Source: Thermomonas paludicola (GTDB lineage Bacteria; Pseudomonadota; Gammaproteobacteria; Xanthomonadales; Xanthomonadaceae). Taken from it: DNA of 64,000 bases. The stretch spans positions 1,054,001 to 1,118,000 of the forward strand of contig NZ_CP093311.1 in the NCBI RefSeq assembly GCF_024498955.1, written 5' to 3'. The notes beneath the pieces are model-generated. The model did no database searches and was not told the DNA's origin. It worked only from the letters and a program-made list of their open reading frames with translations. Position 1 is the stretch's first letter. The number at the start of each line of letters is the position of its first letter. Position numbers and translations under genes: made by a program. Shown in pieces: positions 1-64,000 of the stretch.

Positions 1-1238
1 CGGATATCGATGCCGTCCAGCGCGATGTGGCCGGTTTGCGGGTCATGGAAGCGCAGCAGCATGGAAAACACGGTGCTCTTGCCGGCGCCCGATGGGCCCA
101 CCAGGGCCACGGTTTCACCCGGCCGCACGTGCAGGCTGAAGCCTTCCAGCGCGGGAGCGTCGGGACGCTGCGGGTAATGGAAGCTGACGTTGTCGAACAC
201 GATCTCCCCGCGCACCGGCATCGACAAGGCCGCGGGCTGCGCGGGCGCGGTGATGGCAGGATGTTCTTGCAGCAGCTCGTGGATGCGGCCCATGCCGCCG
301 GCGGCCTTCTGCAGCTCGTTCCAGACCTCCGCCAGTGCACCCACCGAGCCGCCACCGATCAGCGCATACATCACGAACTGACCCAGCGCACCGGCGCTCA
401 GGCGGCCCCCGATGACGTCGTGCGCGCCCGACCACAGCACCAGGATCACCGCGCCGAAGATCAGGCTGATGGCCACGGCGGTGACGATGGCCTGCGCGCC
501 GATGCGCTTGCGCGCAGTGCCCACGGCACTGTCCATCGCCTTGGCATAGCGCGTGCCTTCCCATGCTTCGCGCGAGTGCGCCTGCACCGTGCGAACCGCG
601 CCGAGTGACTCGGTGGCCAGCGCGTTGGCGTCGGCAATGCGGTCCTGGCTGGCGCGCGAGACTTTCTGGATGCGCCGCGCGCCGATGATGATGGGGGCCA
701 CCGCCAGCGGGATTCCCAGCAGTGCCCAGGCAGCCAGCTTGGGACTGGTGACGAACAGCATCACCATCGAGCCGATGACGGTCACGCTGCTGCGCAGGGC
801 CACCGACATGCTGGAGGCGATGACGCTGCGCAACAGCTCGGCGTCGGCGGTCAGGCGCGAGACCAGTTCGCCGCTGCGGTTGCGGTCATAGAAGCCGGCG
901 TCCAGTTCCAGCAAGTGGGCGTACAGCTGGGTGCGCAAGTCGGCCACCACGCGCTCGCCGAGCAGGGTGACGAAGAAGTAGCGGGCGGCAGTGGCCAGCG
1001 CCAGCGCCAGGATGACCGCCAGTACGAACGCGAAGGTCCGGTCGATATTGGCGCCGCTGCTGAAGCCGTGGTCGATCATCTGCCGGAAAGCCACTGGCAG
1101 GCTGAGGGTGGCCGTGGACGAGCAGGCCAATGCGACCAGCCAGGCGCCGAACAGGCCTGAATGCAGGCGGATGAACGGCCACAAGGCACGCAGGGAACCG
1201 ATGGGCGCCTTGGCCGGCGCCGGGGTGGGGGAATTCAT
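1..1238 (-). CDS. ABC exporter, fused permease and ATPase (MsbA-like), 3' end outside window
   Basis: The visible 412 residues contain an exporter-type transmembrane domain with several hydrophobic segments (about residues 20-290). They then enter a nucleotide-binding domain with an intact Walker A, GPSGAGKST, about 30 residues before the window edge. This is the half-transporter layout of MsbA and related lipid or drug exporters, which dimerise in the inner membrane and use ATP to flip substrates outward. The start ATG at 1238 gives the N-terminus MNSPTPAPAK. The Walker B and signature motifs lie beyond base 1. The substrate cannot be told from the sequence; lipid A core export is one possibility. 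The adjacent anti-sigma gene begins only 21 bp away on the same strand, so the two may be cotranscribed. Confidence 0.85.
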   Translation of the reverse strand, partial: MNSPTPAPAKAPIGSLRALWPFIRLHSGLFGAWLVALACSSTATLSLPVAFRQMIDHGFSSGANIDRTFAFVLAVILALALATAARYFFVTLLGERVVADLRTQLYAHLLELDAGFYDRNRSGELVSRLTADAELLRSVIASSMSVALRSSVTVIGSMVMLFVTSPKLAAWALLGIPLAVAPIIIGARRIQKVSRASQDRIADANALATESLGAVRTVQAHSREAWEGTRYAKAMDSAVGTARKRIGAQAIVTAVAISLIFGAVILVLWSGAHDVIGGRLSAGALGQFVMYALIGGGSVGALAEVWNELQKAAGGMGRIHELLQEHPAITAPAQPAALSMPVRGEIVFDNVSFHYPQRPDAPALEGFSLHVRPGETVALVGPSGAGKSTVFSMLLRFHDPQTGHIALDGIDI

Positions 1239-1259
1239 GCGCGCAGTTTAACGCCCGGC

Positions 1260-2168
1260 TCAGTGCGATGCCGGTTTTGCGGCGGCGGGGTCCAGCATGC
1301 GCAGCGCGTCCGGCAGTGTCGCGTCCGGGTGGCGGCGGCGGAACTCGACCAGGCTGGCGCGCGCTTCTTCGGTTTTGCCCTGTTGCAGCAGTTCGCTGAT
1401 TCGCTGCAGCCAAGCGTTGCGCGCGGCGGGGCTGTCCATCGTGGCGGGAGGGATGTCCTCGGCCGGGGCATCGCTGGCGGCGTCTTGCGCCTGCTTCGCC
1501 ATCGCTTCGACGGGGCGTGCCTTGGCGGGTGCAGCCGCTTCCGCGGCTGTGCGTGCCAGTGCCGCGGGGGGCGGGGCAGCGGAGGCGGCGGGAAACGCCT
1601 CCGGCGCGGGCGGCGGTGGCGGTGCAAGTGGCGATGGCGGAAGTGGCGCGCCACTTGCCGCAGCTGCGGGTGGCGACGCGTTGTCTGACGCGGTGGCCGC
1701 CTGCATCGGCGCGGGCATGGGCACGCTGCGCGGCTGCTCCAGCATCACCGCGGGTGCGTCCGATGCTCCCGGTACCGGCGGCGCGGCCGGCGCTGGCTGG
1801 ACGGGTTTTGCCACGCGCAGGGCGGGCGCTGGCACGGCGCTGACCGCCGGTGCGGGCGCGATGGCTGCTGGCGGGCGGACGTTGTCCATTGCCGGCTCGG
1901 CAGGGGCGTGCTGGATCGGCCGGGTCTCCAGCGGCTGCAGTTGCCATGCCAACCCCAGTGCCAGGCCCAGCGAAGCGGTCAGCGTCAGCGGCACGACCCA
2001 GCTGCGCCGGCGTCGCGCAGTGACAGGCGCGCTGGCAGCGGCGTGCGCGGCGGCAAGGATGCGCGCATCAAGCGCGGGCGCCGGAGCGTCGCGGCCGCGC
2101 AGGCGCGGCAGTTGCGCGGCCAGTGCGCGCTCTTCGGCATCCAGAGGCTCGGGTGGAAAACGGTTCAC
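1260..2168 (-). CDS. probable membrane anti-sigma factor
   Basis: This 302-residue protein is encoded directly after an ECF sigma gene. Its GTG start overlaps the sigma stop in a GTGA tetranucleotide, which fixes the start and implies translational coupling. A short cytoplasmic N-terminus (about 75 residues with Arg/Ala-rich stretches) is followed by one transmembrane segment (WVVPLTLTASLGLALGLAWQ). A long Pro/Ala-rich, low-complexity section follows, and then a compact C-terminal region (NAWLQRISELLQQGKTEEAR...) that looks helical. The gene pair and single-span topology suggest an anti-sigma factor holding the sigma factor at the membrane. No zinc-binding HxxxCxxC motif is seen, so the assignment rests mainly on context. 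Confidence 0.6.
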   Translation of the reverse strand: MNRFPPEPLDAEERALAAQLPRLRGRDAPAPALDARILAAAHAAASAPVTARRRRSWVVPLTLTASLGLALGLAWQLQPLETRPIQHAPAEPAMDNVRPPAAIAPAPAVSAVPAPALRVAKPVQPAPAAPPVPGASDAPAVMLEQPRSVPMPAPMQAATASDNASPPAAAASGAPLPPSPLAPPPPPAPEAFPAASAAPPPAALARTAAEAAAPAKARPVEAMAKQAQDAASDAPAEDIPPATMDSPAARNAWLQRISELLQQGKTEEARASLVEFRRRHPDATLPDALRMLDPAAAKPASH

Positions 2169-2725
2169 GGCGACAGCCTCGCACGCAGCTTGTCCATCGC
2201 ATAGCGCAGGCGCGACTTCACGGTTTCCCGGCCGACGCCGGTCACCTCGCCGATCTCCTCCAGGGTGAGCTCCTGTTCCAGCCGCAGCAGCAGCACGTCG
2301 CGCTGTTCCTGCGGCAGCCCGTCCAACGCCAACTGCAACTGGCGGCGGCATTCGAATTCCGACAGCGCGCGCTCGGGGGTGCTGGCATCGGCCAGCCGCG
2401 CCAGTCGTTCATCGGCATCGGCGGGCGCGGGCGGGCGGTATTTGAGGCTGCGCCAGTGATCGCCCAGTCGATGGTGGGCGATGGTGTACAGCCAGGTGGC
2501 GAAACCGGCACCCCCGGCTTTTTCCGGCACGGACCAGCCGGCACGGGCGGCGATGACCCGCTGCCACACGTCCTGGAACAGTTCGTCGGCCAGAGCATTG
2601 TCGCGGAGTTGGCGCAGCAGGTAACGATACAGCTTCAGCCGATGGCGGCCATACAACTGCTCGAACGCGCCCGCATCGCCGGCTGTCCAGGCAATCATCA
2701 GGGTCTCGTCGCTGTCGTCTGGCAT
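2165..2725 (-). CDS. ECF-family RNA polymerase sigma factor
   Basis: The 186-residue product has the two-domain ECF layout. Region 2 (about residues 20-65, AFEQLYGRHRLKLYRYLLRQ and then DELFQDVWQRV) binds core polymerase and the -10 element. Region 4 (about 130-182, ALDGLPQEQRDVLLLRLEQE and then a helix-turn-helix ending VKSRLRYAMDKLR) reads the -35 element. The start ATG at 2725 (MPDDSDE) gives the normal family length; the frame stays open about 100 codons further upstream, but that part has no domain. The downstream gene overlaps by 4 bp and is the likely anti-sigma factor. The target genes are unknown. Confidence 0.9.
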   Translation of the reverse strand: MPDDSDETLMIAWTAGDAGAFEQLYGRHRLKLYRYLLRQLRDNALADELFQDVWQRVIAARAGWSVPEKAGGAGFATWLYTIAHHRLGDHWRSLKYRPPAPADADERLARLADASTPERALSEFECRRQLQLALDGLPQEQRDVLLLRLEQELTLEEIGEVTGVGRETVKSRLRYAMDKLRARLSP

Positions 2726-2913
2726 CTCCACCGGCAGCAGCCTACGGGTTGCGGCAGCGGGCGTGAAGGGGCGCGAGCGGGGCAAGGGTGCGTGGCATGC
2801 ATGGCGCATGCAGGGGTCAACGCGTGTCAGGGTGGAGCGGGGTTGGCGAATCGCAGCGACATGCACCACGCCGGCGTGGCATCCGGTCGCCGTTGCAGGC
2901 AATATGGGGAAAG

Positions 2914-5763
2914 ATGAACGCTTCCTTGACAGATCACCCGTCCTCGTTGCCGGAGAGTGCCAGGCAACGGCGCGGGACGGCGTTTGCGGGCATTGCAGAG
3001 CGACTTGCCGGCATGTTGCGAGCCGGCACAAGGGTGCGGGTGGGCTGGCAGCATTCGGCGCTGGGGCAGGGCAGCGATGTCACTGCCTGCGGGGCGCCGC
3101 AGGACGAACCGTTGCGGCAAGCGTGGATCGGGCCGGAAGGGGTTGCCTTGCAGGTGGCGGCGAGTCCCGCTCCTGAGTGGCCCGAGGCGCAATGCGCTGG
3201 CTGGCTGGCCACGGCACGGCGATTGCTGGAACAGGCCGCGCAGCTTGAATTTGCGGTGGCCCGGATCGATTCACTGCAGCGGTCCGAGCTGCTGCGGCAG
3301 GCGCTGTACGAAATCGCCGACCTTGCCGGCAGCAGCCTGGAACTTCCGGTGTTGCTGCGCCGGGTGCATTCGATCGTCGGCGAGCTGATGTATGCCGAGA
3401 ATTTCTACATCGTGATGTTCGATGACCATCGGCAAACGATGCGCTTCCTGTATTTCGTCGATCAGCTGGACCCCTGGATCAACGACCCGGAACAGGAGAT
3501 GCCGATCGCCGAGGAAGGCAACACGCTGACCACCCACTTGCTGTTGAGCGGCGAGACGCTGCGCGGGCCCTCGTCGGAATTGCGCAAGCAGTTCGGAATC
3601 AGCCAGGACGACAACAACGGGCCGGACAGCGCGGACTGGCTGGGCGTGCCGATGAGCCGCGACGAGCGCGTGGCGGGTGCGCTGGTGGTGCAGAACTACC
3701 GGCAGCCGAATGCCTATTCCGAAGACGACCGCATCCTGCTGGCGTTTGTCGCCCAGCATGTGTTGACCGCGTTGGAGCGCCGCGAGGCGCGCAAGCAGCT
3801 TGAATCGAGGGTGACCGAGCGCACGGCCGAGTTGCAGCGCGCCAACGAGGAACTGCAGTCCGAGGTGTTCGAACGGCAGCGCGTGCAGGAAATCCAGCGC
3901 GCCCTGTTCCGCATCGCCGAGCTGTCGTTGACCAGCGAAAGCCTGGGCCATTTCTACGCCGAGATCCACGACACCGTCAGCGAGCTGCTGTACGCGCGCA
4001 ACTTCTACATCGCCATGTTGTCCGACGATGGCAGCATGCTCGAGTTCCCGTATTCGGTGGACGAACGCGACCTCGAGCGCCAGCCGCGGAAGCCGGCCGA
4101 CGGGCTGACCGAATACGTGTTGCGAACCGGCAAGGCGCTGCTGGCCGACCAGGAGTGCATCGCCCGGTTGCGGGCCGAGGGCAAGGTGCGCACCCATGGC
4201 AGCATGGCGTACTGCTGGCTGGGCGTGCCGCTGCTGCGTGAAGACAAGGTGGTCGGCGTGATCGCGGTGCAGAGCTACGCGACCGACGTGGTATTCAACA
4301 GCCGCGATCAGGATCTGCTGACCTTCGTGGCCTTCCATATCGGCAGCAGCCTGGCGCGCAAACAAGCGCAGGACAGGCTGGTGCTGGCGCATTCCAGCCT
4401 GGAGCAGCGGGTCAGCGAGCGTACCCGCGAGCTGGCCGAGGCCAATGCCGAGCTGGTCGAGCAGATCGGCGAGCGCATGCGCGCCGAGCGCAAGCTGATC
4501 CACCAGACCCGGCACGATGCGCTGACCGGGCTGCCCAATCGGTTGCAACTGCTGGAGCGGCTGGCGCGCGCCATCGCCGCGGCGAAGGATGATCCGCACA
4601 CCTGCTTTGCAGTGCTGTTCATGGACCTGGACCGCTTCAAGCTGGTCAATGACAGCGTGGGCCATGCGGTGGGCGATGAGTTGTTGATCGAGGCCGGCCG
4701 GCGCATCGTGGACAGCGTGCGCGGCGGTGACGTGGTATCGCGCCTGGGGGGCGATGAATTCGCGATTTTCGCTGAAGGGCTGGACGGGCCAGGCATGGCC
4801 GAAGAGCTTGGCAGGCGCATCCTGGCGTCGCTGTCGATGCCGGTCTGGGTGGCCGGCCGCGAGCTGTTCCCCAGCGCCAGTATCGGGATCGCGCTGTGGG
4901 ATTCACGCTATCGCAGCGGCGAGGAAATGCTGCGCGATGCGGATGCCGCCATGTATCGCGCCAAGAGCGACGGGCGCGACCGCTGCGCGATGTTCGACGA
5001 GCAGATGCACCTCGAGGCCATGCGCAGCCTGGACATGGAAATCGATTTGCGCCGGGCGATCCAGTCCGAGCGCTTCGTTCCCTATTACCAGCCCATCGTG
5101 CGCCTGGAGTCCGGCGAGGCGGTGGGGCACGAGGCGCTGCTGCGCTGGCGACACGAGCAGCTTGGACTGCTGGTGCCGGGCGAGTTCCTGGACGTGGGCG
5201 AAGACAGCGGGTTGATCGAGCAGATCGACTGGCTGATGTTCGCGAAGGTCATCGACGACATGGCTCGCCGCGTGATGCCCGGCTATGTGGCGATCAACGT
5301 TTCGCCGCGTCATTTCCGCATGCAGGATTTCGCCACCCGGCTGCTGGCCATGCTGGACGACGCCGGCGTGGAGCCGTCGCGGCTGCGCGTGGAAATCACC
5401 GAGGTTGCGCTGCTGGATGATGCGCCACGCACGCTGGACATCTTGGCCCAACTGCGTCGCCATGGCGTGCTGGCGCAGTTGGATGATTTCGGGACCGGCT
5501 ACTCGGCGTTGTCCTATCTGCACCGCTTCCCGATCGCCAGCCTGAAGATCGACCGCAGTTTCGTGGCGGGATTGGATGCCAATGGCTGCACCGAGAGCGT
5601 GGCGGTGGTGCGCGCAATCGTGGCGCTGGCGGTCAGCCTGGGAATCGAGCTGATCGCGGAAGGCGTGGAAACCCGCCACCAGCGCGAGCGCCTGGCCGAG
5701 CTGGGCTGCGAATACGCGCAGGGGTTCCTGTTCAGCCCGCCGGTGCCATTGCCAGGCGGCTGA
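2914..5763 (+). CDS. GAF-GAF-GGDEF-EAL cyclic-di-GMP signalling protein
   Basis: This is a 949-residue cytoplasmic protein. Two GAF-type sensor domains (about residues 124-290 and 325-487) are each followed by a coiled-coil linker containing R-x-T-x-E-L repeats. The GGDEF domain has an intact signature at 612-616 (RLGGDEF) and an upstream RxxD (RGGD) product-inhibition site. The EAL domain starts with E740-A-L and keeps DDFGTGYS and the late E-G-V-E motif. Both the cyclase and the phosphodiesterase halves therefore look catalytically competent. ATG 2914 is chosen because GGGGAAAG precedes it; the frame extends 42 codons upstream through sequence with no domain. The gene converges on xseA with only 2 bp between the stops. 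Confidence 0.92.
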   Translation: MNASLTDHPSSLPESARQRRGTAFAGIAERLAGMLRAGTRVRVGWQHSALGQGSDVTACGAPQDEPLRQAWIGPEGVALQVAASPAPEWPEAQCAGWLATARRLLEQAAQLEFAVARIDSLQRSELLRQALYEIADLAGSSLELPVLLRRVHSIVGELMYAENFYIVMFDDHRQTMRFLYFVDQLDPWINDPEQEMPIAEEGNTLTTHLLLSGETLRGPSSELRKQFGISQDDNNGPDSADWLGVPMSRDERVAGALVVQNYRQPNAYSEDDRILLAFVAQHVLTALERREARKQLESRVTERTAELQRANEELQSEVFERQRVQEIQRALFRIAELSLTSESLGHFYAEIHDTVSELLYARNFYIAMLSDDGSMLEFPYSVDERDLERQPRKPADGLTEYVLRTGKALLADQECIARLRAEGKVRTHGSMAYCWLGVPLLREDKVVGVIAVQSYATDVVFNSRDQDLLTFVAFHIGSSLARKQAQDRLVLAHSSLEQRVSERTRELAEANAELVEQIGERMRAERKLIHQTRHDALTGLPNRLQLLERLARAIAAAKDDPHTCFAVLFMDLDRFKLVNDSVGHAVGDELLIEAGRRIVDSVRGGDVVSRLGGDEFAIFAEGLDGPGMAEELGRRILASLSMPVWVAGRELFPSASIGIALWDSRYRSGEEMLRDADAAMYRAKSDGRDRCAMFDEQMHLEAMRSLDMEIDLRRAIQSERFVPYYQPIVRLESGEAVGHEALLRWRHEQLGLLVPGEFLDVGEDSGLIEQIDWLMFAKVIDDMARRVMPGYVAINVSPRHFRMQDFATRLLAMLDDAGVEPSRLRVEITEVALLDDAPRTLDILAQLRRHGVLAQLDDFGTGYSALSYLHRFPIASLKIDRSFVAGLDANGCTESVAVVRAIVALAVSLGIELIAEGVETRHQRERLAELGCEYAQGFLFSPPVPLPGG

Positions 5764-5765
5764 GG

Positions 5766-7109
5766 CTACTCGCTGGCGCGGGGTTCAAGCACGCGCAGCT
5801 GCAGTTCACCATCCCGAAGCCGGGCGCGAACGGCATCTCCGGGGGCAACATCGTCGACGCTGCGGACCACGCGCCCGTCGTCCTGCTGCAGGATGGCGTA
5901 GCCACGCGCCACGGTCGCCAGTGGACTGATGGCATGCAGTGAGCGCGCCAGCCCGCGCAGGTGCTGCGCGTCGCGCTGCAAGCGCTGCGCCATCAAGATC
6001 TGCGGGCGGTTTTCCAGCGCCAACAAGCGTTCGCGCTGGCGCTGCAGGCGTTGTCGCGGATGATGGGCGCGCAGGGTTGCATCGGCATGGCGCAGGACTC
6101 CGCGAGCCCGCTCCAAGCACTGCTGCATGACGTGATCCAGGCGCAGCCGGGCCTGCGCGGCGCGCTGCGCGAGCATCGCCAGCCGGGCCTGCGGGCGCAG
6201 TGCGTGCAGGCGCAGGAAACTGCGATCCAGATGCTGCATGCGTTGGCGCAGTGCATTGGCCTGCAGCGACAGCAGTTGCCGCTGCAGCCCGGCAAGGCGT
6301 GCGGACAGGGCGGCGGCATCCGGCACCAGCAGTTCGGCGGCCGCCGAGGGGGTGGGCGCGCGCAGGTCGGCGGCGAAATCGGACAGCGAGAAATCGGTTT
6401 CGTGGCCGATGGCAGACACGACCGGCGTGGTGCTGGCGGCGATGGCCCTTGCCAGCGCCTCGTCATTGAACGCCCACAGGTCTTCCAACGAGCCGCCGCC
6501 GCGCGCCAGCAGGATGGCATCGTAGCGACCGCAGGCATCAGCGCGTTGCAGCATGGCCTTGATCTGCGCCGCAGCGCCTTCGCCTTGTACGGGCACCGGC
6601 AGCAATTCCACCTCGAGCAGCGGGAAACGGCGGCGCAACACGCTGGTGATGTCGCGGATCACCGCGCCCGAGGGCGACGTCAGCACCGCCAGCCGGCGCA
6701 CGAAGCCGGGCAGGGCGCGCTTGCGCCCGGCATCGAACAAGCCCTCCTTGGCCAGTCTTGCCTTCAATGCCTCAAGGGCCTGGCGCAGGGCGCCTTCGCC
6801 GGCCTCCTCCATGGTGTCCAGCACCAGCTGGTAATCGCCACGGGCTTCGTACAGGGTCAGCCGACCGCGCGCCTGCACCCGCAGCCCCTCGCGTGGCGCG
6901 AAACGCAGCCATTGGCTCTTTGGCTTGAACAGCGCGCAACGCACCTGCGCGCGTGCGTCCTTGAGGGTGAAATACAGATGCCCGGATGCCGGGCGCGACA
7001 GATTGCCGATCTCGCCTTCCACCAGCACCTGCGAAAACGTGCCTTCCAGCAGATCGCGGGCGAGCGTGTTCAGTTGGCTGGGAGTGAGCACGTGGTCAGA
7101 GGCGAACAT
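5766..7109 (-). CDS. xseA: exodeoxyribonuclease VII large subunit
   Basis: The 447-residue product starts [20 protein letters not shown]. An N-terminal OB-fold nucleic-acid-binding domain ([20 protein letters not shown]) is followed by the conserved exonuclease core with [23 protein letters not shown] and [15 protein letters not shown] long helical region and a C-terminal G-Y-A-I-L motif complete it. The enzyme degrades single-stranded DNA to oligonucleotides together with XseB, which is not in this window. Length matches the family. Alternative upstream starts in the same frame would overlap ispG on the other strand and add nothing recognisable. The gene is divergent from ispG, 88 bp apart. 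Confidence 0.97.
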
Positions 7110-7197
7110 CCCCGCAGCATATCGCTGTGCGACGGCGGCGGCGATGGTTTGCATCGGGTTGCCGCAACGCGTGGCCGCACGGCAGTAAAATGCGCGA

Positions 7198-8469
7198 ATG
7201 AACCCAGCCCATCGCGACACTTCCCCGGTGCACACCCCGTTTGGCCCGCTTCCCCGGCGCATCACCCGCCAGGTCGAGATTGGCGGGGTGAAGGTGGGCG
7301 GCGGCGCACCGGTGGTGGTGCAGTCGATGACCAATACCGATACCGCCGACGTGGCGGGGACGGCCAGGCAGGTCGCCGAGCTGTGGCGCGCCGGATCCGA
7401 GCTGGTGCGGGTGACGGTGAACAATGCCGAATCCGCGGCGGCGGTGCCGCGCATCGTCGAGAAGCTGGCGATGATGGGCGTGAACGTGCCGATCATCGGT
7501 GACTTCCACTACAACGGGCATACCCTGCTGGGCAACGAGCCGGCGTGTGCCCAGGCGCTGGCCAAGTACCGGATCAATCCCGGCAACGTCGGCTTCGGCA
7601 AGAAGAAGGACACCCAGTTCGCGCAACTGATCGAGTTTGCGATCCAGTACGGCAAGCCGGTACGGATCGGTGCCAACTGGGGCTCGCTGGACCAGGCACT
7701 GGCGGTGCGGCTGATGGACGAAAACGCCCGGCGCGCCACGCCCTGGGATGCCGGCCGGGTGATGCGCGAGGCGCTGATCCTGTCGGCGCTGGAGTCGGCG
7801 CAGCGTGCGGTGGAGCTGGGCCTGCCGGCCGAGCGCATCCTGCTCAGCGCCAAGGTCAGCGGCGTGCAGGAGTTGGTCGCCGTGTATCGCGACCTGGCGC
7901 TGCGCAGCGATTTCGCCCTGCATCTCGGCCTCACCGAAGCCGGCATCGGCAGCAAGGGAATCGTGGCGTCCAGCGCGGCATTGGGCGTGCTGCTGCAGGA
8001 AGGCATTGGCGACACCATCCGCATTTCGCTGACGCCGGAGCCCGGCGCGTCGCGCACGCAGGAGGTGATCGTGGCGCAGGAGCTGCTGCAGACCATGGGC
8101 CTGCGCGCGTTCACGCCGATGGTCACCGCGTGTCCCGGCTGCGGCCGCACCACCTCGGAGTTTTTCCAGGAGCTGGCGAAGGTGGTGCAGGAGCACGTGC
8201 GCGCAAGGATGCCCCAGTGGAAGATCAGCCATCCCGGTGCCGAAAACATGACGCTGGCGGTGATGGGTTGCGTGGTCAACGGGCCCGGCGAATCGCGCCA
8301 CGCCAACATCGGCATCTCGCTGCCCGGCACCGGCGAAGCGCCCTCCGCGCCGGTGTTCGTGGATGGCGAGAAAACCGTGACCCTGCGCGGCGACAACATC
8401 GCGCACGACTTCATCGGCCTGATCGATGGGTACGTGGAAACGCATTACCGCGCTCGCGCCGGGGGATGA
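7198..8469 (+). CDS. ispG: 4-hydroxy-3-methylbut-2-enyl diphosphate synthase (GcpE)
   Basis: This 423-residue enzyme is the penultimate step of the MEP isoprenoid pathway. It reductively opens MEcPP to HMBPP using a [4Fe-4S] cluster. Visible hallmarks are the N-terminal V-V-V-Q-S-M-T-N-T motif, the TIM-barrel segment [10 protein letters not shown], and the three cluster cysteines C312, C315 (TACPGCGRT) and C358 ([10 protein letters not shown]). The start ATG at 7198 gives [10 protein letters not shown]. The gene is about 50 residues longer than the E. coli enzyme, as is usual in xanthomonads. Confidence 0.98.
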
Positions 8470-8524
8470 CCGCTGCCGGCTGCAGGACTCGTTAGACTGG
8501 GTGATGGACGCTTCGGGGGGAAGC

Positions 8525-10489
8525 ATGGCCAGTCGTCGCGCGAGTTTTCCGCTGTATCTCTACATCACGCTGCTGTCGGTCGCGCTGGTGGTGGCGTCCG
8601 GGGAAATGCTGCGCTGGTATGGCGACCTGATTCCGGGTGCCGGCGAATTCGTCGTGCTGGTGGTGGCTGCAGCCGTGGTGGCGTTGCTGGTCTCGCGGCG
8701 GATCGTTGCCCCGCTGGAGCAACTGGCGCGGGAAGCGGAGGCGGTTCGCAACTTCGACTTCAGCGACCACCCCGTCATTCAATCGCAGATCACCGAAATC
8801 GGCGAACTGGGCCGTGCATTCGACCAGATGCGCGATACCGTGCGCCGCTTCCTGCGCATCAATCGCAGGATCGCGGTTGAAACCGACTTCGATGCGCTGC
8901 GCCCCTGGTTGCTGGACAGGCTGGTGGACATCGCCGATGCCCGGGGCGGCGCGCTTTATCTGGTGGATCAAACCAGTGACGCCCTGCGCGTTGCGGCGCT
9001 GGACCTGGAGGGCGGCAAGGCCAAGCCGGCGCCAGAACTGCCTTCACTGGATCCGCAGGCGATGCCGGCATTGATGACGGCCGCGCGCGAGGGCATGCAG
9101 CGGCTCGGCGGGCGGTTGTCGGAGGAGGAATTGCGCGCGCTGGGAATCGACCCGGCGTTTGCCTCGATGGACGTGCTGGTGCTGCCGCTGCGCGATCGCC
9201 GCGACTTCCTGTTGGGCATGTTGCTGCTGTTCAAGGCGGAGGCCATCGATGCCGCCAGCGCGAGCTTCATCGAGGCGCTGGCCGCCAGCGCGGCAACGTC
9301 GGTGGAAACACAGGAGCTTCTGCGCGCGCAGAAGGCGATGGTGGAGGCGACGATCCGCATGGTCGCCGATGCGATCGATACCAAAAGCCCCTATACCGGA
9401 GGGCACTGCACGCGCGTGCCGGAGCTCACCTTCATGCTGGCGCGCGCTGCATGTGATGCCAGCGAGGGGCCGTTCGCCACCTATGCGCTGGATGCGGAGC
9501 AGTGGGAAGCCCTGCAGATCGCCGGTTGGCTGCATGACTGCGGCAAGGTGACCACGCCCGAACACGTGGTGGACAAAGCCACCAAGCTGGAGACGATTTA
9601 CAACCGCATCCACGAGATCAGGACGCGGTTCGAGGTCCTCAAGCGCGATGCCGAGGTGGAGTATTGGAAGGCGCTTGCACAGGGGGGCGAGGAATGCACT
9701 TTGCGCCGGCGTCGCGATGCGCTGCTGGCCGAGCTGGATGCGGACTTCGCGTTCGTGGCCGAGTGCAACCTGGGGGGCGAATTCCTGTCGCCTGCACACC
9801 GCCAGCGACTGCAGCAGATCGGTGAGCGGCGCTGGCTGCGCACGCTGGACGACGGCCTGGGCCTGTCGCGCGACGAGGCTGAGCGCAAGCCCGGGCCCGC
9901 GCCAGCGTTGCCGGTGGAGGAGCGGCTGCTGGCCGACAGGCCCGAGCATCGCATTGCCCGCCCGCAGCGCGAATACCTTGCGCCGGACAATCGATGGGGC
10001 TTTGCGATGGAGGTCCCCGAGCTGCTGTATGACCACGGCGAACTGCACAACCTGTGCATCAGTCGCGGCACACTGACCGGCGAAGAGCGCTACAAGATCA
10101 ACCAGCACATCGTGAATACCATCGTGATGCTGGATGCGCTGCCCTTGCCGCGGCACCTTCGCCGGGTGCCGGAAATCGCCGGCGGCCACCACGAGAAACT
10201 GGACGGCACGGGTTATCCGCGCCGGCTGGATCGCAGCCAGCTGAGCATGGAAAGCCGGATGATGGCGATTGCCGACATCTTCGAGGCATTGACCGCAGGT
10301 GATCGTCCATACAAACCGGGCAAGACCCTGTCGCAGGCATTGTCGATCATGGCGAGGATGTGCCAGGAGCAGCACATCGATCCCGAGTTGTTCGAGCTGT
10401 TCCTGCGCTCTGGCATATATCGCGCCTATGCGCTGCGCTACCTGCATCCCGAGCAGATGGATCCGATACGGATCGACGACTACCTCTGA
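8525..10489 (+). CDS. membrane HD-GYP phosphodiesterase with HAMP and a large insertion
   Basis: ATG 8525 is preceded by GGGGGGAAG; an ATG 7 codons upstream is possible. Two transmembrane segments (about residues 6-28 and 38-58) are followed directly by a HAMP-like linker with no clear periplasmic sensor domain. A GAF-like region (about 110-265) and the HD-GYP region follow. The metal-binding HD doublet is at H337-D338 (WLHDCGK) and the GYP motif at 563-565 (HHEKLDGTGYP). HD-GYP enzymes hydrolyse cyclic-di-GMP to GMP. The HD-to-GYP distance here is about 226 residues, far more than the roughly 60 of compact members, so an extra segment of about 160 residues is inserted inside the catalytic domain. 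The 3' end overlaps the convergent FHA-GGDEF gene by 10 bp. Confidence 0.88.
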   Translation: MASRRASFPLYLYITLLSVALVVASGEMLRWYGDLIPGAGEFVVLVVAAAVVALLVSRRIVAPLEQLAREAEAVRNFDFSDHPVIQSQITEIGELGRAFDQMRDTVRRFLRINRRIAVETDFDALRPWLLDRLVDIADARGGALYLVDQTSDALRVAALDLEGGKAKPAPELPSLDPQAMPALMTAAREGMQRLGGRLSEEELRALGIDPAFASMDVLVLPLRDRRDFLLGMLLLFKAEAIDAASASFIEALAASAATSVETQELLRAQKAMVEATIRMVADAIDTKSPYTGGHCTRVPELTFMLARAACDASEGPFATYALDAEQWEALQIAGWLHDCGKVTTPEHVVDKATKLETIYNRIHEIRTRFEVLKRDAEVEYWKALAQGGEECTLRRRRDALLAELDADFAFVAECNLGGEFLSPAHRQRLQQIGERRWLRTLDDGLGLSRDEAERKPGPAPALPVEERLLADRPEHRIARPQREYLAPDNRWGFAMEVPELLYDHGELHNLCISRGTLTGEERYKINQHIVNTIVMLDALPLPRHLRRVPEIAGGHHEKLDGTGYPRRLDRSQLSMESRMMAIADIFEALTAGDRPYKPGKTLSQALSIMARMCQEQHIDPELFELFLRSGIYRAYALRYLHPEQMDPIRIDDYL

Positions 10490-11415
10490 TCTGCAGCCGT
10501 TGGTTGGGCGGGCTGCGGGGGCTGCAGGCGCACGCAGTTGCGCCCTTCATTCTTGGCGCGGTACAGGGCAACGTCGGCCGCCGCCATCAAGCGGCTGCGG
10601 GTGTCGCATTGCGGGCCGAGTGCCGCAATCCCGATGCTGATGGTGATCCGTTGCGGTTCGCCGCCCGGGGCGAAGGGGGTCGCTGCCACCGCTTCGCGCA
10701 GCCGTTCCGCGCACTCGCGCGCGGTGTCCAGCCCGCACTCCGGCAGCAGCAGGGCGAATTCTTCGCCGCCGATGCGGGCTGCCACGTCATCGCCGCGGGC
10801 GTGGCGGCGCACCAGCCCGCCGATTTGGCGCAGGACTTCGTCGCCGCTGATGTGGCCATGACGGTCATTGATGGGCTTGAACAGGTCGACGTCGATGATG
10901 CACAGCGCAAGCGGGCGCTGGTGGCGCATCGCGCGGCCGATTTCCTTGTCGGCCAGTTCGGTGAAGTGGCGTCGGTTGCACAGCTCGGTCAGCGCGTCGT
11001 GCACGGCAAGTTGGTAGATCTCCTCGTGATAGCGCGCTTCCACGCTGTCCTGGCTGATGAACTTGAGGATGCTTTCGCCAACCGTGATCTGGTCGCCATC
11101 CGCCAGCTCGACGTCGGCATCGAGCGGCGCATGGTTGAGCCGGGTGGGATTGGTCGCGCCGAGGTCGGTCAGCCGGTACTGGCTGCCGTCGCGGCGAATC
11201 CTGCAATGGCGACGCGATACGCTGTTGTGGGCGATGACCAGGTCGGATTCGGGCGAGCGCCCCACGATGACCGGCTGCTCGCGGATGTCGGCGCGGCGGC
11301 CGATGCCCTCGCCGTGGATCACCACCACGCAGGCCGAGCGCGGCGTCGGATGCAGCGGGCCGTCGCTGAACAGCGTGCGCTGGGTGGTTTGGTGCGGCGT
11401 GCTGTCGTTGCTCAT
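10480..11415 (-). CDS. FHA-GGDEF diguanylate cyclase
   Basis: The 311-residue soluble protein has an N-terminal FHA domain (about residues 28-120; key motif VGRSPESDLVI...SVSRRH...TNPT) and a C-terminal GGDEF domain with GGEEF at 216-220. The I-site RxxD (RGDD, 207-210) is intact, exactly five residues upstream. The expected reaction is 2 GTP to cyclic-di-GMP. FHA domains bind phosphothreonine peptides, so activity or localisation may depend on a Ser/Thr kinase pathway; no kinase is seen in this window. The start ATG at 11415 gives MSNDSTPHQT. The gene is convergent with the HD-GYP phosphodiesterase, placing opposing enzymes side by side. Confidence 0.92.
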   Translation of the reverse strand: MSNDSTPHQTTQRTLFSDGPLHPTPRSACVVVIHGEGIGRRADIREQPVIVGRSPESDLVIAHNSVSRRHCRIRRDGSQYRLTDLGATNPTRLNHAPLDADVELADGDQITVGESILKFISQDSVEARYHEEIYQLAVHDALTELCNRRHFTELADKEIGRAMRHQRPLALCIIDVDLFKPINDRHGHISGDEVLRQIGGLVRRHARGDDVAARIGGEEFALLLPECGLDTARECAERLREAVAATPFAPGGEPQRITISIGIAALGPQCDTRSRLMAAADVALYRAKNEGRNCVRLQPPQPAQPTAADQR

Positions 11416-11479
11416 GCTGGCGCTGGCGGCTGCGTTGATGGAGTGTAGCGTTTGCGCGCGCCGGCGGCGGCTGTGCCGA

Positions 11480-12424
11480 TCACTCGCCCGGCGGGTTGGC
11501 TTCGTTGACCGCCCTGGATGCGGCATGGCGCGCCAGCACGGCTTCACGATGCGCGATGTAGAACGTCGACCCAAGAATGATCCCCGCGCCCAGCAGGGTG
11601 GAGGTGCCGACCGATTCGCCAAACAGCAGCCAGCCGGCCAGGGTGACGATGGGCAGCTGCATGAAGCTGATCGGAGTCAGCGCGGAGACATCGCCCAGCT
11701 TCAGGGCGCGCGTCCACAGCAGTTGGCCCACGGTGCCCATCAAGCCGGTGGCCAGCAGCCACAGCCAGGCGATGCCGCTCGGCCAGTGCCAGACGAACAG
11801 TGACGGCACCAGCGACATCGGCACCCAGAGCGCATAGGTCCAGAACACGATGGTGTCGGCCTTGTCGGTCTGCGACAGCTGCTTGATCTGCACCGCCACC
11901 AGCGCACTCAGCACTGCTGCTGCCACGGCCACCAGGGTGGACGCGCTGAACGCATGCGACCACGGGTGGACGATGATCAGCACGCCGAGAAAACCAAGGG
12001 CCACTGCGGTCCAGCGGCGGGCGCGCACGCGCTCACCCAGCATCAGGATGGCGGCGATGGTGACGAAAATCGGTGAGGAGTAGGTCAGCGAAATCGCCTG
12101 CGCCAGGGGCAGGTTGGCGATCGCCCAGAACCCGCAGAACATACTGGCGATGCCGATTCCCGTGCGAATCAGGTAACGCGGCAGCTGCCTGGTGCGCACG
12201 CTGTCGGCAAATGCGGCGGCCGGCCGTGGTTGGCGAAATGCGGGCACGGCCAGCATCGGCAACAGCGTCATGAAGCCGAACAGGTTGCGGAAAAACGCCA
12301 CTTCCCACGTCGGAATGGATTTCGAGGCCAGCCGGATGAAGATCGCCATCAGGCCGAAGCCCAGCGTGCTGCCGAGCATCAGCAGCGCGGCGTGGGCGTG
12401 GGTGTTCTTCGGCGCACTCACCAC
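11480..12424 (-). CDS. DMT-superfamily (EamA) membrane transporter
   Basis: The product is 314 residues with ten predicted hydrophobic segments and two EamA repeats. Typical repeat ends are visible (LAQAISLTYSSPIFVTIAAI and LGDVSALTPISFMQLPIVTL). Members export metabolites or drugs across the inner membrane; the substrate is unknown. The start is one of two consecutive GTG codons (12424 or 12421). The second forms a GTGA overlap with the murB stop, so translation is coupled to murB and a one-residue uncertainty remains. Confidence 0.87.
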   Translation of the reverse strand: MVSAPKNTHAHAALLMLGSTLGFGLMAIFIRLASKSIPTWEVAFFRNLFGFMTLLPMLAVPAFRQPRPAAAFADSVRTRQLPRYLIRTGIGIASMFCGFWAIANLPLAQAISLTYSSPIFVTIAAILMLGERVRARRWTAVALGFLGVLIIVHPWSHAFSASTLVAVAAAVLSALVAVQIKQLSQTDKADTIVFWTYALWVPMSLVPSLFVWHWPSGIAWLWLLATGLMGTVGQLLWTRALKLGDVSALTPISFMQLPIVTLAGWLLFGESVGTSTLLGAGIILGSTFYIAHREAVLARHAASRAVNEANPPGE

Positions 12425-13473
12425 GCCGCCCCCACGATGCGAGGCTCCGGTTCGATGGCCACGCCGAAGCGTGCATGCACGGACGCCGCGATGCGATGGG
12501 CCAAGTCCAGCAATTGCATGCCGGTTGCCTGGCCATGGTTGACCAGCACCAGCGCATGTGACGCCGCAACGCCGGCATCACCGTCGCGATGGCCTTTCCA
12601 TCCGCATTGGTCGATCAGCCAGGCAGCCGAGAGCTTGCGGCTGTCATCGCCGGCGCCACGGAAGACCGGCATGGCGGGGAAATCGGCGAGCAGGGCGTCA
12701 GCCTGCGCGCAGGCAATGATCGGGTTCTTGAAAAAGCTGCCGGCGTTGCCCAGCAGGGCGGGATCGGGAAGCTTTCTGCGGCGAATGCGGATCACCGCTT
12801 CGGCCACCTGCGACGCGCGTGGCGTGCCTTCAATGCCCATTGCCTGCAGCGCGTCGGTGATGCCAGCGTAAGCCAGTCGCGGCTGGAACGCGCGGTCCAG
12901 CACGAATTCCACCGCCGTCACGATGTAGCGGTCCGGCGCGTGCTTGAACAGCGAGTCGCGATAGGCAAACGCGCACGCCTCCGCGGCGAGGCGCACGAAA
13001 CGGCCGTCGAGGCGGTCGAAGGCGTCCACGGCATGCACGCGTTCGCCCACTTCCATGCCATAGGCGCCGATGTTCTGGATCGGCGCGGCGCCCACCGTGC
13101 CCGGGATCAAGGCGAGGTTTTCGAGGCCGCTCAGGCCGTGGCCCAGCGTCCACAGCACGAAGTCATGCCAGACCACGCCGGCATCGGCGCGCACGATGAC
13201 CGTTTCGCCACGGTCCTCGGCAAGGGCAATGCGGCGCGTCTCCAGCGCCAGCACCACGCCCGGCGCGTCGCCGGCAAACAACAGGTTGCTGCCGCCGCCC
13301 AGCACCAGCGTGGACGCAGCGCGCGGCATTGCGTAGCCGAACAATTCGGGCAGCGCTTGCGCATCGCTGACGTCCACCAGCATCGGCGCCTTGGCGCGCA
13401 CTCCAAAGGTGTTGCGTGCATCCAGCCGGGCATTCTCGGTGATGCGATAACCGCTGCCGCTGGCGAGGTTCAT
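12418..13473 (-). CDS. murB: UDP-N-acetylenolpyruvoylglucosamine reductase
   Basis: MurB reduces UDP-GlcNAc-enolpyruvate to UDP-MurNAc with NADPH and FAD, the second committed step of peptidoglycan precursor synthesis. The 351-residue protein has the FAD-binding segments [10 protein letters not shown] and [17 protein letters not shown], the tyrosine-containing AYRDSLFK, and the late [10 protein letters not shown] motif holding the catalytic serine. This is the long type I form seen in E. coli. Its ATG overlaps the pyrD stop by 4 bp (ATGA), and its own stop overlaps the DMT gene. Confidence 0.97.
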
Positions 13474-14525
13474 TCCGGGGGCAGGGTGCCGCGACTGGGG
13501 GCTTCCTTGCGCCGGCGCAGGGCGTCAACGCACTCGCTGATCAACGCCGGGCCGCGATAGATCAGCCCGGTGTACAGCTGCACCAGCGACGCACCGGCCG
13601 CCTGCTTGGTTGCCGCATCGGCGCCGTGCAGGATGCCGCCAACGCCGACCAGCGGGATGTTGTCCGGCAGGCGCGTGCGCAGCATGCGCAGCACGGTGGT
13701 GGCGCGGCTCATCAATGGCGCGCCGGACAGCCCGCCGGCTTCCAGCGCGCGGCGCGACTCTTCCACGCCTTCGCGCGAAATGGTGGTGTTGGTGGCAACC
13801 ACGCCATCCACCTGCAAATCGCCCAGCACGCGGCCGGCCGCATCGATGTCGTTGTCGGACAGGTCCGGTGCGATTTTCACCAGCACCGGGACGCGCTTGC
13901 CGTGTTGGCCCGCCAGCTTTTCCTGCTCGTCGCGCAAGGTGCCGACCAGTCGCCGAAGCGCCTGCTCTTCCTGCAGCTCGCGCAAGCCAGCGGTGTTCGG
14001 CGAGGAGATGTTGACCGTCACGTAGTCGGCCACCGCATAGACCCTGCGCAGGCACAGCAGGTAGTCGGCGGCGGCGTCCTCGTTCGGGGTGTCCTTGTTC
14101 TTGCCGATGTTGATGCCCAGCAGGCCGGTCTTGCGCTTGGCGCGCTCGACGTTTTGCACCAGCGCATCCACGCCCTCGTTGTTGAAGCCCATGCGATTGA
14201 TCACCGCTTCGTGCTGCGGCAAACGGAACATGCGCGGCCTGGGATTGCCGGGCTGCGGCAGCGGCGTGACCGTGCCGACTTCCACGAAGCCGAAGCCCAG
14301 CGCCAGCAGCGCGTCGATATGCGCGCCATTCTTGTCCAGGCCTGCGGCAAGGCCGACCGGATTGGGAAAGGTCAGGCCCAGCACCTTGACCGGCATCGGC
14401 CGGGGCGGCTTGGCCAACAGGGAGCCCAAGCCGCTGCGGTAGGCCGCTTCAAGCGAAAACAGGCCGAGGCCATGCGCGCGCTCGGCATCGAACCCAAACA
14501 GGAACGGGCGGGCAAGCGAGTACAA
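13470..14525 (-). CDS. pyrD: dihydroorotate dehydrogenase (quinone), class 2
   Basis: This 351-residue membrane-associated flavoenzyme oxidises dihydroorotate to orotate in pyrimidine synthesis, passing electrons to ubiquinone. The class 2 N-terminal amphipathic extension (residues 1-45, [20 protein letters not shown]) is present. FMN-barrel motifs follow: [39 protein letters not shown] with the catalytic serine, and LVGVGGI near the end. Length is normal. The gene begins 4 bp after the small membrane gene and overlaps murB by 4 bp, so the group 14817-11480 is probably one transcription unit. Confidence 0.97.
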
Positions 14526-14529
14526 GTGC

Positions 14530-14817
14530 TCAGTGCCCCGACATCGCGATCAGCGCCGCCAGCCCGCCGAAGAACAGGAACAGCGCCGCCACTACAAGCA
14601 CGCTCAAGCCGATGATCAGGTATCCCATCACCAAGCCGGCCACCGCCAGGCCGTCGCCTTCCAGCGTGCCCTGCGAACGGCGGATCTCGCTGCGGGCCAT
14701 GTGCCCGCAGATGACTGCAACAACGCTGCCCACGAAGGGCAGCAGGTTCCAGCCGAGGATGCCGAACACCAGGCTGACCACGGCCAGCACGCTGGTTTGA
14801 CGGATGGGTGTGCTCAT
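14530..14817 (-). CDS. small DUF4190-type membrane protein
   Basis: This 95-residue protein has two strong transmembrane segments: [20 protein letters not shown] and a second at the end around [20 protein letters not shown]. Between them is the conserved stretch [20 protein letters not shown], characteristic of DUF4190 proteins. The family has no assigned biochemical role. The gene is the first of a compact run with pyrD (4 bp gap) and lies 9 bp downstream of the aldehyde dehydrogenase on the same strand. Confidence 0.82.
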
Positions 14818-14826
14818 GGCGTTCCC

Positions 14827-16359
14827 TCAGAGATCGAACTTGATGCCCTGGGCCAGCGGCATGGAGTCGGAGTAGTTGATGGTATTGGTTTGTCGGCGCA
14901 TGTAGGCCTTCCACGCATCCGAACCCGACTCGCGGCCGCCGCCGGTCTCCTTTTCACCGCCGAACGCGCCGCCGATTTCGGCGCCGCTGGTGCCGATGTT
15001 GACGTTGGCAATGCCGCAGTCGGAACCGGACGCCGCCAGGAACGCTTCGGCGCGCTTGAGGTTGGTGGTGAAGATGGACGAGCTCAGGCCCTGCGGCACC
15101 GCGTTCTGCATGTCGATGGCATCGTTCAGGTCGCGGTACTTCATCACATACAGGATGGGCGCGAAAGTCTCGTGCTGCACGATCTCTGCATCGTTGCTCA
15201 GGCCGGTGACGATGGCTGGCAGCACGAAGTTGCCCGGACGGTCGATGGCGTCGCCGCCGGTCTCCACCTTGCCGCCTGCGGCCTTGGCCTTGGCGATGGC
15301 GTCGAGGTAGGCATCCACGCCGTCCTTGCTGTTCAGCGGGCCCATCAGGTTGGCCGGGTCGGTGGGGTCGCCGATCTTCTTTTCCACCTGCTTGTAGGCG
15401 GTGACCAGCTTGGCCAGCACGTCTTCATAGATGGATTCGTGCACGATCAGGCGGCGGGTGGTGGTGCAGCGTTGGCCGGCAGTACCGACCGCGCCGAACA
15501 CGATCGCCGGAATGGCCAGCTTCAGGTCGGCGGTTTCATCGACGATGATCGCGTTGTTGCCGCCCAGTTCCAGCAGGCTGCGGCCCATGCGGCGCGCGCA
15601 GCGCTCGCCGACCATGCGGCCGACCTTGGTGCTGCCGGTGAAGCTGATCAGCGGGATGCGGCTGTCATCGACGAACTGTTGCGCCAGCTCGCTGCCGGCA
15701 TCGTTGAACAGGAAGAAGATGTCCGGGAAGCCGCCGTTGCGCAGCGCTTCGTTGCAGATCTTCATCGACGCGATCGCCGACAGTGGTGTCTTGGGCGAAG
15801 GCTTCCAGATGCAGATGTCGCCGCAGATGCCAGCGACAAAACTGTTCCACGCCCACACCGCGACCGGGAAATTGAACGCGCTGATGATGCCGACCAGACC
15901 GATCGGGTGCCACTGCTCGTACATGCGGTGGCCGGGGCGCTCGCTGTGCATGGTCAGGCCGTACAGCTGGCGCGACAGGCCGACCGCGAACTCGCCGATG
16001 TCGATCATTTCCTGCACCTCGCCGTCGCCTTCCGGCTTCGACTTGCCCATCTCCAGCGCCACCAGCGACCCCAGGGCGTCCTTGTGCGTGCGCAGCGCAT
16101 CGGCGCACAGGCGAATGGCTTCGCCGCGACGTGGGGCCGGGGTGGTGCGCCAGATCTTGAATGCGGCCTGGGCGCGCTCGACGATCAGGTCGTAGTCGGC
16201 CTGCGAGGACGCATGCACGCGCCCCAGCACTTCGCCGGTGGTCGGATTGACCGGTTCGATCACGCCGGCGTCGGTGGTCTTCGACCATTCGCCGTTGCCG
16301 AGATAGGTGCCGGATTCGACGGCATTCAGGCCAAGCGCGGTGAGCACGGGATGGGACAT
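14827..16359 (-). CDS. ALDH7-family aldehyde dehydrogenase (aminoadipate-semialdehyde type)
   Basis: The 510-residue NAD(P)-dependent aldehyde dehydrogenase carries catalytic cysteine C298 ([13 protein letters not shown]), general base E264 (LLELGGNNA) and the cofactor-binding motif FTGSTKVGR. The overall sequence ([38 protein letters not shown]) matches the antiquitin/ALDH7 group. In bacteria this group oxidises 2-aminoadipate 6-semialdehyde/piperideine-6-carboxylate in lysine breakdown, but activity on other aldehydes cannot be excluded. No other lysine-catabolic genes are adjacent. The start ATG at 16359 gives [10 protein letters not shown]. Confidence 0.93.
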
Positions 16360-16494
16360 GGCGGGACTCCGATAAGTGCAAAAAATGCGGGACGACGAGT
16401 GAAGACGAACGAGGGGCGAGCCAGAAACCGGCGAGCGCCTGATGTGCCGGCGGTTGCCTGTTGCTCACGACGCGTCATTCACCTTCCGATGCGC

Positions 16495-16571
16495 TGGTGA
16501 CCCCGGCCCGATTCGAACGGGCGACCTTCCCCTTAGGAGGGGGACGCTCTATCCAGCTGAGCTACGGGGCC
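16495..16571 (-). tRNA. tRNA-Arg (CCU)
   Basis: Read on the minus strand, a full cloverleaf of 77 nt is present. The acceptor stem is GGCCCCG/CGGGGTC (one G-T pair) and the D-arm is GTAGCTCAGCTGGATAGAGC. The anticodon stem is TCCCC/GGGGA with loop CTCCTAA, giving anticodon CCT (reads AGG). The T-arm is GCCCG-TTCGAAT-CGGGC. Discriminator A and an encoded CCA end (16497-16495) complete it. No integrase or partial tRNA duplicate is seen beside it. Confidence 0.97.
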
Positions 16572-16667
16572 ACAATCCGGGAATTATCGCAGCAGGCCGG
16601 GCATTAGCCAATCCGCCGGGGAAAATTTCGATTCGCCGCATGAATTTTGCGAATTGACCAAGGTGAT

Positions 16668-17960
16668 TCACCAATCCAGCAAGCGCGCCCGCAGCGCATC
16701 AGCATCGTTGCCCATGGGCTCCGCGCTGCTGGGCTGCTGCAGCATGGCCAGCAGGCAAGGCGGCGGGGGCACGTCGTGTTCGACCAGCGGTTCCACCACG
16801 TCCGGGAACTTGGCCGGATGGGCGGTGGCGACGGCGGCCCAGTCGCCTTGTTCGCCGCGCGCGCGCAGGCGGTCCAGCACCTCGGCGGCGCAGGCGGTGT
16901 GCGGGCAGACCACGTGGGCGCGCGCGTCGCGGGTGCGGACGATGGCGGCGCGGATCTGGTCGTCGCTCACCGTTTCGGCGCGCAGGGTGACGCGCAGATC
17001 GTCGGCGTCCGGGTAGAGGAAGCGCAGGCGCTCGAAATTGCTGGGCGCGCCCACGTCCATCGCATTCGCCAGCGTGGCGATGCTGGGCTGTGGCGCGTAG
17101 TCGCCGCCGGCGAAGAAGTCCGGCAGCACGGTGTTGGCGTTGCTGGCCAGCACCAGTTCGCCGATCGGCAGGCCCATGCGCTTCGCCAGCAGGCAGGCCA
17201 ACGCGTTGCCGAGGTTGCCGGTGGGGACGACGAAATTTAGTGCGCGCCCGGTCGCGCGCCAGTGCACCAGCGAGGCGTGCGCGTAATAGGCGGCCTGCGG
17301 CAGCAACCGGCCGAGGCTGATGCTGTTGGCCGAGCCCAGCGGCACGTCGCGGCGGAAGTCGGCATCGGCCAGCAGGGTCTTCACAAGGCGCTGGCAGTCG
17401 TCGAAGCTGCCGTCCACGCGGAACGCGCGGATGTTGTCGCCGAAGCAGCCGAGCTGGTGGGCCTGCCGCTTCGATACGCGGCCATCGGGATAGAGGATGG
17501 CGACGCGGAAGCCGGGCCGGCCGTGGAAGGCGGCGGCCACCGCCGCACCGGTGTCGCCGGAAGTGGCGACGAGGATGGTCAGCGGCTTGTCGCCACGCGG
17601 CAGCGCGGCCAGGCAGCCGGCGAGGAAGGCCGCGCCGTAATCCTTGAACGCGGCGGTGGGGCCGTGGAACAGCTCCAGCAGGAAGTCGCTGGGCTTGCCG
17701 AAACCGACCAGCGGCGGTTCGACGACGAAGGCGTCGCGGCAGATGGTGGGCAAGGCATCGGCCAAAACGCCGCCCGCGAAGAACGGGGCGAGGAAGCGAG
17801 TGGCGACGTCGGCCAGCGTGTCCGCGCCGTCGAACTGCGCGGGCGTGAATGACGGCCACGTCTCGGGCATGTACAAGCCGCCATCCGGCGCCAGGCCGGC
17901 GGCGATGGCATCCGCGATCGACACGGCCGGCGCGCGGCCGCGCGTGCTGCGCGCGTTCAT
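16668..17960 (-). CDS. thrC: threonine synthase
   Basis: This PLP enzyme converts O-phosphohomoserine to threonine, the last step of the pathway. The 430-residue protein has the PLP lysine K106 in [13 protein letters not shown], the phosphate-binding glycine-rich [10 protein letters not shown], and the [10 protein letters not shown] motif. The start ATG at 17960 overlaps the thrB stop by 4 bp (ATGA) and gives [10 protein letters not shown]; the frame is open upstream but that sequence is the thrB shadow. It is the last gene of the thrL-thrA-thrB-thrC operon. Confidence 0.96.
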
Positions 17961-18889
17961 GCCAGCACCTGCGCGGCCGGGCCCGCCACGGGCGTGAGAT
18001 GCAGGTCGCTGTCGATGCCGGCGGCGGCAAACGCTGCCTGCATTGCCGCACCCGCGCGCCGGGCGGTGGCGTCGTCCTCGTACCAGGCGAACACGCTGGG
18101 TCCCGCGCCGGAAATGCTGGCGCCCATGGCATCGGCATCCAGGGCGGCCTGCTTCACCGCAGCGAAGCCCGCGATCAGCGGCGCGCGGCGCGGTTCCACC
18201 AGCACGTCCGCAAGGCCCGCCCGCACCAGCGACGCGTCGCCGCGCTCGCAGCCCAGCAGCACCTGCGCCAGGTTCGCGCTTTGCGCCACGAACTCCTTCA
18301 GCGCATAGGCGCCGGCCAGCGCTTCGCGCGCACGGCGGGTTTCCAGCACCGCGTGCGGATGCACCACGGCGGCGTGCCATGCGGCCGGCACGTCGATCCT
18401 GGTCAAGCGGTCGGCGGTCGCCAGCACCAGCCCGCCCAACAGCATGGGGCCGACGTTGTCGCCGTGCCGGCCGCCGCTGGCGACGGCCTCACCGGCCAGC
18501 GCGTGCGGATACAGGGCGTGCGGCGACAGCGGCGCCTCCAGCAGCGCGTTCGCCGCCACCAGCGCGGCCACGCAGGACGCCGCGGAGCCGCCCAGCCCGG
18601 AGCCGAGCGGAATGCCCTTGTCCAGTTCCAGCTCGAAGCCGAACGGCAGGGCCAGCGCCTCGCGCAGCGCGATCAGCGCCATGCCGGCGGTATTGCGTCC
18701 GGCGTCCAGCGGCAGGTCGGTGACGGCGCCGCGGATCGCGGTGATCCGCACCGTCGGCGCGTCGATGCGGCGCACGGTGGCGGTGTCGCCGATGCCTTTG
18801 ATGCTGTGGCCGAGCACGTCGAAGCCGACGCCGACGTTGCCGACCGAGCCGGGCGAGAACGCGCGCGCCTCGAACTGCGCGCCGCTCAC
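17957..18889 (-). CDS. thrB: homoserine kinase
   Basis: This GHMP-family kinase phosphorylates homoserine with ATP. The 310-residue product shows the GHMP ATP-binding motif [12 protein letters not shown] and the C-terminal [10 protein letters not shown] motif. The start is GTG 18889, which overlaps the thrA stop in a GTGA tetranucleotide; its N-terminus ([20 protein letters not shown]) begins exactly at the fold's first strand. The very long open frame continuing upstream through thrA is an out-of-frame artefact of GC bias. Both ends overlap neighbours by 4 bp, indicating strict translational coupling. Confidence 0.96.
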
Positions 18890-21372
18890 AGCTTGGCTCC
18901 CAGCGCGGCGGCCAGCCGCAGCAGGTCGGAGAACACGCCGGCGGCGGTGACGTCCGGCCCGGCGCCGGGACCTTGCACGACCAGCGGGTTGTCGCAGTAG
19001 CGGCGGGTGGTGAATGACACGCAGTTGTCCGTCAGGCGCAGGTGGGCGAAGGCATGGTCGGCGGGAAGTTCGCGCAGCGCAACGGACGCCTTGCCATCTC
19101 GCTCCAACCGGGCGACATATCGCAGCACGCAGCCGTTCGCGCGTGCGGCGTCCAGCCGGGCCCGCATCGGCGCGTCCAGGGTTTCCAGCCCGGCCATGAA
19201 GGCATCGCGGTCGGCCCCGCGCAGGGCATCGGGAACCAGGCTTTCCACTTGCACGTCGGCCAGCGACAGCGGCATGCCGGACTCGCGGGCCAGGATCACC
19301 AGCTTGCGCGCCACGTCGGTGCCGGACAGGTCGTCGCGCGGGTCGGGTTCGGTGTAGCCCAGCGCGTGCGCTTCGCGCACCAGTTCGGAGAACGGTTTGC
19401 CGCCGTCGAACTTGTTGAACAGCCAGGCCAGCGTGCCGGAGAAGATGCCGTCGATGGCGAGCAGTTCGTCGCCGGTATCCAGCAGGTCGCGCAGGGTGGA
19501 AATCACCGGCAGGCCCGCGCCCACCGTGGCTTCGTAGCGGAAGCGAGCGCCGCTTTTCGCACGCGCCGCGCGGATCGCCTCGTAGCGTTCCAGCGGGCCG
19601 GCACCGGCCTGCTTGTTCGGCGTGATGACGTGGATGCCGGCGGCCAGCCAGTCCGGATAGCGCTGCGCCACGTTGTCGCTTGCGCTGCAGTCGATGACAA
19701 CCGCGTGTGGCAGGTGCGTGTCCAGCAGGTGCGCGGCCAGCGCGTCGAGGCTGTTTTCCGATGGCGCGGCCTGCATGCGCGCGCGCCAGTCGGCGTCGTC
19801 GCCGTGTTCGCACAACCACAGTGTGTTCCGGGTGGCCAGTGCGCGCAGGCGCAGGTCGATGTTGGCGTCGCGGCGCAGGCGCGGCAGCGCGGCCTGCAGC
19901 TGGTCGAGCAGGGCGCCGCCGACCTTGCCGGGGCCGATCACCGCCAGGGCAATGGTCTGCGGCGACAGCCAGAACGCGGCGTGCACGGCGCGCAACGCAC
20001 GCGCGGCGTCGGCGGCGTCGATCGCCACCGAGATGTTGCGCTCGGATGCGCCCTGCGCGATCGCGCGGATGTTGACCCGGGCGCGCGCCAGCGCGTCGAA
20101 CATCCGCGCGGCCACGCCCGGCGTGCCGGCCATGCCGTCGCCGACTGCGGCCAGCACGCTGACGCCGGCCAGCAGGGTCACGCCCTGTACCTGCGCGCCG
20201 GCCAGTTCGCGGGCGAAGGCCTCGCGCAGGGCGTCGCGCGCGGCGGCGGCTTCGCGCTGGTGGACCACGCAGCAGATCGAGTGTTCGGACGAACCCTGCG
20301 AGATCATCACCACCGAGATGTGCGCGGCATGCAGCGCGGCGAACACGCGCTCGGCGGTGCCAGGCACGCCGATCAGCCCCGCGCCCTCCAGGCACACCAG
20401 CGCCAGGTCGCTGCCCAGCGTCAGCCCCTTCACCGGGCCGGCGGCGCTGCGGTCGCCATCGGCGTCGATGCGGGTGCCGGGGAACTCGGGGCGGAAGGTG
20501 TTGCGCATCAGGATCGGCAGGCCGCGCGCGATGGCCGGGGTCATCGTTTGCGGGTGGATCACCTTGGCGCCGAAATAGGCCAGCTCGCAGGCTTCGCGGT
20601 AGCTCATCGCGGCCAGCGGCACCGCTTCCGGCACGATCCGCGGATCCGCCGACAGCACGCCATCGACATCGCTCCAGATGTGCAGTTCGTCGGCCTCGAA
20701 CAGGCTGGCGAAGATCGCCGCGGAATAGTCGCTGCCGTTGCGGCCCAGCGTGGTGGGCAGGCCGCGTTCGTCGCGGGCGACGAAGCCGGTGATGTTGACG
20801 CGCGACTGCGGATGGCGCGCGCGCCAGTCGGCCAGCAGTGCCGCGCTGGCCTGCCAGTCGACCACCGCGCCGAGATCGGTGTGGCGCACCACCAACACCT
20901 CGCGCGCGTCCAGCAGGGCGTAGTCGCCGCCGCGTTCGGCCAGGTGCGCGTGCAGCAGCGCGGTCGAGAGCACTTCGCCCATGCCGTGGATGCGCTCCAG
21001 CGCGGTGCGGCCCGGCTGGCGCAGCAGCGAAGTCGCTTGCAGCAGCTCGGCCAGTTCGTCGCAGAGCGCGTCGATCCGCGCCAGCATCGCATCCGGATGC
21101 GCCAGCAATGCACGCGCGGTGTCGCAGTGGCGCAGGCGCAGGGCATCGAGCGCGTCCTGCCATTCGGCGCCGGCAGTGGCCGCATCGCCCAGTGCGACCA
21201 GCGCATTGGTGGTGCCGTGCATCGCGGAGGTGATCGCGATCTGTCGCGAGGCGGTATCCGTCAGCAGCAGGTCGGCGACATGGCGGATGCGCCCGGCATC
21301 GGCCAGCGAACTGCCGCCGAACTTGTGTGCGCGGAAAACGGGTTGGGGTGCTGCGGGCTGCGAGGGAACCAT
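18886..21372 (-). CDS. thrA: bifunctional aspartokinase / homoserine dehydrogenase I
   Basis: The 828-residue fusion catalyses the first and third steps from aspartate towards threonine. The N-terminal aspartokinase begins [10 protein letters not shown] at residue 17 and has the ACT regulatory pair in the middle ([33 protein letters not shown]). The C-terminal homoserine dehydrogenase starts with a nucleotide-binding [13 protein letters not shown] and contains [14 protein letters not shown] and the [14 protein letters not shown] substrate segment. ATG 21372 is preferred because GGAGG lies about 5 nt upstream; ATGs 15 codons further up lack this. The threonine-rich leader thrL lies just upstream, so attenuation is expected, and ACT domains imply feedback inhibition by threonine. 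Confidence 0.96.
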
Positions 21373-21420
21373 GAAGCCTCCGAAGGGGCTCCACATCGCG
21401 TCAGGAAAGGGCTGCAACCG

Positions 21421-21444
21421 CCCCGCCTCTGTCGAGGTGCGGGG
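21421..21444 (-). terminator. hairpin between thrL and thrA, candidate attenuator
   Basis: Read on the minus strand, CCCCG...CGGGG with an inner CCTC/GAGG extension forms a 9-bp stem with a 2-nt bulge and a 4-nt loop. It begins 15 nt after the thrL stop. The following bases contain only a weak run of T (CCCTTTCC), so termination strength is uncertain. Its position between leader peptide and structural gene is that of a classical thr attenuator. Confidence 0.5.
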
Positions 21445-21459
21445 CCGTGGTTGGATGAT

Positions 21460-21543
21460 TTATCCGCGCATGACCGACCGCACCGGGCGAGTGGTACCGG
21501 TGCCGGTGGTAATGGTCGTGGTGGTGGTCATGCGGCGGGACAT
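21460..21543 (-). CDS. thrL: threonine operon leader peptide
   Basis: A 27-codon frame begins MSRRMTTTTTITTGTGTT and ends at TAA 21460, with 10 threonines and one isoleucine within 14 consecutive codons. It is 88 bp upstream of thrA. In enterobacteria, ribosome stalling at such codons when threonyl- or isoleucyl-tRNA is scarce prevents the attenuator from forming; that mechanism is inferred here. A -35 TTGACA (21579-21574) and a weak -10 CAGAGT place transcription start at or next to the ATG, so the leader may be translated without a Shine-Dalgarno. The second Met codon (fifth position) is an alternative start. Confidence 0.8.
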   Translation of the reverse strand: MSRRMTTTTTITTGTGTTRPVRSVMRG

Positions 21544-21600
21544 GGGCCGACTCTGCTGCACTGCAGCGAACCTTGTCAAGTGGTGGTTACGGGTGGAACC
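21471..21600 (-). repeat. direct repeat copy A: symporter 3' end, thr promoter and thrL
   Basis: This segment aligns with 22786-22900 in the same orientation at roughly 90% identity by eye, apart from a 15-nt in-frame addition in copy A within the thrL codons. It includes the TTGACA promoter element, the start of the leader peptide and, at its right edge, a degenerate copy of the last codons of the neighbouring symporter gene (CCACCCGTAACCACC, then TGA). Copy A is the one directly upstream of thrA. Confidence 0.9.
21574..21579 (-). promoter_or_regulatory. -35 element of the thr operon promoter
   Basis: On the minus strand TTGACA is followed 18 bp later by CAGAGT (21555-21550). The same TTGACA and CAGAGT are conserved in repeat copy B (22879-22874). 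The -10 match is poor, but conservation in both copies supports function. The transcription start would fall at about 21543, on the thrL ATG. Confidence 0.5.
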
Positions 21601-21668
21601 GTGGCATCACTGTTGCTGGCATGCGCAGAAAGGTCACTGTCAGTGTCACCCGCAACAGGTCGGGCTAG

Positions 21669-22646
21669 CTAGCGGTGCCGGTGCACCAGGAACGACCGCC
21701 CTTCGACGGCGTAGTCGTGCCAGCGCTCGACCTCGAGCTCGGGATGCGCGGCCAACAGCTCGCGCAGCGCGCGGCGCTCGCCGGTTGCGTTCGACGCGTG
21801 GTTGGCATGGAACTCGTCGAACAGCAGAACCGAGCCCTGCTGCAGCACCGGCGCGACGAATTCAAGCGCCACCTTGGCCGCCTCGTAGACGTCGCAGTCG
21901 ATGTGCACCACGGCCGCGGCGTCAATGCCGAGACGCTCGCGCAGGCCCGGCTCGGCCAGGCTCTCGCGGAAGTCGCCCGGCACCGACGCGCAGCGTGCCG
22001 GATCGAGCCCGGCGACGCGCCAGTTGTGCTCGAAGGTCTCGCGGTTCGAGCAGTAGGTACCGTCGGCGTAGACCTCGTCGTTGCGCGCGCCGAGGATGCC
22101 GGTGAAGCTGTCGAAGCCGAAAAAGCGCATCGACGGACAGCGCTGCGCCATCGAGTGCCAGGCGAGCGTGAACGTGCGGCCGTCGAAGGTGCCGAACTCG
22201 AGGTAGTGGCCGCGCCGCAGGTTGGCGGCAACCTTGCCAGCCTCGTTGAACATCACTTCGTAGTGGATCGGGTTGACGCGCACTTGCGCTGGCCCGATGA
22301 ACAGCGTGCGCGCGTACAGCGTATTGACGATGAAGCCGCGCGCCTTCAGGAAGCCGGTTGCCGCGTGCAGCGCCTTCAGCACGAGCTGGTCGGCGTCGGC
22401 GAGCAGGATCAGCGTATTGCCGCCATCGGCGCCATCGGGCAGCGCCGCCTCGATCAGCGCCGACTGCGCCGCGACGGGCGCAGGCAGCGTCACGGCGAAG
22501 CCCTCGTAGCCGTCCATCAGCGGCTGGCAATCGGGAATCGCCCGGGCCAGCCCGTCGGCGGTGCCGAGCAGCAGGATGTTGCGCAGTGCCGGCCCGAAGG
22601 CATCGATGTTGCGTACCAGCAGTGATGAACCTTCGGCGAACGGCAT
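21669..22646 (-). CDS. TylF/MycF-type SAM-dependent methyltransferase
   Basis: The 325-residue product has the TylF macrocin-O-methyltransferase fold in its C-terminal two-thirds. Key elements are the SAM motif YLEFGTFDGRTF (about residue 145), FFGFDSFTGI, the acidic VVHIDCDVYEAA and VLLFDEF. The first 120 residues are a separate, less recognisable domain (NTLILLADADQLVLKALHAA). Relatives O-methylate sugars of polysaccharides or secondary metabolites, so a cell-surface sugar role is plausible but unproven. ATG 22646 has GAAGGA upstream. The gene sits alone between two copies of the thr promoter/leader, directly behind the remnant of another gene, which points to acquisition from outside. Confidence 0.82.
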   Translation of the reverse strand: MPFAEGSSLLVRNIDAFGPALRNILLLGTADGLARAIPDCQPLMDGYEGFAVTLPAPVAAQSALIEAALPDGADGGNTLILLADADQLVLKALHAATGFLKARGFIVNTLYARTLFIGPAQVRVNPIHYEVMFNEAGKVAANLRRGHYLEFGTFDGRTFTLAWHSMAQRCPSMRFFGFDSFTGILGARNDEVYADGTYCSNRETFEHNWRVAGLDPARCASVPGDFRESLAEPGLRERLGIDAAAVVHIDCDVYEAAKVALEFVAPVLQQGSVLLFDEFHANHASNATGERRALRELLAAHPELEVERWHDYAVEGRSFLVHRHR

Positions 22647-22658
22647 CGGCGCGATCCT

Positions 22659-22785
22659 TCAGAAGAACCCGTATTTCGAAGTTGGCTCGTCGACGCCGAC
22701 GCCCTGCGCGTTGATCGGCCGGTTCATCGAATCGAAGGCAGCGCGCTTGCGCACGTCCTGGCAGGTGTAGTCGCTCGCGAACAGT
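22659..22785 (-). pseudogene. 3' remnant of an unidentified gene
   Basis: A 41-codon open stretch ends at TGA 22659, 12 bp before the methyltransferase ATG. It begins LFASDYTCQDVRKRAAF and ends TSKYGFF. It has no start or ribosome site of its own, and its left part runs straight out of repeat copy B, exactly where similarity to the thr leader stops. It therefore looks like the C-terminal coding end of a gene whose 5' part was lost at a recombination junction. I do not recognise the family. Confidence 0.45.
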
Positions 22786-22900
22786 TGACCGACCGCGCCG
22801 GGCAGGTGGCAATGGTCGTGGTGATGGTCATGTGACGGGACATGGGGCGACTCTGCTGCACTGCGGCGAAGCTTGTCAAGCGGTGGTTGCGGGTGGAGCG
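22786..22900 (-). repeat. direct repeat copy B: symporter 3' end, thr promoter and altered leader
   Basis: This is the partner of 21471-21600. Here the TTGACA contains the genuine stop codon of the symporter (TGA, 22878-22876). The leader frame begins MSRHMTITTTIATCPARS and continues out of the repeat to a stop at 22724 without the attenuator hairpin. Copy B would drive transcription into the methyltransferase rather than thrA. Confidence 0.9.
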
Positions 22901-24132
22901 GATGGCGCCTGCTCGTCGTTCCGTGACGCCACGATGGCCGTCGCCGTCATGTCGGCGGTCACGTTGCCCACGGTGGCCAGCACGTCGGGGATCGCGTCCA
23001 CCGCCATCAGCACCGGCAGCGCGGCAATCGGCAGGCCCATCGCGGAGGTGATGGGCAGGTTGGTGGCGAGGAAGATCGCCTGGCCTGGCAGGCCCACCGA
23101 GCCCATGCTGACCAGCACCGACAGCGCTACGCCCGTCGCCAGTTGCGCAAAGCCGAGATCCACGCCCAGCGCCCAGGCGATGAAGCAGGCGGTGGCGATG
23201 TACTGGATCGGCGAGGTGATGCGGAACAGCGACACCGCCATCGGCAGCACCAGGCCAGCGATGCGATTGGGGTAGCCCAATTTGTTTTCGGCGCTGTCCA
23301 GCATGGCTGGCAGGGTGGCCAGCGAGGATTGGGTGCTGGCCGCCACTACCTGCACGGGAGCCAGCCCGGACATGAAATGCCCGAACTTCTGGCGACCCAC
23401 GATGACAGCCACGACCACCAGCAGCACGATGGCCAGCACGTACAGTGAACATTCCAGCAGGATGTAAATGCCCAGCGCCTGCAACATGCCCAGCCCGGAG
23501 CGCGCGGTCAGCGCCAGCACCAGCGCGAAAATGCCGACCGGCGCGGCCCACAGCACCCAGTGCACGATCACGATCATCGCGTCACTGACCGCCTTCAGCA
23601 GGCCCACCACCTGCGCGCGCGGGGCGGCGTCGATGCGGGTCAGGGCGAAGCCGAAAAACAGTGCGAAGGTGACCAATGGCAGCATCGCGCTGGCTGCGGC
23701 TGCAGCGAGGGCATTGCTGGGGATGATGGCGGTCAGCGCATCGGCCCAGCCGCCGCTGGCGATCGGCAACGCCGTGGCATGGCCGCGCAGTGCGACCGCC
23801 ACGGCCGGGTCTGGCTGCAGCATCGACAGTGCCAGCGGCGCCAGCAGCGCCGCCATGCTCGCCGCCGCGGTGAGCAAAATCACGAAACTGAGAATCGCCT
23901 GCCGCGCCACGCGCCCGGAGTGGGCGGCATCGCTGGCCTGGTTGATGCCCACCACCACCAGCGCGAACACCAGCGGCACCACGGTCATTTGCAGGGCGTT
24001 GAGCCAGAGCTTGCCGAACGGCTCGACGGTGGCGGCAATGCGCAGGCCAAGCTCCGGCGCCTGCCACGCCAACAAAATGCCGATGGCGATGCCGGCGATC
24101 AAGCCGGACAGGACGCGCGCGGTCTGGCTCAC
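22876..24132 (-). CDS. dicarboxylate/amino acid:cation symporter (DAACS family)
   Basis: The 418-residue protein has eight to ten hydrophobic segments. The glutamate-transporter-family signature region includes STQSSLATLPAMLDSAE (the serine-rich reentrant loop), LVLPMAVSLFRITSPIQYI and VLMAVDAIPDVLATVGNV. It takes up C4-dicarboxylates or acidic amino acids with H+ or Na+. GTG 24132 overlaps the L,D-transpeptidase stop in GTGA; an in-frame ATG at 24156 would add 8 residues. The stop codon is embedded in the -35 box of repeat copy B, and a degenerate copy of its last codons reappears in repeat copy A. Confidence 0.9.
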   Translation of the reverse strand: MSQTARVLSGLIAGIAIGILLAWQAPELGLRIAATVEPFGKLWLNALQMTVVPLVFALVVVGINQASDAAHSGRVARQAILSFVILLTAAASMAALLAPLALSMLQPDPAVAVALRGHATALPIASGGWADALTAIIPSNALAAAAASAMLPLVTFALFFGFALTRIDAAPRAQVVGLLKAVSDAMIVIVHWVLWAAPVGIFALVLALTARSGLGMLQALGIYILLECSLYVLAIVLLVVVAVIVGRQKFGHFMSGLAPVQVVAASTQSSLATLPAMLDSAENKLGYPNRIAGLVLPMAVSLFRITSPIQYIATACFIAWALGVDLGFAQLATGVALSVLVSMGSVGLPGQAIFLATNLPITSAMGLPIAALPVLMAVDAIPDVLATVGNVTADMTATAIVASRNDEQAPSAPPATTA

Positions 24133-24896
24133 AGGCTTGCCTCCGGCAGCTTCCATTGATGTCTCAGCGCGACGTACTGCGCCTTCGGCAACAACACGAA
24201 CACGGGATTGCGGCGTGCATCCAGCCAGGCCAGCAGCGCGTCCATGCTGGCCGGCGCCATTGCCGTGCAGCCGGCGGTGGTGGTCTGCGGGTCTTTCCAG
24301 AGATGGGCGAAGATGCAGCTGCCGCCCTGGCGCGCGCCGCCGCCTGCGTTGTGCTCGATGACGAAGCCTTCGCGATAGCGCTGGTCGCCGTCGGCGTGGA
24401 GGTCGCGGCGCATCGGCTCGCTGGACTTGTCGAGGAACGGCGCCTTGACCACGCTGCGGTCGATGATGCGGTTGTAATAGGCCGACTCGGGCACGTCGAT
24501 GCACCAGTCGTTGGCGCCCATCGCCTTGTAGCCAAGCCCGGTCTGTGCGCTGCTGGCGTAGCCAAACGCGGTGCCGATGGCGAATACACCGGCCGGTGCG
24601 CGGCCGTCGCCCTCCTGCTTGATGGGGCCGTCGCCGCGTGTGGCGTTCAGGCCGATGCCCCACGCGCTGCCGCTGCGGCCCAGCAGCACTGGCACCGCGT
24701 CACCGACCTGCTGCCAGCCAGCGTTGCTGCGTTCGAAGCGCCGGAGTTCGCCACCGGTTGCATTCCAGTCGTCGCTGGTGACCAACACCAGCTGCTGCGC
24801 GTTGGCCCAGTGCGTGGCGTCGGAGGCGGTGCGCTGGTGCGCGCAGGCGGCAAGCAGCAGTGACAGCAGGAAAGCAGAGAGCCAGCGGATCGGCAT
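24129..24896 (-). CDS. L,D-transpeptidase (YkuD-like) lipoprotein
   Basis: This is a 255-residue secreted lipoprotein with signal sequence MPIRWLSAFLLSLLLAAC, lipobox LLAAC and lipidation at C18. The C-terminal half has the YkuD catalytic arrangement: H198 (CIFAHLWKDP) and C210 (TTTAGCTAM). Members crosslink peptidoglycan through 3-3 bonds or attach proteins to it. The active-site motif is a divergent form of the usual S/T-H-G-C (here T-A-G-C). Its stop overlaps the symporter GTG by 4 bp, although the two functions have no obvious link. Confidence 0.85.
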   Translation of the reverse strand: MPIRWLSAFLLSLLLAACAHQRTASDATHWANAQQLVLVTSDDWNATGGELRRFERSNAGWQQVGDAVPVLLGRSGSAWGIGLNATRGDGPIKQEGDGRAPAGVFAIGTAFGYASSAQTGLGYKAMGANDWCIDVPESAYYNRIIDRSVVKAPFLDKSSEPMRRDLHADGDQRYREGFVIEHNAGGGARQGGSCIFAHLWKDPQTTTAGCTAMAPASMDALLAWLDARRNPVFVLLPKAQYVALRHQWKLPEASL

Positions 24897-24987
24897 CGGT
24901 CAGGTTCGGTGGAAAGGATGGGCAAGCATGCCGCAGCGGAGGCTGCGGGTCACCCGTTTCATTCCACTTGCCGGGCCTGCGCTGTGC

Positions 24988-26112
24988 CTATGCCACCAGA
25001 TCCACTTGTTGCAGCGTGCCGGCAGTTCCGTCTTCGCGCAGATAAAGCCCGCTGGCGCGGATGGCGCCCTGCAGTGCATTGCTGCTGTCCTTGAGCGTAA
25101 ATGGCGTGCTGGCGTTGCCCAGGTACAGGGCGCCAACGCCCAGCTGCGCCAGCGTCTGCAAGGGCTTGCCGCCGGCCGTACCGGCTTCGCCATTCCAGGC
25201 CAGCAGTTGCTTGAACACGGCATCGTTTTCGTCGATCCACCCGTTGCCGTCATCGTCGTATTTCGCCAGTTCGGAAAACCCGTTGCCACTGAGCGCGCCG
25301 AACAGTTCCCGGCCATCGTCGATCTTGCCGTTGCCGTTCTTGTCCAGGGCGATATACGCGCTGCCGGAGACGACTGCGCGCATGGTGTCGGCACGGCCAT
25401 CGGCATCGAGGTCGAATTTGAAGGTGGTCTGCGTGAGTTGCGCAGCGTTGCCTTGGAAATTGACCACCAGCGGGTCCTTCAGCGCATCGCCCGCACGGAT
25501 CGAGAGGCTGTTCTGGCTGGCGAACTCGCGACTCATGTTCAACTCAAGTGTCAACTGGATTTCCTTGCCGTCGGCCGTGCGCACGATGCCTTGTGCGCTG
25601 AACTGCGTGGACTCTTGCTCGACGTGGGTTTCTTCAAGGTTGTAGGACAGCCCCCATCCGGCGCGATCATTGTTGCTGCCTTGCGTGGCATTGCTGGCGC
25701 CGGCATCCGGCAGTGGCGGCGTGGCATCGGGGTCTGCGCTCAGCTCGCTGCTGTCAAACACGGCAATGGCGTGGCCGGTCATTTGCTCGAGCATCAAGCG
25801 CAACAGGGTGAACCGCAAATCGCCCGTGTCCTTCACGCTGGCATCGGTGTCGTCGGCTGCGTTGCCGGCGTTCGGCTGCGGTGCGGGCGGGGAGGGCGGT
25901 GGCGTGGGGATCGGGGGGCGTCGTGCCGCCTGGCTCAGGGTCAGGCGTTCGCTGCCGGCGCCCATGTGCAGGCGTTCGCTGCTGGACGTGATGTTGATCT
26001 GCTGGCGACCGTTCGCGCCATCCCGCCAGGCGGTCAAGGATTCCTGGCGGCGCTGGTAGTCCAGCGCACCGTGTTGCGCGGAGAGTTGCAGGTTGGAATT
26101 GCTGATGCGCAT
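24988..26112 (-). CDS. uncharacterised protein with calcium-binding (EF-hand/dockerin-like) loops
   Basis: The 374-residue protein, start ATG 26112 (MRISNSNLQLSAQHG), has no signal peptide. After a Pro-rich linker (about residues 60-85, RRPPIPTPPPSPPAPQP) there is a beta-rich middle. Three aspartate-rich loops follow: DLDADGRADTM, DKNGNGKIDDGRELFG and YDDDGNGWIDENDAVF. These have the spacing of calcium-binding loops in EF-hand and thrombospondin-3-like repeats. I do not recognise a named family. It is transcribed divergently from radA with 127 bp between starts. Confidence 0.72.
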   Translation of the reverse strand: MRISNSNLQLSAQHGALDYQRRQESLTAWRDGANGRQQINITSSSERLHMGAGSERLTLSQAARRPPIPTPPPSPPAPQPNAGNAADDTDASVKDTGDLRFTLLRLMLEQMTGHAIAVFDSSELSADPDATPPLPDAGASNATQGSNNDRAGWGLSYNLEETHVEQESTQFSAQGIVRTADGKEIQLTLELNMSREFASQNSLSIRAGDALKDPLVVNFQGNAAQLTQTTFKFDLDADGRADTMRAVVSGSAYIALDKNGNGKIDDGRELFGALSGNGFSELAKYDDDGNGWIDENDAVFKQLLAWNGEAGTAGGKPLQTLAQLGVGALYLGNASTPFTLKDSSNALQGAIRASGLYLREDGTAGTLQQVDLVA

Positions 26113-26239
26113 GGCAGAGTCCAGCCGGGGAAGGCTTGTCCTCGTCAGCGGCCAGCAACGGGAAAACTTGAGTCCGGCGTCTCGGCAGGTGCGACGGGTG
26201 CCGGCTAAAGTGAGCGGCATCCACGACCCGCGAATCCCC

Positions 26240-27628
<1,389 letters not shown>

Positions 27629-27640
27629 CGGCAGCCCGCA

Positions 27641-29233
27641 TCAGTGGCCGCCGCCGGCAGGCACGCCCGTCTTCGCACCAAAGGGTGGCCTGGCGATCCA
27701 GACGAACACGATGACGCCGAGGAAGATGAGTCCCAGCAGGTGGAAGATTTCATTGAACCCGATCTGCAGCGCCTGTTGCGACATCATCCGATCCAGCGCG
27801 AGCGCGCCGCGCTGGAGATCGCCGCCGCCGTAGCGGGCAACGGTTTCCAGCATGGCGGGATCGGTGGCGCTGATGTGTTCGGTCAGTTGGGCATGGTGTA
27901 CGGTGGTGCGCTGTGACCACGCATAGGTGGTCAGCGACGCGGCGAAGCTGCCGCCCAGCGTGCGTGCAAAGGTCATCAGGCCCGAGCCCGCCGATATTTC
28001 ATGGGGCTCCAGATCGGACAGCAGGATCTGCAGTACCGGCATGAAGAACAGCGCCACCCCCAGTCCCTGCACCAGCTGCACCATGGCCACGTGCGCGAAA
28101 TCCACCTCCAGGTTGAAGTGCGAGCGGGTGAAGCTGGTCACGGCCATCACGATGAACGCCACCGTCGCCAGCATGCGCAGGTCGAACTTGTTGGCGTACT
28201 TGCCGATCAGCGGTGCCAGGATGACTGGCAGGAATCCGATCGGCGCGCTGGCGAAACCAGCCCAGATCGCGGTGTAGCCCAGATTGCGCTGCAGCCACAG
28301 CGGTACCAGGATGCCCACGCTGAAAAAGGCGCCATAGGCAAACACCATCGCGATGGTGCCTGCGGTGAAGTTGCGATGGCGGAACAGGCGCAAATTGACG
28401 ATCGGATCCTTGTCGGTGAGCTCCCAGATCACGAACACCGCCAGCGAAATCGACGACACGATGGCCAGCGTCACGATGGTGGTGGAGGCGAACCAATCCT
28501 CGTCGTTGCCCAGATCCAGCAGGACCTGCAGCGCGCCCACGCCCAACACCAGCGTGGTCAGGCCGACGTAGTCCATCTTCGGCTTTTCCAGCTTCTCCGG
28601 CCGGCCCTTGAGCTGCGAACCCACGACGGTGCTGGCGAAAATGCCAATCGGGATGTTGATGAAGAAAATCCACTCCCAGCTGTAGTTGTCGGTCACCCAA
28701 CCGCCCAGGATCGGGCCGGCGATAGGGGCCACCACGGTCACCATCGCCAACAGGGCAATGGCCTGGCCGCGTTTGGCGGGTGGATAGATCGACAGCAGCA
28801 GGGCTTGGGTCACCGGATACATCGGGCCAGCCACGAACCCCTGCAGGGCGCGCGCGGCCACCAGCAGGCCCATGCTGTGTGCCAGGCCGCACAGGAACGA
28901 GGCGATCACGAAGGCCAGCGTGGACACCATGAACAGCTTGCGTTCGCCGAAGCGACGTGCCAGCCAGCCGGTCAACGGCAGTGCAATGGCGGTGCTGACC
29001 GCGAACGAGGTAATGACCCAGGTGGCTTGGTTGGCACTGCCACCGAGATTGCCCGAAATGGTGGGCAGCGACACGTTGGCGATGGTGGTGTCCAGCACCT
29101 GCATGAAGCTCGCCAGCGCCAGGCCCAGCGTGGTCAGGGCGACATTGGGTGGGCGGAAGTTCGCCAGCGTGGTGGTGGCCTCGCGGCCTGGCGGCAGGCC
29201 CGCGGCTTCTTCTTGGTCAACGATGCTGGACAT
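27641..29233 (-). CDS. emrB: DHA2-family MFS drug efflux permease (EmrB-like)
   Basis: The 530-residue inner membrane protein has 14 predicted transmembrane helices. DHA2 motifs are LDTTIANVSLPTISGNLGGS near the N-terminus, RFGERKLF (motif A) and PIAGPILGGWVTDNYSWEWIFFINIP (motif C region). It exchanges protons for hydrophobic drugs and works with the adjacent membrane fusion and outer membrane proteins. It is the last gene of marR-oprM-emrA-emrB, with 122 bp separating it from emrA. That spacer shows no gene and no strong hairpin. No clear Shine-Dalgarno precedes ATG 29233. Confidence 0.93.
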   Translation of the reverse strand: MSSIVDQEEAAGLPPGREATTTLANFRPPNVALTTLGLALASFMQVLDTTIANVSLPTISGNLGGSANQATWVITSFAVSTAIALPLTGWLARRFGERKLFMVSTLAFVIASFLCGLAHSMGLLVAARALQGFVAGPMYPVTQALLLSIYPPAKRGQAIALLAMVTVVAPIAGPILGGWVTDNYSWEWIFFINIPIGIFASTVVGSQLKGRPEKLEKPKMDYVGLTTLVLGVGALQVLLDLGNDEDWFASTTIVTLAIVSSISLAVFVIWELTDKDPIVNLRLFRHRNFTAGTIAMVFAYGAFFSVGILVPLWLQRNLGYTAIWAGFASAPIGFLPVILAPLIGKYANKFDLRMLATVAFIVMAVTSFTRSHFNLEVDFAHVAMVQLVQGLGVALFFMPVLQILLSDLEPHEISAGSGLMTFARTLGGSFAASLTTYAWSQRTTVHHAQLTEHISATDPAMLETVARYGGGDLQRGALALDRMMSQQALQIGFNEIFHLLGLIFLGVIVFVWIARPPFGAKTGVPAGGGH

Positions 29234-29355
29234 GGGGCTGGCGAATTGGGGAGAAGGTGCGGGAGCGGCAGCGAGGGGTGCCGGCGACAGGCGGTGGGCG
29301 TCCGCGGGGGAGGGGCGAAGCGCCGCGCCGCCTGCGCGACGCCTGCATGGGAAGA

Positions 29356-30576
29356 TCAGGGCGTGCGGCCCTGTGCCAGGTTCTTGCCGATGACGGCCTC
29401 GATCCGCGCATCCGCATCGCGCAGCTGCCTGGCATAGGCATCGGTGGCCAGCACGGGCTTGCCCGGCGCCGCCGCCGGCAGGACCGCGCCGTCCTGGTCG
29501 CGTACATTGACGGTCACCGACATGCTCATGCCCAGCCGCAGCGGGTGCTCGCGCAATTGCCTGGGGTCCATCTGGATGCGCACCGGAATGCGCTGCACGA
29601 TCTTGATCCAGTTGCCGCTGGCGTTCTGTGCCGGCAACAGCGCGAATGCGCTGCCGGTACCCAGCCCGAGGCTGGTCAGCGTGCCGTTGAACTGCACGTC
29701 ATCGCCATAGACGTCGGCGACCAGCTTCACCGGTTGTCCCAGGCGCATGCCATGCAGCTGGGTTTCCTTGAAGTTGGCATCCACCCACACTTCATCCAGC
29801 GGAATCACCGCCATCAACGGGCTGCCAGGCTGCACGCGCTGACCCAACTGCACGCTGCGCTTGGCGACGAAGCCGTCGATCGGCGCCACGATCGCTGCGC
29901 GCTGCAGGTTCAGGAAGGCTTGGCGCAGCTGTGCGGCGGCGGCCTGCACCTGCGGCTGGCTGCCCACCGTGGTCGCATCGATCAATGCGCGACTGCGCGA
30001 CAGCTGCCCGCGAGAGGCCGACAGCGCGGCCTCCATCGCCTTCAGTTGTGCCTGCGCGTGCGCCAGTTCTTCGGCAGACACCGCGCCGCTGGCGACCAGT
30101 CCGGTACGTCGAGCCACGTCGGCGCGCGCCTGCTGCAGCGCCACTTCGCGCGCGTCGATGTCGGCCTGTGCGCTGTCCGCGCTGCTGAAAAGGCCGCGAA
30201 CCTGGCGCACGGTGGCCGCAAGATTGGCTTCGGCCTGTTCATAGGCCACCTGGGCGTCGTTCGGATCCAGTTGCACCAGGACTTGCCCGGCGGTCACCCG
30301 CATCCCGTCATCGGCGTTGATGGCCACCACCGTGCCCGGCGTTTGCGCGGTGATGCTGACGATGTTGCCTTGAACGTAAGCATCGTCGGTCTCTTGCTGC
30401 CAACGCCCGACCAGCAGGTAGTAGGCCAGCCAGCCGATGCCGGCCAGCAGCACGATGGTCAACAGGATCAGCAGGGCGCGGCGGCGTTTGCCGTTGCCGG
30501 GCTTGAGCGAGCTTTGCGAAGGCGGCAGCGGTGCGGCTGCGCCGGTGGACGTGTTGGGCGTGGTTTCGGTGGTCAT
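29356..30576 (-). CDS. emrA: HlyD/EmrA-type membrane fusion protein
   Basis: The 406-residue periplasmic adaptor has one N-terminal transmembrane anchor (LLILLTIVLLAGIGWLAYYL, about residues 35-55). It then has the biotinyl-lipoyl hairpin (QETDDAYVQGNIVSITAQTP), a long alpha-helical hairpin (about 115-225) and a beta-barrel (VWVDANFKETQL). It connects the MFS pump to the outer membrane channel. ATG 30576 (MTTETTPNTS) is chosen; the upstream gene's stop is 7 bp before it. Confidence 0.93.
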   Translation of the reverse strand: MTTETTPNTSTGAAAPLPPSQSSLKPGNGKRRRALLILLTIVLLAGIGWLAYYLLVGRWQQETDDAYVQGNIVSITAQTPGTVVAINADDGMRVTAGQVLVQLDPNDAQVAYEQAEANLAATVRQVRGLFSSADSAQADIDAREVALQQARADVARRTGLVASGAVSAEELAHAQAQLKAMEAALSASRGQLSRSRALIDATTVGSQPQVQAAAAQLRQAFLNLQRAAIVAPIDGFVAKRSVQLGQRVQPGSPLMAVIPLDEVWVDANFKETQLHGMRLGQPVKLVADVYGDDVQFNGTLTSLGLGTGSAFALLPAQNASGNWIKIVQRIPVRIQMDPRQLREHPLRLGMSMSVTVNVRDQDGAVLPAAAPGKPVLATDAYARQLRDADARIEAVIGKNLAQGRTP

Positions 30577-30583
30577 GGCGGCG

Positions 30584-32044
30584 TCAGTTGGCGGCGGCGT
30601 CGGGCGACGCGGAAGGAGTCGGCGCATCGGTGGCGATTCCGCCGCCGAGTGCAAGGTTCAGATTGATGCCGGCGGCGTAGCGCTGCGCGCGCAGCCCAGC
30701 GAGCTGCTGTTCGATCTGCAGCAGCGGTTTCTGCGCGGAAAGCACGTCGAGCTGGGTGCCCAGGCCCGCCTTGTAGCGGGCTTGCGCCAGTTCCAGCGCG
30801 GCCTTGCCGGCGGTCTGCGCCTGTTGCAGCGAGGCGCCCTGCGCGTCCAGTGCGTGGATCGCCTGCAAGGCATCGACGACGTCGCGCAGCGCCTGCACGG
30901 CGGTCGCGTCGTAGTCTGCAACGGCGAGGTCGTAGTCCGCATCGCGTGCGGCCAGGTTGTTGCGCAAGCGGCCGCCATCGAAGATCGGCAGGCTGATGGC
31001 GGGGCCGCCGAAGCCGAGCAGGGCATCGCTGCGGAACAGGTCGGAGAACCCGCTCGACGCCAGCCCTGCCAGCCCGCTCAGGTCGATGCCGGGCTTGAAG
31101 CTGGCCTTGGCGGACTTGATCGTCTGCGCGGCCGCTTCCACGCGCCAGCGCGCGGCCACCACGTCGGGGCGATGACCCAGCAGCTCGCTGGGCAGCGTGG
31201 ATGGCAGGGCGGGCGCGGATGCCTTCAGCAGCTGCGGGCGTTCAATGGCCAGGCCGCGATCCGGTCCTTGCCCCAGCAGCGCGGCCAGCGTGTTGCGCAA
31301 CGCGTCGATTTGCTGCTGCGCGGCGCTCGCCTGTGCCTTCGCGGTGGCGATCAAGCCTTCCGTGTTGCGCAATCCAATGCGGTTGTCGAGCCCGGCATCG
31401 ACACGCTGCTGCGCCAGCTGCAGCAGGTGTTCGCTGCGGGCCTGCTCGCGGCGGGCGATGCCCTGCGTTTCGAATGCCTGTGCCAGCGCGACGTAGCTGC
31501 GCGCCACATTCGCCGCCAACGTCAGCCGTGCCGCCTGTGCTTCGATCTGGCGGGCATGGGCCTGGTCGAGCGCCGCCTCGTACTCCGCGCGCTTGCCGCC
31601 CCACACGTCCAGCGGCCAGTCGAATTTCACCATCAGCACGGCGTTCTGCATCAATTTGCCGCCGATCTCCTTGCCCGCCAGGCCTTCTGGAAGCTGCGCG
31701 AAGGCGTATTGCGCGCTGCCCCCCAGCGTCGGCTCGCGCGCGGCGTCGGCCAGCCCGGCTTGCGCCTGCGCCTTGCGCACGCGGGCATCCGCCGCGGCCA
31801 GCGACGGCGTGCCGCGCAGGGCCTCATCGATCAGTGCGTCCAGCTGTGGATCACCCAGCACGCGCCACCAATCGCGTTGCGGGAATGCGGCGTCGCTCAG
31901 CGGGGCGCCCGCCAGGCTGCGGGTCACGCCATAGGCGGCAGGATCGGCCGGCCCGGCGGCCGGGTGCAGGCCGCCGCCGCTGGCGCAGCCGGTCACCAGC
32001 AATGCGCCGCCCAGGGCAACGGCGAGAAGGGAGGTTCGAAACAT
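30584..32044 (-). CDS. outer membrane efflux lipoprotein (NodT/OprM family)
   Basis: The 486-residue lipoprotein has signal MFRTSLLAVALGGALLVTGC, with the lipidated cysteine at residue 20. Two OEP repeats follow with the family pattern WWRVLGDPQLDALIDEAL and, in the second half, LFRSDALLGFGGPAISLPIF and GLGTQLDVLSAQKPLL. It forms the trimeric outer membrane exit duct of the tripartite pump. ATG 32044 lies 5 bp downstream of the marR stop. The order marR-channel-adaptor-pump indicates one regulated efflux operon. Confidence 0.93.
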   Translation of the reverse strand: MFRTSLLAVALGGALLVTGCASGGGLHPAAGPADPAAYGVTRSLAGAPLSDAAFPQRDWWRVLGDPQLDALIDEALRGTPSLAAADARVRKAQAQAGLADAAREPTLGGSAQYAFAQLPEGLAGKEIGGKLMQNAVLMVKFDWPLDVWGGKRAEYEAALDQAHARQIEAQAARLTLAANVARSYVALAQAFETQGIARREQARSEHLLQLAQQRVDAGLDNRIGLRNTEGLIATAKAQASAAQQQIDALRNTLAALLGQGPDRGLAIERPQLLKASAPALPSTLPSELLGHRPDVVAARWRVEAAAQTIKSAKASFKPGIDLSGLAGLASSGFSDLFRSDALLGFGGPAISLPIFDGGRLRNNLAARDADYDLAVADYDATAVQALRDVVDALQAIHALDAQGASLQQAQTAGKAALELAQARYKAGLGTQLDVLSAQKPLLQIEQQLAGLRAQRYAAGINLNLALGGGIATDAPTPSASPDAAAN

Positions 32045-32049
32045 GAAGG

Positions 32050-32508
32050 TCAGTCCGTCGAAAGCAAGTTGTTGCGCACCTGCTCCAGCAGGCGGGTCAG
32101 TCGCGCGCGGGTGGCGTCGTCCATGCCCTGCAACGCGCGCTCGCGCACGCGCCGGCCACACTGGTCAACGTCGCGCCACAGCTGGCGCCCGGTTTCGGTC
32201 AGGTCGATGTGCAGGGCGCGACGATCCTGAGGATCGGCCACGCGGGCCAGAATCCCGCGTGCCTCCAGCTTGTCCAGCAGGCGGGTCATCGCGCCGGGGT
32301 TCAGATCGGCGGCGCGGGCAAGGTCGGTGACGCTGGCGGTGCCGTTGGCCAGTTTCTTGATCGCAATGTACTGGCTGAAGGTCAGGTCATGGCCTGCTTC
32401 GGCCAATTCGCGCGCCATGCGTGCCCACATGGCATCGCGCACCTGGCGAAACAGAAGGCCCAGCGAGGATCCGCTGCAGGCGCTTTCCGGCGGGGGCGTC
32501 GTGTTCAT
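32050..32508 (-). CDS. MarR-family transcriptional regulator of the efflux operon
   Basis: The 152-residue winged-helix repressor has the MarR recognition region SVTDLARAADLNPGAMTRLL and wing ADPQDRRALHIDLTETGR. It is first in the operon and therefore probably autoregulates through the palindrome in its own promoter. ATG 32508 (MNTTPPPESA) is chosen over the in-frame ATG 32535 because the latter lies inside the promoter (-10 CAAAAT at 32522-32517). The ATG is then only about 2-5 nt from the predicted transcription start, suggesting a near-leaderless mRNA. Confidence 0.9.
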   Translation of the reverse strand: MNTTPPPESACSGSSLGLLFRQVRDAMWARMARELAEAGHDLTFSQYIAIKKLANGTASVTDLARAADLNPGAMTRLLDKLEARGILARVADPQDRRALHIDLTETGRQLWRDVDQCGRRVRERALQGMDDATRARLTRLLEQVRNNLLSTD

Positions 32509-32516
32509 GGGGTGGC

Positions 32517-32545
32517 ATTTTGCTAACCCATGCAATATTTGTCAA
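32517..32545 (-). promoter_or_regulatory. promoter of the marR-efflux operon
   Basis: Minus-strand TTGACA (32545-32540) and CAAAAT (32522-32517) are separated by 17 bp, close to the sigma-70 consensus. The predicted start is near 32510, immediately before the marR ATG. Confidence 0.7.
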
Positions 32546-32556
32546 TGCAAACATTG
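32533..32556. promoter_or_regulatory. probable MarR operator palindrome
   Basis: CAATATTTG-N6-CAAACATTG is an inverted repeat of 9-bp arms with one mismatch, overlapping the -35 hexamer of the efflux operon promoter. Size, AT-rich arms and position match MarR-family operators; binding by the neighbouring regulator is inferred. Confidence 0.65.
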
Positions 32557-32574
32557 CGCTGACAAGTAAATTGT

Positions 32575-33369
32575 TCAGCCTGCGCGATGCAACACTAGTT
32601 CCAGCACGAATTTGCTGCCGAAGAATGCCAGTACCAGCAGTGCCATCGCCGCCAGCGTCCAGCGCACAGCGGTGACGCCGCGCCAGCCACGCCGCCAGCG
32701 GCCCAGCAGCAAGGCACCGAATGCCAGCCAGGACAGCACGCTGAGCACGGTCTTGTGGACCAGGTGCTGGGCCAGCAGGTTCTCGACGAACAGCACGCCG
32801 GTCAGCAGGGTGGCGGTCAACAGGATGAAGCCCACCGCTATCGTGCGGAACAGCAGCGTTTCAAGCTCGGTCAGCGGGGGCAGGGCGCGCAGCCAGACAT
32901 GGAATTCGCGCTGGCGCAGGGCGCGCTCCTGCGCCCACAGGAACATCGCCAGCACCGCCGACAGCGCCAGCGCGGCATAGGCCAGCAGGGCCAGCCACGC
33001 GTGGAGCAACAAGCGCCAGTCCAACGGCTCGGGCTGGCGTGCGTGCCCGTACACGCTGTAAAGCAGCAGCAGGGCGGCTGCCAGTGGAAACACCACCACG
33101 CCCAACGCGGGCAAGCGCCCGCCGGCGCCTGCCAGCGTGGTCATGGCTGCCATTCCCAAGCTCACCAGGGACAGCGCCGCATAGAAATGCAGGTCGGTGA
33201 TTCCGGTTTGCCGCCAGGCAAGGACGTGCACCGTGGCGTGAAGCAGAACGGCGACCAGCGCAAGCAGGCGCCATCCGCGCGCACCGGGACTGTGGCTGCG
33301 GGTTGCATCAACCGCCAGCCAGCCGGCGGTCGCCAGATACAGCAGCACGGTGAAGGCGAGAATCATCAT
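32575..33369 (-). CDS. CcsA/YpjD-like inner membrane protein
   Basis: The 264-residue polytopic protein has eight hydrophobic segments. It carries the cytochrome c assembly (CcsA/HemX) pattern, including LDWRLLLHAWLALLAYAALA, AVLAMFLWAQERALRQREF and HLVHKTVLSVLSWLAFGALL; the histidines in these could bind haem. The E. coli relative is YpjD, whose role is unclear and whose gene in many proteobacteria sits beside ffh; here ffh is 24 kb away. The start is one of two adjacent ATG codons (33369 or 33366). Confidence 0.8.
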   Translation of the reverse strand: MMILAFTVLLYLATAGWLAVDATRSHSPGARGWRLLALVAVLLHATVHVLAWRQTGITDLHFYAALSLVSLGMAAMTTLAGAGGRLPALGVVVFPLAAALLLLYSVYGHARQPEPLDWRLLLHAWLALLAYAALALSAVLAMFLWAQERALRQREFHVWLRALPPLTELETLLFRTIAVGFILLTATLLTGVLFVENLLAQHLVHKTVLSVLSWLAFGALLLGRWRRGWRGVTAVRWTLAAMALLVLAFFGSKFVLELVLHRAG

Positions 33370-33471
33370 CGCGGAAGTGTCGCACAGCCATCCTCCGCGT
33401 GGATGCAACCGCTTGCGCCAAGCCGTCGGCGCGGTGCTATGCTGGTTTGGACAACCCCGGAGAGCTTTCCC

Positions 33472-33807
33472 ATGCAAGCAGCGCACGCATCGTATCTTCC
33501 CGAACGTAGCCCGCTCTGGAAGGTGTTCTGGCTCTACGGCGTGATTCCCAGCAACCTGCTCTGGCTGGCGGTCGCCTTCATGGTCGATCATCACCAGCTG
33601 CCCGGTGCGACGCTGGGCCTGATGGTGTTCCTGCTGGGCTACACGGCCTGGATCGTGGCCGCCGTCTGGCGCGCTGCGCCCAATGCCAAGGATCCGCGCT
33701 ATGGCGTCATGGCGCAGGCGCTCACCGTGGTGTGGGCGATCAACACGGTGTTGATCGTGTTCTTCCTCGGCCTGCAGATGGTGCGGGCCATGGTGGTCGG
33801 CGGCTGA
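33472..33807 (+). CDS. small three-helix membrane protein of unknown function
   Basis: The 111-residue protein has three transmembrane helices (around WKVFWLYGVIPSNLLWLAVA, LGLMVFLLGYTAWIVAAVWR and ALTVVWAINTVLIVFFLGLQ). I do not recognise the family. ATG 33472 is preceded by CCGGAGAG, a good ribosome site, and a TATGCT hexamer lies about 35 bp upstream. It is divergent from the CcsA-like gene (102 bp between starts), so they may share a control region. Confidence 0.75.
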   Translation: MQAAHASYLPERSPLWKVFWLYGVIPSNLLWLAVAFMVDHHQLPGATLGLMVFLLGYTAWIVAAVWRAAPNAKDPRYGVMAQALTVVWAINTVLIVFFLGLQMVRAMVVGG

Positions 33808-33830
33808 ACCAGCCGACCTTCACCCGCCTT

Positions 33831-34235
33831 TCAACCGAACTGCAGGATCTCGCCGTCGCGGTCAAACGCGGCGAACTGCGCGACTTGGCCATCGTTGATG
33901 GCATTCACCATGAAACGCAGCGGTTGTGCCGCTTCATCGGCGTTTGGCGCGATGCCGGCACGGCCCGACAGGCTGCCGACGAACACGATGTCCCAGTCCT
34001 GCCCGGTATTGGCTGACTCTTCCGCCAACGCGGCGAAATTGGCCACCTCGCCGGGAGTCTTGTCCACGCACAACACGGGCGACAGCGTGCCGCCTTCGCG
34101 TTTTTCAAAGCGCGCCTGCTGTTCCGCAGAGGCGTTTTCGGGCAACTCCACCCGCGCGAACACGAACAACAGGCGCTGCGGCTCGCTCTGGCGATGGGCG
34201 GCGTCGAGTAGATCCTGGAAACTGGCAAGGCTCAT
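33831..34235 (-). CDS. conserved hypothetical protein (small, soluble)
   Basis: The 134-residue protein begins MSLASFQDLLDAAHRQSEPQ and contains LLFVFARVELPENASAEQQ and DWDIVFVGSLSG. From memory, proteins of this type are widespread in proteobacteria and are often labelled 'ribonucleotide reductase subunit alpha'. The length and sequence show none of the features of that enzyme, so the label is probably an error in databases. No signal peptide or membrane segment is present. It is divergent from the moa operon. Confidence 0.7.
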   Translation of the reverse strand: MSLASFQDLLDAAHRQSEPQRLLFVFARVELPENASAEQQARFEKREGGTLSPVLCVDKTPGEVANFAALAEESANTGQDWDIVFVGSLSGRAGIAPNADEAAQPLRFMVNAINDGQVAQFAAFDRDGEILQFG

Positions 34236-34331
34236 GGTGCGGGCACGTTGTGTGGGCAGGCGCGAAGCTTACACGCCCGCCCTTTCTGTCGCAGTGGCCG
34301 GGGGGCGTGAAGCAGAGCGAATTTGCCGATA

Positions 34332-34345
34332 TTGACGGCGATCAA
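34332..34345 (+). promoter_or_regulatory. FNR/DNR-type box upstream of moaA
   Basis: TTGACGGCGATCAA matches TTGAC-N4-ATCAA. Its centre is 41.5 bp before about 34380, the start site predicted from the -10 hexamer TATGCT (34368-34373). That is the usual position for FNR-type activation. Confidence 0.7.
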
Positions 34346-34410
34346 GCGCGGCCGCCTCCATCAAGGCTATGCTGGCAAGCACGCAGGGTCAGCCCTGCAA
34401 CTCCAAGCCC

Positions 34411-34512
34411 GGCCGCCTGCGTCCCCTGCGGGATATGGCAACCGGGCCGTGGCCTGCCAAGGTCACCGGGTCGGACTGGAAACGGGCCGGCCTCCCGCCA
34501 TTGGACTGGAGC
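34411..34512 (+). promoter_or_regulatory. probable molybdenum cofactor (Moco) riboswitch
   Basis: The leader just before moaA shares the blocks I remember from the E. coli moaA Moco RNA, in the same order. First is GATATGG...GGCCGTG. Next is a stem GTGGCCT/AGGTCAC joined to CACCGGG, and then a stem GGTCGG/CCGGCC (with one G-U pair) running into CCTCCCG. Last comes TTGGACTGGAG close to the start codon. In that class, Moco or its tungsten form represses moa expression. The ATG is 7 nt beyond the motif, so control of translation initiation is plausible. The match was made by eye. Confidence 0.75.
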
Positions 34513-34518
34513 GACAAC

Positions 34519-35499
34519 ATGCAACCTCTCGTTGACGGCTTCGGTCGCAGGTTTCCGTACTTGCGGCTGTCGCTGACCGAAGCCTGCAACTACAGCTGCA
34601 GCTACTGCCTGCCCAACGGCTACCACGCGGATGGCCGGCCGACCTTTTTGACCCTCGAGGAAATCCAGCGGCTGGTGCGCGGGTTTGCCGCGCTGGGGAT
34701 GCGCAAGCTGCGCCTGACCGGCGGCGAGCCCAGCCTGCGCAAGGATCTGCCGTCGATCATCGCCGCGGTATCGGCGACGGCTGGCGTGGAAAAGGTGGCC
34801 ATCACCACCAATGGTTGCCTGCTGCCGAGGCATATCCGCACCTGGCGCGACGCGGGGCTGACCGCGATCAATGTCAGTCTGGACAGCCTGGATCCGGCGC
34901 GCTTTGCGGCCATCACCGGGCATGACCGCTTTGCCGAAGTCACCGAAGGCGTGGAGATCGCGCAGACGCTGGGCTTCGATTCGGTCAAGCTCAATGCCGT
35001 GCTGCTGCGCGGCTTGAACGACGGCGAGTTGCCGGCCTGGTGCGACTATTTGCGCGAGCGCGACGTGGCGATCCGCTTCATCGAACTGATGCGTACCGGC
35101 GACAACAAGGCGTATTTCGAGCGCCACCACGTGCGCGCGGAGATGCTGGAGCAGCAATTGCTGGATGCCGGCTGGACGCTGCGCCCGCGCGCGGCTGATG
35201 CTGGCCCGGCGCGCGAGTACGCGCACCCCGATTATCGCGGGCGGATCGGCGTCATTGCCCCGTATTCCAAGGATTTTTGTGCCGGTTGCAATCGCCTGCG
35301 GGTGACGGCGCGCGGCGACTTGCGGCTGTGCCTGTTCGGGGATTTCGGCATCGCCCTGCGGCCACTGTTGCAGGCCGATGCCGATCACGATGCCCTGGTC
35401 GCGCGCATCGCCACCCAACTGGGCTTGAAGGCTGCCGGCCACGGCCTGCATCAAGGCAACACCGGCATTACCCCGCATCTGGCTTCGATTGGTGGTTGA
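34519..35499 (+). CDS. moaA: GTP 3',8-cyclase
   Basis: This radical-SAM enzyme starts molybdopterin synthesis by rearranging GTP to the 3',8-cyclo intermediate. The 326-residue protein has the SAM cluster CxxxCxxC (C23, C27, C30), the SAM-binding TGGEP, the second cluster cysteines C254, C257 and C271 (FCAGCNRLR...LRLCLFG), and the C-terminal GG (SIGG). ATG 34519 follows directly on the riboswitch-like leader; the frame is open 50 codons upstream through that RNA. It is the first gene of a six-gene moa/moe operon. Confidence 0.96.
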   Translation: MQPLVDGFGRRFPYLRLSLTEACNYSCSYCLPNGYHADGRPTFLTLEEIQRLVRGFAALGMRKLRLTGGEPSLRKDLPSIIAAVSATAGVEKVAITTNGCLLPRHIRTWRDAGLTAINVSLDSLDPARFAAITGHDRFAEVTEGVEIAQTLGFDSVKLNAVLLRGLNDGELPAWCDYLRERDVAIRFIELMRTGDNKAYFERHHVRAEMLEQQLLDAGWTLRPRAADAGPAREYAHPDYRGRIGVIAPYSKDFCAGCNRLRVTARGDLRLCLFGDFGIALRPLLQADADHDALVARIATQLGLKAAGHGLHQGNTGITPHLASIGG

Positions 35500-35505
35500 T
35501 TGAAC

Positions 35506-36504
35506 ATGACGACGCAACGCGACGCGGCCTTTTACATGGCCGATATCCGCAGCAAGCGGCCTACCCGCCGGCGGGCGGTGGCGGTGGGGGAATTCCATCC
35601 CGGCGCGGAGGCCTATCAGGTCGTGATCGAGCGGCGCCTGCCCAAGGGCGACGCGCTGGTGATGGCGGAAATTGCCGGTCTGCAGGGCGCCAAGATGGCG
35701 TCCATGCTGATGCCGCTGTGTCATCCGATTTCGCTGGAACTGGTACGCGTACGCTGCGTGCCGGTGCCGGAACGTCACGCCATCCGCGTGTATTGCGAAT
35801 CCGCCTGCGAGGCGCGCACCGGCGTGGAGATGGAGGCGCTGGCAGGGGTCAATGCCGCGCTGCTCACGTTGTACGACCTGACCAAGCCGGTGCAGCCGGC
35901 GCTGACGATCAGTGGCATCCGCCTGCTGTTCAAGGAAGGCGGCAAGAAGGGGCTGTGGATCCATCCCGACGGCATCAGCGACGATGAGCGTGCGCACTAC
36001 CAGCCGCGCGACCTGGCCCGGCTGCACGGCGTGGCGTGCGCCGTCATCACCCTCAGCGATCGCGCCAGCCATGGCGCGTACGAGGATCGCTCCGGCCCGG
36101 TCCTGGTGGAAGGCCTGCGCAAGCTGGGCGGCAGCGTCGATCATGTCGAGGTGTTGCCTGATGGCATTGACCCCCTGGCCGAGCGCCTGCGCAGCTTGGC
36201 GGGCCAGGGCGTGCGCCTGTGCCTGTGCACCGGAGGCACCGGCTTGGGTGCGCGCGACATGACCCCGGAAGCCCTGCGATCGGTGGCCGACCGCAGTGTG
36301 GACGGGCTGGCCGAGATGATCCGCAGCGAAAGCGCAAAGCACACGCCGCTGGCCTGGCTGAGCCGGGCCAGCGTGGTGCAGGTGGGGCAAATGTTGGTGG
36401 TGGCGTTGCCGGGCAGCCCGCGCGCGGCGCAGCAGGGGATGGACATGCTGGCGCCGCTGCTGGCGCATGCGCTGGCGATGATCGATGGCGGGGCGCACCC
36501 GTGA
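35506..36504 (+). CDS. moaCB: MoaC-MoaB fusion: cyclic pyranopterin phosphate synthase / molybdopterin adenylyltransferase-like
   Basis: This is a 332-residue fusion. Residues 1 to about 155 are MoaC, which converts the cyclo-GTP product of MoaA to cPMP: FYMADIRSKRPTRRRAVAVG, LMPLCHPISLE with the essential K-M region GAKMASML, and GVEMEALAGVN. Residues about 165-332 are a MogA/MoaB domain: ITLSDRASHGAYEDRSGP, LCTGGTGLGARDMTPEAL, LPGSPRA. The linker is short. ATG 35506 lies 6 bp after moaA; a TTG two codons earlier is also in frame. The stop overlaps moeA in GTGA. Confidence 0.95.
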   Translation: MTTQRDAAFYMADIRSKRPTRRRAVAVGEFHPGAEAYQVVIERRLPKGDALVMAEIAGLQGAKMASMLMPLCHPISLELVRVRCVPVPERHAIRVYCESACEARTGVEMEALAGVNAALLTLYDLTKPVQPALTISGIRLLFKEGGKKGLWIHPDGISDDERAHYQPRDLARLHGVACAVITLSDRASHGAYEDRSGPVLVEGLRKLGGSVDHVEVLPDGIDPLAERLRSLAGQGVRLCLCTGGTGLGARDMTPEALRSVADRSVDGLAEMIRSESAKHTPLAWLSRASVVQVGQMLVVALPGSPRAAQQGMDMLAPLLAHALAMIDGGAHP

Positions 36505-37754
36505 TCGGTCACGCCGAAGCACTGGCGATCATTCGCCGGGAAGCGGGGCGCCTTCCCGTGCAACGGCTGGCGCCAACCGTGGGGCAGGTGCTGGCCGAAG
36601 CGGTGGTCAGTGGCGAGGATCTGCCGCCGTTCGACAATTCGGCGATGGATGGGTTTGCCCTGCGCATCGGCGATGCGCCGCTGGCGGCAGGTACCGAATT
36701 CGACGTGGCGGGCGCGCAGGCCGCGGGCGATGCGCAGGTGGCTGCATCGACAGGTGCCTGGGAAATCATGACCGGCGCGCGGCTGCCCGATGGCCTGGAC
36801 GCGGTGGTGCCGGTGGAGCAGGTGGAGGTGCTGGAGCGCGATGGCGCGGGTCGCCCCCAACGCATTCGCCTGACCGCCGATGTGCACCCTGGCCAGCATG
36901 TGCGCCTGCGCGGCGAGGATGTGCGGCGCGGCGATTGCGTGCTGGCGGCAGGTTGCCGCATCGAGGCGACGCAAATGATGCTGCTGGCCGCGCTGGGGGT
37001 GGCCGAGGTGGCGGTGATGCCGCGCCCGCGCGTGGCCATCCTCAACACTGGCCGCGAATTGGTGGATGATCCAACGCAAACGCTGGCGTCGGGGCAGATC
37101 CGCAACAGCAATGGCCCGTATCTGGCCGCACGGGTGGCCGATGCCGGTGCGAAGCTGGTGCTGCGGGAAACGGTCGGCGACGACGCGTCAGCCTTCCTGG
37201 CCGCGCTGGAGCGCGCGTTGACGGCGGGCGCACAAGTCGTGCTCAGCACGGGCGCGGTTTCGATGGGGCGCCATGACTTCGTGCCTGACGCGCTGCGCAG
37301 CGTGGGTGCAACCCTGCATTTCCACAAGCTGCGCATTCGTCCCGGCAAGCCGCTGCTGTTCGCCGTCCTGCCGCACGGGCAGCTGTATTTCGGACTGCCC
37401 GGCAATCCGGTGTCCACGGCGGTTGGGCTGCGCTTCTTCGTGGAGCCTGCGCTGCGGGCGTTGACCGGGCTTGCCCCGGAGCGCGCGCTGCGGGTGCCGC
37501 TGGCCGGCGGTTTTCGCAAGCGTGCGCCGCTGCGCTTCCATCTGAAAGGTCAGTTGGAGGTGGATGCAAAGGGGCAGCTGCAGGCCCGCGTACTGGCGGG
37601 GCAGGAATCGTTTCGCATCCAGCCGCTGGCGGAGGCGAATTGCTGGATCGTGGTGGCCGAGGATCAGGACTCGCCCGTTGCGGGCGATTTGGTCGAGGTG
37701 TACGGATTGGGGCATCTGCTGGCCCCGCACATTGACAGCGTGGTGACACTTTGA
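36501..37754 (+). CDS. moeA: molybdopterin molybdenumtransferase
   Basis: MoeA inserts molybdate into adenylylated molybdopterin. The 417-residue product shows the N-terminal PPFDNSAMDGFALR motif, the EIMTGARLPDGLDAVVPVEQ segment, the central MoeA fold (VAILNTGRELVDD, SGQIRNSN, STGAVSMGRHDFV), RIRPGKPLLFA with the catalytic loop, and GLPGNPVSTAVGLRFFV. GTG 36501 is fixed by the GTGA overlap with moaCB. The stop overlaps the moaD TTG start in TTGA. Confidence 0.96.
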   Translation: MIGHAEALAIIRREAGRLPVQRLAPTVGQVLAEAVVSGEDLPPFDNSAMDGFALRIGDAPLAAGTEFDVAGAQAAGDAQVAASTGAWEIMTGARLPDGLDAVVPVEQVEVLERDGAGRPQRIRLTADVHPGQHVRLRGEDVRRGDCVLAAGCRIEATQMMLLAALGVAEVAVMPRPRVAILNTGRELVDDPTQTLASGQIRNSNGPYLAARVADAGAKLVLRETVGDDASAFLAALERALTAGAQVVLSTGAVSMGRHDFVPDALRSVGATLHFHKLRIRPGKPLLFAVLPHGQLYFGLPGNPVSTAVGLRFFVEPALRALTGLAPERALRVPLAGGFRKRAPLRFHLKGQLEVDAKGQLQARVLAGQESFRIQPLAEANCWIVVAEDQDSPVAGDLVEVYGLGHLLAPHIDSVVTL

Positions 37755-38011
37755 AAGTCGAATTGAGTTTGTTTGGGGCGTTCCGGGATTGTGATCCCAC
37801 CGCGCAGGTGGCGCTGGTCCTGCCTGAGGGCGCGCGCGTGGCCGATTTGCGCGCGGCGCTGGACGCGCACGGGCGTGCGCGCTGGCCGGGCTTCAACCCG
37901 GCGCTGCTGGCGCGCTCGGCGTTTGCCAGCGAAACCCGCGTGCTGCGCGACGCCGAGGCGCTGCCCGCCGACGGCAAGATGGCGGTGCTGCCGCCGGTCA
38001 GCGGAGGCTGA
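37751..38011 (+). CDS. moaD: molybdopterin synthase sulfur carrier subunit
   Basis: This 86-residue ubiquitin-like protein ends in the obligatory Gly-Gly (PPVSGG), which carries the thiocarboxylate used to convert cPMP to molybdopterin. The start is TTG 37751, overlapping the moeA stop by 4 bp, an uncommon but well-supported choice because the N-terminal strand (MKVELSLFGAFRD) begins there. Confidence 0.93.
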   Translation: MKVELSLFGAFRDCDPTAQVALVLPEGARVADLRAALDAHGRARWPGFNPALLARSAFASETRVLRDAEALPADGKMAVLPPVSGG

Positions 38012-38012
38012 C

Positions 38013-38522
38013 ATGGACAGGCATCACTGCGCAGTCGTGGATATCGCCGACGCAAAACTGGATCCGGCAGCGGCGCTGGCGTTCGTTTCCGACCCCGGCT
38101 TTGGCGGCATCACCCTGTTCGTCGGCCGTGTGCGCGACTTGAACCACGGCCGCGTCGTCACCGGCATCAGCTACGACATGTTCGTGCCGCTGGCGCTGAA
38201 TGGCTTTGCCGAGATCGCCGCCAAAGCCGAGCGCGACTTCGACGGCAAGCTCAAGCTCTACATCGGGCATGCCAAAGGGCGCTTGGGAATTGGCGACCTG
38301 GCCATGGTAGTGGCCGCCGGCACCCCCCATCGGGATGAAGCCTTCCGCGCCTGCCGGCAAGTGGTGGAAGCGGTCAAGCACACCAGCCCGATCTGGAAGC
38401 AGGAACACTACATCGACGGTGACAGCATCTGGAGCGAAGGCTGTTCGCTTTGCGGCGATGTGCATGCGCCTGTGGATGATGCCGGCGGCGGGCACGCGCA
38501 CGACCACGGGGCGCACGCATGA
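38013..38522 (+). CDS. moaE: molybdopterin synthase catalytic subunit with His-rich tail
   Basis: The 169-residue large subunit of MPT synthase contains GGITLFVGRVRDLNHGR, the MoaD-binding core and the catalytic-lysine loop VKHTSPIWKQEHYIDGDSIW. Beyond the usual end it has CSLCGDVHAP and a tail with alternating His (GGGHAHDHGAHA), which could bind metal. Strong ribosome site GGAGG precedes ATG 38013, one base after the moaD stop. The stop overlaps the next gene in ATGA. Confidence 0.94.
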   Translation: MDRHHCAVVDIADAKLDPAAALAFVSDPGFGGITLFVGRVRDLNHGRVVTGISYDMFVPLALNGFAEIAAKAERDFDGKLKLYIGHAKGRLGIGDLAMVVAAGTPHRDEAFRACRQVVEAVKHTSPIWKQEHYIDGDSIWSEGCSLCGDVHAPVDDAGGGHAHDHGAHA

Positions 38523-38881
38523 AGGTGCAAATGCAGGGGCAACGCCTGCGTTTGCGCATTGACGAGCAGGAGCTGGCGCGGCTGCAAGCGGGCGAAGTCG
38601 TCGAAAACCTGACCGTGTTGCCGGGCGACGTGGCGCCGTGCCTGCAGGTGCGGGCGCTGGAGGCGTTGGCGCCGTCGTTTGCCGTGCAGGGGCAGGGCGT
38701 TTGCTTCGGCTTGCCGCGTCATTTGATCGATGAATACGTGGCGCGGTTGCCCTGTCGGGACGGACTGACGCTGCGGTTTTCGACGTCGGGGGGCGAGGAC
38801 CTCGTGCTGGATTTCGAGGTCGATGTGCGCGACAGCGTGCGCAGCCGGGGCGTGATTCGGCGTGGAGCCACCATTTCGTAG
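38519..38881 (+). CDS. small uncharacterised protein ending the moa operon
   Basis: The 120-residue soluble protein begins MKVQMQGQRLRLRIDEQELA and has no recognised domain. The N-terminal part reads like a short beta-rich fold (LQAGEVVENLTVLPGD), and there is a DLVLDFEVDVRD strand near the end. It overlaps moaE by 4 bp and is followed by a hairpin, so it is almost certainly cotranscribed with the molybdopterin genes. A cofactor-related role is inferred from position only. Confidence 0.7.
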   Translation: MKVQMQGQRLRLRIDEQELARLQAGEVVENLTVLPGDVAPCLQVRALEALAPSFAVQGQGVCFGLPRHLIDEYVARLPCRDGLTLRFSTSGGEDLVLDFEVDVRDSVRSRGVIRRGATIS

Positions 38882-38884
38882 CCA

Positions 38885-38908
38885 ATGCCCGGGCCGGGTC
38901 CCGGGCAT
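38885..38908. terminator. hairpin after the moa operon
   Basis: ATGCCCGGG-N6-CCCGGGCAT is a perfect 9-bp stem starting 4 bp after the last moa-operon stop. No T-run follows, so a terminator role is likely but not certain. Confidence 0.55.
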
Positions 38909-38947
38909 AAAGACAGGGTGAAACGACCTGCGGGCGCGGTCTGGTGG

Positions 38948-38961
38948 TTGATCTGCATCAA
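38948..38961 (+). promoter_or_regulatory. FNR/DNR-type box, distal, upstream of narK
   Basis: TTGATCTGCATCAA is a perfect TTGAT-N4-ATCAA palindrome, centred 40 bp upstream of a second box. Confidence 0.8.
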
Positions 38962-38987
38962 GCCAGCACAGGCATGCCGGGGTGATT

Positions 38988-39001
38988 TTGATTCCAGTCA
39001 A
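38988..39001 (+). promoter_or_regulatory. FNR/DNR-type box, proximal, upstream of narK
   Basis: TTGATTCCAGTCAA (TTGAT-N4-GTCAA) lies about 41-44 bp before a start predicted from the hexamer TATGGT (39027-39032). It probably activates narK-narGHJI under low oxygen or nitric oxide. Confidence 0.72.
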
Positions 39002-39110
39002 ATCCCCATCCGGGCCGGTATCGCACTATGGTTGGCATGGCGAGGGCATGGCCATGGTCCGAGAGGGCCCGGCGCCTCGCGACAGGCTTCTCCATCAGCA
39101 GGTATGTCCC

Positions 39111-40517
39111 ATGAACGCCCAACTGGCCGTCAAGCCACGCAGCGTAGGTTCCGTGATTCACGACTGGCACCCGGAGGACGCCGCGTTCTGGGCGCGAACC
39201 GGCAACCGCATCGCCAATCGCAACCTGGCCATTTCGATACCGGCATTGCTGCTGGCCTTCGCCATCTGGCAGATGTTTTCGGCGGTGACCATCAGCCTGC
39301 CGCAGGTGGGCTTCAAGTTCGACACCAATGAACTGTTCTGGCTTGCCGCGCTGCCGGCGCTGTCCGGGGCGACCTTGCGCATCTTCTATTCGTTCGTGGT
39401 GCCGATGTTCGGCGGCCGGCGCTGGACGGCCATCGCCACGGCGTCGCTGCTGCTGCCCGCCGTGTGGCTTGGCATCGCGGTGCAGGACACGGCCACGCCG
39501 TACTGGCATTTCGTCGCCATCGCCATCCTGTGCGGGCTGGGCGGCGGCAACTTCGCGTCGTCGATGTCCAACATCTCGTTCTTCTACCCCAAGGCCAAGC
39601 AGGGCTTCGCGCTGGGGATGAACGCGGGGCTGGGCAACCTCGGCGTCTCGGCGACCCAGTTCGTGATTCCGCTGGTGGTGACCTTTGGCCTGTTCGGCGC
39701 CATCGCCGGTGCGCCGCAGCTGACCGCCGAGGGCAAGCAGCTGTTTTTGCAGAACGCCGGCTTCGTGTGGGTGCCGTTCCTGGTGATCTGCGCCATCGCG
39801 GCATGGTTCGGCATGCATGACCTGGCCGCGGCGCGCTCCTCGTTCACCGAGCAGGCGGTGATTTTCAAGCGCAAGCACAACTGGCTGATGTGCTGGCTGT
39901 ACATCGGCACTTTCGGTTCGTTCATCGGCTTTTCGGCCGGTTTCCCGATGTTGATCAAAACCCAGTTCCCCGATGTGAACCCGATGACCTACGCCTTCCT
40001 CGGGCCGTTGGTCGGGGCGCTGATGCGCTCGGTGGGCGGCTGGATGGCCGACAAGCTGGGCGGCGCGCTGCTCACCTTCTGGGTGTTCGCGCTGATGATC
40101 GTGGCGGTGTTCGCGGTGGTGCACTTCCTGCCGCACCATGGGCAGGGTGGGAATTTCCACGGGTTTCTCGGCAGTTTCATGGCGCTGTTCGTGCTCAGCG
40201 GCATTGGCAACGCATCGACGTTCCGCATGATCCCGGTGATCTTCCGCACGCTGCACGAACGCTGGGCGGCCAACGAGAACGAAGAAGGCAAGGCCGCCGC
40301 CACGCGCCAGGCCGGCATCGAGTCTGCTGCCGTGATTGGCTTCAGCTCCGCCATCGGCGCTTACGGCGGCTTCTTCATCCCGAAGAGCTATGGCACGTCG
40401 ATCGTGTGGACGGGCGGCCCGGAAATGGCCCTGTACGGTTTCGTCGCGTTCTACGCAACGTGCCTGCTGGTGACGTGGTGGTGGTACTTCCGTCGCGGTG
40501 CCGAAACACCGTGCTGA
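39111..40517 (+). CDS. narK: nitrate/nitrite transporter (NarK2-like MFS)
   Basis: The 468-residue major facilitator has about 12 transmembrane segments. NarK signatures are the glycine-rich GGGNFASSMSNISFFYPKAKQGFALGMNAGLGNLGVS and a second nitrate signature with SGIGNASTFRMIPVIF. It probably imports nitrate and exports nitrite for the cytoplasmic-facing NarG. ATG 39111 (MNAQLAVKPR) has AGCAGG upstream. It is first in the nar operon, behind two FNR-type boxes, and 91 bp before narG. From family knowledge the insert-containing loop places it with the nitrate/nitrite antiporter type. Confidence 0.92.
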   Translation: MNAQLAVKPRSVGSVIHDWHPEDAAFWARTGNRIANRNLAISIPALLLAFAIWQMFSAVTISLPQVGFKFDTNELFWLAALPALSGATLRIFYSFVVPMFGGRRWTAIATASLLLPAVWLGIAVQDTATPYWHFVAIAILCGLGGGNFASSMSNISFFYPKAKQGFALGMNAGLGNLGVSATQFVIPLVVTFGLFGAIAGAPQLTAEGKQLFLQNAGFVWVPFLVICAIAAWFGMHDLAAARSSFTEQAVIFKRKHNWLMCWLYIGTFGSFIGFSAGFPMLIKTQFPDVNPMTYAFLGPLVGALMRSVGGWMADKLGGALLTFWVFALMIVAVFAVVHFLPHHGQGGNFHGFLGSFMALFVLSGIGNASTFRMIPVIFRTLHERWAANENEEGKAAATRQAGIESAAVIGFSSAIGAYGGFFIPKSYGTSIVWTGGPEMALYGFVAFYATCLLVTWWWYFRRGAETPC

Positions 40518-40608
40518 AGCTCGACAAAAACAATCCGGTGGTCCATGTTGCCACCTACAGAAAGATGCGCGCGCGCGACCTGCGTTCGCCAGCCAAGAGG
40601 ATGTTCCC

Positions 40609-43600
40609 ATGAGTTATTTCCTTGACCGTCTGCAGTTCTTCCGGCGCGAAACCGAAACCTTTGCCGACGGCCACGGTCTCACCAAGACCGAAAACCGCGA
40701 TTGGGAAAACAGTTATCGGGCGCGCTGGCAGTACGACAAGATCGTGCGTTCCACCCACGGCGTGAACTGCACCGGCTCCTGCAGCTGGAAGATCTACGTC
40801 AAGAACGGCCTGGTGACCTGGGAAACCCAGCAGACCGATTACCCGCGCACGCGGCCGGACCTGCCAAACCACGAGCCGCGCGGCTGCCCGCGTGGCGCCA
40901 GCTATTCCTGGTACTTGTACAGCGCCAATCGCATGAAGTACCCGCTGGTGCGCGGCGCGCTGCTGCGCATGTGGCGGCAGGCGCGCAAGGACAAGTCGCC
41001 GGTGGAGGCGTGGGCAAGCATCGTCGAGGACACCGACAAGGCCAAGGATTACAAGTCCCGCCGCGGCATGGGTGGCTTTGCCCGCGTGCACTGGGACGAG
41101 GCCAACGAGATCATCGCGGCCGCCAATCTCTATACCGTGAAGCAATACGGCCCCGACCGCGTGATCGGCTTTTCGCCGATCCCGGCGATGTCGATGATTT
41201 CCTACGCGTCCGGCGCGCGCTACCTGTCGCTGCTGGGTGGCGCCTGCCTGTCGTTCTACGACTGGTACTGCGATTTGCCGCCCGCCAGCCCGCAGGTGTG
41301 GGGCGAGCAGACCGACGTGCCGGAATCGGCTGACTGGTACAACAGTCGCTACATCATCGCGTGGGGCTCCAACGTGCCGCAGACGCGCACGCCGGATGCG
41401 CACTTCTTCACCGAGGCGCGCTACAACGGCACCAAGACGGTGGCGATCACCCCCGACTACGCCGAAGTGGCCAAGCTCACCGACCACTGGCTGCATCCCA
41501 AGCAGGGCACCGACGCCGCACTGGCGTTTGCCTTCGGCCACGTGATCCTGAAAGAGTTCCACGTGGACAGCCAGACGGAGTACTTCGTCGACTACTGCCG
41601 GCAGTACACCGACATGCCGCTGCTGGTGCGGCTGGAAAAGCGCGCCGATGGGCGGCTGGTGCCGCAGCGATTCCTGCGCGCCTCTGACCTGGGCGGTCTG
41701 GGCGAAACCAACAATCCCGAGTGGAAGACGCTCGGCCTGGACGAGCACAGCGGGCAAATCAGCGTGCCCAACGGGTCGGTGGGGTTCCGCTGGGGCGAGA
41801 AGGGCAAGTGGAATATCGAAGAGAAGGACAGCGCGGGCCGTGAGACCCGCCTGCGCCTGAGCCTGAAGGACGCCAACGACGGCATCGAAGCCGTCAGCTT
41901 CCCGTATTTCGGCGGCATCGAGCATGACCGCTGGACGGCGTCCAAATTCGACGAAATCCTCGAGCGCAACATCCCGGTGAAGCGCATGCAGCTGGCCGAT
42001 GGCAAGGAATGGGCGGTGGCTACCGTCTATGACCTGCTGCTTGCGCAGTACGGCGTGGATCGCGGCTTCGGTGGCGGCAACGTGGCGTCGAGCTTCGACG
42101 ACAACGTGCCGGGCACCCCGGCGTGGCAGGAAAAGATCACCGGCGTGTCGCGCGGCGAAGTCATCGAGATCGCGCGCGAATTCGCCAGCACGGCGGCCAA
42201 GACCAACGGCCGCAGCATGATCATCGTCGGCGCGGGCATGAACCACTGGTTCCACAACGACATGAACTACCGCGGCCTCATCAACATGCTGATGATGTGC
42301 GGCTGCATCGGCCAGACCGGTGGCGGTTGGGCGCACTACGTGGGCCAGGAAAAGCTGCGTCCGCAGACCGGCTGGCAGCCGATCGCGTTCGGCCTGGACT
42401 GGAGCAAGCCACCGCGCCAGATGAACGGCACCTCGTTCTTCTACTTCATGTCCGACCAGTGGCGCTACGAGAAGGTCGAGATCAAGGAGCTGCTGTCGCC
42501 GCTGGCCGACCCGGCCAAGTACAGCGGCAGCCAGGCCGATTTCAACATGCAGGCGATTCGCATGGGCTGGTTGCCCAGCGCGCCGCAGCTGGATCGCAAC
42601 CCGCTGGGGATCGTCAAGGCCGCCGAAGCGGCTGGCAGCACCCCCGCCGATTACGTGGTGTCCCAGCTCAAGAGCGGGGCGATGGACTTCGCCTACGCCG
42701 ATCCGGATTCGCCGCAGAACTTCCCGCGCAACCTGTTCATCTGGCGCTCCAATCTGCTGGGCAGTTCGGGCAAGGGCCACGAATACATGCTGCGGCACCT
42801 GCTGGGCACCCGCCATGGCCTGCAGGGCAAGGATCTGGGCGAGCGCGGCGCGGTCAAGCCGGAAGAAATCAAATGGCGCGACGAGGCGCCGGAAGGCAAG
42901 CTGGACCTGCTGGTCACGCTGGATTTCCGCATGTGCACCACCGCGCTGTATTCCGACGTGGTGCTGCCTACCGCGACCTGGTATGAAAAGAACGACCTCA
43001 ATACCTCGGACATGCACCCCTTCATCCATCCGCTGTCGAAGGCAGTGGATCCGGCGTGGGAAGCGCGCAGCGACTGGGACATCTTCAAGGGCATCGCCAA
43101 GACCGTCAGCGACATGGCGCCTGGCGTGCTTGGCGTGGAGCAGGACGTGGTGCTGGTGCCGACCCTGCACGACACCCCCGGAGAGCTGGCGATGCCGCTC
43201 GGCGTGACCGACTGGAAGAAGGGCGAGTGCGAGCCGATCCCGGGCCGGACCATGCCGTCGATCGCGGTGGTCGAGCGCGACTACCCCAACCTGTACAAGA
43301 AGTTCACGTCGCTGGGCCCGCTGCTCGACAAGCAGGGCAACGGCGGCAAGGGCATCAACTGGGATACCAAGGACGAGGTGAAATTCCTCGGCGATCTCAA
43401 TCATCGCGTGCTCGACGAAGGCGTCAGCAAGGGACGGCCGAACATCGACACCGCCATCGACGCGGCCGAATGCGTGCTGTCTCTGGCGCCGGAAACCAAT
43501 GGCCACGTGGCGGTCAAGGCATGGGCGGCGCTTGGCGAATTCACCGGGCGCGACCATACCCATCTCGCGATCGGCAAGGAGCACGAGGCCATCCGCTTCC

Positions 43601-44367
43601 GCGACATCCAGGCGCAGCCGCGCAAGATCATTTCCTCGCCCACCTGGTCGGGGCTGGAAGACGAACACGTCAGCTACAACGCGGGCTACACCAACGTGCA
43701 CGAATTCATCCCGTGGCGCACGGTGACTGGCCGCCAGCAGTTCTACATGGACCACGAGTGGATGCTGGCGTTCGGCGAGGGCTTCATGCAGTACCGCCCA
43801 CCGGTGGACACCAAGACCATCGAGCCGCTGCACAACAAGCGCAGCAACGGCAACAAGGAAATCGTGCTGAACTGGATCACCCCGCACCAGAAGTGGGGCA
43901 TCCACAGTACCTATTCCGACAACCTGATCATGCAGACGCTGTCGCGCGGTGGCCCGATCGTGTGGATCAGCGAGGACGATGCACGCTCGGCCGGGATCGA
44001 GGACAACGACTGGATCGAGTTGTTCAACGTCAACGGCGCGATCGCCGCTCGCGCGGTGGTCAGCCAGCGCGTGATGAACGGCATGGCGATGATGTATCAC
44101 GCGCAGGAACGCATCATCAACGTGCCCGGTTCGGAAATCAGCGGAACCCGTGGCGGCATCCACAACTCGGTGACGCGCGTGGTGCTCAAGCCGACGCACA
44201 TGATCGGCAGCTACGCCCAGTTCGCCTACGGCTTCAATTACTACGGCACCGTGGGCAGCAACCGCGACGAGTTCGTGATCGTGCGCAAGATGGACAAAAT
44301 TGATTGGTTGGATGGCGATCCCGTTACCGAACAGGAACGCTCGACCAATGCCAAGGAGGTGGTGTGA
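40609..44367 (+). CDS. narG: respiratory nitrate reductase alpha subunit
   Basis: The 1252-residue Mo-bisMGD catalytic subunit reduces nitrate to nitrite on the cytoplasmic face of the inner membrane. FS0 cluster ligands are H50, C54, C58 and C93 (THGVNCTGSCSW; RGCPRG). The molybdenum ligand is D222 in SFYDWYCDLPPASPQ; these positions equal the E. coli numbering. The vestigial Tat-like N-terminus FRRETETFADGHG is present. ATG 40609 follows AAGAGG. The narH ATG overlaps the stop by one base (TGATG). A full-length open frame on the opposite strand is a GC artefact. Confidence 0.98.
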   Translation: MSYFLDRLQFFRRETETFADGHGLTKTENRDWENSYRARWQYDKIVRSTHGVNCTGSCSWKIYVKNGLVTWETQQTDYPRTRPDLPNHEPRGCPRGASYSWYLYSANRMKYPLVRGALLRMWRQARKDKSPVEAWASIVEDTDKAKDYKSRRGMGGFARVHWDEANEIIAAANLYTVKQYGPDRVIGFSPIPAMSMISYASGARYLSLLGGACLSFYDWYCDLPPASPQVWGEQTDVPESADWYNSRYIIAWGSNVPQTRTPDAHFFTEARYNGTKTVAITPDYAEVAKLTDHWLHPKQGTDAALAFAFGHVILKEFHVDSQTEYFVDYCRQYTDMPLLVRLEKRADGRLVPQRFLRASDLGGLGETNNPEWKTLGLDEHSGQISVPNGSVGFRWGEKGKWNIEEKDSAGRETRLRLSLKDANDGIEAVSFPYFGGIEHDRWTASKFDEILERNIPVKRMQLADGKEWAVATVYDLLLAQYGVDRGFGGGNVASSFDDNVPGTPAWQEKITGVSRGEVIEIAREFASTAAKTNGRSMIIVGAGMNHWFHNDMNYRGLINMLMMCGCIGQTGGGWAHYVGQEKLRPQTGWQPIAFGLDWSKPPRQMNGTSFFYFMSDQWRYEKVEIKELLSPLADPAKYSGSQADFNMQAIRMGWLPSAPQLDRNPLGIVKAAEAAGSTPADYVVSQLKSGAMDFAYADPDSPQNFPRNLFIWRSNLLGSSGKGHEYMLRHLLGTRHGLQGKDLGERGAVKPEEIKWRDEAPEGKLDLLVTLDFRMCTTALYSDVVLPTATWYEKNDLNTSDMHPFIHPLSKAVDPAWEARSDWDIFKGIAKTVSDMAPGVLGVEQDVVLVPTLHDTPGELAMPLGVTDWKKGECEPIPGRTMPSIAVVERDYPNLYKKFTSLGPLLDKQGNGGKGINWDTKDEVKFLGDLNHRVLDEGVSKGRPNIDTAIDAAECVLSLAPETNGHVAVKAWAALGEFTGRDHTHLAIGKEHEAIRFRDIQAQPRKIISSPTWSGLEDEHVSYNAGYTNVHEFIPWRTVTGRQQFYMDHEWMLAFGEGFMQYRPPVDTKTIEPLHNKRSNGNKEIVLNWITPHQKWGIHSTYSDNLIMQTLSRGGPIVWISEDDARSAGIEDNDWIELFNVNGAIAARAVVSQRVMNGMAMMYHAQERIINVPGSEISGTRGGIHNSVTRVVLKPTHMIGSYAQFAYGFNYYGTVGSNRDEFVIVRKMDKIDWLDGDPVTEQERSTNAKEVV

Positions 44368-45912
44368 TGAAGGTCCGCGCACAGATCGCGATGGTGCTGA
44401 ACCTGGACAAGTGCATCGGGTGCCATACCTGCTCGATCACCTGCAAGAACGTGTGGACGTCGCGCGAAGGCGTGGAATACGCCTGGTTCAACAACGTCGA
44501 AACCAAGCCCGGCATCGGTTATCCCAAGGAGTGGGAGAACCAGGACAAGTGGAATGGCGGCTGGGTGCGTACCCGTGCCGGCAAGCTGGTGCCGCGCGCT
44601 GGCGGCCGCTGGCGGATGCTGTCCAAGATTTTTGCCAACCCGGACCTGCCGCAGATCGACGACTACTACGAGCCGTTCGACTTCGACTACCAGCACCTGC
44701 ATCAGGCGCCTGATGGCAAGCATCAGCCCACGGCGCGGCCGCGCTCGCTGATCACCGGCGAGCGCATGCAGAAAATCCATTGGGGCCCGAACTGGGAAGA
44801 GATCCTCGGAACCGAGTTCGCCAAGCGCGCCAAGGATCGCAATTTCGACGGGATCCAGAAGGAGATCTACGGCGCCTTCGAAAAGACCTTCATGATGTAC
44901 CTGCCGCGCCTGTGCGAGCACTGCCTGAACCCGGCGTGCGTGTCGGCATGCCCGTCCGGCGCGATCTACAAGCGCGAGGAAGACGGCATCGTGCTGATCG
45001 ACCAGGACAAGTGCCGCGGCTGGCGCATGTGCGTGTCGGCGTGCCCGTACAAGAAGATCTACTACAACTGGAAGAGCGGCAAGTCCGAGAAATGCATCTT
45101 CTGCTATCCGCGCATCGAGATGGGTGAGCCCACCGTGTGTTCGGAAACCTGCGTCGGCCGCATCCGCTACCTCGGCGTGCTGCTGTACGACGCCGATCGC
45201 ATCCAGGAAGCGGCGTCGGTGCCGGCTGAAAAGGATCTGTATCAGGCGCATCTGGACATCTTCCTCGACCCGAATGATCCCAAGGTGATCGAAGCCGCGC
45301 GTGCGGAAGGCATACCCGACAACTGGCTGGAGGCCGCGAAGAATTCGCCGACCTACAAGCTGGCCATCGACTGGAAGCTGGCGCTGCCGCTGCACCCGGA
45401 ATACCGCACCTTGCCGATGGTGTGGTACGTGCCGCCGTTGTCGCCGATCCAGTCGGCCGCCGAGCGTGGTCGCGTGGGCATGAACGGCGCAGCTGCCGGA
45501 CGTCGGGTCGCTGCGCATCCCGGTGCGCTACCTGGCCAACTTGCTCACCGCCGGCGATGAAGCCCCGGTGATCCGCGCGCTGGAGCGGATGATGGCGATG
45601 CGCGCCTGGCGTCGTGCGATGAATGTCGATGGTGTCGAAGATCTGGCGGTGCTCCAGCAAGCCGGGCTGACCGTGGCCCAGGCCGAGGACATGTACCGTT
45701 ACCTCGCCATCGCCAATTACGAAGATCGCTTCGTGATCCCGACGGCGCATCGCGAATACGCCAACGATGCGTTTGGCGAGCGCGGCGGTTGCGGCTTCAC
45801 GTTCGGCAACGGGTGCAGCGGCGACAGCCCGGCCGACCTGTTCAGCCAGCGCAAGACCACGACCTACGCGGTGCATCCGAACCGGCAGGAGAAGTTCGAG
45901 GTGGTCGAATGA
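44367..45912 (+). pseudogene. narH: respiratory nitrate reductase beta subunit, interrupted by a +1 frameshift
   Basis: NarH carries electrons from NarI to NarG through one [3Fe-4S] and three [4Fe-4S] clusters. All four cysteine groups are in the first frame (44367-45560): C16/C19/C22/C26, CEHCLNPACVSACP, CRGWRMCVSACP (Trp replacing a cysteine, as in the 3Fe cluster) and CIFCYPRIEMGEPTVCSETC. After GRVGMNG the frame turns into nonsense and stops. The conserved C-terminus (QLPDVGSLRIPVRYLANLLT ... GGCGFTFGNGC) continues in the next frame from 45490 to 45912. Removing one base within 45486-45489 (GGCG) restores 514 residues, the normal length. This could be a sequencing error, a real mutation or recoding. 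Confidence 0.93.
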
Positions 45913-46592
45913 GCGTGCTCAAGCTCATCGGCGTGCTGCTGGACTACCCGCAGGATGCGCTGTGGCAGCATGGCGATGAACTGCTGGCGGCGGTGGATGG
46001 CCCCGGGCTTCCGCCAGGACGGCGCGCGGCATTCGTGCAGTTCGTGCGCGAACTGCTGGCGTCCGATCCGCTGGACGCGCAGGATCGATGGCTGTCGTTG
46101 TTCGATCGCGGCCGTTCGATGAGCTTGCTGCTGTTCGAACACATCCACGGCGAGTCGCGCGACCGTGGACAGGCCATGGTGGACCTGATCGACGCCTATC
46201 GAAAGAACGGCTACGAACTGGACGCCAAGGAACTGCCGGACTATCTGCCGCTGGTGCTGGAATACCTCAGCCAGCGCCCGCAGGAAGAGGCCCAGGACTG
46301 GTTGCGCCACGTCAGCCATATCGTGGGCCTGCTTGCCGCGCGTGCCGGGCAGCGCGAAAGCCCCTATGCCTTGCTGCTGGAAACCCTGGTCGAGTTTGCC
46401 GACGGCAAGCTTGAACTGGGTGCATTGCGCCAGCGCGCCAGCGAAGAGCCGCGCGACGACACTCCCGAAGTCATGGACCGGCTGTGGGAGGACGAGGCGG
46501 TGCGCTTCGGCAACGAGGCGCCCGACGAAAACTGCGCACCGCCCACCCGCATCCCCGCACGCTCCGCCGACATTCGCCAGGTGCAGTCATGA
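45909..46592 (+). CDS. narJ: nitrate reductase assembly chaperone
   Basis: NarJ binds apo-NarG and promotes cofactor insertion and membrane attachment. The 227-residue helical protein contains the TorD/NarJ-family core: LKLIGVLLDYPQDALW, SLLLFEHIHGESRDRGQAMV and ELPDYLPLVLEYL. ATG 45909 overlaps the narH C-terminal frame stop in ATGA, and its own stop overlaps narI the same way, showing that the second narH frame is the natural gene end. Confidence 0.95.
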   Translation: MSVLKLIGVLLDYPQDALWQHGDELLAAVDGPGLPPGRRAAFVQFVRELLASDPLDAQDRWLSLFDRGRSMSLLLFEHIHGESRDRGQAMVDLIDAYRKNGYELDAKELPDYLPLVLEYLSQRPQEEAQDWLRHVSHIVGLLAARAGQRESPYALLLETLVEFADGKLELGALRQRASEEPRDDTPEVMDRLWEDEAVRFGNEAPDENCAPPTRIPARSADIRQVQS

Positions 46593-47293
46593 ATTACTTC
46601 AATACCTTCGCGTTCCAGATGTATCCGTATATCGCACTGGCGGTGTTTTTCATCGGCAGCTGGGCACGCTTCGACAGGTCGATGTACACCTGGCGCACCG
46701 GTTCCAGCCAGCTGCTGTCCGACAAGGGCATGCGCATCGGCAGCAACCTGTTCCACCTTGGCATCCTTGCGATCCTGGGTGGCCATCTTGTTGGCCTGCT
46801 CACCCCGCATTCGGTGTACGAACCGTTCATCACCGCACCGCAGAAGCAGCTGCTGGCGATGGTGGCGGGTGGCGTATTCGGCGCGGTCTGCCTGATCGGC
46901 ATCGCCATCCTCACCGTGCGCCGGTTGTTCAACCCGCGCGTGCGCGCCACCGGCACCACCGGCGATACCGTGATCCTGCTGATGCTGTTCGCACAGCTGC
47001 TGCTGGGCCTGTACACCATCGTGCAATCCACCCACCACATGGATGGCGGCGTGATGATGGCGCTGGCCGAATGGGCGCAGCACATCGTGACCTTCCGTGG
47101 CGGCGCGGCCGATTTCATCGGTGACGTGAGCTGGGTGTACAAGGCGCACATCCTGCTTGGCATGACCCTGTTCCTGGTGGCGCCGTTCACCCGCCTGGTG
47201 CACGTGTGGAGCATCCCGGTCAGCTATCTGTGGCGGCCCTATCAGGTCGTTCGCCGCCGTCAGCAGACGCTGCGCTACGGGCCGAGGGCGTAA
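46589..47293 (+). CDS. narI: respiratory nitrate reductase gamma subunit (cytochrome b)
   Basis: The 234-residue membrane subunit has five transmembrane helices and oxidises quinol, anchoring NarGH. The four histidines binding the two haems b are H56, H66, H187 and H205, identical in number to E. coli. It starts MNYFNTFAFQMYPYIALAVF, without a cleaved signal. The ATG overlaps narJ by 4 bp. It lies 3 bp before the parvulin gene. Confidence 0.97.
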   Translation: MNYFNTFAFQMYPYIALAVFFIGSWARFDRSMYTWRTGSSQLLSDKGMRIGSNLFHLGILAILGGHLVGLLTPHSVYEPFITAPQKQLLAMVAGGVFGAVCLIGIAILTVRRLFNPRVRATGTTGDTVILLMLFAQLLLGLYTIVQSTHHMDGGVMMALAEWAQHIVTFRGGAADFIGDVSWVYKAHILLGMTLFLVAPFTRLVHVWSIPVSYLWRPYQVVRRRQQTLRYGPRA

Positions 47294-47296
47294 GCA

Positions 47297-48205
47297 ATGA
47301 GCGAGAGCAAGCCGCGCCTGCGCGAGTTGCCGATCACCGTCATCGATAGCGGCAGGACGGTGGCGGAAGAAGCGCATGCCCATCAGCATGACCATGCCGA
47401 AGATGGTCCGCGCACGCTGGGGCAGGCGGCGCCTGCGTACCTGTACGTGGGCGATACCGCGATCAGCGAAGCCGAAATCGCCCGCGAGATGCAGTTCCAT
47501 CGCGCCATGAAACCCGCGCAGTCGCGCGCCGACGCCGCGCGTGCGCTGGTCGTGCGCCAGCTGCTGCAGCGCGAGGTTGCGCGGCTGGGCTTGCTGGACG
47601 AGGTGCAGGCCCAGGAGGGCGAGCCTGCCGAAGAAGCCTGCATTCGCCTGTTGCTGGAGCGCGAGGTTGAAAACCGCGTGCCCAGCGAAGAGGACTGCCG
47701 GCGTTACTTTGAACAGAACAGCGAACGCTTCCATGCGCCGGACCGGATCAAGCTGCGGCATATCCTGCTGGGCGCCGCGGTGGATGATGTCAATGGGCGC
47801 TTCAGTGCGCGCACGCAGGCAGAGAAGCTGATCGCCGAGTTGAAGGAACAGCCGCACCTGTTCGCCGACTTCGTGGCGCGTCATTCCGATTGCCCGTCGA
47901 AGAGCGATGGCGGCGACCTCGGTTGGCTTGAACGCGGGCAGACCACGCCCGAATTCGATCGTCAGGTATTCCGCCTGCGCCAGGGCATGGCGGCATTCCC
48001 GGTGGAGTCCCGCTGGGGCTATCACGTGGTCTGCGTGGATGTGATCGAAGCAGGCGAGGAACTTGCGTTTGATCAAGTCCGGCAGCGGATTTCCGACTAT
48101 CTTGAACTGCAGGTTCGACAGCGCGAACTTCAGCAATACCTGTTGGGTTTGCAGGAACGCTACGAGGTTCGCGGGCTGGACGCCATAGAGGCCGAGGCCG
48201 CCTGA
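47297..48205 (+). CDS. PpiC-type (parvulin) peptidyl-prolyl isomerase
   Basis: The 302-residue protein has an N-terminal linker with an HAHQHDHAED cluster, a helical SurA/NifM-like region (about residues 55-150) and a parvulin domain (about 150-260) with KLRHILL, FADFVARHSDCPSKSDGGDLGWLERGQ and WGYHVVCV. No signal peptide is present, so it is probably cytoplasmic. Similar genes follow narI in other denitrifiers, suggesting a folding role for the nitrate reductase; that is inference from position. It is coupled closely to narI (3 bp). Confidence 0.9.
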   Translation: MSESKPRLRELPITVIDSGRTVAEEAHAHQHDHAEDGPRTLGQAAPAYLYVGDTAISEAEIAREMQFHRAMKPAQSRADAARALVVRQLLQREVARLGLLDEVQAQEGEPAEEACIRLLLEREVENRVPSEEDCRRYFEQNSERFHAPDRIKLRHILLGAAVDDVNGRFSARTQAEKLIAELKEQPHLFADFVARHSDCPSKSDGGDLGWLERGQTTPEFDRQVFRLRQGMAAFPVESRWGYHVVCVDVIEAGEELAFDQVRQRISDYLELQVRQRELQQYLLGLQERYEVRGLDAIEAEAA

Positions 48206-48261
48206 TACCACCGGGCGTGCTTGCGGCAAAAGGTTTCCCAACCTCAACTGGAAGCACGTCC

Positions 48262-49578
48262 ATGCAGGACATTTCGCAAATCAGCCCCGCCCGCCAACAG
48301 CGCGCGCTGTGGCTCAGCACGTTCGCCTTCACTACCTGCTTTGCGGTGTGGATGATCTTTTCGATCATCGGCATCCAGATCAAGAAGGACCTGGGGCTCA
48401 ACGACACCGAGTTCGGGTTGTTGATCGCCACTCCCGTCCTGAGTGGCTCGGTGCTGCGCATTTTCCTTGGCGTCTGGGCCGACCAGCTGGGTGGTCGCAA
48501 AGTGCTCACCGCGGTGATGCTGGCCGGTGCCGCCGCTACCTGGATGCTCACCCACGCCAGCACTTATCCGCAGTTCCTGCTCGCCGCATTGGGCGTGGGT
48601 ATCGCAGGGAGTTCGTTCTCGGTCGGCGTGGCCTACGTCTCCAAGTGGTTCCCGGCGGAGAAGCAGGGAACCGCGCTGGGCATCTTCGGCGCCGGCAATA
48701 TCGGCTCGGCGGTGACCAAGCTGCTGGCGCCGATGGTGATGGTGGCGGCAGGCTGGATCATGGTCGCCAAGGTCTGGGCGGTGGGCCTGGCGGTGGTGGC
48801 GATCCTGTATTACCTGTTCTCGCAGGAAGACCCCTCGCTGGAGCAGCGCCGCAAGGCAGGCGTCAAGCCGATGCCTTTCGCCGAGCAAATGGCGCCGCTG
48901 AAGAACCTGCAAGTGTGGCGCTTCGCGCTGTACTACTTCTTCGTGTTCGGCGGATTTGTCTCGCTGGCCCTGTGGCTGCCCCGCTATCTGATCGGCGCCT
49001 ACGGCATGGATGTGGCGCATGCCGGTGCGCTGGCCGCCGCGTATTCCATCCCGGCCAGCCTGTTCCGGGTGGTGGGTGGCTGGATGTCGGACAAACTCGG
49101 CGCGCGCACCGTGATGTATTGGACCTTCGGGGTGTCGGCGATCTGCACGTTCCTGCTCGCCTATCCGGACACGCAATACATCGTCAAGGGCATCAACGGC
49201 GACATCACCTTCCACCTGGCCATCGGCGTGGTGCCGTTCACCGTGCTGGTGTTCGTGCTGGGCTTCTTCATGTCGCTGGGCAAGGCTGCGGTGTACAAGC
49301 ACATCCCGGTGTACTACCCGGACTATGTCGGCTCGGTGGGTGGCGTGGTCGGCATGATCGGCGGGCTTGGCGGCTTCATCCTGCCGATCGCGTTCGGTGC
49401 GCTCAATGACCTCACCGGGGTCTGGACCAGCTGCTTCATGTTGCTGTTCGTGGTGGTGGCCAGCGCGTTGGCGTGGATGCACTTTGCCATCCGCCGCATG
49501 GAACGCCGCCACTTCCCGCAGATCGGTCGTGAAACCGACCTGCCCGAAATCATCGACGCGCAAGGCAAGGCCGGCTGA
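48262..49578 (+). CDS. narK: nitrate/nitrite transporter (NarK1-like MFS)
   Basis: The 438-residue MFS permease has 12 transmembrane segments and the two nitrate signatures: GIAGSSFSVGVAYVSKWFPAEKQGTALGIFGAGNIGSAVT and, in the second half, GFFMSLGKAAVYKHIPVYYPDYVGSVGGVVGMIGGLGGF. It is shorter than and clearly different from the first narK (39111), and resembles the NarK1/NasA group thought to take up nitrate with protons. ATG 48262 is preceded by GGAAGC; 56 bp separate it from the parvulin gene. Confidence 0.9.
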   Translation: MQDISQISPARQQRALWLSTFAFTTCFAVWMIFSIIGIQIKKDLGLNDTEFGLLIATPVLSGSVLRIFLGVWADQLGGRKVLTAVMLAGAAATWMLTHASTYPQFLLAALGVGIAGSSFSVGVAYVSKWFPAEKQGTALGIFGAGNIGSAVTKLLAPMVMVAAGWIMVAKVWAVGLAVVAILYYLFSQEDPSLEQRRKAGVKPMPFAEQMAPLKNLQVWRFALYYFFVFGGFVSLALWLPRYLIGAYGMDVAHAGALAAAYSIPASLFRVVGGWMSDKLGARTVMYWTFGVSAICTFLLAYPDTQYIVKGINGDITFHLAIGVVPFTVLVFVLGFFMSLGKAAVYKHIPVYYPDYVGSVGGVVGMIGGLGGFILPIAFGALNDLTGVWTSCFMLLFVVVASALAWMHFAIRRMERRHFPQIGRETDLPEIIDAQGKAG

Positions 49579-49640
49579 CCGCGCGCGTTCGGCACGGATG
49601 GCGTGGTGTAACCTGCCACGCCATCCGCAACCGATGTCCC

Positions 49641-50447
49641 ATGGCCAGTGCCGGAGCCTCCGTGCTGCAACCGTTGATCGATCTGCGCGGCGCGGGCACC
49701 AGCCTGACCCCGCAACGCGCGCGCCTGCTGCAGGCGCTGGATGCCCACGGCTCGATCAGCGCGGCTGCGCGTGCAGTGGGCATGAGCTACAAGGGGGCGT
49801 GGGATGCGATTTCCGCGCTCAACGAATTTGCAGGAGAGCCGCTGGTCACCGCCGAAGCCGGCGGCAGTGGCGGCGGCGGCGCGCGCCTGACCGATATGGG
49901 CAGGCGCGTGCTGGCCTTCCACGATGCGCTGACTGCGCTGCAGAACCGGCTGCTGTCGGGTCACGGCGGGACCGGGCGTGTTGAAAATATCGATGACCTG
50001 CTGAGGAGGCTCGGCAACCTGATGCTCAGAACCAGCGCGCGCAACCAGTTCGAAGGCACCGTGCAGGCGATCCAGCGCGGCGCGGTGAACAGCGAGGTGG
50101 TGCTTGATCTCGATGGCGGCGACCAGCTGGTCGCCATCATCACCAACCGCAGCGTCGATGACCTCGGCCTGCGCGAGGGCGGCAGCGCGATCGCGCTGGT
50201 CAAGTCCTCGTTCGTGGTGCTGGGCGAACCCGGCGTGCGCACCAGCGCGCGCAATGCGCTGGCCGGCACCGTGCTGTCCTGCCGGGAGGGCGCGGTCAAT
50301 GCCGAAGTGGAATTGCAGCTGGCGGGCGGCAGGCGGCTGGTGGCCACCGTCACCAATGAAAGCGCGAAGGAACTCGGCATCCGCGAAGGCGTGCCGATGC
50401 TGGCGCTGGTCAAGTCCTCGCACGTGATCCTGGCGGTGGCGGTGTAA
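49641..50447 (+). CDS. modE: molybdate-responsive transcriptional regulator
   Basis: The 268-residue protein has the ModE layout. The N-terminal winged helix (about residues 22-100) contains LLQALDAHGSISAAARAVGMSYKGAWDAI. Two tandem molybdate-binding TOBE/Mop repeats follow, starting LRTSARNQFEGTVQAIQRG and VRTSARNALAGTVLSCREG, each ending in A-L-V-K-S-S. With molybdate bound, ModE usually represses uptake genes and can activate moa and nitrate reductase genes. A matching operator lies at 53204-53229. A bidirectional hairpin follows the stop. Confidence 0.95.
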   Translation: MASAGASVLQPLIDLRGAGTSLTPQRARLLQALDAHGSISAAARAVGMSYKGAWDAISALNEFAGEPLVTAEAGGSGGGGARLTDMGRRVLAFHDALTALQNRLLSGHGGTGRVENIDDLLRRLGNLMLRTSARNQFEGTVQAIQRGAVNSEVVLDLDGGDQLVAIITNRSVDDLGLREGGSAIALVKSSFVVLGEPGVRTSARNALAGTVLSCREGAVNAEVELQLAGGRRLVATVTNESAKELGIREGVPMLALVKSSHVILAVAV

Positions 50448-50480
50448 GCGCTCCCGCCGGCACGTGTCCGGCGGGAGCGC
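50448..50480. terminator. bidirectional terminator between modE and the TonB receptor
   Basis: GCGCTCCCGCCGG-N7-CCGGCGGGAGCGC is a perfect 13-bp stem that starts directly after the modE stop and ends 9 bp before the stop of the convergent receptor gene. Confidence 0.8.
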
Positions 50481-50489
50481 GGTGCGGCA

Positions 50490-52508
50490 TCAGAACCGGT
50501 AGCTGACGTTGGCGAACCAGCTGCGGCCAGGCATCGGGTAGCCTTCCGCCAGTTCGTACCATTTGTCGCCGAGGTTGCGTCCGCCGGCTTCGATGTCGAG
50601 GCCGTCCAGCGGCGACCACACCAGCTTCGCACTGAACGTGGCATAGCCGCCCAGCCGCAGGAAGCCGCCCCGGTTGCCGGGGCCGGCGTAGGTGACGATG
50701 CGGCCTTGCTCCGCTTCCGCCGTGACCAGCGCCTTCCACTGTGGCGAGAACGTCCACTGCGCATGTGCGAACAGGCGCTGGCGCGGGCTGTTGGTCAGCG
50801 GCACGGCGGGATTGCCGAGGTTGTCGCGATCCAGCCACGTATAGGCCATGCCTGCCTGTCCGCGTCCGCCGATGTCCTGCTGCAGCGACAGCTCGACGCC
50901 GCGGCTGCGCGCCTTGCCGATGTTCTGCGCCTGGTTGCACACCGTGCTGCCGCACTGGTTGGACGGCACGATGGCGTCCTGGATCAGGTCGTTGATGCGG
51001 CTTTGGAACAGCGCGGCTTCCGCCTGTGCGCCGGCCCACGGCTGCCCGCGCCAACCCAGTTCGAAGTGACGCGCGAACTCCGGTTTCAGGTCCGGGTTCG
51101 GCAGCGCGCTGCCCATGCGCGCCGAGTAGCGGTCCTTGATGGTGGGGAAGCGGGTCTTGTGCGAATAGCTGCCGAACAGCTGGCCGTAGTCGCCGAGATC
51201 ACGGCTCAGTTCCACCAATGCGTTGTTGGCGGTGGTGGAGCCGGTGGGCCAGAAGTACACCTCCTTGGCGTCACGTTTCTCGTGGCTGGCGCCGATGCGC
51301 AGGTTGTAGCCCTGGTCCAACGCGATGCTGTCTTCCACCGCGATGGCCGTGGTGACGTCGCGGTAATCCTTGGCGGGCGATTTCGGGTTGGTGTCGCGGT
51401 GGCGGTCGTCCTTGTAGTGCAGCGCCACGTGCAGGTCGTGGTTGGCGAACTGCGTGCTGGCCAGTTCCACGCTCGCGCCGCGGGTCTTGTCGGAATACAC
51501 GCTGGGGAAGCTGGTGTTGAGCAACTGGGTGCCGTAGGTCTTGTCGGTGTAGGCCTCCAGCCCGTTGCTGTAGCGGTCTTCATAGGCCCGCAATTTCAGT
51601 GCGTGGGCATCGTTCAGGCCGATATTGCCGATGAAGTACAGGCTTTCCTTGTCCCACCACGGCCAGCGCCAGTAGCGGATGCCGCTGGTGGATTTGCCGG
51701 TATAGGCCGGGTTGCCCTTCTCGCCTTCCTGCTTCACGTAGCCGATGGCGAATTCGCTGCGTACGCTGGGCTCGAAACCGATCTTGATCGAGGCGCGGCG
51801 GTCGTTGCGGTCGGCGTTTTCGCGCTCGTCGCCGGTATCGGTCGGCTTGGCCTTGTAGTCCTTGAACCCGTCCGGCAGCGGGAAGCTGTCGGCATCCAGC
51901 CACGACAACCCCGCCTGCAGGTACCACATGCCGTGGCGCATGCCGAGGTTGGCGGCCGCCTTGCGCTCGCCGCCGCTGCCGGCACCGATGCGGATGTCGC
52001 CTTCCAGGGCTTGCGTCGGCCGGCGCGAAATCAGGTTGATCGCGCCGCCCAGCGTGTTCGGCCCGTACAGCAGCGAGGCCGCGCCCTTTGCGACGCGAAT
52101 TTCCGCAAGGTCGAAGGTGGTGAAGCGACCGAAGTCGATGTAGCCGTCGTAGGGCACGTACTGCGGGATGCCGTCCAGGAACACCGGCACCTGGCGCGGA
52201 TCGAAGCCGCGCACGTACACCATCGACTCGTTGCGGCTGTTGTGGGACAGCGCCACGCCGGGCGCGATGGCGACGGCCTCGCCCACGGTTTCGCGGTTGA
52301 GTTGATCCAGCTGTTCGCGGGTGATGGCGGATTCGCCGGTGGGAGGCGGTGTGTCCTGCTTGCCCTGCACCACCACGCGGCCGAGTTCGAAGGGCTTGCC
52401 GCTCTTGTCGGCGGCGTCTTCGGCATGGGCGGTGGCAAGGCCGGCAAGGCCAAGGAGCAGGGCGGCGGACAGCGCGCGACGGCGCAGGAGCGTGGAAGTG
52501 GAGTGCAT
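50490..52508 (-). CDS. TonB-dependent outer membrane receptor, possible molybdate/metal-chelate importer
   Basis: The 672-residue protein has a signal peptide (ALSAALLLGLAGLATAHAED). The plug domain (about residues 60-165) contains AITREQLDQL, VYVRGFDPRQVPVFLDGIP and LLYGPNTLGGAINLISRRP. A 22-strand-type barrel follows and ends in aromatic SYRF. Such receptors import scarce ligands with TonB energy. The ligand is unknown; the location between modE and a ModE-type operator unit, and near modABC, suggests a molybdate or tungstate chelate. It is 132 bp downstream of, and in line with, the molybdopterin-fold protein gene, and probably shares its promoter. Confidence 0.88.
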   Translation of the reverse strand: MHSTSTLLRRRALSAALLLGLAGLATAHAEDAADKSGKPFELGRVVVQGKQDTPPPTGESAITREQLDQLNRETVGEAVAIAPGVALSHNSRNESMVYVRGFDPRQVPVFLDGIPQYVPYDGYIDFGRFTTFDLAEIRVAKGAASLLYGPNTLGGAINLISRRPTQALEGDIRIGAGSGGERKAAANLGMRHGMWYLQAGLSWLDADSFPLPDGFKDYKAKPTDTGDERENADRNDRRASIKIGFEPSVRSEFAIGYVKQEGEKGNPAYTGKSTSGIRYWRWPWWDKESLYFIGNIGLNDAHALKLRAYEDRYSNGLEAYTDKTYGTQLLNTSFPSVYSDKTRGASVELASTQFANHDLHVALHYKDDRHRDTNPKSPAKDYRDVTTAIAVEDSIALDQGYNLRIGASHEKRDAKEVYFWPTGSTTANNALVELSRDLGDYGQLFGSYSHKTRFPTIKDRYSARMGSALPNPDLKPEFARHFELGWRGQPWAGAQAEAALFQSRINDLIQDAIVPSNQCGSTVCNQAQNIGKARSRGVELSLQQDIGGRGQAGMAYTWLDRDNLGNPAVPLTNSPRQRLFAHAQWTFSPQWKALVTAEAEQGRIVTYAGPGNRGGFLRLGGYATFSAKLVWSPLDGLDIEAGGRNLGDKWYELAEGYPMPGRSWFANVSYRF

Positions 52509-52640
52509 GGGCGTTGCTCGATGTGGAAGAAGGGCACGCCGCGCCGTTGCCGCCGTCCGCGCGTTCGGGAGGGCAGGGCTGTGGGTTTGCCGGCGTGGGG
52601 AATCGGGTGCGGGACGATGCGCATCACCCCGCGCGGAGCG

Positions 52641-53195
52641 TCACTGCATGCGCACGACTTCGATGCTGCTCAGCCAGCGCACGTGGCGCGGGCCGGTTTT
52701 GGTGTCTTGCCCGGAGATCAGCAGCAGTTGGCCTTCGCGCGCGTCCAGCGGCTTGCCGTCCTTCTCCCAGGCCACCAGCACGTCCCTGCCGATCGAGGTG
52801 TTGTACAGCTCATTCCAGGAGAAGGTGACCGCATAGCCGTCGGTGGCGCGCGCCACGACCACCATGCGACGGCCGTCCTTGTGGCCATCGAGGTTCAGGC
52901 CAACGGAATCGAGAACGTCGGTCAGCCGCGCTCCACGGAAATTGGCGACCTTGCCGACGGTGGCGCCCGAGGCGCACACCACATCCATCGGGCCGCTGTT
53001 GCGTGCGGTCAACTTCTTCAGTGTGGCGACGTCGAACAGGCGCGGCGCTTTCACGGCGCCACTGATGCGAACGTCGACGCTGGGCGTGAACGCACGGGTG
53101 GGCTGCGCGGTCTTGTTTGCCGGGATGGCGGGGTTGGTGGCGCCGAGGTTGCCGGTGGCCAGCAGCGCACCCAGCAGGAAGTGATGGAGTTTCAT
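52641..53195 (-). CDS. exported protein with sulfite-oxidase-like molybdopterin-binding fold
   Basis: The 184-residue protein has an N-terminal signal (MKLHHFLLGALLATG...). A truncated oxidoreductase molybdopterin-binding domain follows: VRISGAVKAPRLFDVATLKK, VVCASGATVGKVANFRGARLTDVLDSVGL with the cysteine at the position that binds Mo in full-length enzymes, and a C-terminal SGQDTKTGPRHVRWLSSIEV. It may be a cofactor protein or only a relative of the fold. ATG 53195 has AAGGA upstream. The promoter carries an FNR-type box and a ModE-type operator. Confidence 0.75.
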   Translation of the reverse strand: MKLHHFLLGALLATGNLGATNPAIPANKTAQPTRAFTPSVDVRISGAVKAPRLFDVATLKKLTARNSGPMDVVCASGATVGKVANFRGARLTDVLDSVGLNLDGHKDGRRMVVVARATDGYAVTFSWNELYNTSIGRDVLVAWEKDGKPLDAREGQLLLISGQDTKTGPRHVRWLSSIEVVRMQ

Positions 53196-53203
53196 GGGAT
53201 CCT

Positions 53204-53229
53204 TCGATATGTAGTTATGTATATAGCGA
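53204..53229. promoter_or_regulatory. ModE-type operator
   Basis: TCGATATGTA-N6-TATATAGCGA is an inverted repeat (8 of 10 arm positions pair) with the arm sequence and 6-bp spacing of known ModE sites (TCGnTATATA-N6-TATATAnCGA). It overlaps the transcription start predicted for the downstream minus-strand gene, so molybdate-bound ModE would repress. Confidence 0.8.
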
Positions 53230-53262
53230 AGAAAAGGATAACGATCACGGCGGCGTGCGGAT

Positions 53263-53276
53263 TTGATTTGAGTCAA
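53263..53276 (-). promoter_or_regulatory. FNR/DNR-type box upstream of the molybdopterin-fold protein gene
   Basis: TTGATTTGAGTCAA on the plus strand (TTGAC-N4-ATCAA read on the minus strand) is centred 41.5 bp before about 53228. That is the start expected from the minus-strand -10 TATCCT (53240-53235). It touches the 3' end of the convergently read TehA-like gene by a few bases upstream of its stop. Confidence 0.65.
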
Positions 53277-53280
53277 TCGA

Positions 53281-54336
53281 TCAGGCGCGGGAGGAGGCGG
53301 CCCAATGGCGGCGCAGCGCGCGCAGCTGGCCGATGAACAGCAGCACCCATGCGGTCATCCCGATGGCGAACATCGCGTGCGGCAGCTTGCCGAGGAAGGG
53401 CAGGTTCATGGCTTCCATCATCCGCAGCGTGCTGACGGCGTACATGCCCAACGGGAACACCGCGCCCCAGTACATCGGGTCGTAAGTGAACGGGAATTGG
53501 CGCACGCCGTGTCGCCAGATCGCCAAGGCCACCAGCATCGGAATCCACCAGGTGCCGGTGGCCCAGTAAAACACCGTGAAGCCCTTGATGAAGGGCAGCA
53601 TCGAGTTGAGGTACGGCGCGTGCGGGGTATTGAGGATGAGCAGCGAGCCGGCCAGGGTGGAGATGGCCATCGCGCCCATGTTGATCCAGTACGGCGGCGA
53701 CAGATCGGCCGGCGAGAACGCGAAAAACGTGTAGCGATAGAAGATCAGCGACATCATCCAGATGTAGAGCATGCCGCCCCACAGCCACATCGACAGCGCG
53801 AAGAAATTCATTTCCAGGCGCAGCGGCTGGGGCATGTGGTTGGAGATCAAGGCGGCCAGTACTGCCATCGACTGCGTGGCCACCACGGCCAGCAGCCAGC
53901 CGCCGTTGATGCCGCGGTCCAGCCCCGGTTTGTTCTGCTTGACGGTCAGGACCGTGAAAATGGTGTAGGTGAAGCCCACCCACGTCAGCAGGCCGATGCC
54001 GCCCAGCAGGGTGGCCAGGCGCAGGCTGCCGCCCAGCAGCAGGCTCTGGCTGCCCAGAATCGAGCACGCCGCGACGAAGGTGAAAAACCCTGGCGCGCGC
54101 AGGTGGTCGAACAGATCCTCGCGCACCAGTTTCGGGTGCCAGTACACGTGCAGCAACGCCAGCACGCCGATGATCACGAACAGGACCCAGTTGAGCGCGA
54201 ACAGCGCGTTTGCCAGAAGCGGAACGCCCATCAAGTGCGCGGCCAGCGACAGGATCCCGGTGGCCATCACCATGCTGAAATAGCCCGGGGAGAGTTGCTC
54301 GACCGAGTCGCGCACATGGCGCAGCAAGGCCCTCAT
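53281..54336 (-). CDS. TehA/SLAC1-family anion channel-like protein
   Basis: The 351-residue protein has ten transmembrane segments and the family start SPGYFSMVMATGILSLAAHL. The phenylalanine-rich helices (GFFTFVAACSILGSQSLLLG, FTYTIFTVLTV) resemble the gate region of TehA/SLAC1 anion channels, which pass chloride, nitrate and related anions. In this context a nitrate or nitrite conduit is attractive but unproven. ATG 54336 (MRALLRHVRD) is chosen because the in-frame ATG 54432 lies too close to the FNR-type box upstream. The gene is downstream of modC on the same strand with its own predicted control site. Confidence 0.85.
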   Translation of the reverse strand: MRALLRHVRDSVEQLSPGYFSMVMATGILSLAAHLMGVPLLANALFALNWVLFVIIGVLALLHVYWHPKLVREDLFDHLRAPGFFTFVAACSILGSQSLLLGGSLRLATLLGGIGLLTWVGFTYTIFTVLTVKQNKPGLDRGINGGWLLAVVATQSMAVLAALISNHMPQPLRLEMNFFALSMWLWGGMLYIWMMSLIFYRYTFFAFSPADLSPPYWINMGAMAISTLAGSLLILNTPHAPYLNSMLPFIKGFTVFYWATGTWWIPMLVALAIWRHGVRQFPFTYDPMYWGAVFPLGMYAVSTLRMMEAMNLPFLGKLPHAMFAIGMTAWVLLFIGQLRALRRHWAASSRA

Positions 54337-54458
54337 CGCGGGTATCCCGCGTTGCCGGCGTGGGTGGGGCGCGTGACCGGGTGGAATGATGCGTGCTGCA
54401 TGCGTGCCTCCCGGCGCGGATCCAGTGGGCATCGTCGGTGCCGACAGGCGGCAGGTCT

Positions 54459-54472
54459 TTGATCGATGTCAA
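54459..54472 (-). promoter_or_regulatory. FNR/DNR-type box upstream of the TehA-like gene
   Basis: TTGATCGATGTCAA fits TTGAT-N4-GTCAA. It lies in the gap between the modC stop and the TehA-like gene; a start about 41.5 bp downstream would be near 54424, although the -10 there (GACGAT) is weak. Confidence 0.6.
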
Positions 54473-54492
54473 TTTGTCCGCGCGACGCAGGC

Positions 54493-55566
54493 CTAGACCA
54501 GCAACGCCACGGCTTTGACCTGGGCCCACAGCGCCATGCCGGGCTGCAGCTGCAGGCGCTGCATCGAGCGGTGGGAAATGCGCGCCAGCAGCGGCCAGCC
54601 GGACGCGTCCAGCCGCGCCTGCATTTGCCCACCCGGAAGCGGGTCGATGCCAACCAGTGTTGCGGGCAGCACATTGAGCAGGCTGGAATCGTCATGGCAC
54701 TGCAGCGCAAGGCTGACGTCGCGTGCCTGGATGCGCACGCGCAGCCGCGTACCTCGGGCATGGGCAGGGCCATGCGCGTGCAATGGGCCTGCGCGCGTGT
54801 GCAGGGTCAGCAAGCCGTGGTCATCGCGGCCCTCCACCTGCGCATCGAGCACCACGCCGGCATCCTCGCGCAGGGCCAGTGGCAAGTCGTGGCGATTGAG
54901 TACGTCCAGCGCAGGGCCGGACGCGGTCACCTTGCCGGCATCCAGCAGCACCAGATGGTCAGCCAGTCGCGCCACTTCCTCCACTGCATGGGTGACGTAC
55001 AAGATGGGGATGCCGGCATCGCGGCGCACCGCTTCCAGGAAGGGCAGGATGTCGGCGCGCCGCTGCCCGTCCAGCGCGCTCAGCGGTTCGTCCAGCAACA
55101 GCCAGCGGGGCTCGGTCACCAGCGCGCGGGCCAGGGCGACGCGTTGGCGCTCCCCTCCGGACAGGGTCTCGGGGCGGCGCAGCAGCAGAGGCGCCAGCGC
55201 CAAACGTTCGATCCATGTTTGCAGCAGCCCGGCTGGCGCGCCGGCGCGTTTCCAGCCATAACGCAGATTGCCCGCCACCGTCAGGTGTGGCAGCAGCGCG
55301 GTGTGCTGAAACACCACGCCGGTGGCACGCTTGTGTGCGGGCAAGCGCATGTTGGCGGTTTGCCATGGTTGATCGGCGACCCGCAGCGTGCCGGTAGCGG
55401 TGGGTTCCAGGCCGGCAATGGCGCGCAGCAGGGTACTCTTGCCGCTGCCCGACGGGCCGAACACGGCGGTGGTGCCCTGGCCAGGCAGGGTCAGGTCGAC
55501 GTCCAGTCGAAAATCGGCGTACGCCAGCTGCAAGGCAAGACGGATGTCGTGTTGCGCGTCATCCAT
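54493..55566 (-). CDS. modC: molybdate ABC transporter ATP-binding protein
   Basis: The 357-residue ATPase of the ModABC importer has Walker A at residues 37-45 (GPSGSGKST), signature LSGGERQRVALARAL, Walker B LLLDEPLSAL and switch histidine in YVTHAVEEV. A C-terminal TOBE/Mop regulatory domain (RIQARDVSLALQ...SSLLNVLPATLVGI) can sense cytoplasmic molybdate. It overlaps modB by 8 bp. Confidence 0.95.
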   Translation of the reverse strand: MDDAQHDIRLALQLAYADFRLDVDLTLPGQGTTAVFGPSGSGKSTLLRAIAGLEPTATGTLRVADQPWQTANMRLPAHKRATGVVFQHTALLPHLTVAGNLRYGWKRAGAPAGLLQTWIERLALAPLLLRRPETLSGGERQRVALARALVTEPRWLLLDEPLSALDGQRRADILPFLEAVRRDAGIPILYVTHAVEEVARLADHLVLLDAGKVTASGPALDVLNRHDLPLALREDAGVVLDAQVEGRDDHGLLTLHTRAGPLHAHGPAHARGTRLRVRIQARDVSLALQCHDDSSLLNVLPATLVGIDPLPGGQMQARLDASGWPLLARISHRSMQRLQLQPGMALWAQVKAVALLV

Positions 55567-56254
55567 GGGTCGTCACCGTGCGCCGGCCCAGCCACTGCAT
55601 CAGCAGCAGCAGGCCGAACGAGAACAGCAGCAGGCAGGCCGCCAGCACGTGTGCGTCGGCGTAAGCCATGCTCTCCACCTGGTCGTACAGCAGCACCGAC
55701 AGCACCCGCGTTTCGCCTTCGATGTTGCCGCCCACCATCAACACGACCCCGAATTCGCCCACGGTATGGGCGAAGCCGAGCAGGGTGGCGGTCAACAGGG
55801 ATGGTTTTGCCAGCGGCAACACCACGCTGACGAAGCGATCCAGCGGCGAAGCGCGCAAGGTCGCCGCGGCTTCCAGCACCGGCGGTGGGATCGAGGCAAA
55901 GCCGGCCTGCAGGGGATGCACCACGAACGGCAACGAATACAACACCGATGCCAGCAGCAGCCCCGGGAAGGTGAAGGCCAGCGTTCCCAGCCCAAGCGCG
56001 CTGGTGAGCTGGCCGACGGGGCCGTTCGGGGCAAGGCTGATCAACAGGTAGAAACCCAGTACCGTGGGTGGGAGCACCATCGGCAGCGCCACCACCGCGC
56101 CCACCGGGATGCGCCAGCCCGAGCGCGTATGCGCCAGCCACCACGCCAGCGGCATGCCCAGCAGCAGCAGGATTGCGGTGGTCAGCCCGGCCAGCTTCAG
56201 CGTCACCCAAGTGGCGGCGAGCCAGGCTGGTGGTGCGGCAAGCGCGGCGTCCAT
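55559..56254 (-). CDS. modB: molybdate ABC transporter permease
   Basis: The 231-residue permease has five or six transmembrane helices. The binding-protein-dependent transport motif is LEAAATLRASPLDRFVSVVLPLAKPSL (EAA loop contacting ModC), followed by GFAHTVGEFGVVLMVGGNI, typical of ModB. The start is ATG 56254, 6 bp after the modA stop. The gene order modA-modB-modC is the standard one. Confidence 0.95.
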   Translation of the reverse strand: MDAALAAPPAWLAATWVTLKLAGLTTAILLLLGMPLAWWLAHTRSGWRIPVGAVVALPMVLPPTVLGFYLLISLAPNGPVGQLTSALGLGTLAFTFPGLLLASVLYSLPFVVHPLQAGFASIPPPVLEAAATLRASPLDRFVSVVLPLAKPSLLTATLLGFAHTVGEFGVVLMVGGNIEGETRVLSVLLYDQVESMAYADAHVLAACLLLFSFGLLLLMQWLGRRTVTTHG

Positions 56255-56260
56255 CGACTG

Positions 56261-57046
56261 TCAGTCGTAACCGAAGGCGTGGATGCGTGTCTGCGCCGCC
56301 GGGGTTTGCAGGAACTTCAGGAAGCCGCGCGCGGCGGGGTTGCGCTCGCCGCGCTTGAGCAGCACGGCAGTTTGCACGATGGGCGCATGCCAAGACGCCG
56401 GCACTTCCCAGCCCGAGCCGGGCGTGGTCTTGCGGGCCTCCAGCACCAGCGAGCGCGGCAACAGGCCCAATGGCGCGGCGCCGCTGACCACGAACTGCGC
56501 GGCTTGGCCAACATTTTCACCCATCACCAGCGTGGGTTTGAGTTCTTCCCAGCGACGCACGTAGATCAGCGCTTCGCGCGCGGCCGCGCCGTAGGGGGCC
56601 AGCTCGGGATTGGCGATGGCCAGCCGGGTGATGCCGCCTTTGCGCAGCAGGGTTTCGCCGTCCTTCACCCGTGCTGGATCGCGACTCCACAGCACCAGCC
56701 GGCCGATGGCGTAGTCGTGCAGGGTGCCACCGTCGGCCAAGCCTTCCTTCACCAGCCGGCGAGGGGTGTCGGCATCGGCCGACAGCAGCACGTCGAACGG
56801 TGCGCCGTTGCGGATTTGCGCATAGAGCTTGCCGGTGGAAGCCGCGCTGATGTCGATCCGTTGCCCGCTTCGGCGGGCGTAGTCGGCCGCCAGTTTCCTG
56901 GCGGCGTCGGCGAAATTGGCGGCAACCGCAACCCGCGCCTGCACCGGCGCGACCACGGGTTTGGCAGCCTGCGCGACGGCGGCTGCCGGAAGCAGTGCCA
57001 CCAGGGCCGTCAGCAAGCCGCGCATCCATTTGTGTGCCATCTCCAT
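56261..57046 (-). CDS. modA: periplasmic molybdate-binding protein
   Basis: The 261-residue protein has a Sec signal (MRGLLTALVALLPAAAVAQA). The ModA ligand-binding pattern follows: VAVAANFADAARKLAADY, GQRIDISAASTGKLYAQI, GAPFDVLLSADADTP and VMGENVGQAAQFVVSGAAPL. It captures molybdate or tungstate for ModBC. ATG 57046 has AAGGA 5 nt upstream; ATG 57040 is also possible. It is divergent from ffh (112 bp), and no clear ModE site was found in that gap. Confidence 0.95.
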   Translation of the reverse strand: MEMAHKWMRGLLTALVALLPAAAVAQAAKPVVAPVQARVAVAANFADAARKLAADYARRSGQRIDISAASTGKLYAQIRNGAPFDVLLSADADTPRRLVKEGLADGGTLHDYAIGRLVLWSRDPARVKDGETLLRKGGITRLAIANPELAPYGAAAREALIYVRRWEELKPTLVMGENVGQAAQFVVSGAAPLGLLPRSLVLEARKTTPGSGWEVPASWHAPIVQTAVLLKRGERNPAARGFLKFLQTPAAQTRIHAFGYD

Positions 57047-57118
57047 CCTCGTCCTTGCCTGAATGTCGGCAAGTCTATCGGTTTGCCCGCGGGCGCGGCG
57101 ACATGCGGCATGGCTCTA

Positions 57119-57124
57119 TATAAT
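57119..57124 (+). promoter_or_regulatory. -10 element of the ffh promoter
   Basis: A perfect TATAAT (within CTATATAATTG) lies 35 bp before the ffh GTG. No convincing -35 is seen at 16-18 bp. Confidence 0.5.
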
Positions 57125-57158
57125 TGCCTGTTCCTCTCCATGTTGAAGGTCACGCCGC

Positions 57159-58526
57159 GTGTTTGAATCCCTGACCCAGCGCCTGTCCGGCACCATCGAG
57201 CGCCTGCGCGGCCGCGGCCGCCTGACCGAATCCAACATCAGCGAGGCCGTGCGCGAGGTGCGCATCGCCCTGCTGGAGGCCGACGTGGCGCTGCCGGTGG
57301 TGCAGGCCCTGATCCAGCGCATCAAGGTGCGCGCGGTGGGCCAGGAAGTGATGCGTTCGCTCAGTCCGGGCCAGGTGCTGGTGAAGATCGTGCGCGACGA
57401 ACTGGCGCTGGTGATGGGCGCGCAGGCATCGGACCTGAACCTCAACGTGCCGGCACCGGCGGTGATCCTGATGGCCGGCCTGCAGGGCGCGGGCAAGACC
57501 ACCACCGTGGCCAAGTTGGCCAAGCATCTGAAGGACAAGCGCAAGAAGAAGGTGATGGTGGTGTCGGCCGACGTGTACCGCCCGGCCGCCATCGAGCAGC
57601 TGCAGACGCTGGCTGCGCAGGTGGGGGCGATTTTCTTCCCGTCGGACGCCTCGCAGAAGCCACAGGCCATCGTCAAGGCGGCGATCGAGGAGGCCCGGAA
57701 AACCTTCGCCGACGTGCTGATCGTCGATACCGCCGGCCGCACCAGCATCGATGACGCGATGATGGCCGAGATCAAGGCGCTGCACGTCGCGGTCAATCCG
57801 GTCGAAACCCTGTTCGTGGTCGACTCCATGACCGGCCAGGACGCCGCGGTCACCGCCAAGCACTTCGGCGAGGCGCTGCCGCTGACCGGCGTGGTGCTGA
57901 CCAAGACCGACGGCGATGCGCGCGGTGGCGCGGCGCTGTCGGTGCGCTACATCACCGGCAAGCCGATCAAATTCGTCGGCGTGGGCGAGAAGCCCGACGG
58001 CCTCGACGTATTCCACCCCGATCGCGCCGCCGGCCGGATCCTCGACATGGGCGATGTGCTGTCGCTGGTCGAGCAGGTCGAGGCGCAGGTCGACAAGGAC
58101 AAGGCGCAGAAGCTTGCCGAGAAGGTCGCCAAGGGCAAGAAGTTCGACCTCAACGACATGCGCGACCAGCTCGAGCAGATGCAGAACATGGGCGGCCTGT
58201 CCGGGCTGATGGACAAGCTGCCGGGCGTCGGTCAACTGCCCGAGCACGTCAAGCAGCAGGTCACCGGCAAGGAAGTGCCGAGGATGATCGCCATCATCAA
58301 CTCGATGACGAAAAAGGAGCGCCGCAACCCGGATCTCCTCAACGGCTCCCGCCGCGCCCGCGTGGCGCGTGGCAGCGGCCTCACGCCGGCCGACGTCAAC
58401 AAGGTGCTCAAGCAATACCAGCAGATGGAAAAGATGATGGGCAAGCTGGGCCGCGGCGGCATGAAAGGGATGATGCGCGGCCTGTCCGGCATGATGGGCG
58501 GACGCGGCGGTCTGCCGATGCGCTGA
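57159..58526 (+). CDS. ffh: signal recognition particle GTPase
   Basis: The 455-residue Ffh binds 4.5S RNA and signal sequences and delivers ribosomes to FtsY. It has an N-domain, the G-domain with G1 GLQGAGKTTT, DTAGRT, TKTDGDARGGA, and a methionine-rich M-domain (QLEQMQNMGGLSGLMDKLPG ... KGMMRGLSGMMGGRGG). The start is GTG 57159, with GAAGG 8 nt before it. Confidence 0.98.
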   Translation: MFESLTQRLSGTIERLRGRGRLTESNISEAVREVRIALLEADVALPVVQALIQRIKVRAVGQEVMRSLSPGQVLVKIVRDELALVMGAQASDLNLNVPAPAVILMAGLQGAGKTTTVAKLAKHLKDKRKKKVMVVSADVYRPAAIEQLQTLAAQVGAIFFPSDASQKPQAIVKAAIEEARKTFADVLIVDTAGRTSIDDAMMAEIKALHVAVNPVETLFVVDSMTGQDAAVTAKHFGEALPLTGVVLTKTDGDARGGAALSVRYITGKPIKFVGVGEKPDGLDVFHPDRAAGRILDMGDVLSLVEQVEAQVDKDKAQKLAEKVAKGKKFDLNDMRDQLEQMQNMGGLSGLMDKLPGVGQLPEHVKQQVTGKEVPRMIAIINSMTKKERRNPDLLNGSRRARVARGSGLTPADVNKVLKQYQQMEKMMGKLGRGGMKGMMRGLSGMMGGRGGLPMR

Positions 58527-58563
58527 CTGGGCGTGATGTTGGATCAACCTTGGGGGGTGTTCG

Positions 58564-59034
58564 ATGCAGCAGCGTCTTGATTATCAGCAGGCTTCGCCAG
58601 AGGCCTTCAAAGCCATGCTGCAGCTGGAGAGGCAGGTGCATCAAAGCGGCCTGGAAGCATCGCTGCTCGAATTGGTGAAGTCCCGCGCCTCGCAGCTCAA
58701 TGGCTGCGCCTGGTGCCTGGACATGCACAGCAAGGATGCGCGGGCGCAGGGTGAAACCGAGCAGCGCGTGTACCTGCTGCCGGTCTGGCGCGATGCGCCC
58801 TGCTATACCGAACGCGAGCGCGCGGCACTGGCTTGGACCGAAGCAGTCACTGCGATGGCCGGTGCGCAGGGCGTGGACGATGGTATCTATGACGCAGCGC
58901 GCCGTCATTTCGATGAAAAATCGCTGGTGGACCTGACTCTGGCCGTCATCGCCATCAACGGCTGGAACCGGCTGAACGTTGCATTTCGCACCCCGGTTGG
59001 CGATTACGTCAGCCCGCACTCGACAACGGGTTGA
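58564..59034 (+). CDS. AhpD-like carboxymuconolactone decarboxylase-family protein
   Basis: The 156-residue all-helical protein has the peroxidase-type active site C48-x-x-C51 and H55 (NGCAWCLDMHSKDAR). Family members act as alkylhydroperoxidase components or decarboxylases; the CxxC points to redox activity. ATG 58564 has GGGGGGTG upstream. The stop overlaps an alternative TTG start of the following GGDEF gene. Confidence 0.87.
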   Translation: MQQRLDYQQASPEAFKAMLQLERQVHQSGLEASLLELVKSRASQLNGCAWCLDMHSKDARAQGETEQRVYLLPVWRDAPCYTERERAALAWTEAVTAMAGAQGVDDGIYDAARRHFDEKSLVDLTLAVIAINGWNRLNVAFRTPVGDYVSPHSTTG

Positions 59035-59036
59035 GC

Positions 59037-60422
59037 ATGAGCAATGACATTCGCGTCAATGCCGAAGTGGTGCGCGGATTCATTGTGTTCTCGCGCGTCG
59101 TGGGCTGGTTGCTGACAGCGGTATCGCTGATCGTGCTGCTGGCGTGGGTGAGCGCTGCGCAGCCCTTGCAGGTGTTTGCACTCCCGGCCACCAGCATGCG
59201 CGCTGGCGCAGCCTTGGCTGCCCTGCTCGCTGGTGGCGCACTGCTGTTGTCGCGCGGCTCGCCCCGGACCAGCTTCCTCCTGTCCTTGCTGCTGACCCTG
59301 TTCGCCGGGTGCGAGCTGCTGGAATTCGCATCGGGCGCCAGGGTGATTTGCCTGCCCGATCTGGGGGGGCTGCTTCCACACTGGCCGAACAGGCCGCCCG
59401 GGAAAATGCTGGAACTGGCGGCAGTGGTATTCACGCTGCTGGGGCTGGTGGGGATGGCGGTCACATCACGGCAGGCGGTCTGGTTGCGTGAGGCCTGCGC
59501 GCTTGCGGCCATCGCCATCAGCATGGCGTCGATTGCCGCATTCGGGCTTGTGCTGGCCGGGTCGGCATTCCACCTGCCGCTCAGGATGCCGATCGTGACG
59601 GCGTCGCTGCTGCTGTTGCTGACGCTAGCGTGGATGGCATCGGTGCCATCCACCGGTTTGACTCGGATCGTGGTGGCCGACAGTCCGGGCGGTGCATTCG
59701 CGCGTCGCTTGATCCTGCCTGCGTTGCTGCTGCCAAGCCTGCTGACCTTCCTGTTCGAGATGGTGCAGGCGTGGCTGGGTGTGTCCGAAGCGCAGGCGCT
59801 TTCGCTGGCTGCGGTGGTCACCGGCGGCATGGTCGCCGCGGCGATCCTGTGGGTGGCCTATCTGCTGGATCGCAGCGAGCGCCAGCGGCGCACCGTGCTT
59901 GCGTTGCGCACCGATGCCAACACCGACGGGTTGACCGGGCTGGCCAATCGGCGCGCGTTCGACGCGGGATTGGCGCAGGCGCTTCGGGAGAGCGAGGACG
60001 TCGCGCTGCTGATCCTTGATCTCGACCACTTCAAAAGTTTCAACGACGATTTTGGCCATCAGGCAGGGGACGATGTGTTGCGGGAGGTCGGGCGCCTGCT
60101 GCATGCGGAGCTGCGCCCCGGCGATCTGGCGGCGCGCTATGGAGGCGAGGAGTTCGCGGTGGTTCTGGTGCAGAGCGACGCAGGGCGGGTGGCGCAGGTG
60201 GGGCAGCGCATCCTTGCGGCGTTCCACGCCAGGCAGTGGTCGAACCGGCCGGTGAGGGTGAGTATCGGTGCCGCGCTTGCGACATCGGGCGAGGCGCCCG
60301 AAGGGCTGATCTCGCGAGCGGATGCGGCGCTCTACCGTAGCAAGCAGGAGGGGCGCGACCGGCTCACGATGGCGGCTTGGGCGCCGGCAAAGGCGCGCGT
60401 GGCGATGCCGGAGCAGGCCTGA
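59037..60422 (+). CDS. membrane-bound diguanylate cyclase
   Basis: The 461-residue protein has about eight hydrophobic segments in the first 265 residues, a MHYT/7TM-like sensor region of no named class. A cytoplasmic GGDEF domain follows with GGEEF at 369-373 and an intact RxxD inhibitory site (RPGD) five residues upstream. It makes cyclic-di-GMP. The start is ATG 59037 ([10 protein letters not shown]); a TTG two codons earlier overlaps the previous stop in TTGA. Confidence 0.9.
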
Positions 60423-60550
60423 CGGCCAGCGAACGGCCAGCCGCCTGGAGGCTGTCATGGCCAGGCGCTTGGCCGCGCTTTGAAAAGGCGTTAAACTTGC
60501 AGGCTTACCCGGCCATTCCGGCCGCTGGGCAGCACCGAGAACGCAAGCAT

Positions 60551-60802
60551 ATGGTCAAGATTCGCCTTACCCGTGGTGGCGCCAAGAAGCGTCCCTTCTA
60601 CCACATCATCGTCACCGACAGCCGCAGCGCGCGTGATGGCCGCAACATCGAGCGCGTGGGTTTCTACAATCCGGTGGCGCAGGGCGCCGAAAAGCGCGTC
60701 GAGCTGAACCTCGAGCGCGTGAAGCACTGGATGGACAGCGGCGCGCAGCTGACCGAGAAAGTGGCAGACCTGTACAAGTCTGCGGTCAAGGCCGCGGCCT
60801 GA
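60551..60802 (+). CDS. rpsP: 30S ribosomal protein S16
   Basis: The 83-residue S16 begins [20 protein letters not shown] and contains [21 protein letters not shown]. It is the first gene of the conserved rpsP-rimM-trmD-rplS operon. Confidence 0.98.
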
Positions 60803-60808
60803 TTCAAC

Positions 60809-60827
60809 GGGCCGCCACCGGCGGCCC
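60809..60827 (+). terminator. hairpin between rpsP and rimM
   Basis: GGGCCGCC-ACC-GGCGGCCC is a perfect 8-bp stem with a 3-nt loop and no T-run. It probably acts as a processing or attenuating hairpin that lowers rimM/trmD output relative to the ribosomal proteins. Confidence 0.5.
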
Positions 60828-60836
60828 ATTGCACCC

Positions 60837-61358
60837 ATGAACGCACCGGACGCCAGTCAGCGGATGATCGCCGTGGGCCGGTTGCATGGTGCGTTTGGCG
60901 TGCGCGGCGAAGTCAAGCTGGAAAGCTTCACCGCCCCGCTGAATGCGATCGCCCGCTACCAGCCGTGGATGCTGCGCGACGCGCGCGGCCAGGTGCGCCC
61001 GTGCGAGGGCGTCAAGGTGCGCGAAGGGGGCAAGGGGCTGATTGCCACGCTCCCCGGCGTTGCGGATCGCGATGCCGCCGATGCGTTGCGCGGGACCGAC
61101 ATACTGGTGCCGCGCTCGGCCTTGCCCAAGCCCGCACCGGGCGAATACTACTGGGTGGATCTGGAAGGCCTGCGTGTCGTCAATGCCGCAGGCGTCGATT
61201 TCGGTACCGTCTCGCATCTGTTTTCGACGGGCGCCAACGATGTGCTGGTGGCGCAGGGAGAACGCGAGCGGATGATCCCGTTCCTGCAGCCGGATGTCAT
61301 CCTGGGCGTGGACTTCGAGACCGGTCTGGTCACCGTGGACTGGGACGCGGACTTCTGA
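60837..61358 (+). CDS. rimM: ribosome maturation factor RimM
   Basis: The 173-residue protein assists 30S head assembly. It has an N-terminal RimM domain ([20 protein letters not shown]) and a C-terminal PRC barrel ([20 protein letters not shown]...[10 protein letters not shown]). It starts at ATG 60837, 34 bp after rpsP. Confidence 0.97.
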
Positions 61359-61366
61359 GGGCGGCG

Positions 61367-62140
61367 ATGCGCTTCGACATCGTCAGCCTGTTTCCCGAAT
61401 TTGTCGCCCAGATCGCTGCGCATGGCGTGGTGGGGCGTGCCGGCGAGCGCGGATTGCTGTCGATCCACGGCTGGAACCCGCGTGATCACGCGGAAGGCAA
61501 CTACCGGCGCGTGGACGACCGCCCGTTCGGCGGCGGCCCCGGCATGGTGATGCTGATCGATCCGCTGCGTGCGGCGATCCGCGCGGCGCGCGACGCCGAC
61601 CCGGCGCCTGCCGTCGTGGTGTATCTCAGCCCGCAGGGGCGGCGGCTGGACCAGCGCAAGGTTCGTGAGCTGGCGGCGTTGCCGCGCCTGATCCTGCTGT
61701 GTGGCCGCTACGAGGGCGTGGACGAACGCCTGCTGCAGGCGGACGTGGACGAGGAAATCTCGATTGGCGATTACGTGTTGTCCGGCGGCGAGCTGGCGGC
61801 GGCGGTGCTGATCGACGCGGTTGCGCGCTTGCAGGACGGTGCGCTCAATGACGCCGAATCTGCAGCACAGGACAGTTTCGAGGGCGATGGCTTGCTGGAT
61901 TGCCCGCACTACACCCGACCGGTCGAGCACGCGCTGGGGGCTGTGCCGGAGGTCCTGCTGTCGGGCAATCACGCGCAGATTGCGCAATGGCGCCGGCAGC
62001 AGTCGCTGGGCCGCACCTGGCTGCGGCGCCCGGACTTGCTGGACGAAGCGGTGCTGTCGAAACAGGACGCGGCTTTACTGGACGCATTCCGGACGCGTTG
62101 GCTGCAGGCGGTTGGCGAGCCGCCGCAGGGAGATGCATGA
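61367..62140 (+). CDS. trmD: tRNA (guanine37-N1)-methyltransferase
   Basis: The 257-residue SPOUT enzyme methylates G37 of tRNAs with SAM. Knot motifs are [15 protein letters not shown] and [16 protein letters not shown], plus [14 protein letters not shown] near the N-terminus. ATG 61367 has GAGGGCGG upstream, 8 bp after the rimM stop. Confidence 0.97.
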
Positions 62141-62144
62141 GCGC

Positions 62145-62174
62145 CTGCCATGGCACTGGAATTACCGCTATAAT
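62145..62174 (+). promoter_or_regulatory. internal promoter for rplS
   Basis: CTGCCA (62145-62150), an 18-bp spacer and a consensus TATAAT (62169-62174) precede rplS by about 130 bp, just after the trmD stop. It would allow extra L19 synthesis independent of rimM/trmD. Confidence 0.6.
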
Positions 62175-62302
62175 GCCGGGCTGGGCCATGCCCTGATGTT
62201 GTTCCACCCCAGTGCCATGACGCGGGTCCACGTGCACTCGCGCAACAACTACTCCAACAGGCGCGTGCGTCCGCACGCAACAAGACTCAACAGGTTGATC
62301 CC

Positions 62303-62728
62303 ATGAACAAGCCCTCGATCCACACGCTGCTCCAGGAATTCGAATCCGCCCAGGTTGCGCGCAAGCTGCCCGACTTCGGCCCCGGCGATACCGTCATCGT
62401 CAACGTCAAGGTGAAGGAAGGCAATCGCGAGCGCGTGCAGGCCTACGAAGGCGTGGTCATTGCCAAGAAGAACGCCGGCCTGAACTCCGCGTTCACCGTG
62501 CGCAAGATCTCGCATGGCTTCGGCGTCGAACGCGTGTTCCAGACCTACAGCGCGGTCATCGACTCGGTGGAAGTGAAGCGCCGCGGCGATGTGCGCGCCA
62601 GCAAGCTGTACTACCTGCGCGGCCTGGAAGGCAAGAAGGCGCGCATCAAGGAAGACCTGGCCGGCAATGCCAAGGCGCGAGCCAAGGCGGCTGCGGCTGC
62701 AGCCGCGGCGACTGAAGCGGCCGAATAA
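62303..62728 (+). CDS. rplS: 50S ribosomal protein L19
   Basis: The 141-residue L19 begins [20 protein letters not shown] and has the core [20 protein letters not shown]. The C-terminus carries an Ala/Lys-rich extension ([18 protein letters not shown]) of about 20 residues beyond the E. coli length. Confidence 0.98.
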
Positions 62729-62750
62729 GGCGCGCGGTTATCCGCACGGC

Positions 62751-62778
62751 GGCCACCTTCGGGTGGCCGTTTGCGTTT
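62751..62778 (+). terminator. terminator after rplS
   Basis: GGCCACC-TTCG-GGTGGCC forms a 7-bp stem with a stable tetraloop, followed by the T-rich GTTTGCGTTT. This is a rho-independent terminator closing the rpsP-rplS operon. Confidence 0.85.
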
Positions 62779-62792
62779 CAGGTCGCCTATCC

Positions 62793-63200
62793 ATGCACAT
62801 GCAGCCCGAAGCCGATGCCGGTGTGCGCCTTGATCTATGGTTGTGGGCTGCGCGCTTTTACAAGACCCGTGCGCTGGCCAGGCAGGCCATCGAAACCGGC
62901 AAGGTCGAACTTGGCGGGCAGCGCGCCAAGCCCGCGCGCAGCGTGCGGGTTGGCGATGCGCTGGTGGTGATGCGCGGCGAAGAACGTTTCCAGCTTGAAG
63001 TGCGCGCGCTGTCCACGACGCGTGGCCCGGCTCGCATCGCACAAACCCTGTATCTGGAGTCCGACGCTTCCATGCTGGCGCGCCAGCAGGAGCGCCAGCA
63101 ACGCCTGGCGGAGCGCGCGGGCTTCCAGCCGCCGGACACCAGGCCGGACAAGCGGGCACGCCGCCTGATTCGCGCATTGGGTGATATCGATGCGATATAG
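62793..63200 (+). CDS. hslR: Hsp15-type S4-domain RNA-binding protein
   Basis: The 135-residue protein has an S4 RNA-binding domain (about residues 12-60, RLDLWLWAARFYKTRALARQ ... GKVELGGQRAKPARSVRVGD) and a basic C-terminal tail (KRARRLIRALGD). Hsp15 rescues stalled 50S subunits carrying peptidyl-tRNA. ATG 62793 or 62799 could start it; the promoter overlaps the rplS terminator. Confidence 0.88.
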   Translation: MHMQPEADAGVRLDLWLWAARFYKTRALARQAIETGKVELGGQRAKPARSVRVGDALVVMRGEERFQLEVRALSTTRGPARIAQTLYLESDASMLARQQERQQRLAERAGFQPPDTRPDKRARRLIRALGDIDAI

Positions 63201-63325
63201 CGGGCGTCCCCTGCGCACTAGGCTGATTGGCCACGTCCCGAACTTCGCGCTTAGGCCGTTTCGGGAATGGTGTACTGCTTGGCCTGCCGGCAGCATGTGC
63301 CCACGTTGAAACGTTGGGGTAGGGC

Positions 63326-64000
63326 ATGGCCGTCACGGTCTTGAAAATGGGGGCGCGGGGGGAGCCGGTGCGCCGCCTGCAGGAAGCATTGAACCGCAAG
63401 TTGCCGGGTGCGGCGTTGGCCACGGATGGGGATTTCGGCAACCGGACCCTGGCCGCGGTGCGGCGTTACCAGGACGAGGCCTGGCTGGTGGTCGATGGCG
63501 AGGCCGGGCAATGCACCCAAAATGCCTTGTTCGATGCGGAGTCCTACGCCGCGATTCGCCACCAGCGCCCCTTCATCCCGCAGCCAACACAAACGACCTG
63601 TTGGGCGGCAGCCACTGCAATGCTCAAGCGCAGCACCGTCAATGCGGTGAAGGCGGCTACCCCGGCCGACATGTGGAGTGACCAGGACGGGCTGTACAAC
63701 CAGAGCGATGTCGGCAATTGGGTGCCGCAGACCGAACGCTATGCGCGGGCCCACGGGCTGCGTTACTTTCCCCCCGCCTCGCGGACACCGCAGGCCTTCG
63801 CCGCGATGCTGCGGGCAGGGCCGCTGATGGTCGATACGCTCTGGCGCTCCAGCGAATACGCCAAGGGAAACGCAAGCCCGGGCCACATGACGGTGGTGGT
63901 GGGGATTCGCGGCGACGCGGATCCAAGCGGGCGCGGAACCAGCCTGATGGTGTTCGATCCCTGGGCGCCCAATGTCGGCAGGCAATGGCGGGTCAGTTAT
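63326..64000 (+). CDS. papain-like cysteine peptidase with peptidoglycan-binding domain, 3' end outside window
   Basis: The visible 225 residues start MAVTVLKMGARGEPVRRLQE. Residues 1 to about 65 are a PG_binding_1 repeat (LQEALNRKLPG...TDGDFGNRTLAAVRRYQDEA). A papain-like fold follows, with the nucleophile cysteine in PQPTQTTCWAAATAMLKR and the histidine in SPGHMTVVVGIRG; the third catalytic residue (V-F-D-P-W region) is also in view. No N-terminal signal peptide is seen. The domains suggest cell-wall-associated protein processing or an effector. The gene is cut by the window edge. The 125 bp before it contain nothing I can name. Confidence 0.75.
   Translation, partial: MAVTVLKMGARGEPVRRLQEALNRKLPGAALATDGDFGNRTLAAVRRYQDEAWLVVDGEAGQCTQNALFDAESYAAIRHQRPFIPQPTQTTCWAAATAMLKRSTVNAVKAATPADMWSDQDGLYNQSDVGNWVPQTERYARAHGLRYFPPASRTPQAFAAMLRAGPLMVDTLWRSSEYAKGNASPGHMTVVVGIRGDADPSGRGTSLMVFDPWAPNVGRQWRVSY

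Follow-up and report, generated by a model that had tools for sequence, protein, structure and literature searches.

A partial duplication of the threonine-operon control region flanks a putative methyltransferase gene in Thermomonas paludicola and carries a mosaic attenuator

Introduction

How did a methyltransferase gene come to lie between two copies of a threonine-operon control region, and where did the two copies come from? The question is raised by a locus of Thermomonas paludicola, whose genome is a single contig of 2.7 Mb. The window analysed here is a stretch of 64,000 nucleotides (NZ_CP093311.1, positions 1,054,001 to 1,118,000), and coordinates refer to it unless stated otherwise. 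An earlier note, made from the letters alone, had proposed that foreign DNA integrated at the junction of a gltP-like symporter gene and thrL, duplicating the control region. Our comparison with related genomes leads to a similar picture built on different evidence: the insertion is real and mosaic, and it is probably not recent. The literature on illegitimate recombination, thr attenuation, flagellin glycosylation and Thermomonas, searched by titles and the beginnings of abstracts, gave no description of the locus.

Organisation of the locus

All features lie on the minus strand, in the order SDF symporter, copy B, stub, methyltransferase, copy A, hairpin and thrA, and copy B is thus the upstream copy. 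The features are as follows.

22876..24159, minus strand: SDF-family (gltP-like) symporter, left flank (PF00375, E 7.6e-76)
22786..22906, minus strand: copy B, a thr promoter with the 5' portion of thrL (107/120 against copy A, gaps excluded)
22724..22843, minus strand: 39-codon leader ORF in copy B, reading into foreign DNA (translation)
22659..22785, minus strand: stub, 3' end left from a cytidylyltransferase/RraA-like fusion gene that has decayed (homology to the intact gene)
21669..22646, minus strand: methyltransferase, 325 aa, TylF/Methyltransf_24-like (PF13578 above cut-off)
21606..21668, minus strand: spacer of 63 nt between methyltransferase and copy A (chance-level matches elsewhere)
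21471..21605, minus strand: copy A, thr promoter and 5' part of the leader (alignments)
21460..21543, minus strand: full thrL leader peptide encoded by copy A (translation; leader aligned in 21 genus genomes)
21373..21488, minus strand: G003-like foreign patch, from the end of leader A through the attenuator to the thrA start (diagnostic sites, AU test)
21415..21453, minus strand: GC-rich hairpin of copy A, presumed attenuator (folding, Rfam)
18886..21372, minus strand: thrA, bifunctional aspartokinase/homoserine dehydrogenase, right flank (NF006959, 985 bits, cut-off 726)

The symporter scored 140 bits against the NCBIfam GltP model, far under the cut-off of 638. In copy B its gene ends in a stop codon that shares bases with the thr -35 hexamer TTGACA. 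For the spacer, comparison of the loci gave no convincing match outside this one.

The two leader copies

The two direct repeats of about 90% identity that the earlier note had described are present where it placed them. The exact alignment it called for runs across both repeats as a single gapped alignment (21605-21471 against 22906-22786) of 136 columns, 107 identical and 16 with gaps, the latter made up of one gap of 15 nt and one of 1 nt; ungapped identity is 89%. With copy A as a blastn query against the locus, copy B was found at E 2e-32, and the local alignment score of the two copies is 164, against a maximum of 44 across 293 random window segments, so that the similarity goes beyond chance promoter motifs. 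Each repeat also has the TTGACA hexamer and leader start attributed to it: on the minus strand TTGACA starts at 22879 in copy B and at 21579 in copy A, and a leader ORF was translated from each.

Copy A encodes a complete, Thr-rich leader peptide, MSRRMTTTTTITTGTGTTRPVRSVMRG, while the peptide of copy B begins MSRHMTITTTIATCPARSVNC and then continues into foreign sequence. Copy B is cut off at GGTCA, with five leader codons deleted and the attenuator gone; copy A has both. Leader B differs from leader A by five amino-acid changes and the five-codon deletion. A consensus promoter scan called no promoter at either copy, and the likely -10 element of the copies was read by eye from the sequence. 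The leader ATG (22843-22841 in copy B, 21543-21541 in copy A) lies about 6 nt past this likely -10, and because of this short distance the leader mRNA may be leaderless.

The promoter part of copy B is identical to that of the genome G016 at 55 of 58 positions, and TTGACAAG is common to copies A, B and G016 and absent from the other aligned relatives (21 aligned). Path distances in the leader tree are 0.16 between A and B, 0.14 between A and G016 and 0.18 between B and G016. In the tree of the leader block, copy A, G005, copy B and G020 group together (91/92, drawn open), and the partner of copy B is G020 (95/81) rather than copy A. The earlier argument that divergence between the copies shows one of them to have come with the insert did not survive this comparison: the three distances are alike and copy B was freed from leader constraint, so a divergence of about 10% is insufficient for a foreign origin, and an old native duplication would give similar values. 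We therefore set divergence aside as proof and used the mosaic of diagnostic sites described below.

Genes between the repeats

The larger of the two inserted features had been called a TylF-type methyltransferase. The methyltransferase assignment of the ORF 22646-21669 stood, with Methyltransf_24 (PF13578) at 31.1 over a cut-off of 26.3, while TylF (PF05711) fell narrowly under its cut-off (22.8 against 23.0), although several homologues carry TylF. Searching by sequence turned up a single solved relative, the TDP-rhamnose 3'-O-methyltransferase CalS11 (profile E 3.5e-7). The methyltransferase domain aligns with CalS11 and its kin across residues 145-282; unlike them, the inserted protein has about 140 extra N-terminal residues. 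It is probably a sugar O-methyltransferase, and we infer a role in glycan methylation. Among its protein homologues, sought by scoring the 7995 candidates that share most words, 8 of 27 have 70-92% identity, and two named Thermomonas sp. reach 91-92%.

The composition of the gene (GC 68.5, GC3 89.6) is the same as that of its neighbours and so offers no compositional evidence of foreign origin; atypical composition was rejected as a sign of it. Carriage by phage or plasmid was rejected as well, since the 5 plasmid and 67 phage records found were all below 60% identity and none covered 80% of the query. Viral contigs gave three distant loci only, and in the genome contigs the best 80 of at least 298 related stretches top out at 39% identity, in a search that may omit near relatives of the window. 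Elsewhere in the same genome (L147:7870-8607), near hemE- and aroB-like genes as judged from translations, there is a gene for another, distantly related methyltransferase of TylF type, which has 37% identity to the inserted protein across residues 142-321.

The other feature, described earlier as the 3' end of another gene, is indeed the end of a gene, namely a cytidylyltransferase/RraA-like fusion. The stub is 58% identical over 31 aa to an intact homologue in its own genome, has a match of 61% over 31 aa in G579, and is internally about 48 residues shorter than the intact homologue; Pfam did not recognise the 43-aa stub. Matches to it occur in 3 of 369 sampled class genomes, the window's genome counted. 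On our reading of the sequence, the stub supplies the GAAGGA ahead of the methyltransferase.

The intact homologue, at about 1.364 Mb, combines a cytidylyltransferase domain (PF02348) with an RraA-like one (PF03737). It has flagellin-domain genes on both sides, together with one capsule-synthesis-domain gene and one hydrolase-domain gene, surroundings that look like a flagellin glycosylation island. This probable island extends over L161:1002-8551 (G000:C1, about 1.358-1.3656 Mb), and its cytidylyltransferase/RraA fusion has a lower GC of 60%. In the other genomes of the genus the fusion gave weak N-terminal matches only (8/24). With the kin of the stub beside flagellin genes and CalS11 as the relative of the methyltransferase, the insert resembles a fragment from a cluster for glycan modification.

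Distribution among relatives

The genus sample comprised 24 other genomes, five of them less than 90% complete. A thr leader was matched in 21 of the 24, one apiece; G008, G009 and G015 gave no such match. A stretch of 7 kb was read at each of the 21 loci with a match (one contig ends after 3.4 kb). The empty site proposed earlier as a check, a single leader with an adjoining symporter, was found at 10 of the 21 loci; at four, other DNA of 1.3-4.1 kb separates the symporter from the leader, and in the remaining seven there is no symporter in the stretch read. No second leader was seen at any of the 21 loci. A short block resembling the last codons of the symporter precedes the thr promoter in G016, G012, G013, G018 and G020, as seen by eye in the alignment; in these genomes the symporter itself is not adjacent (L126, L131, L133, L136, L139).

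The methyltransferase is represented in the 24 other genus genomes only by a 32% partial match in G011, and its best other match in 395 sampled genomes of the family, genus included, is 39% and also partial. An extra piece of DNA at the gltP-like/thrL junction is thereby supported.

Mosaic origin of copy A

If distance alone does not reveal the origin of the copies, then we can ask: Which relatives does each part of the control region resemble? The genomes closest to the window's thrA are G016, G024, G023, G002 and G018, here called clade 1. Over 20972-19973 thrA has 89-92% nucleotide identity to clade 1. In the thrA block 20935-20036 clade 1 was recovered (73/89) and kinship with G003 rejected (p 1.2e-6); in the block 21335-20936 clade 1 was neither recovered nor rejected (p 0.215), and kinship with G003 was again rejected (p 0.0012). 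In radA, thrC and hemE the clade-1 genomes stand at or near the top, with G016 behind G007 in hemE, and in the radA comparison G023 had no full match and G018 matched in two pieces. Of 16 genomes searched, G003 came last in identity for thrC (73%) and hemE (78%); its radA has 82%, within the 80-86% spanned by the long radA matches. The symporter does not exceed 83%; its nearest genomes by tree path are G016, G002, G023 and G024, in a weak placement.

The region just after the leader behaves differently. Clade-1 members are 90-98% identical to one another there, and the window is only 49-55% identical to them in the same alignment. In pairwise comparison G003 was best at 70/84, a similarity that the multiple alignment understates at 55%; next by score came G010 (58/75), and G016 gave 61/87. 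In the tree of the attenuator block the window groups with G003 (90/87, not starred); clade 1 was rejected for this block by the AU test (p 0.0018).

Diagnostic sites trace the change along the sequence. In 21608-21489 (leading gap columns omitted) 24 sites are of the clade-1 type, one of the G003 type and one other. G003 has its promoter and the 5' part of its leader on a long branch (0.54), and so this count of 24:1 says mostly that the sequence is not that of G003 and less that it is that of clade 1. The proportion is reversed in 21488-21373, with 5 clade-1 sites, 28 G003 sites and 7 like neither. It returns at the thrA start (21372-21330: 40 clade-1, no G003, 4 other, 27 of the columns being a single indel) and continues in 21329-21200 (21, 1 and 2) and 21199-21001 (51, 11 and 8, the last seven G003 sites lying at the alignment end). 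The left edge of the foreign patch falls somewhere in 21499-21467, a range that includes the end of the duplicated block at 21471, and the right edge is at the conserved ribosome-binding site and start of thrA, that is, in allelic homologous sequence.

We conclude from these sequence comparisons that copy A is wholly or partly of another lineage's origin, because its leader end and attenuator are G003-like while thrA groups with close relatives. The suggestion that one copy had arrived from elsewhere gains support in this way, from the 3' end of leader A and the attenuator, for which clade 1 is rejected.

Control by threonine

A Thr/Ile-rich leader ORF ahead of thrA is kept in the relatives, as seen in the alignment of 21 genus genomes. 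Copy A resembles the Rfam threonine leader (RF00506) in that a hairpin comes after a Thr-rich leader ahead of thrA, and it was matched by this model at 21413-21539, with 30.4 bits (E 0.0029) under the gathering score of 55. Copy B was not among the Thr_leader matches at the locus. The fold of 21405-21542 has a z of -3.8. Unlike RF00506 members, copy A scores below gathering and its GC hairpin has no U run, and copy B has no attenuator; no terminator-like site was called. A covarying attenuator helix was also considered and rejected, as RNAalifold gave a weak consensus for the 22 sequences and the single folds differ.

The earlier reading that the methyltransferase lies behind a thr promoter lacking the attenuator agrees with the sequence, in which no attenuator lies between the promoter of copy B and the methyltransferase. 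Since copy B keeps the promoter-like stretch without the attenuator, the methyltransferase is probably transcribed from it free of threonine control. The thrABC genes are probably now under copy A, with its full leader and hairpin.

Origin of the insertion

We give about an even chance to a single import of 22785-21373 from a Thermomonas-like lineage, with homology at one end and an illegitimate join at the other. DNA from about 22785 to 21373 would have entered the thr control region of the recipient as one piece, consisting of the decayed end of a glycan-island gene, the whole methyltransferase gene and the donor's thr promoter, leader and attenuator. Homologous recombination would have taken place at the leader and start of thrA, and the other end would have been joined without allelic homology at GGTCA inside the recipient leader, with loss of the recipient's own attenuator. 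The outcome would be a partial direct repeat in which copy B has the native promoter, a broken leader and no attenuator, and copy A is complete, carries a foreign attenuator and controls thrABC. One such import would account at once for the repeat and the stub as well as for the methyltransferase and the attenuator. On the copy B side the junction lies after GGTCA of the leader. Transformation is at least a possible route, as a ComEC-family gene is present in the genome and Ku was not found in it.

Several findings count against the single import, and its rival is a history of two events. In the first, the methyltransferase piece would have come in by integration of a small circle or by template switching, with duplication of the native promoter and leader; in the second, short homologous recombination would have replaced the attenuator of the downstream copy by that of a G003-like species. 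Under native duplication the grouping of A, G005, B and G020 in the leader tree is possible, and the sharing of TTGACAAG by A, B and G016 alone points the same way. In its 5' half copy A is like G016 and not like G003, so that a single donor needs an ordinary promoter together with a G003-like attenuator; the comparison of this half with G016 and G003 is weak either way, given the long branch of G003. At about 116 bp the foreign patch is short, with clade-1-type sequence on either side, and G003-type states return within thrA at 11 of the 70 diagnostic sites in 21199-21001. Among the genomes searched none was seen to be a donor in which the methyltransferase adjoins thrL, and as thrA has about 92% identity to clade 1 and the symporter no more than 83%, the word native is less sure for one flank. 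Duplications of 109-950 bp, found in E. coli and ascribed there to a single crossover of circular DNA (PMC3240628, in the part of that study drawn on here), make the two-event history a serious rival. It requires that two independent boundaries coincide at about 21499-21467, where a single import has the left edge of the patch and the end of the duplicated block in common, and we regard it as possible, with some doubt.

The methyltransferase relatives at 91-92% identity named Thermomonas sp., together with the amino-acid changes and deletion in leader B, would also fit an old trait, inserted in an ancestor and inherited vertically in a small sub-clade; the 10% by which the copies diverge would then come from age and from relaxed selection on copy B. 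Age alone leaves the foreign attenuator and the stub unexplained, and we think this history unlikely as a full account; it concerns timing rather than mechanism and is compatible with a single import. That a mobile element integrates repeatedly at the thr leader seems highly improbable to us. The DNA 5' of thrL does vary in the genus, with 1.3-4.1 kb of extra sequence or no symporter at 11 of the 21 loci, but there is no second leader at any of these loci, the scan of neighbouring proteins (thrB and thrC lay outside it) gave no integrase or transposase domain, and to judge from their translations the remaining upstream genes are of an ordinary core kind. Two inverted-repeat pairs occur in the region, neither bounding the insert.

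Significance and comparison with known systems

The locus offers a well-resolved natural junction. Under the single import, a foreign gene entered before a biosynthetic operon and control of that operon was kept through the second control region that came with it. It suggests exchange of an attenuator between species within about 116 bp, and if the promoter of copy B is active it would be a clean natural promoter takeover. A broader proposal, to which we give little credence, makes the thr control region a promoter donor, where an imported leader would let a foreign gene seize the resident promoter without its attenuator. If this were true, the operon would keep an imported switch, and conserved regulatory leaders could be favoured sites of cargo capture between related species.

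The locus adds one more case to a known process, gene transfer with rearrangement. Homology-facilitated illegitimate recombination in E. coli, as presented in the part of PMC3240628 used here, would likewise place a foreign insert beside homologous DNA. Illegitimate joining was predicted there to yield deletion; a duplication PCR product was obtained in 56/60 clones, 14 of which were sequenced, and their range of 109-950 bp includes the size of our repeat. Those duplications are ascribed in the study to the circular-DNA crossover and not to illegitimate joining proper, and our case differs further in being known from sequence only and in having a foreign regulatory patch, indicated by the mosaic attenuator. 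Tandem duplication by illegitimate recombination has also been reported to activate horizontally transferred genes (PMC11111574, from the portion cited), and there too a duplication accompanies a foreign gene. In Thermomonas paludicola, unlike in that portion of the report, the duplicated unit is the promoter and leader of an amino-acid operon, the host operon keeps a complete copy, and activation is putative.
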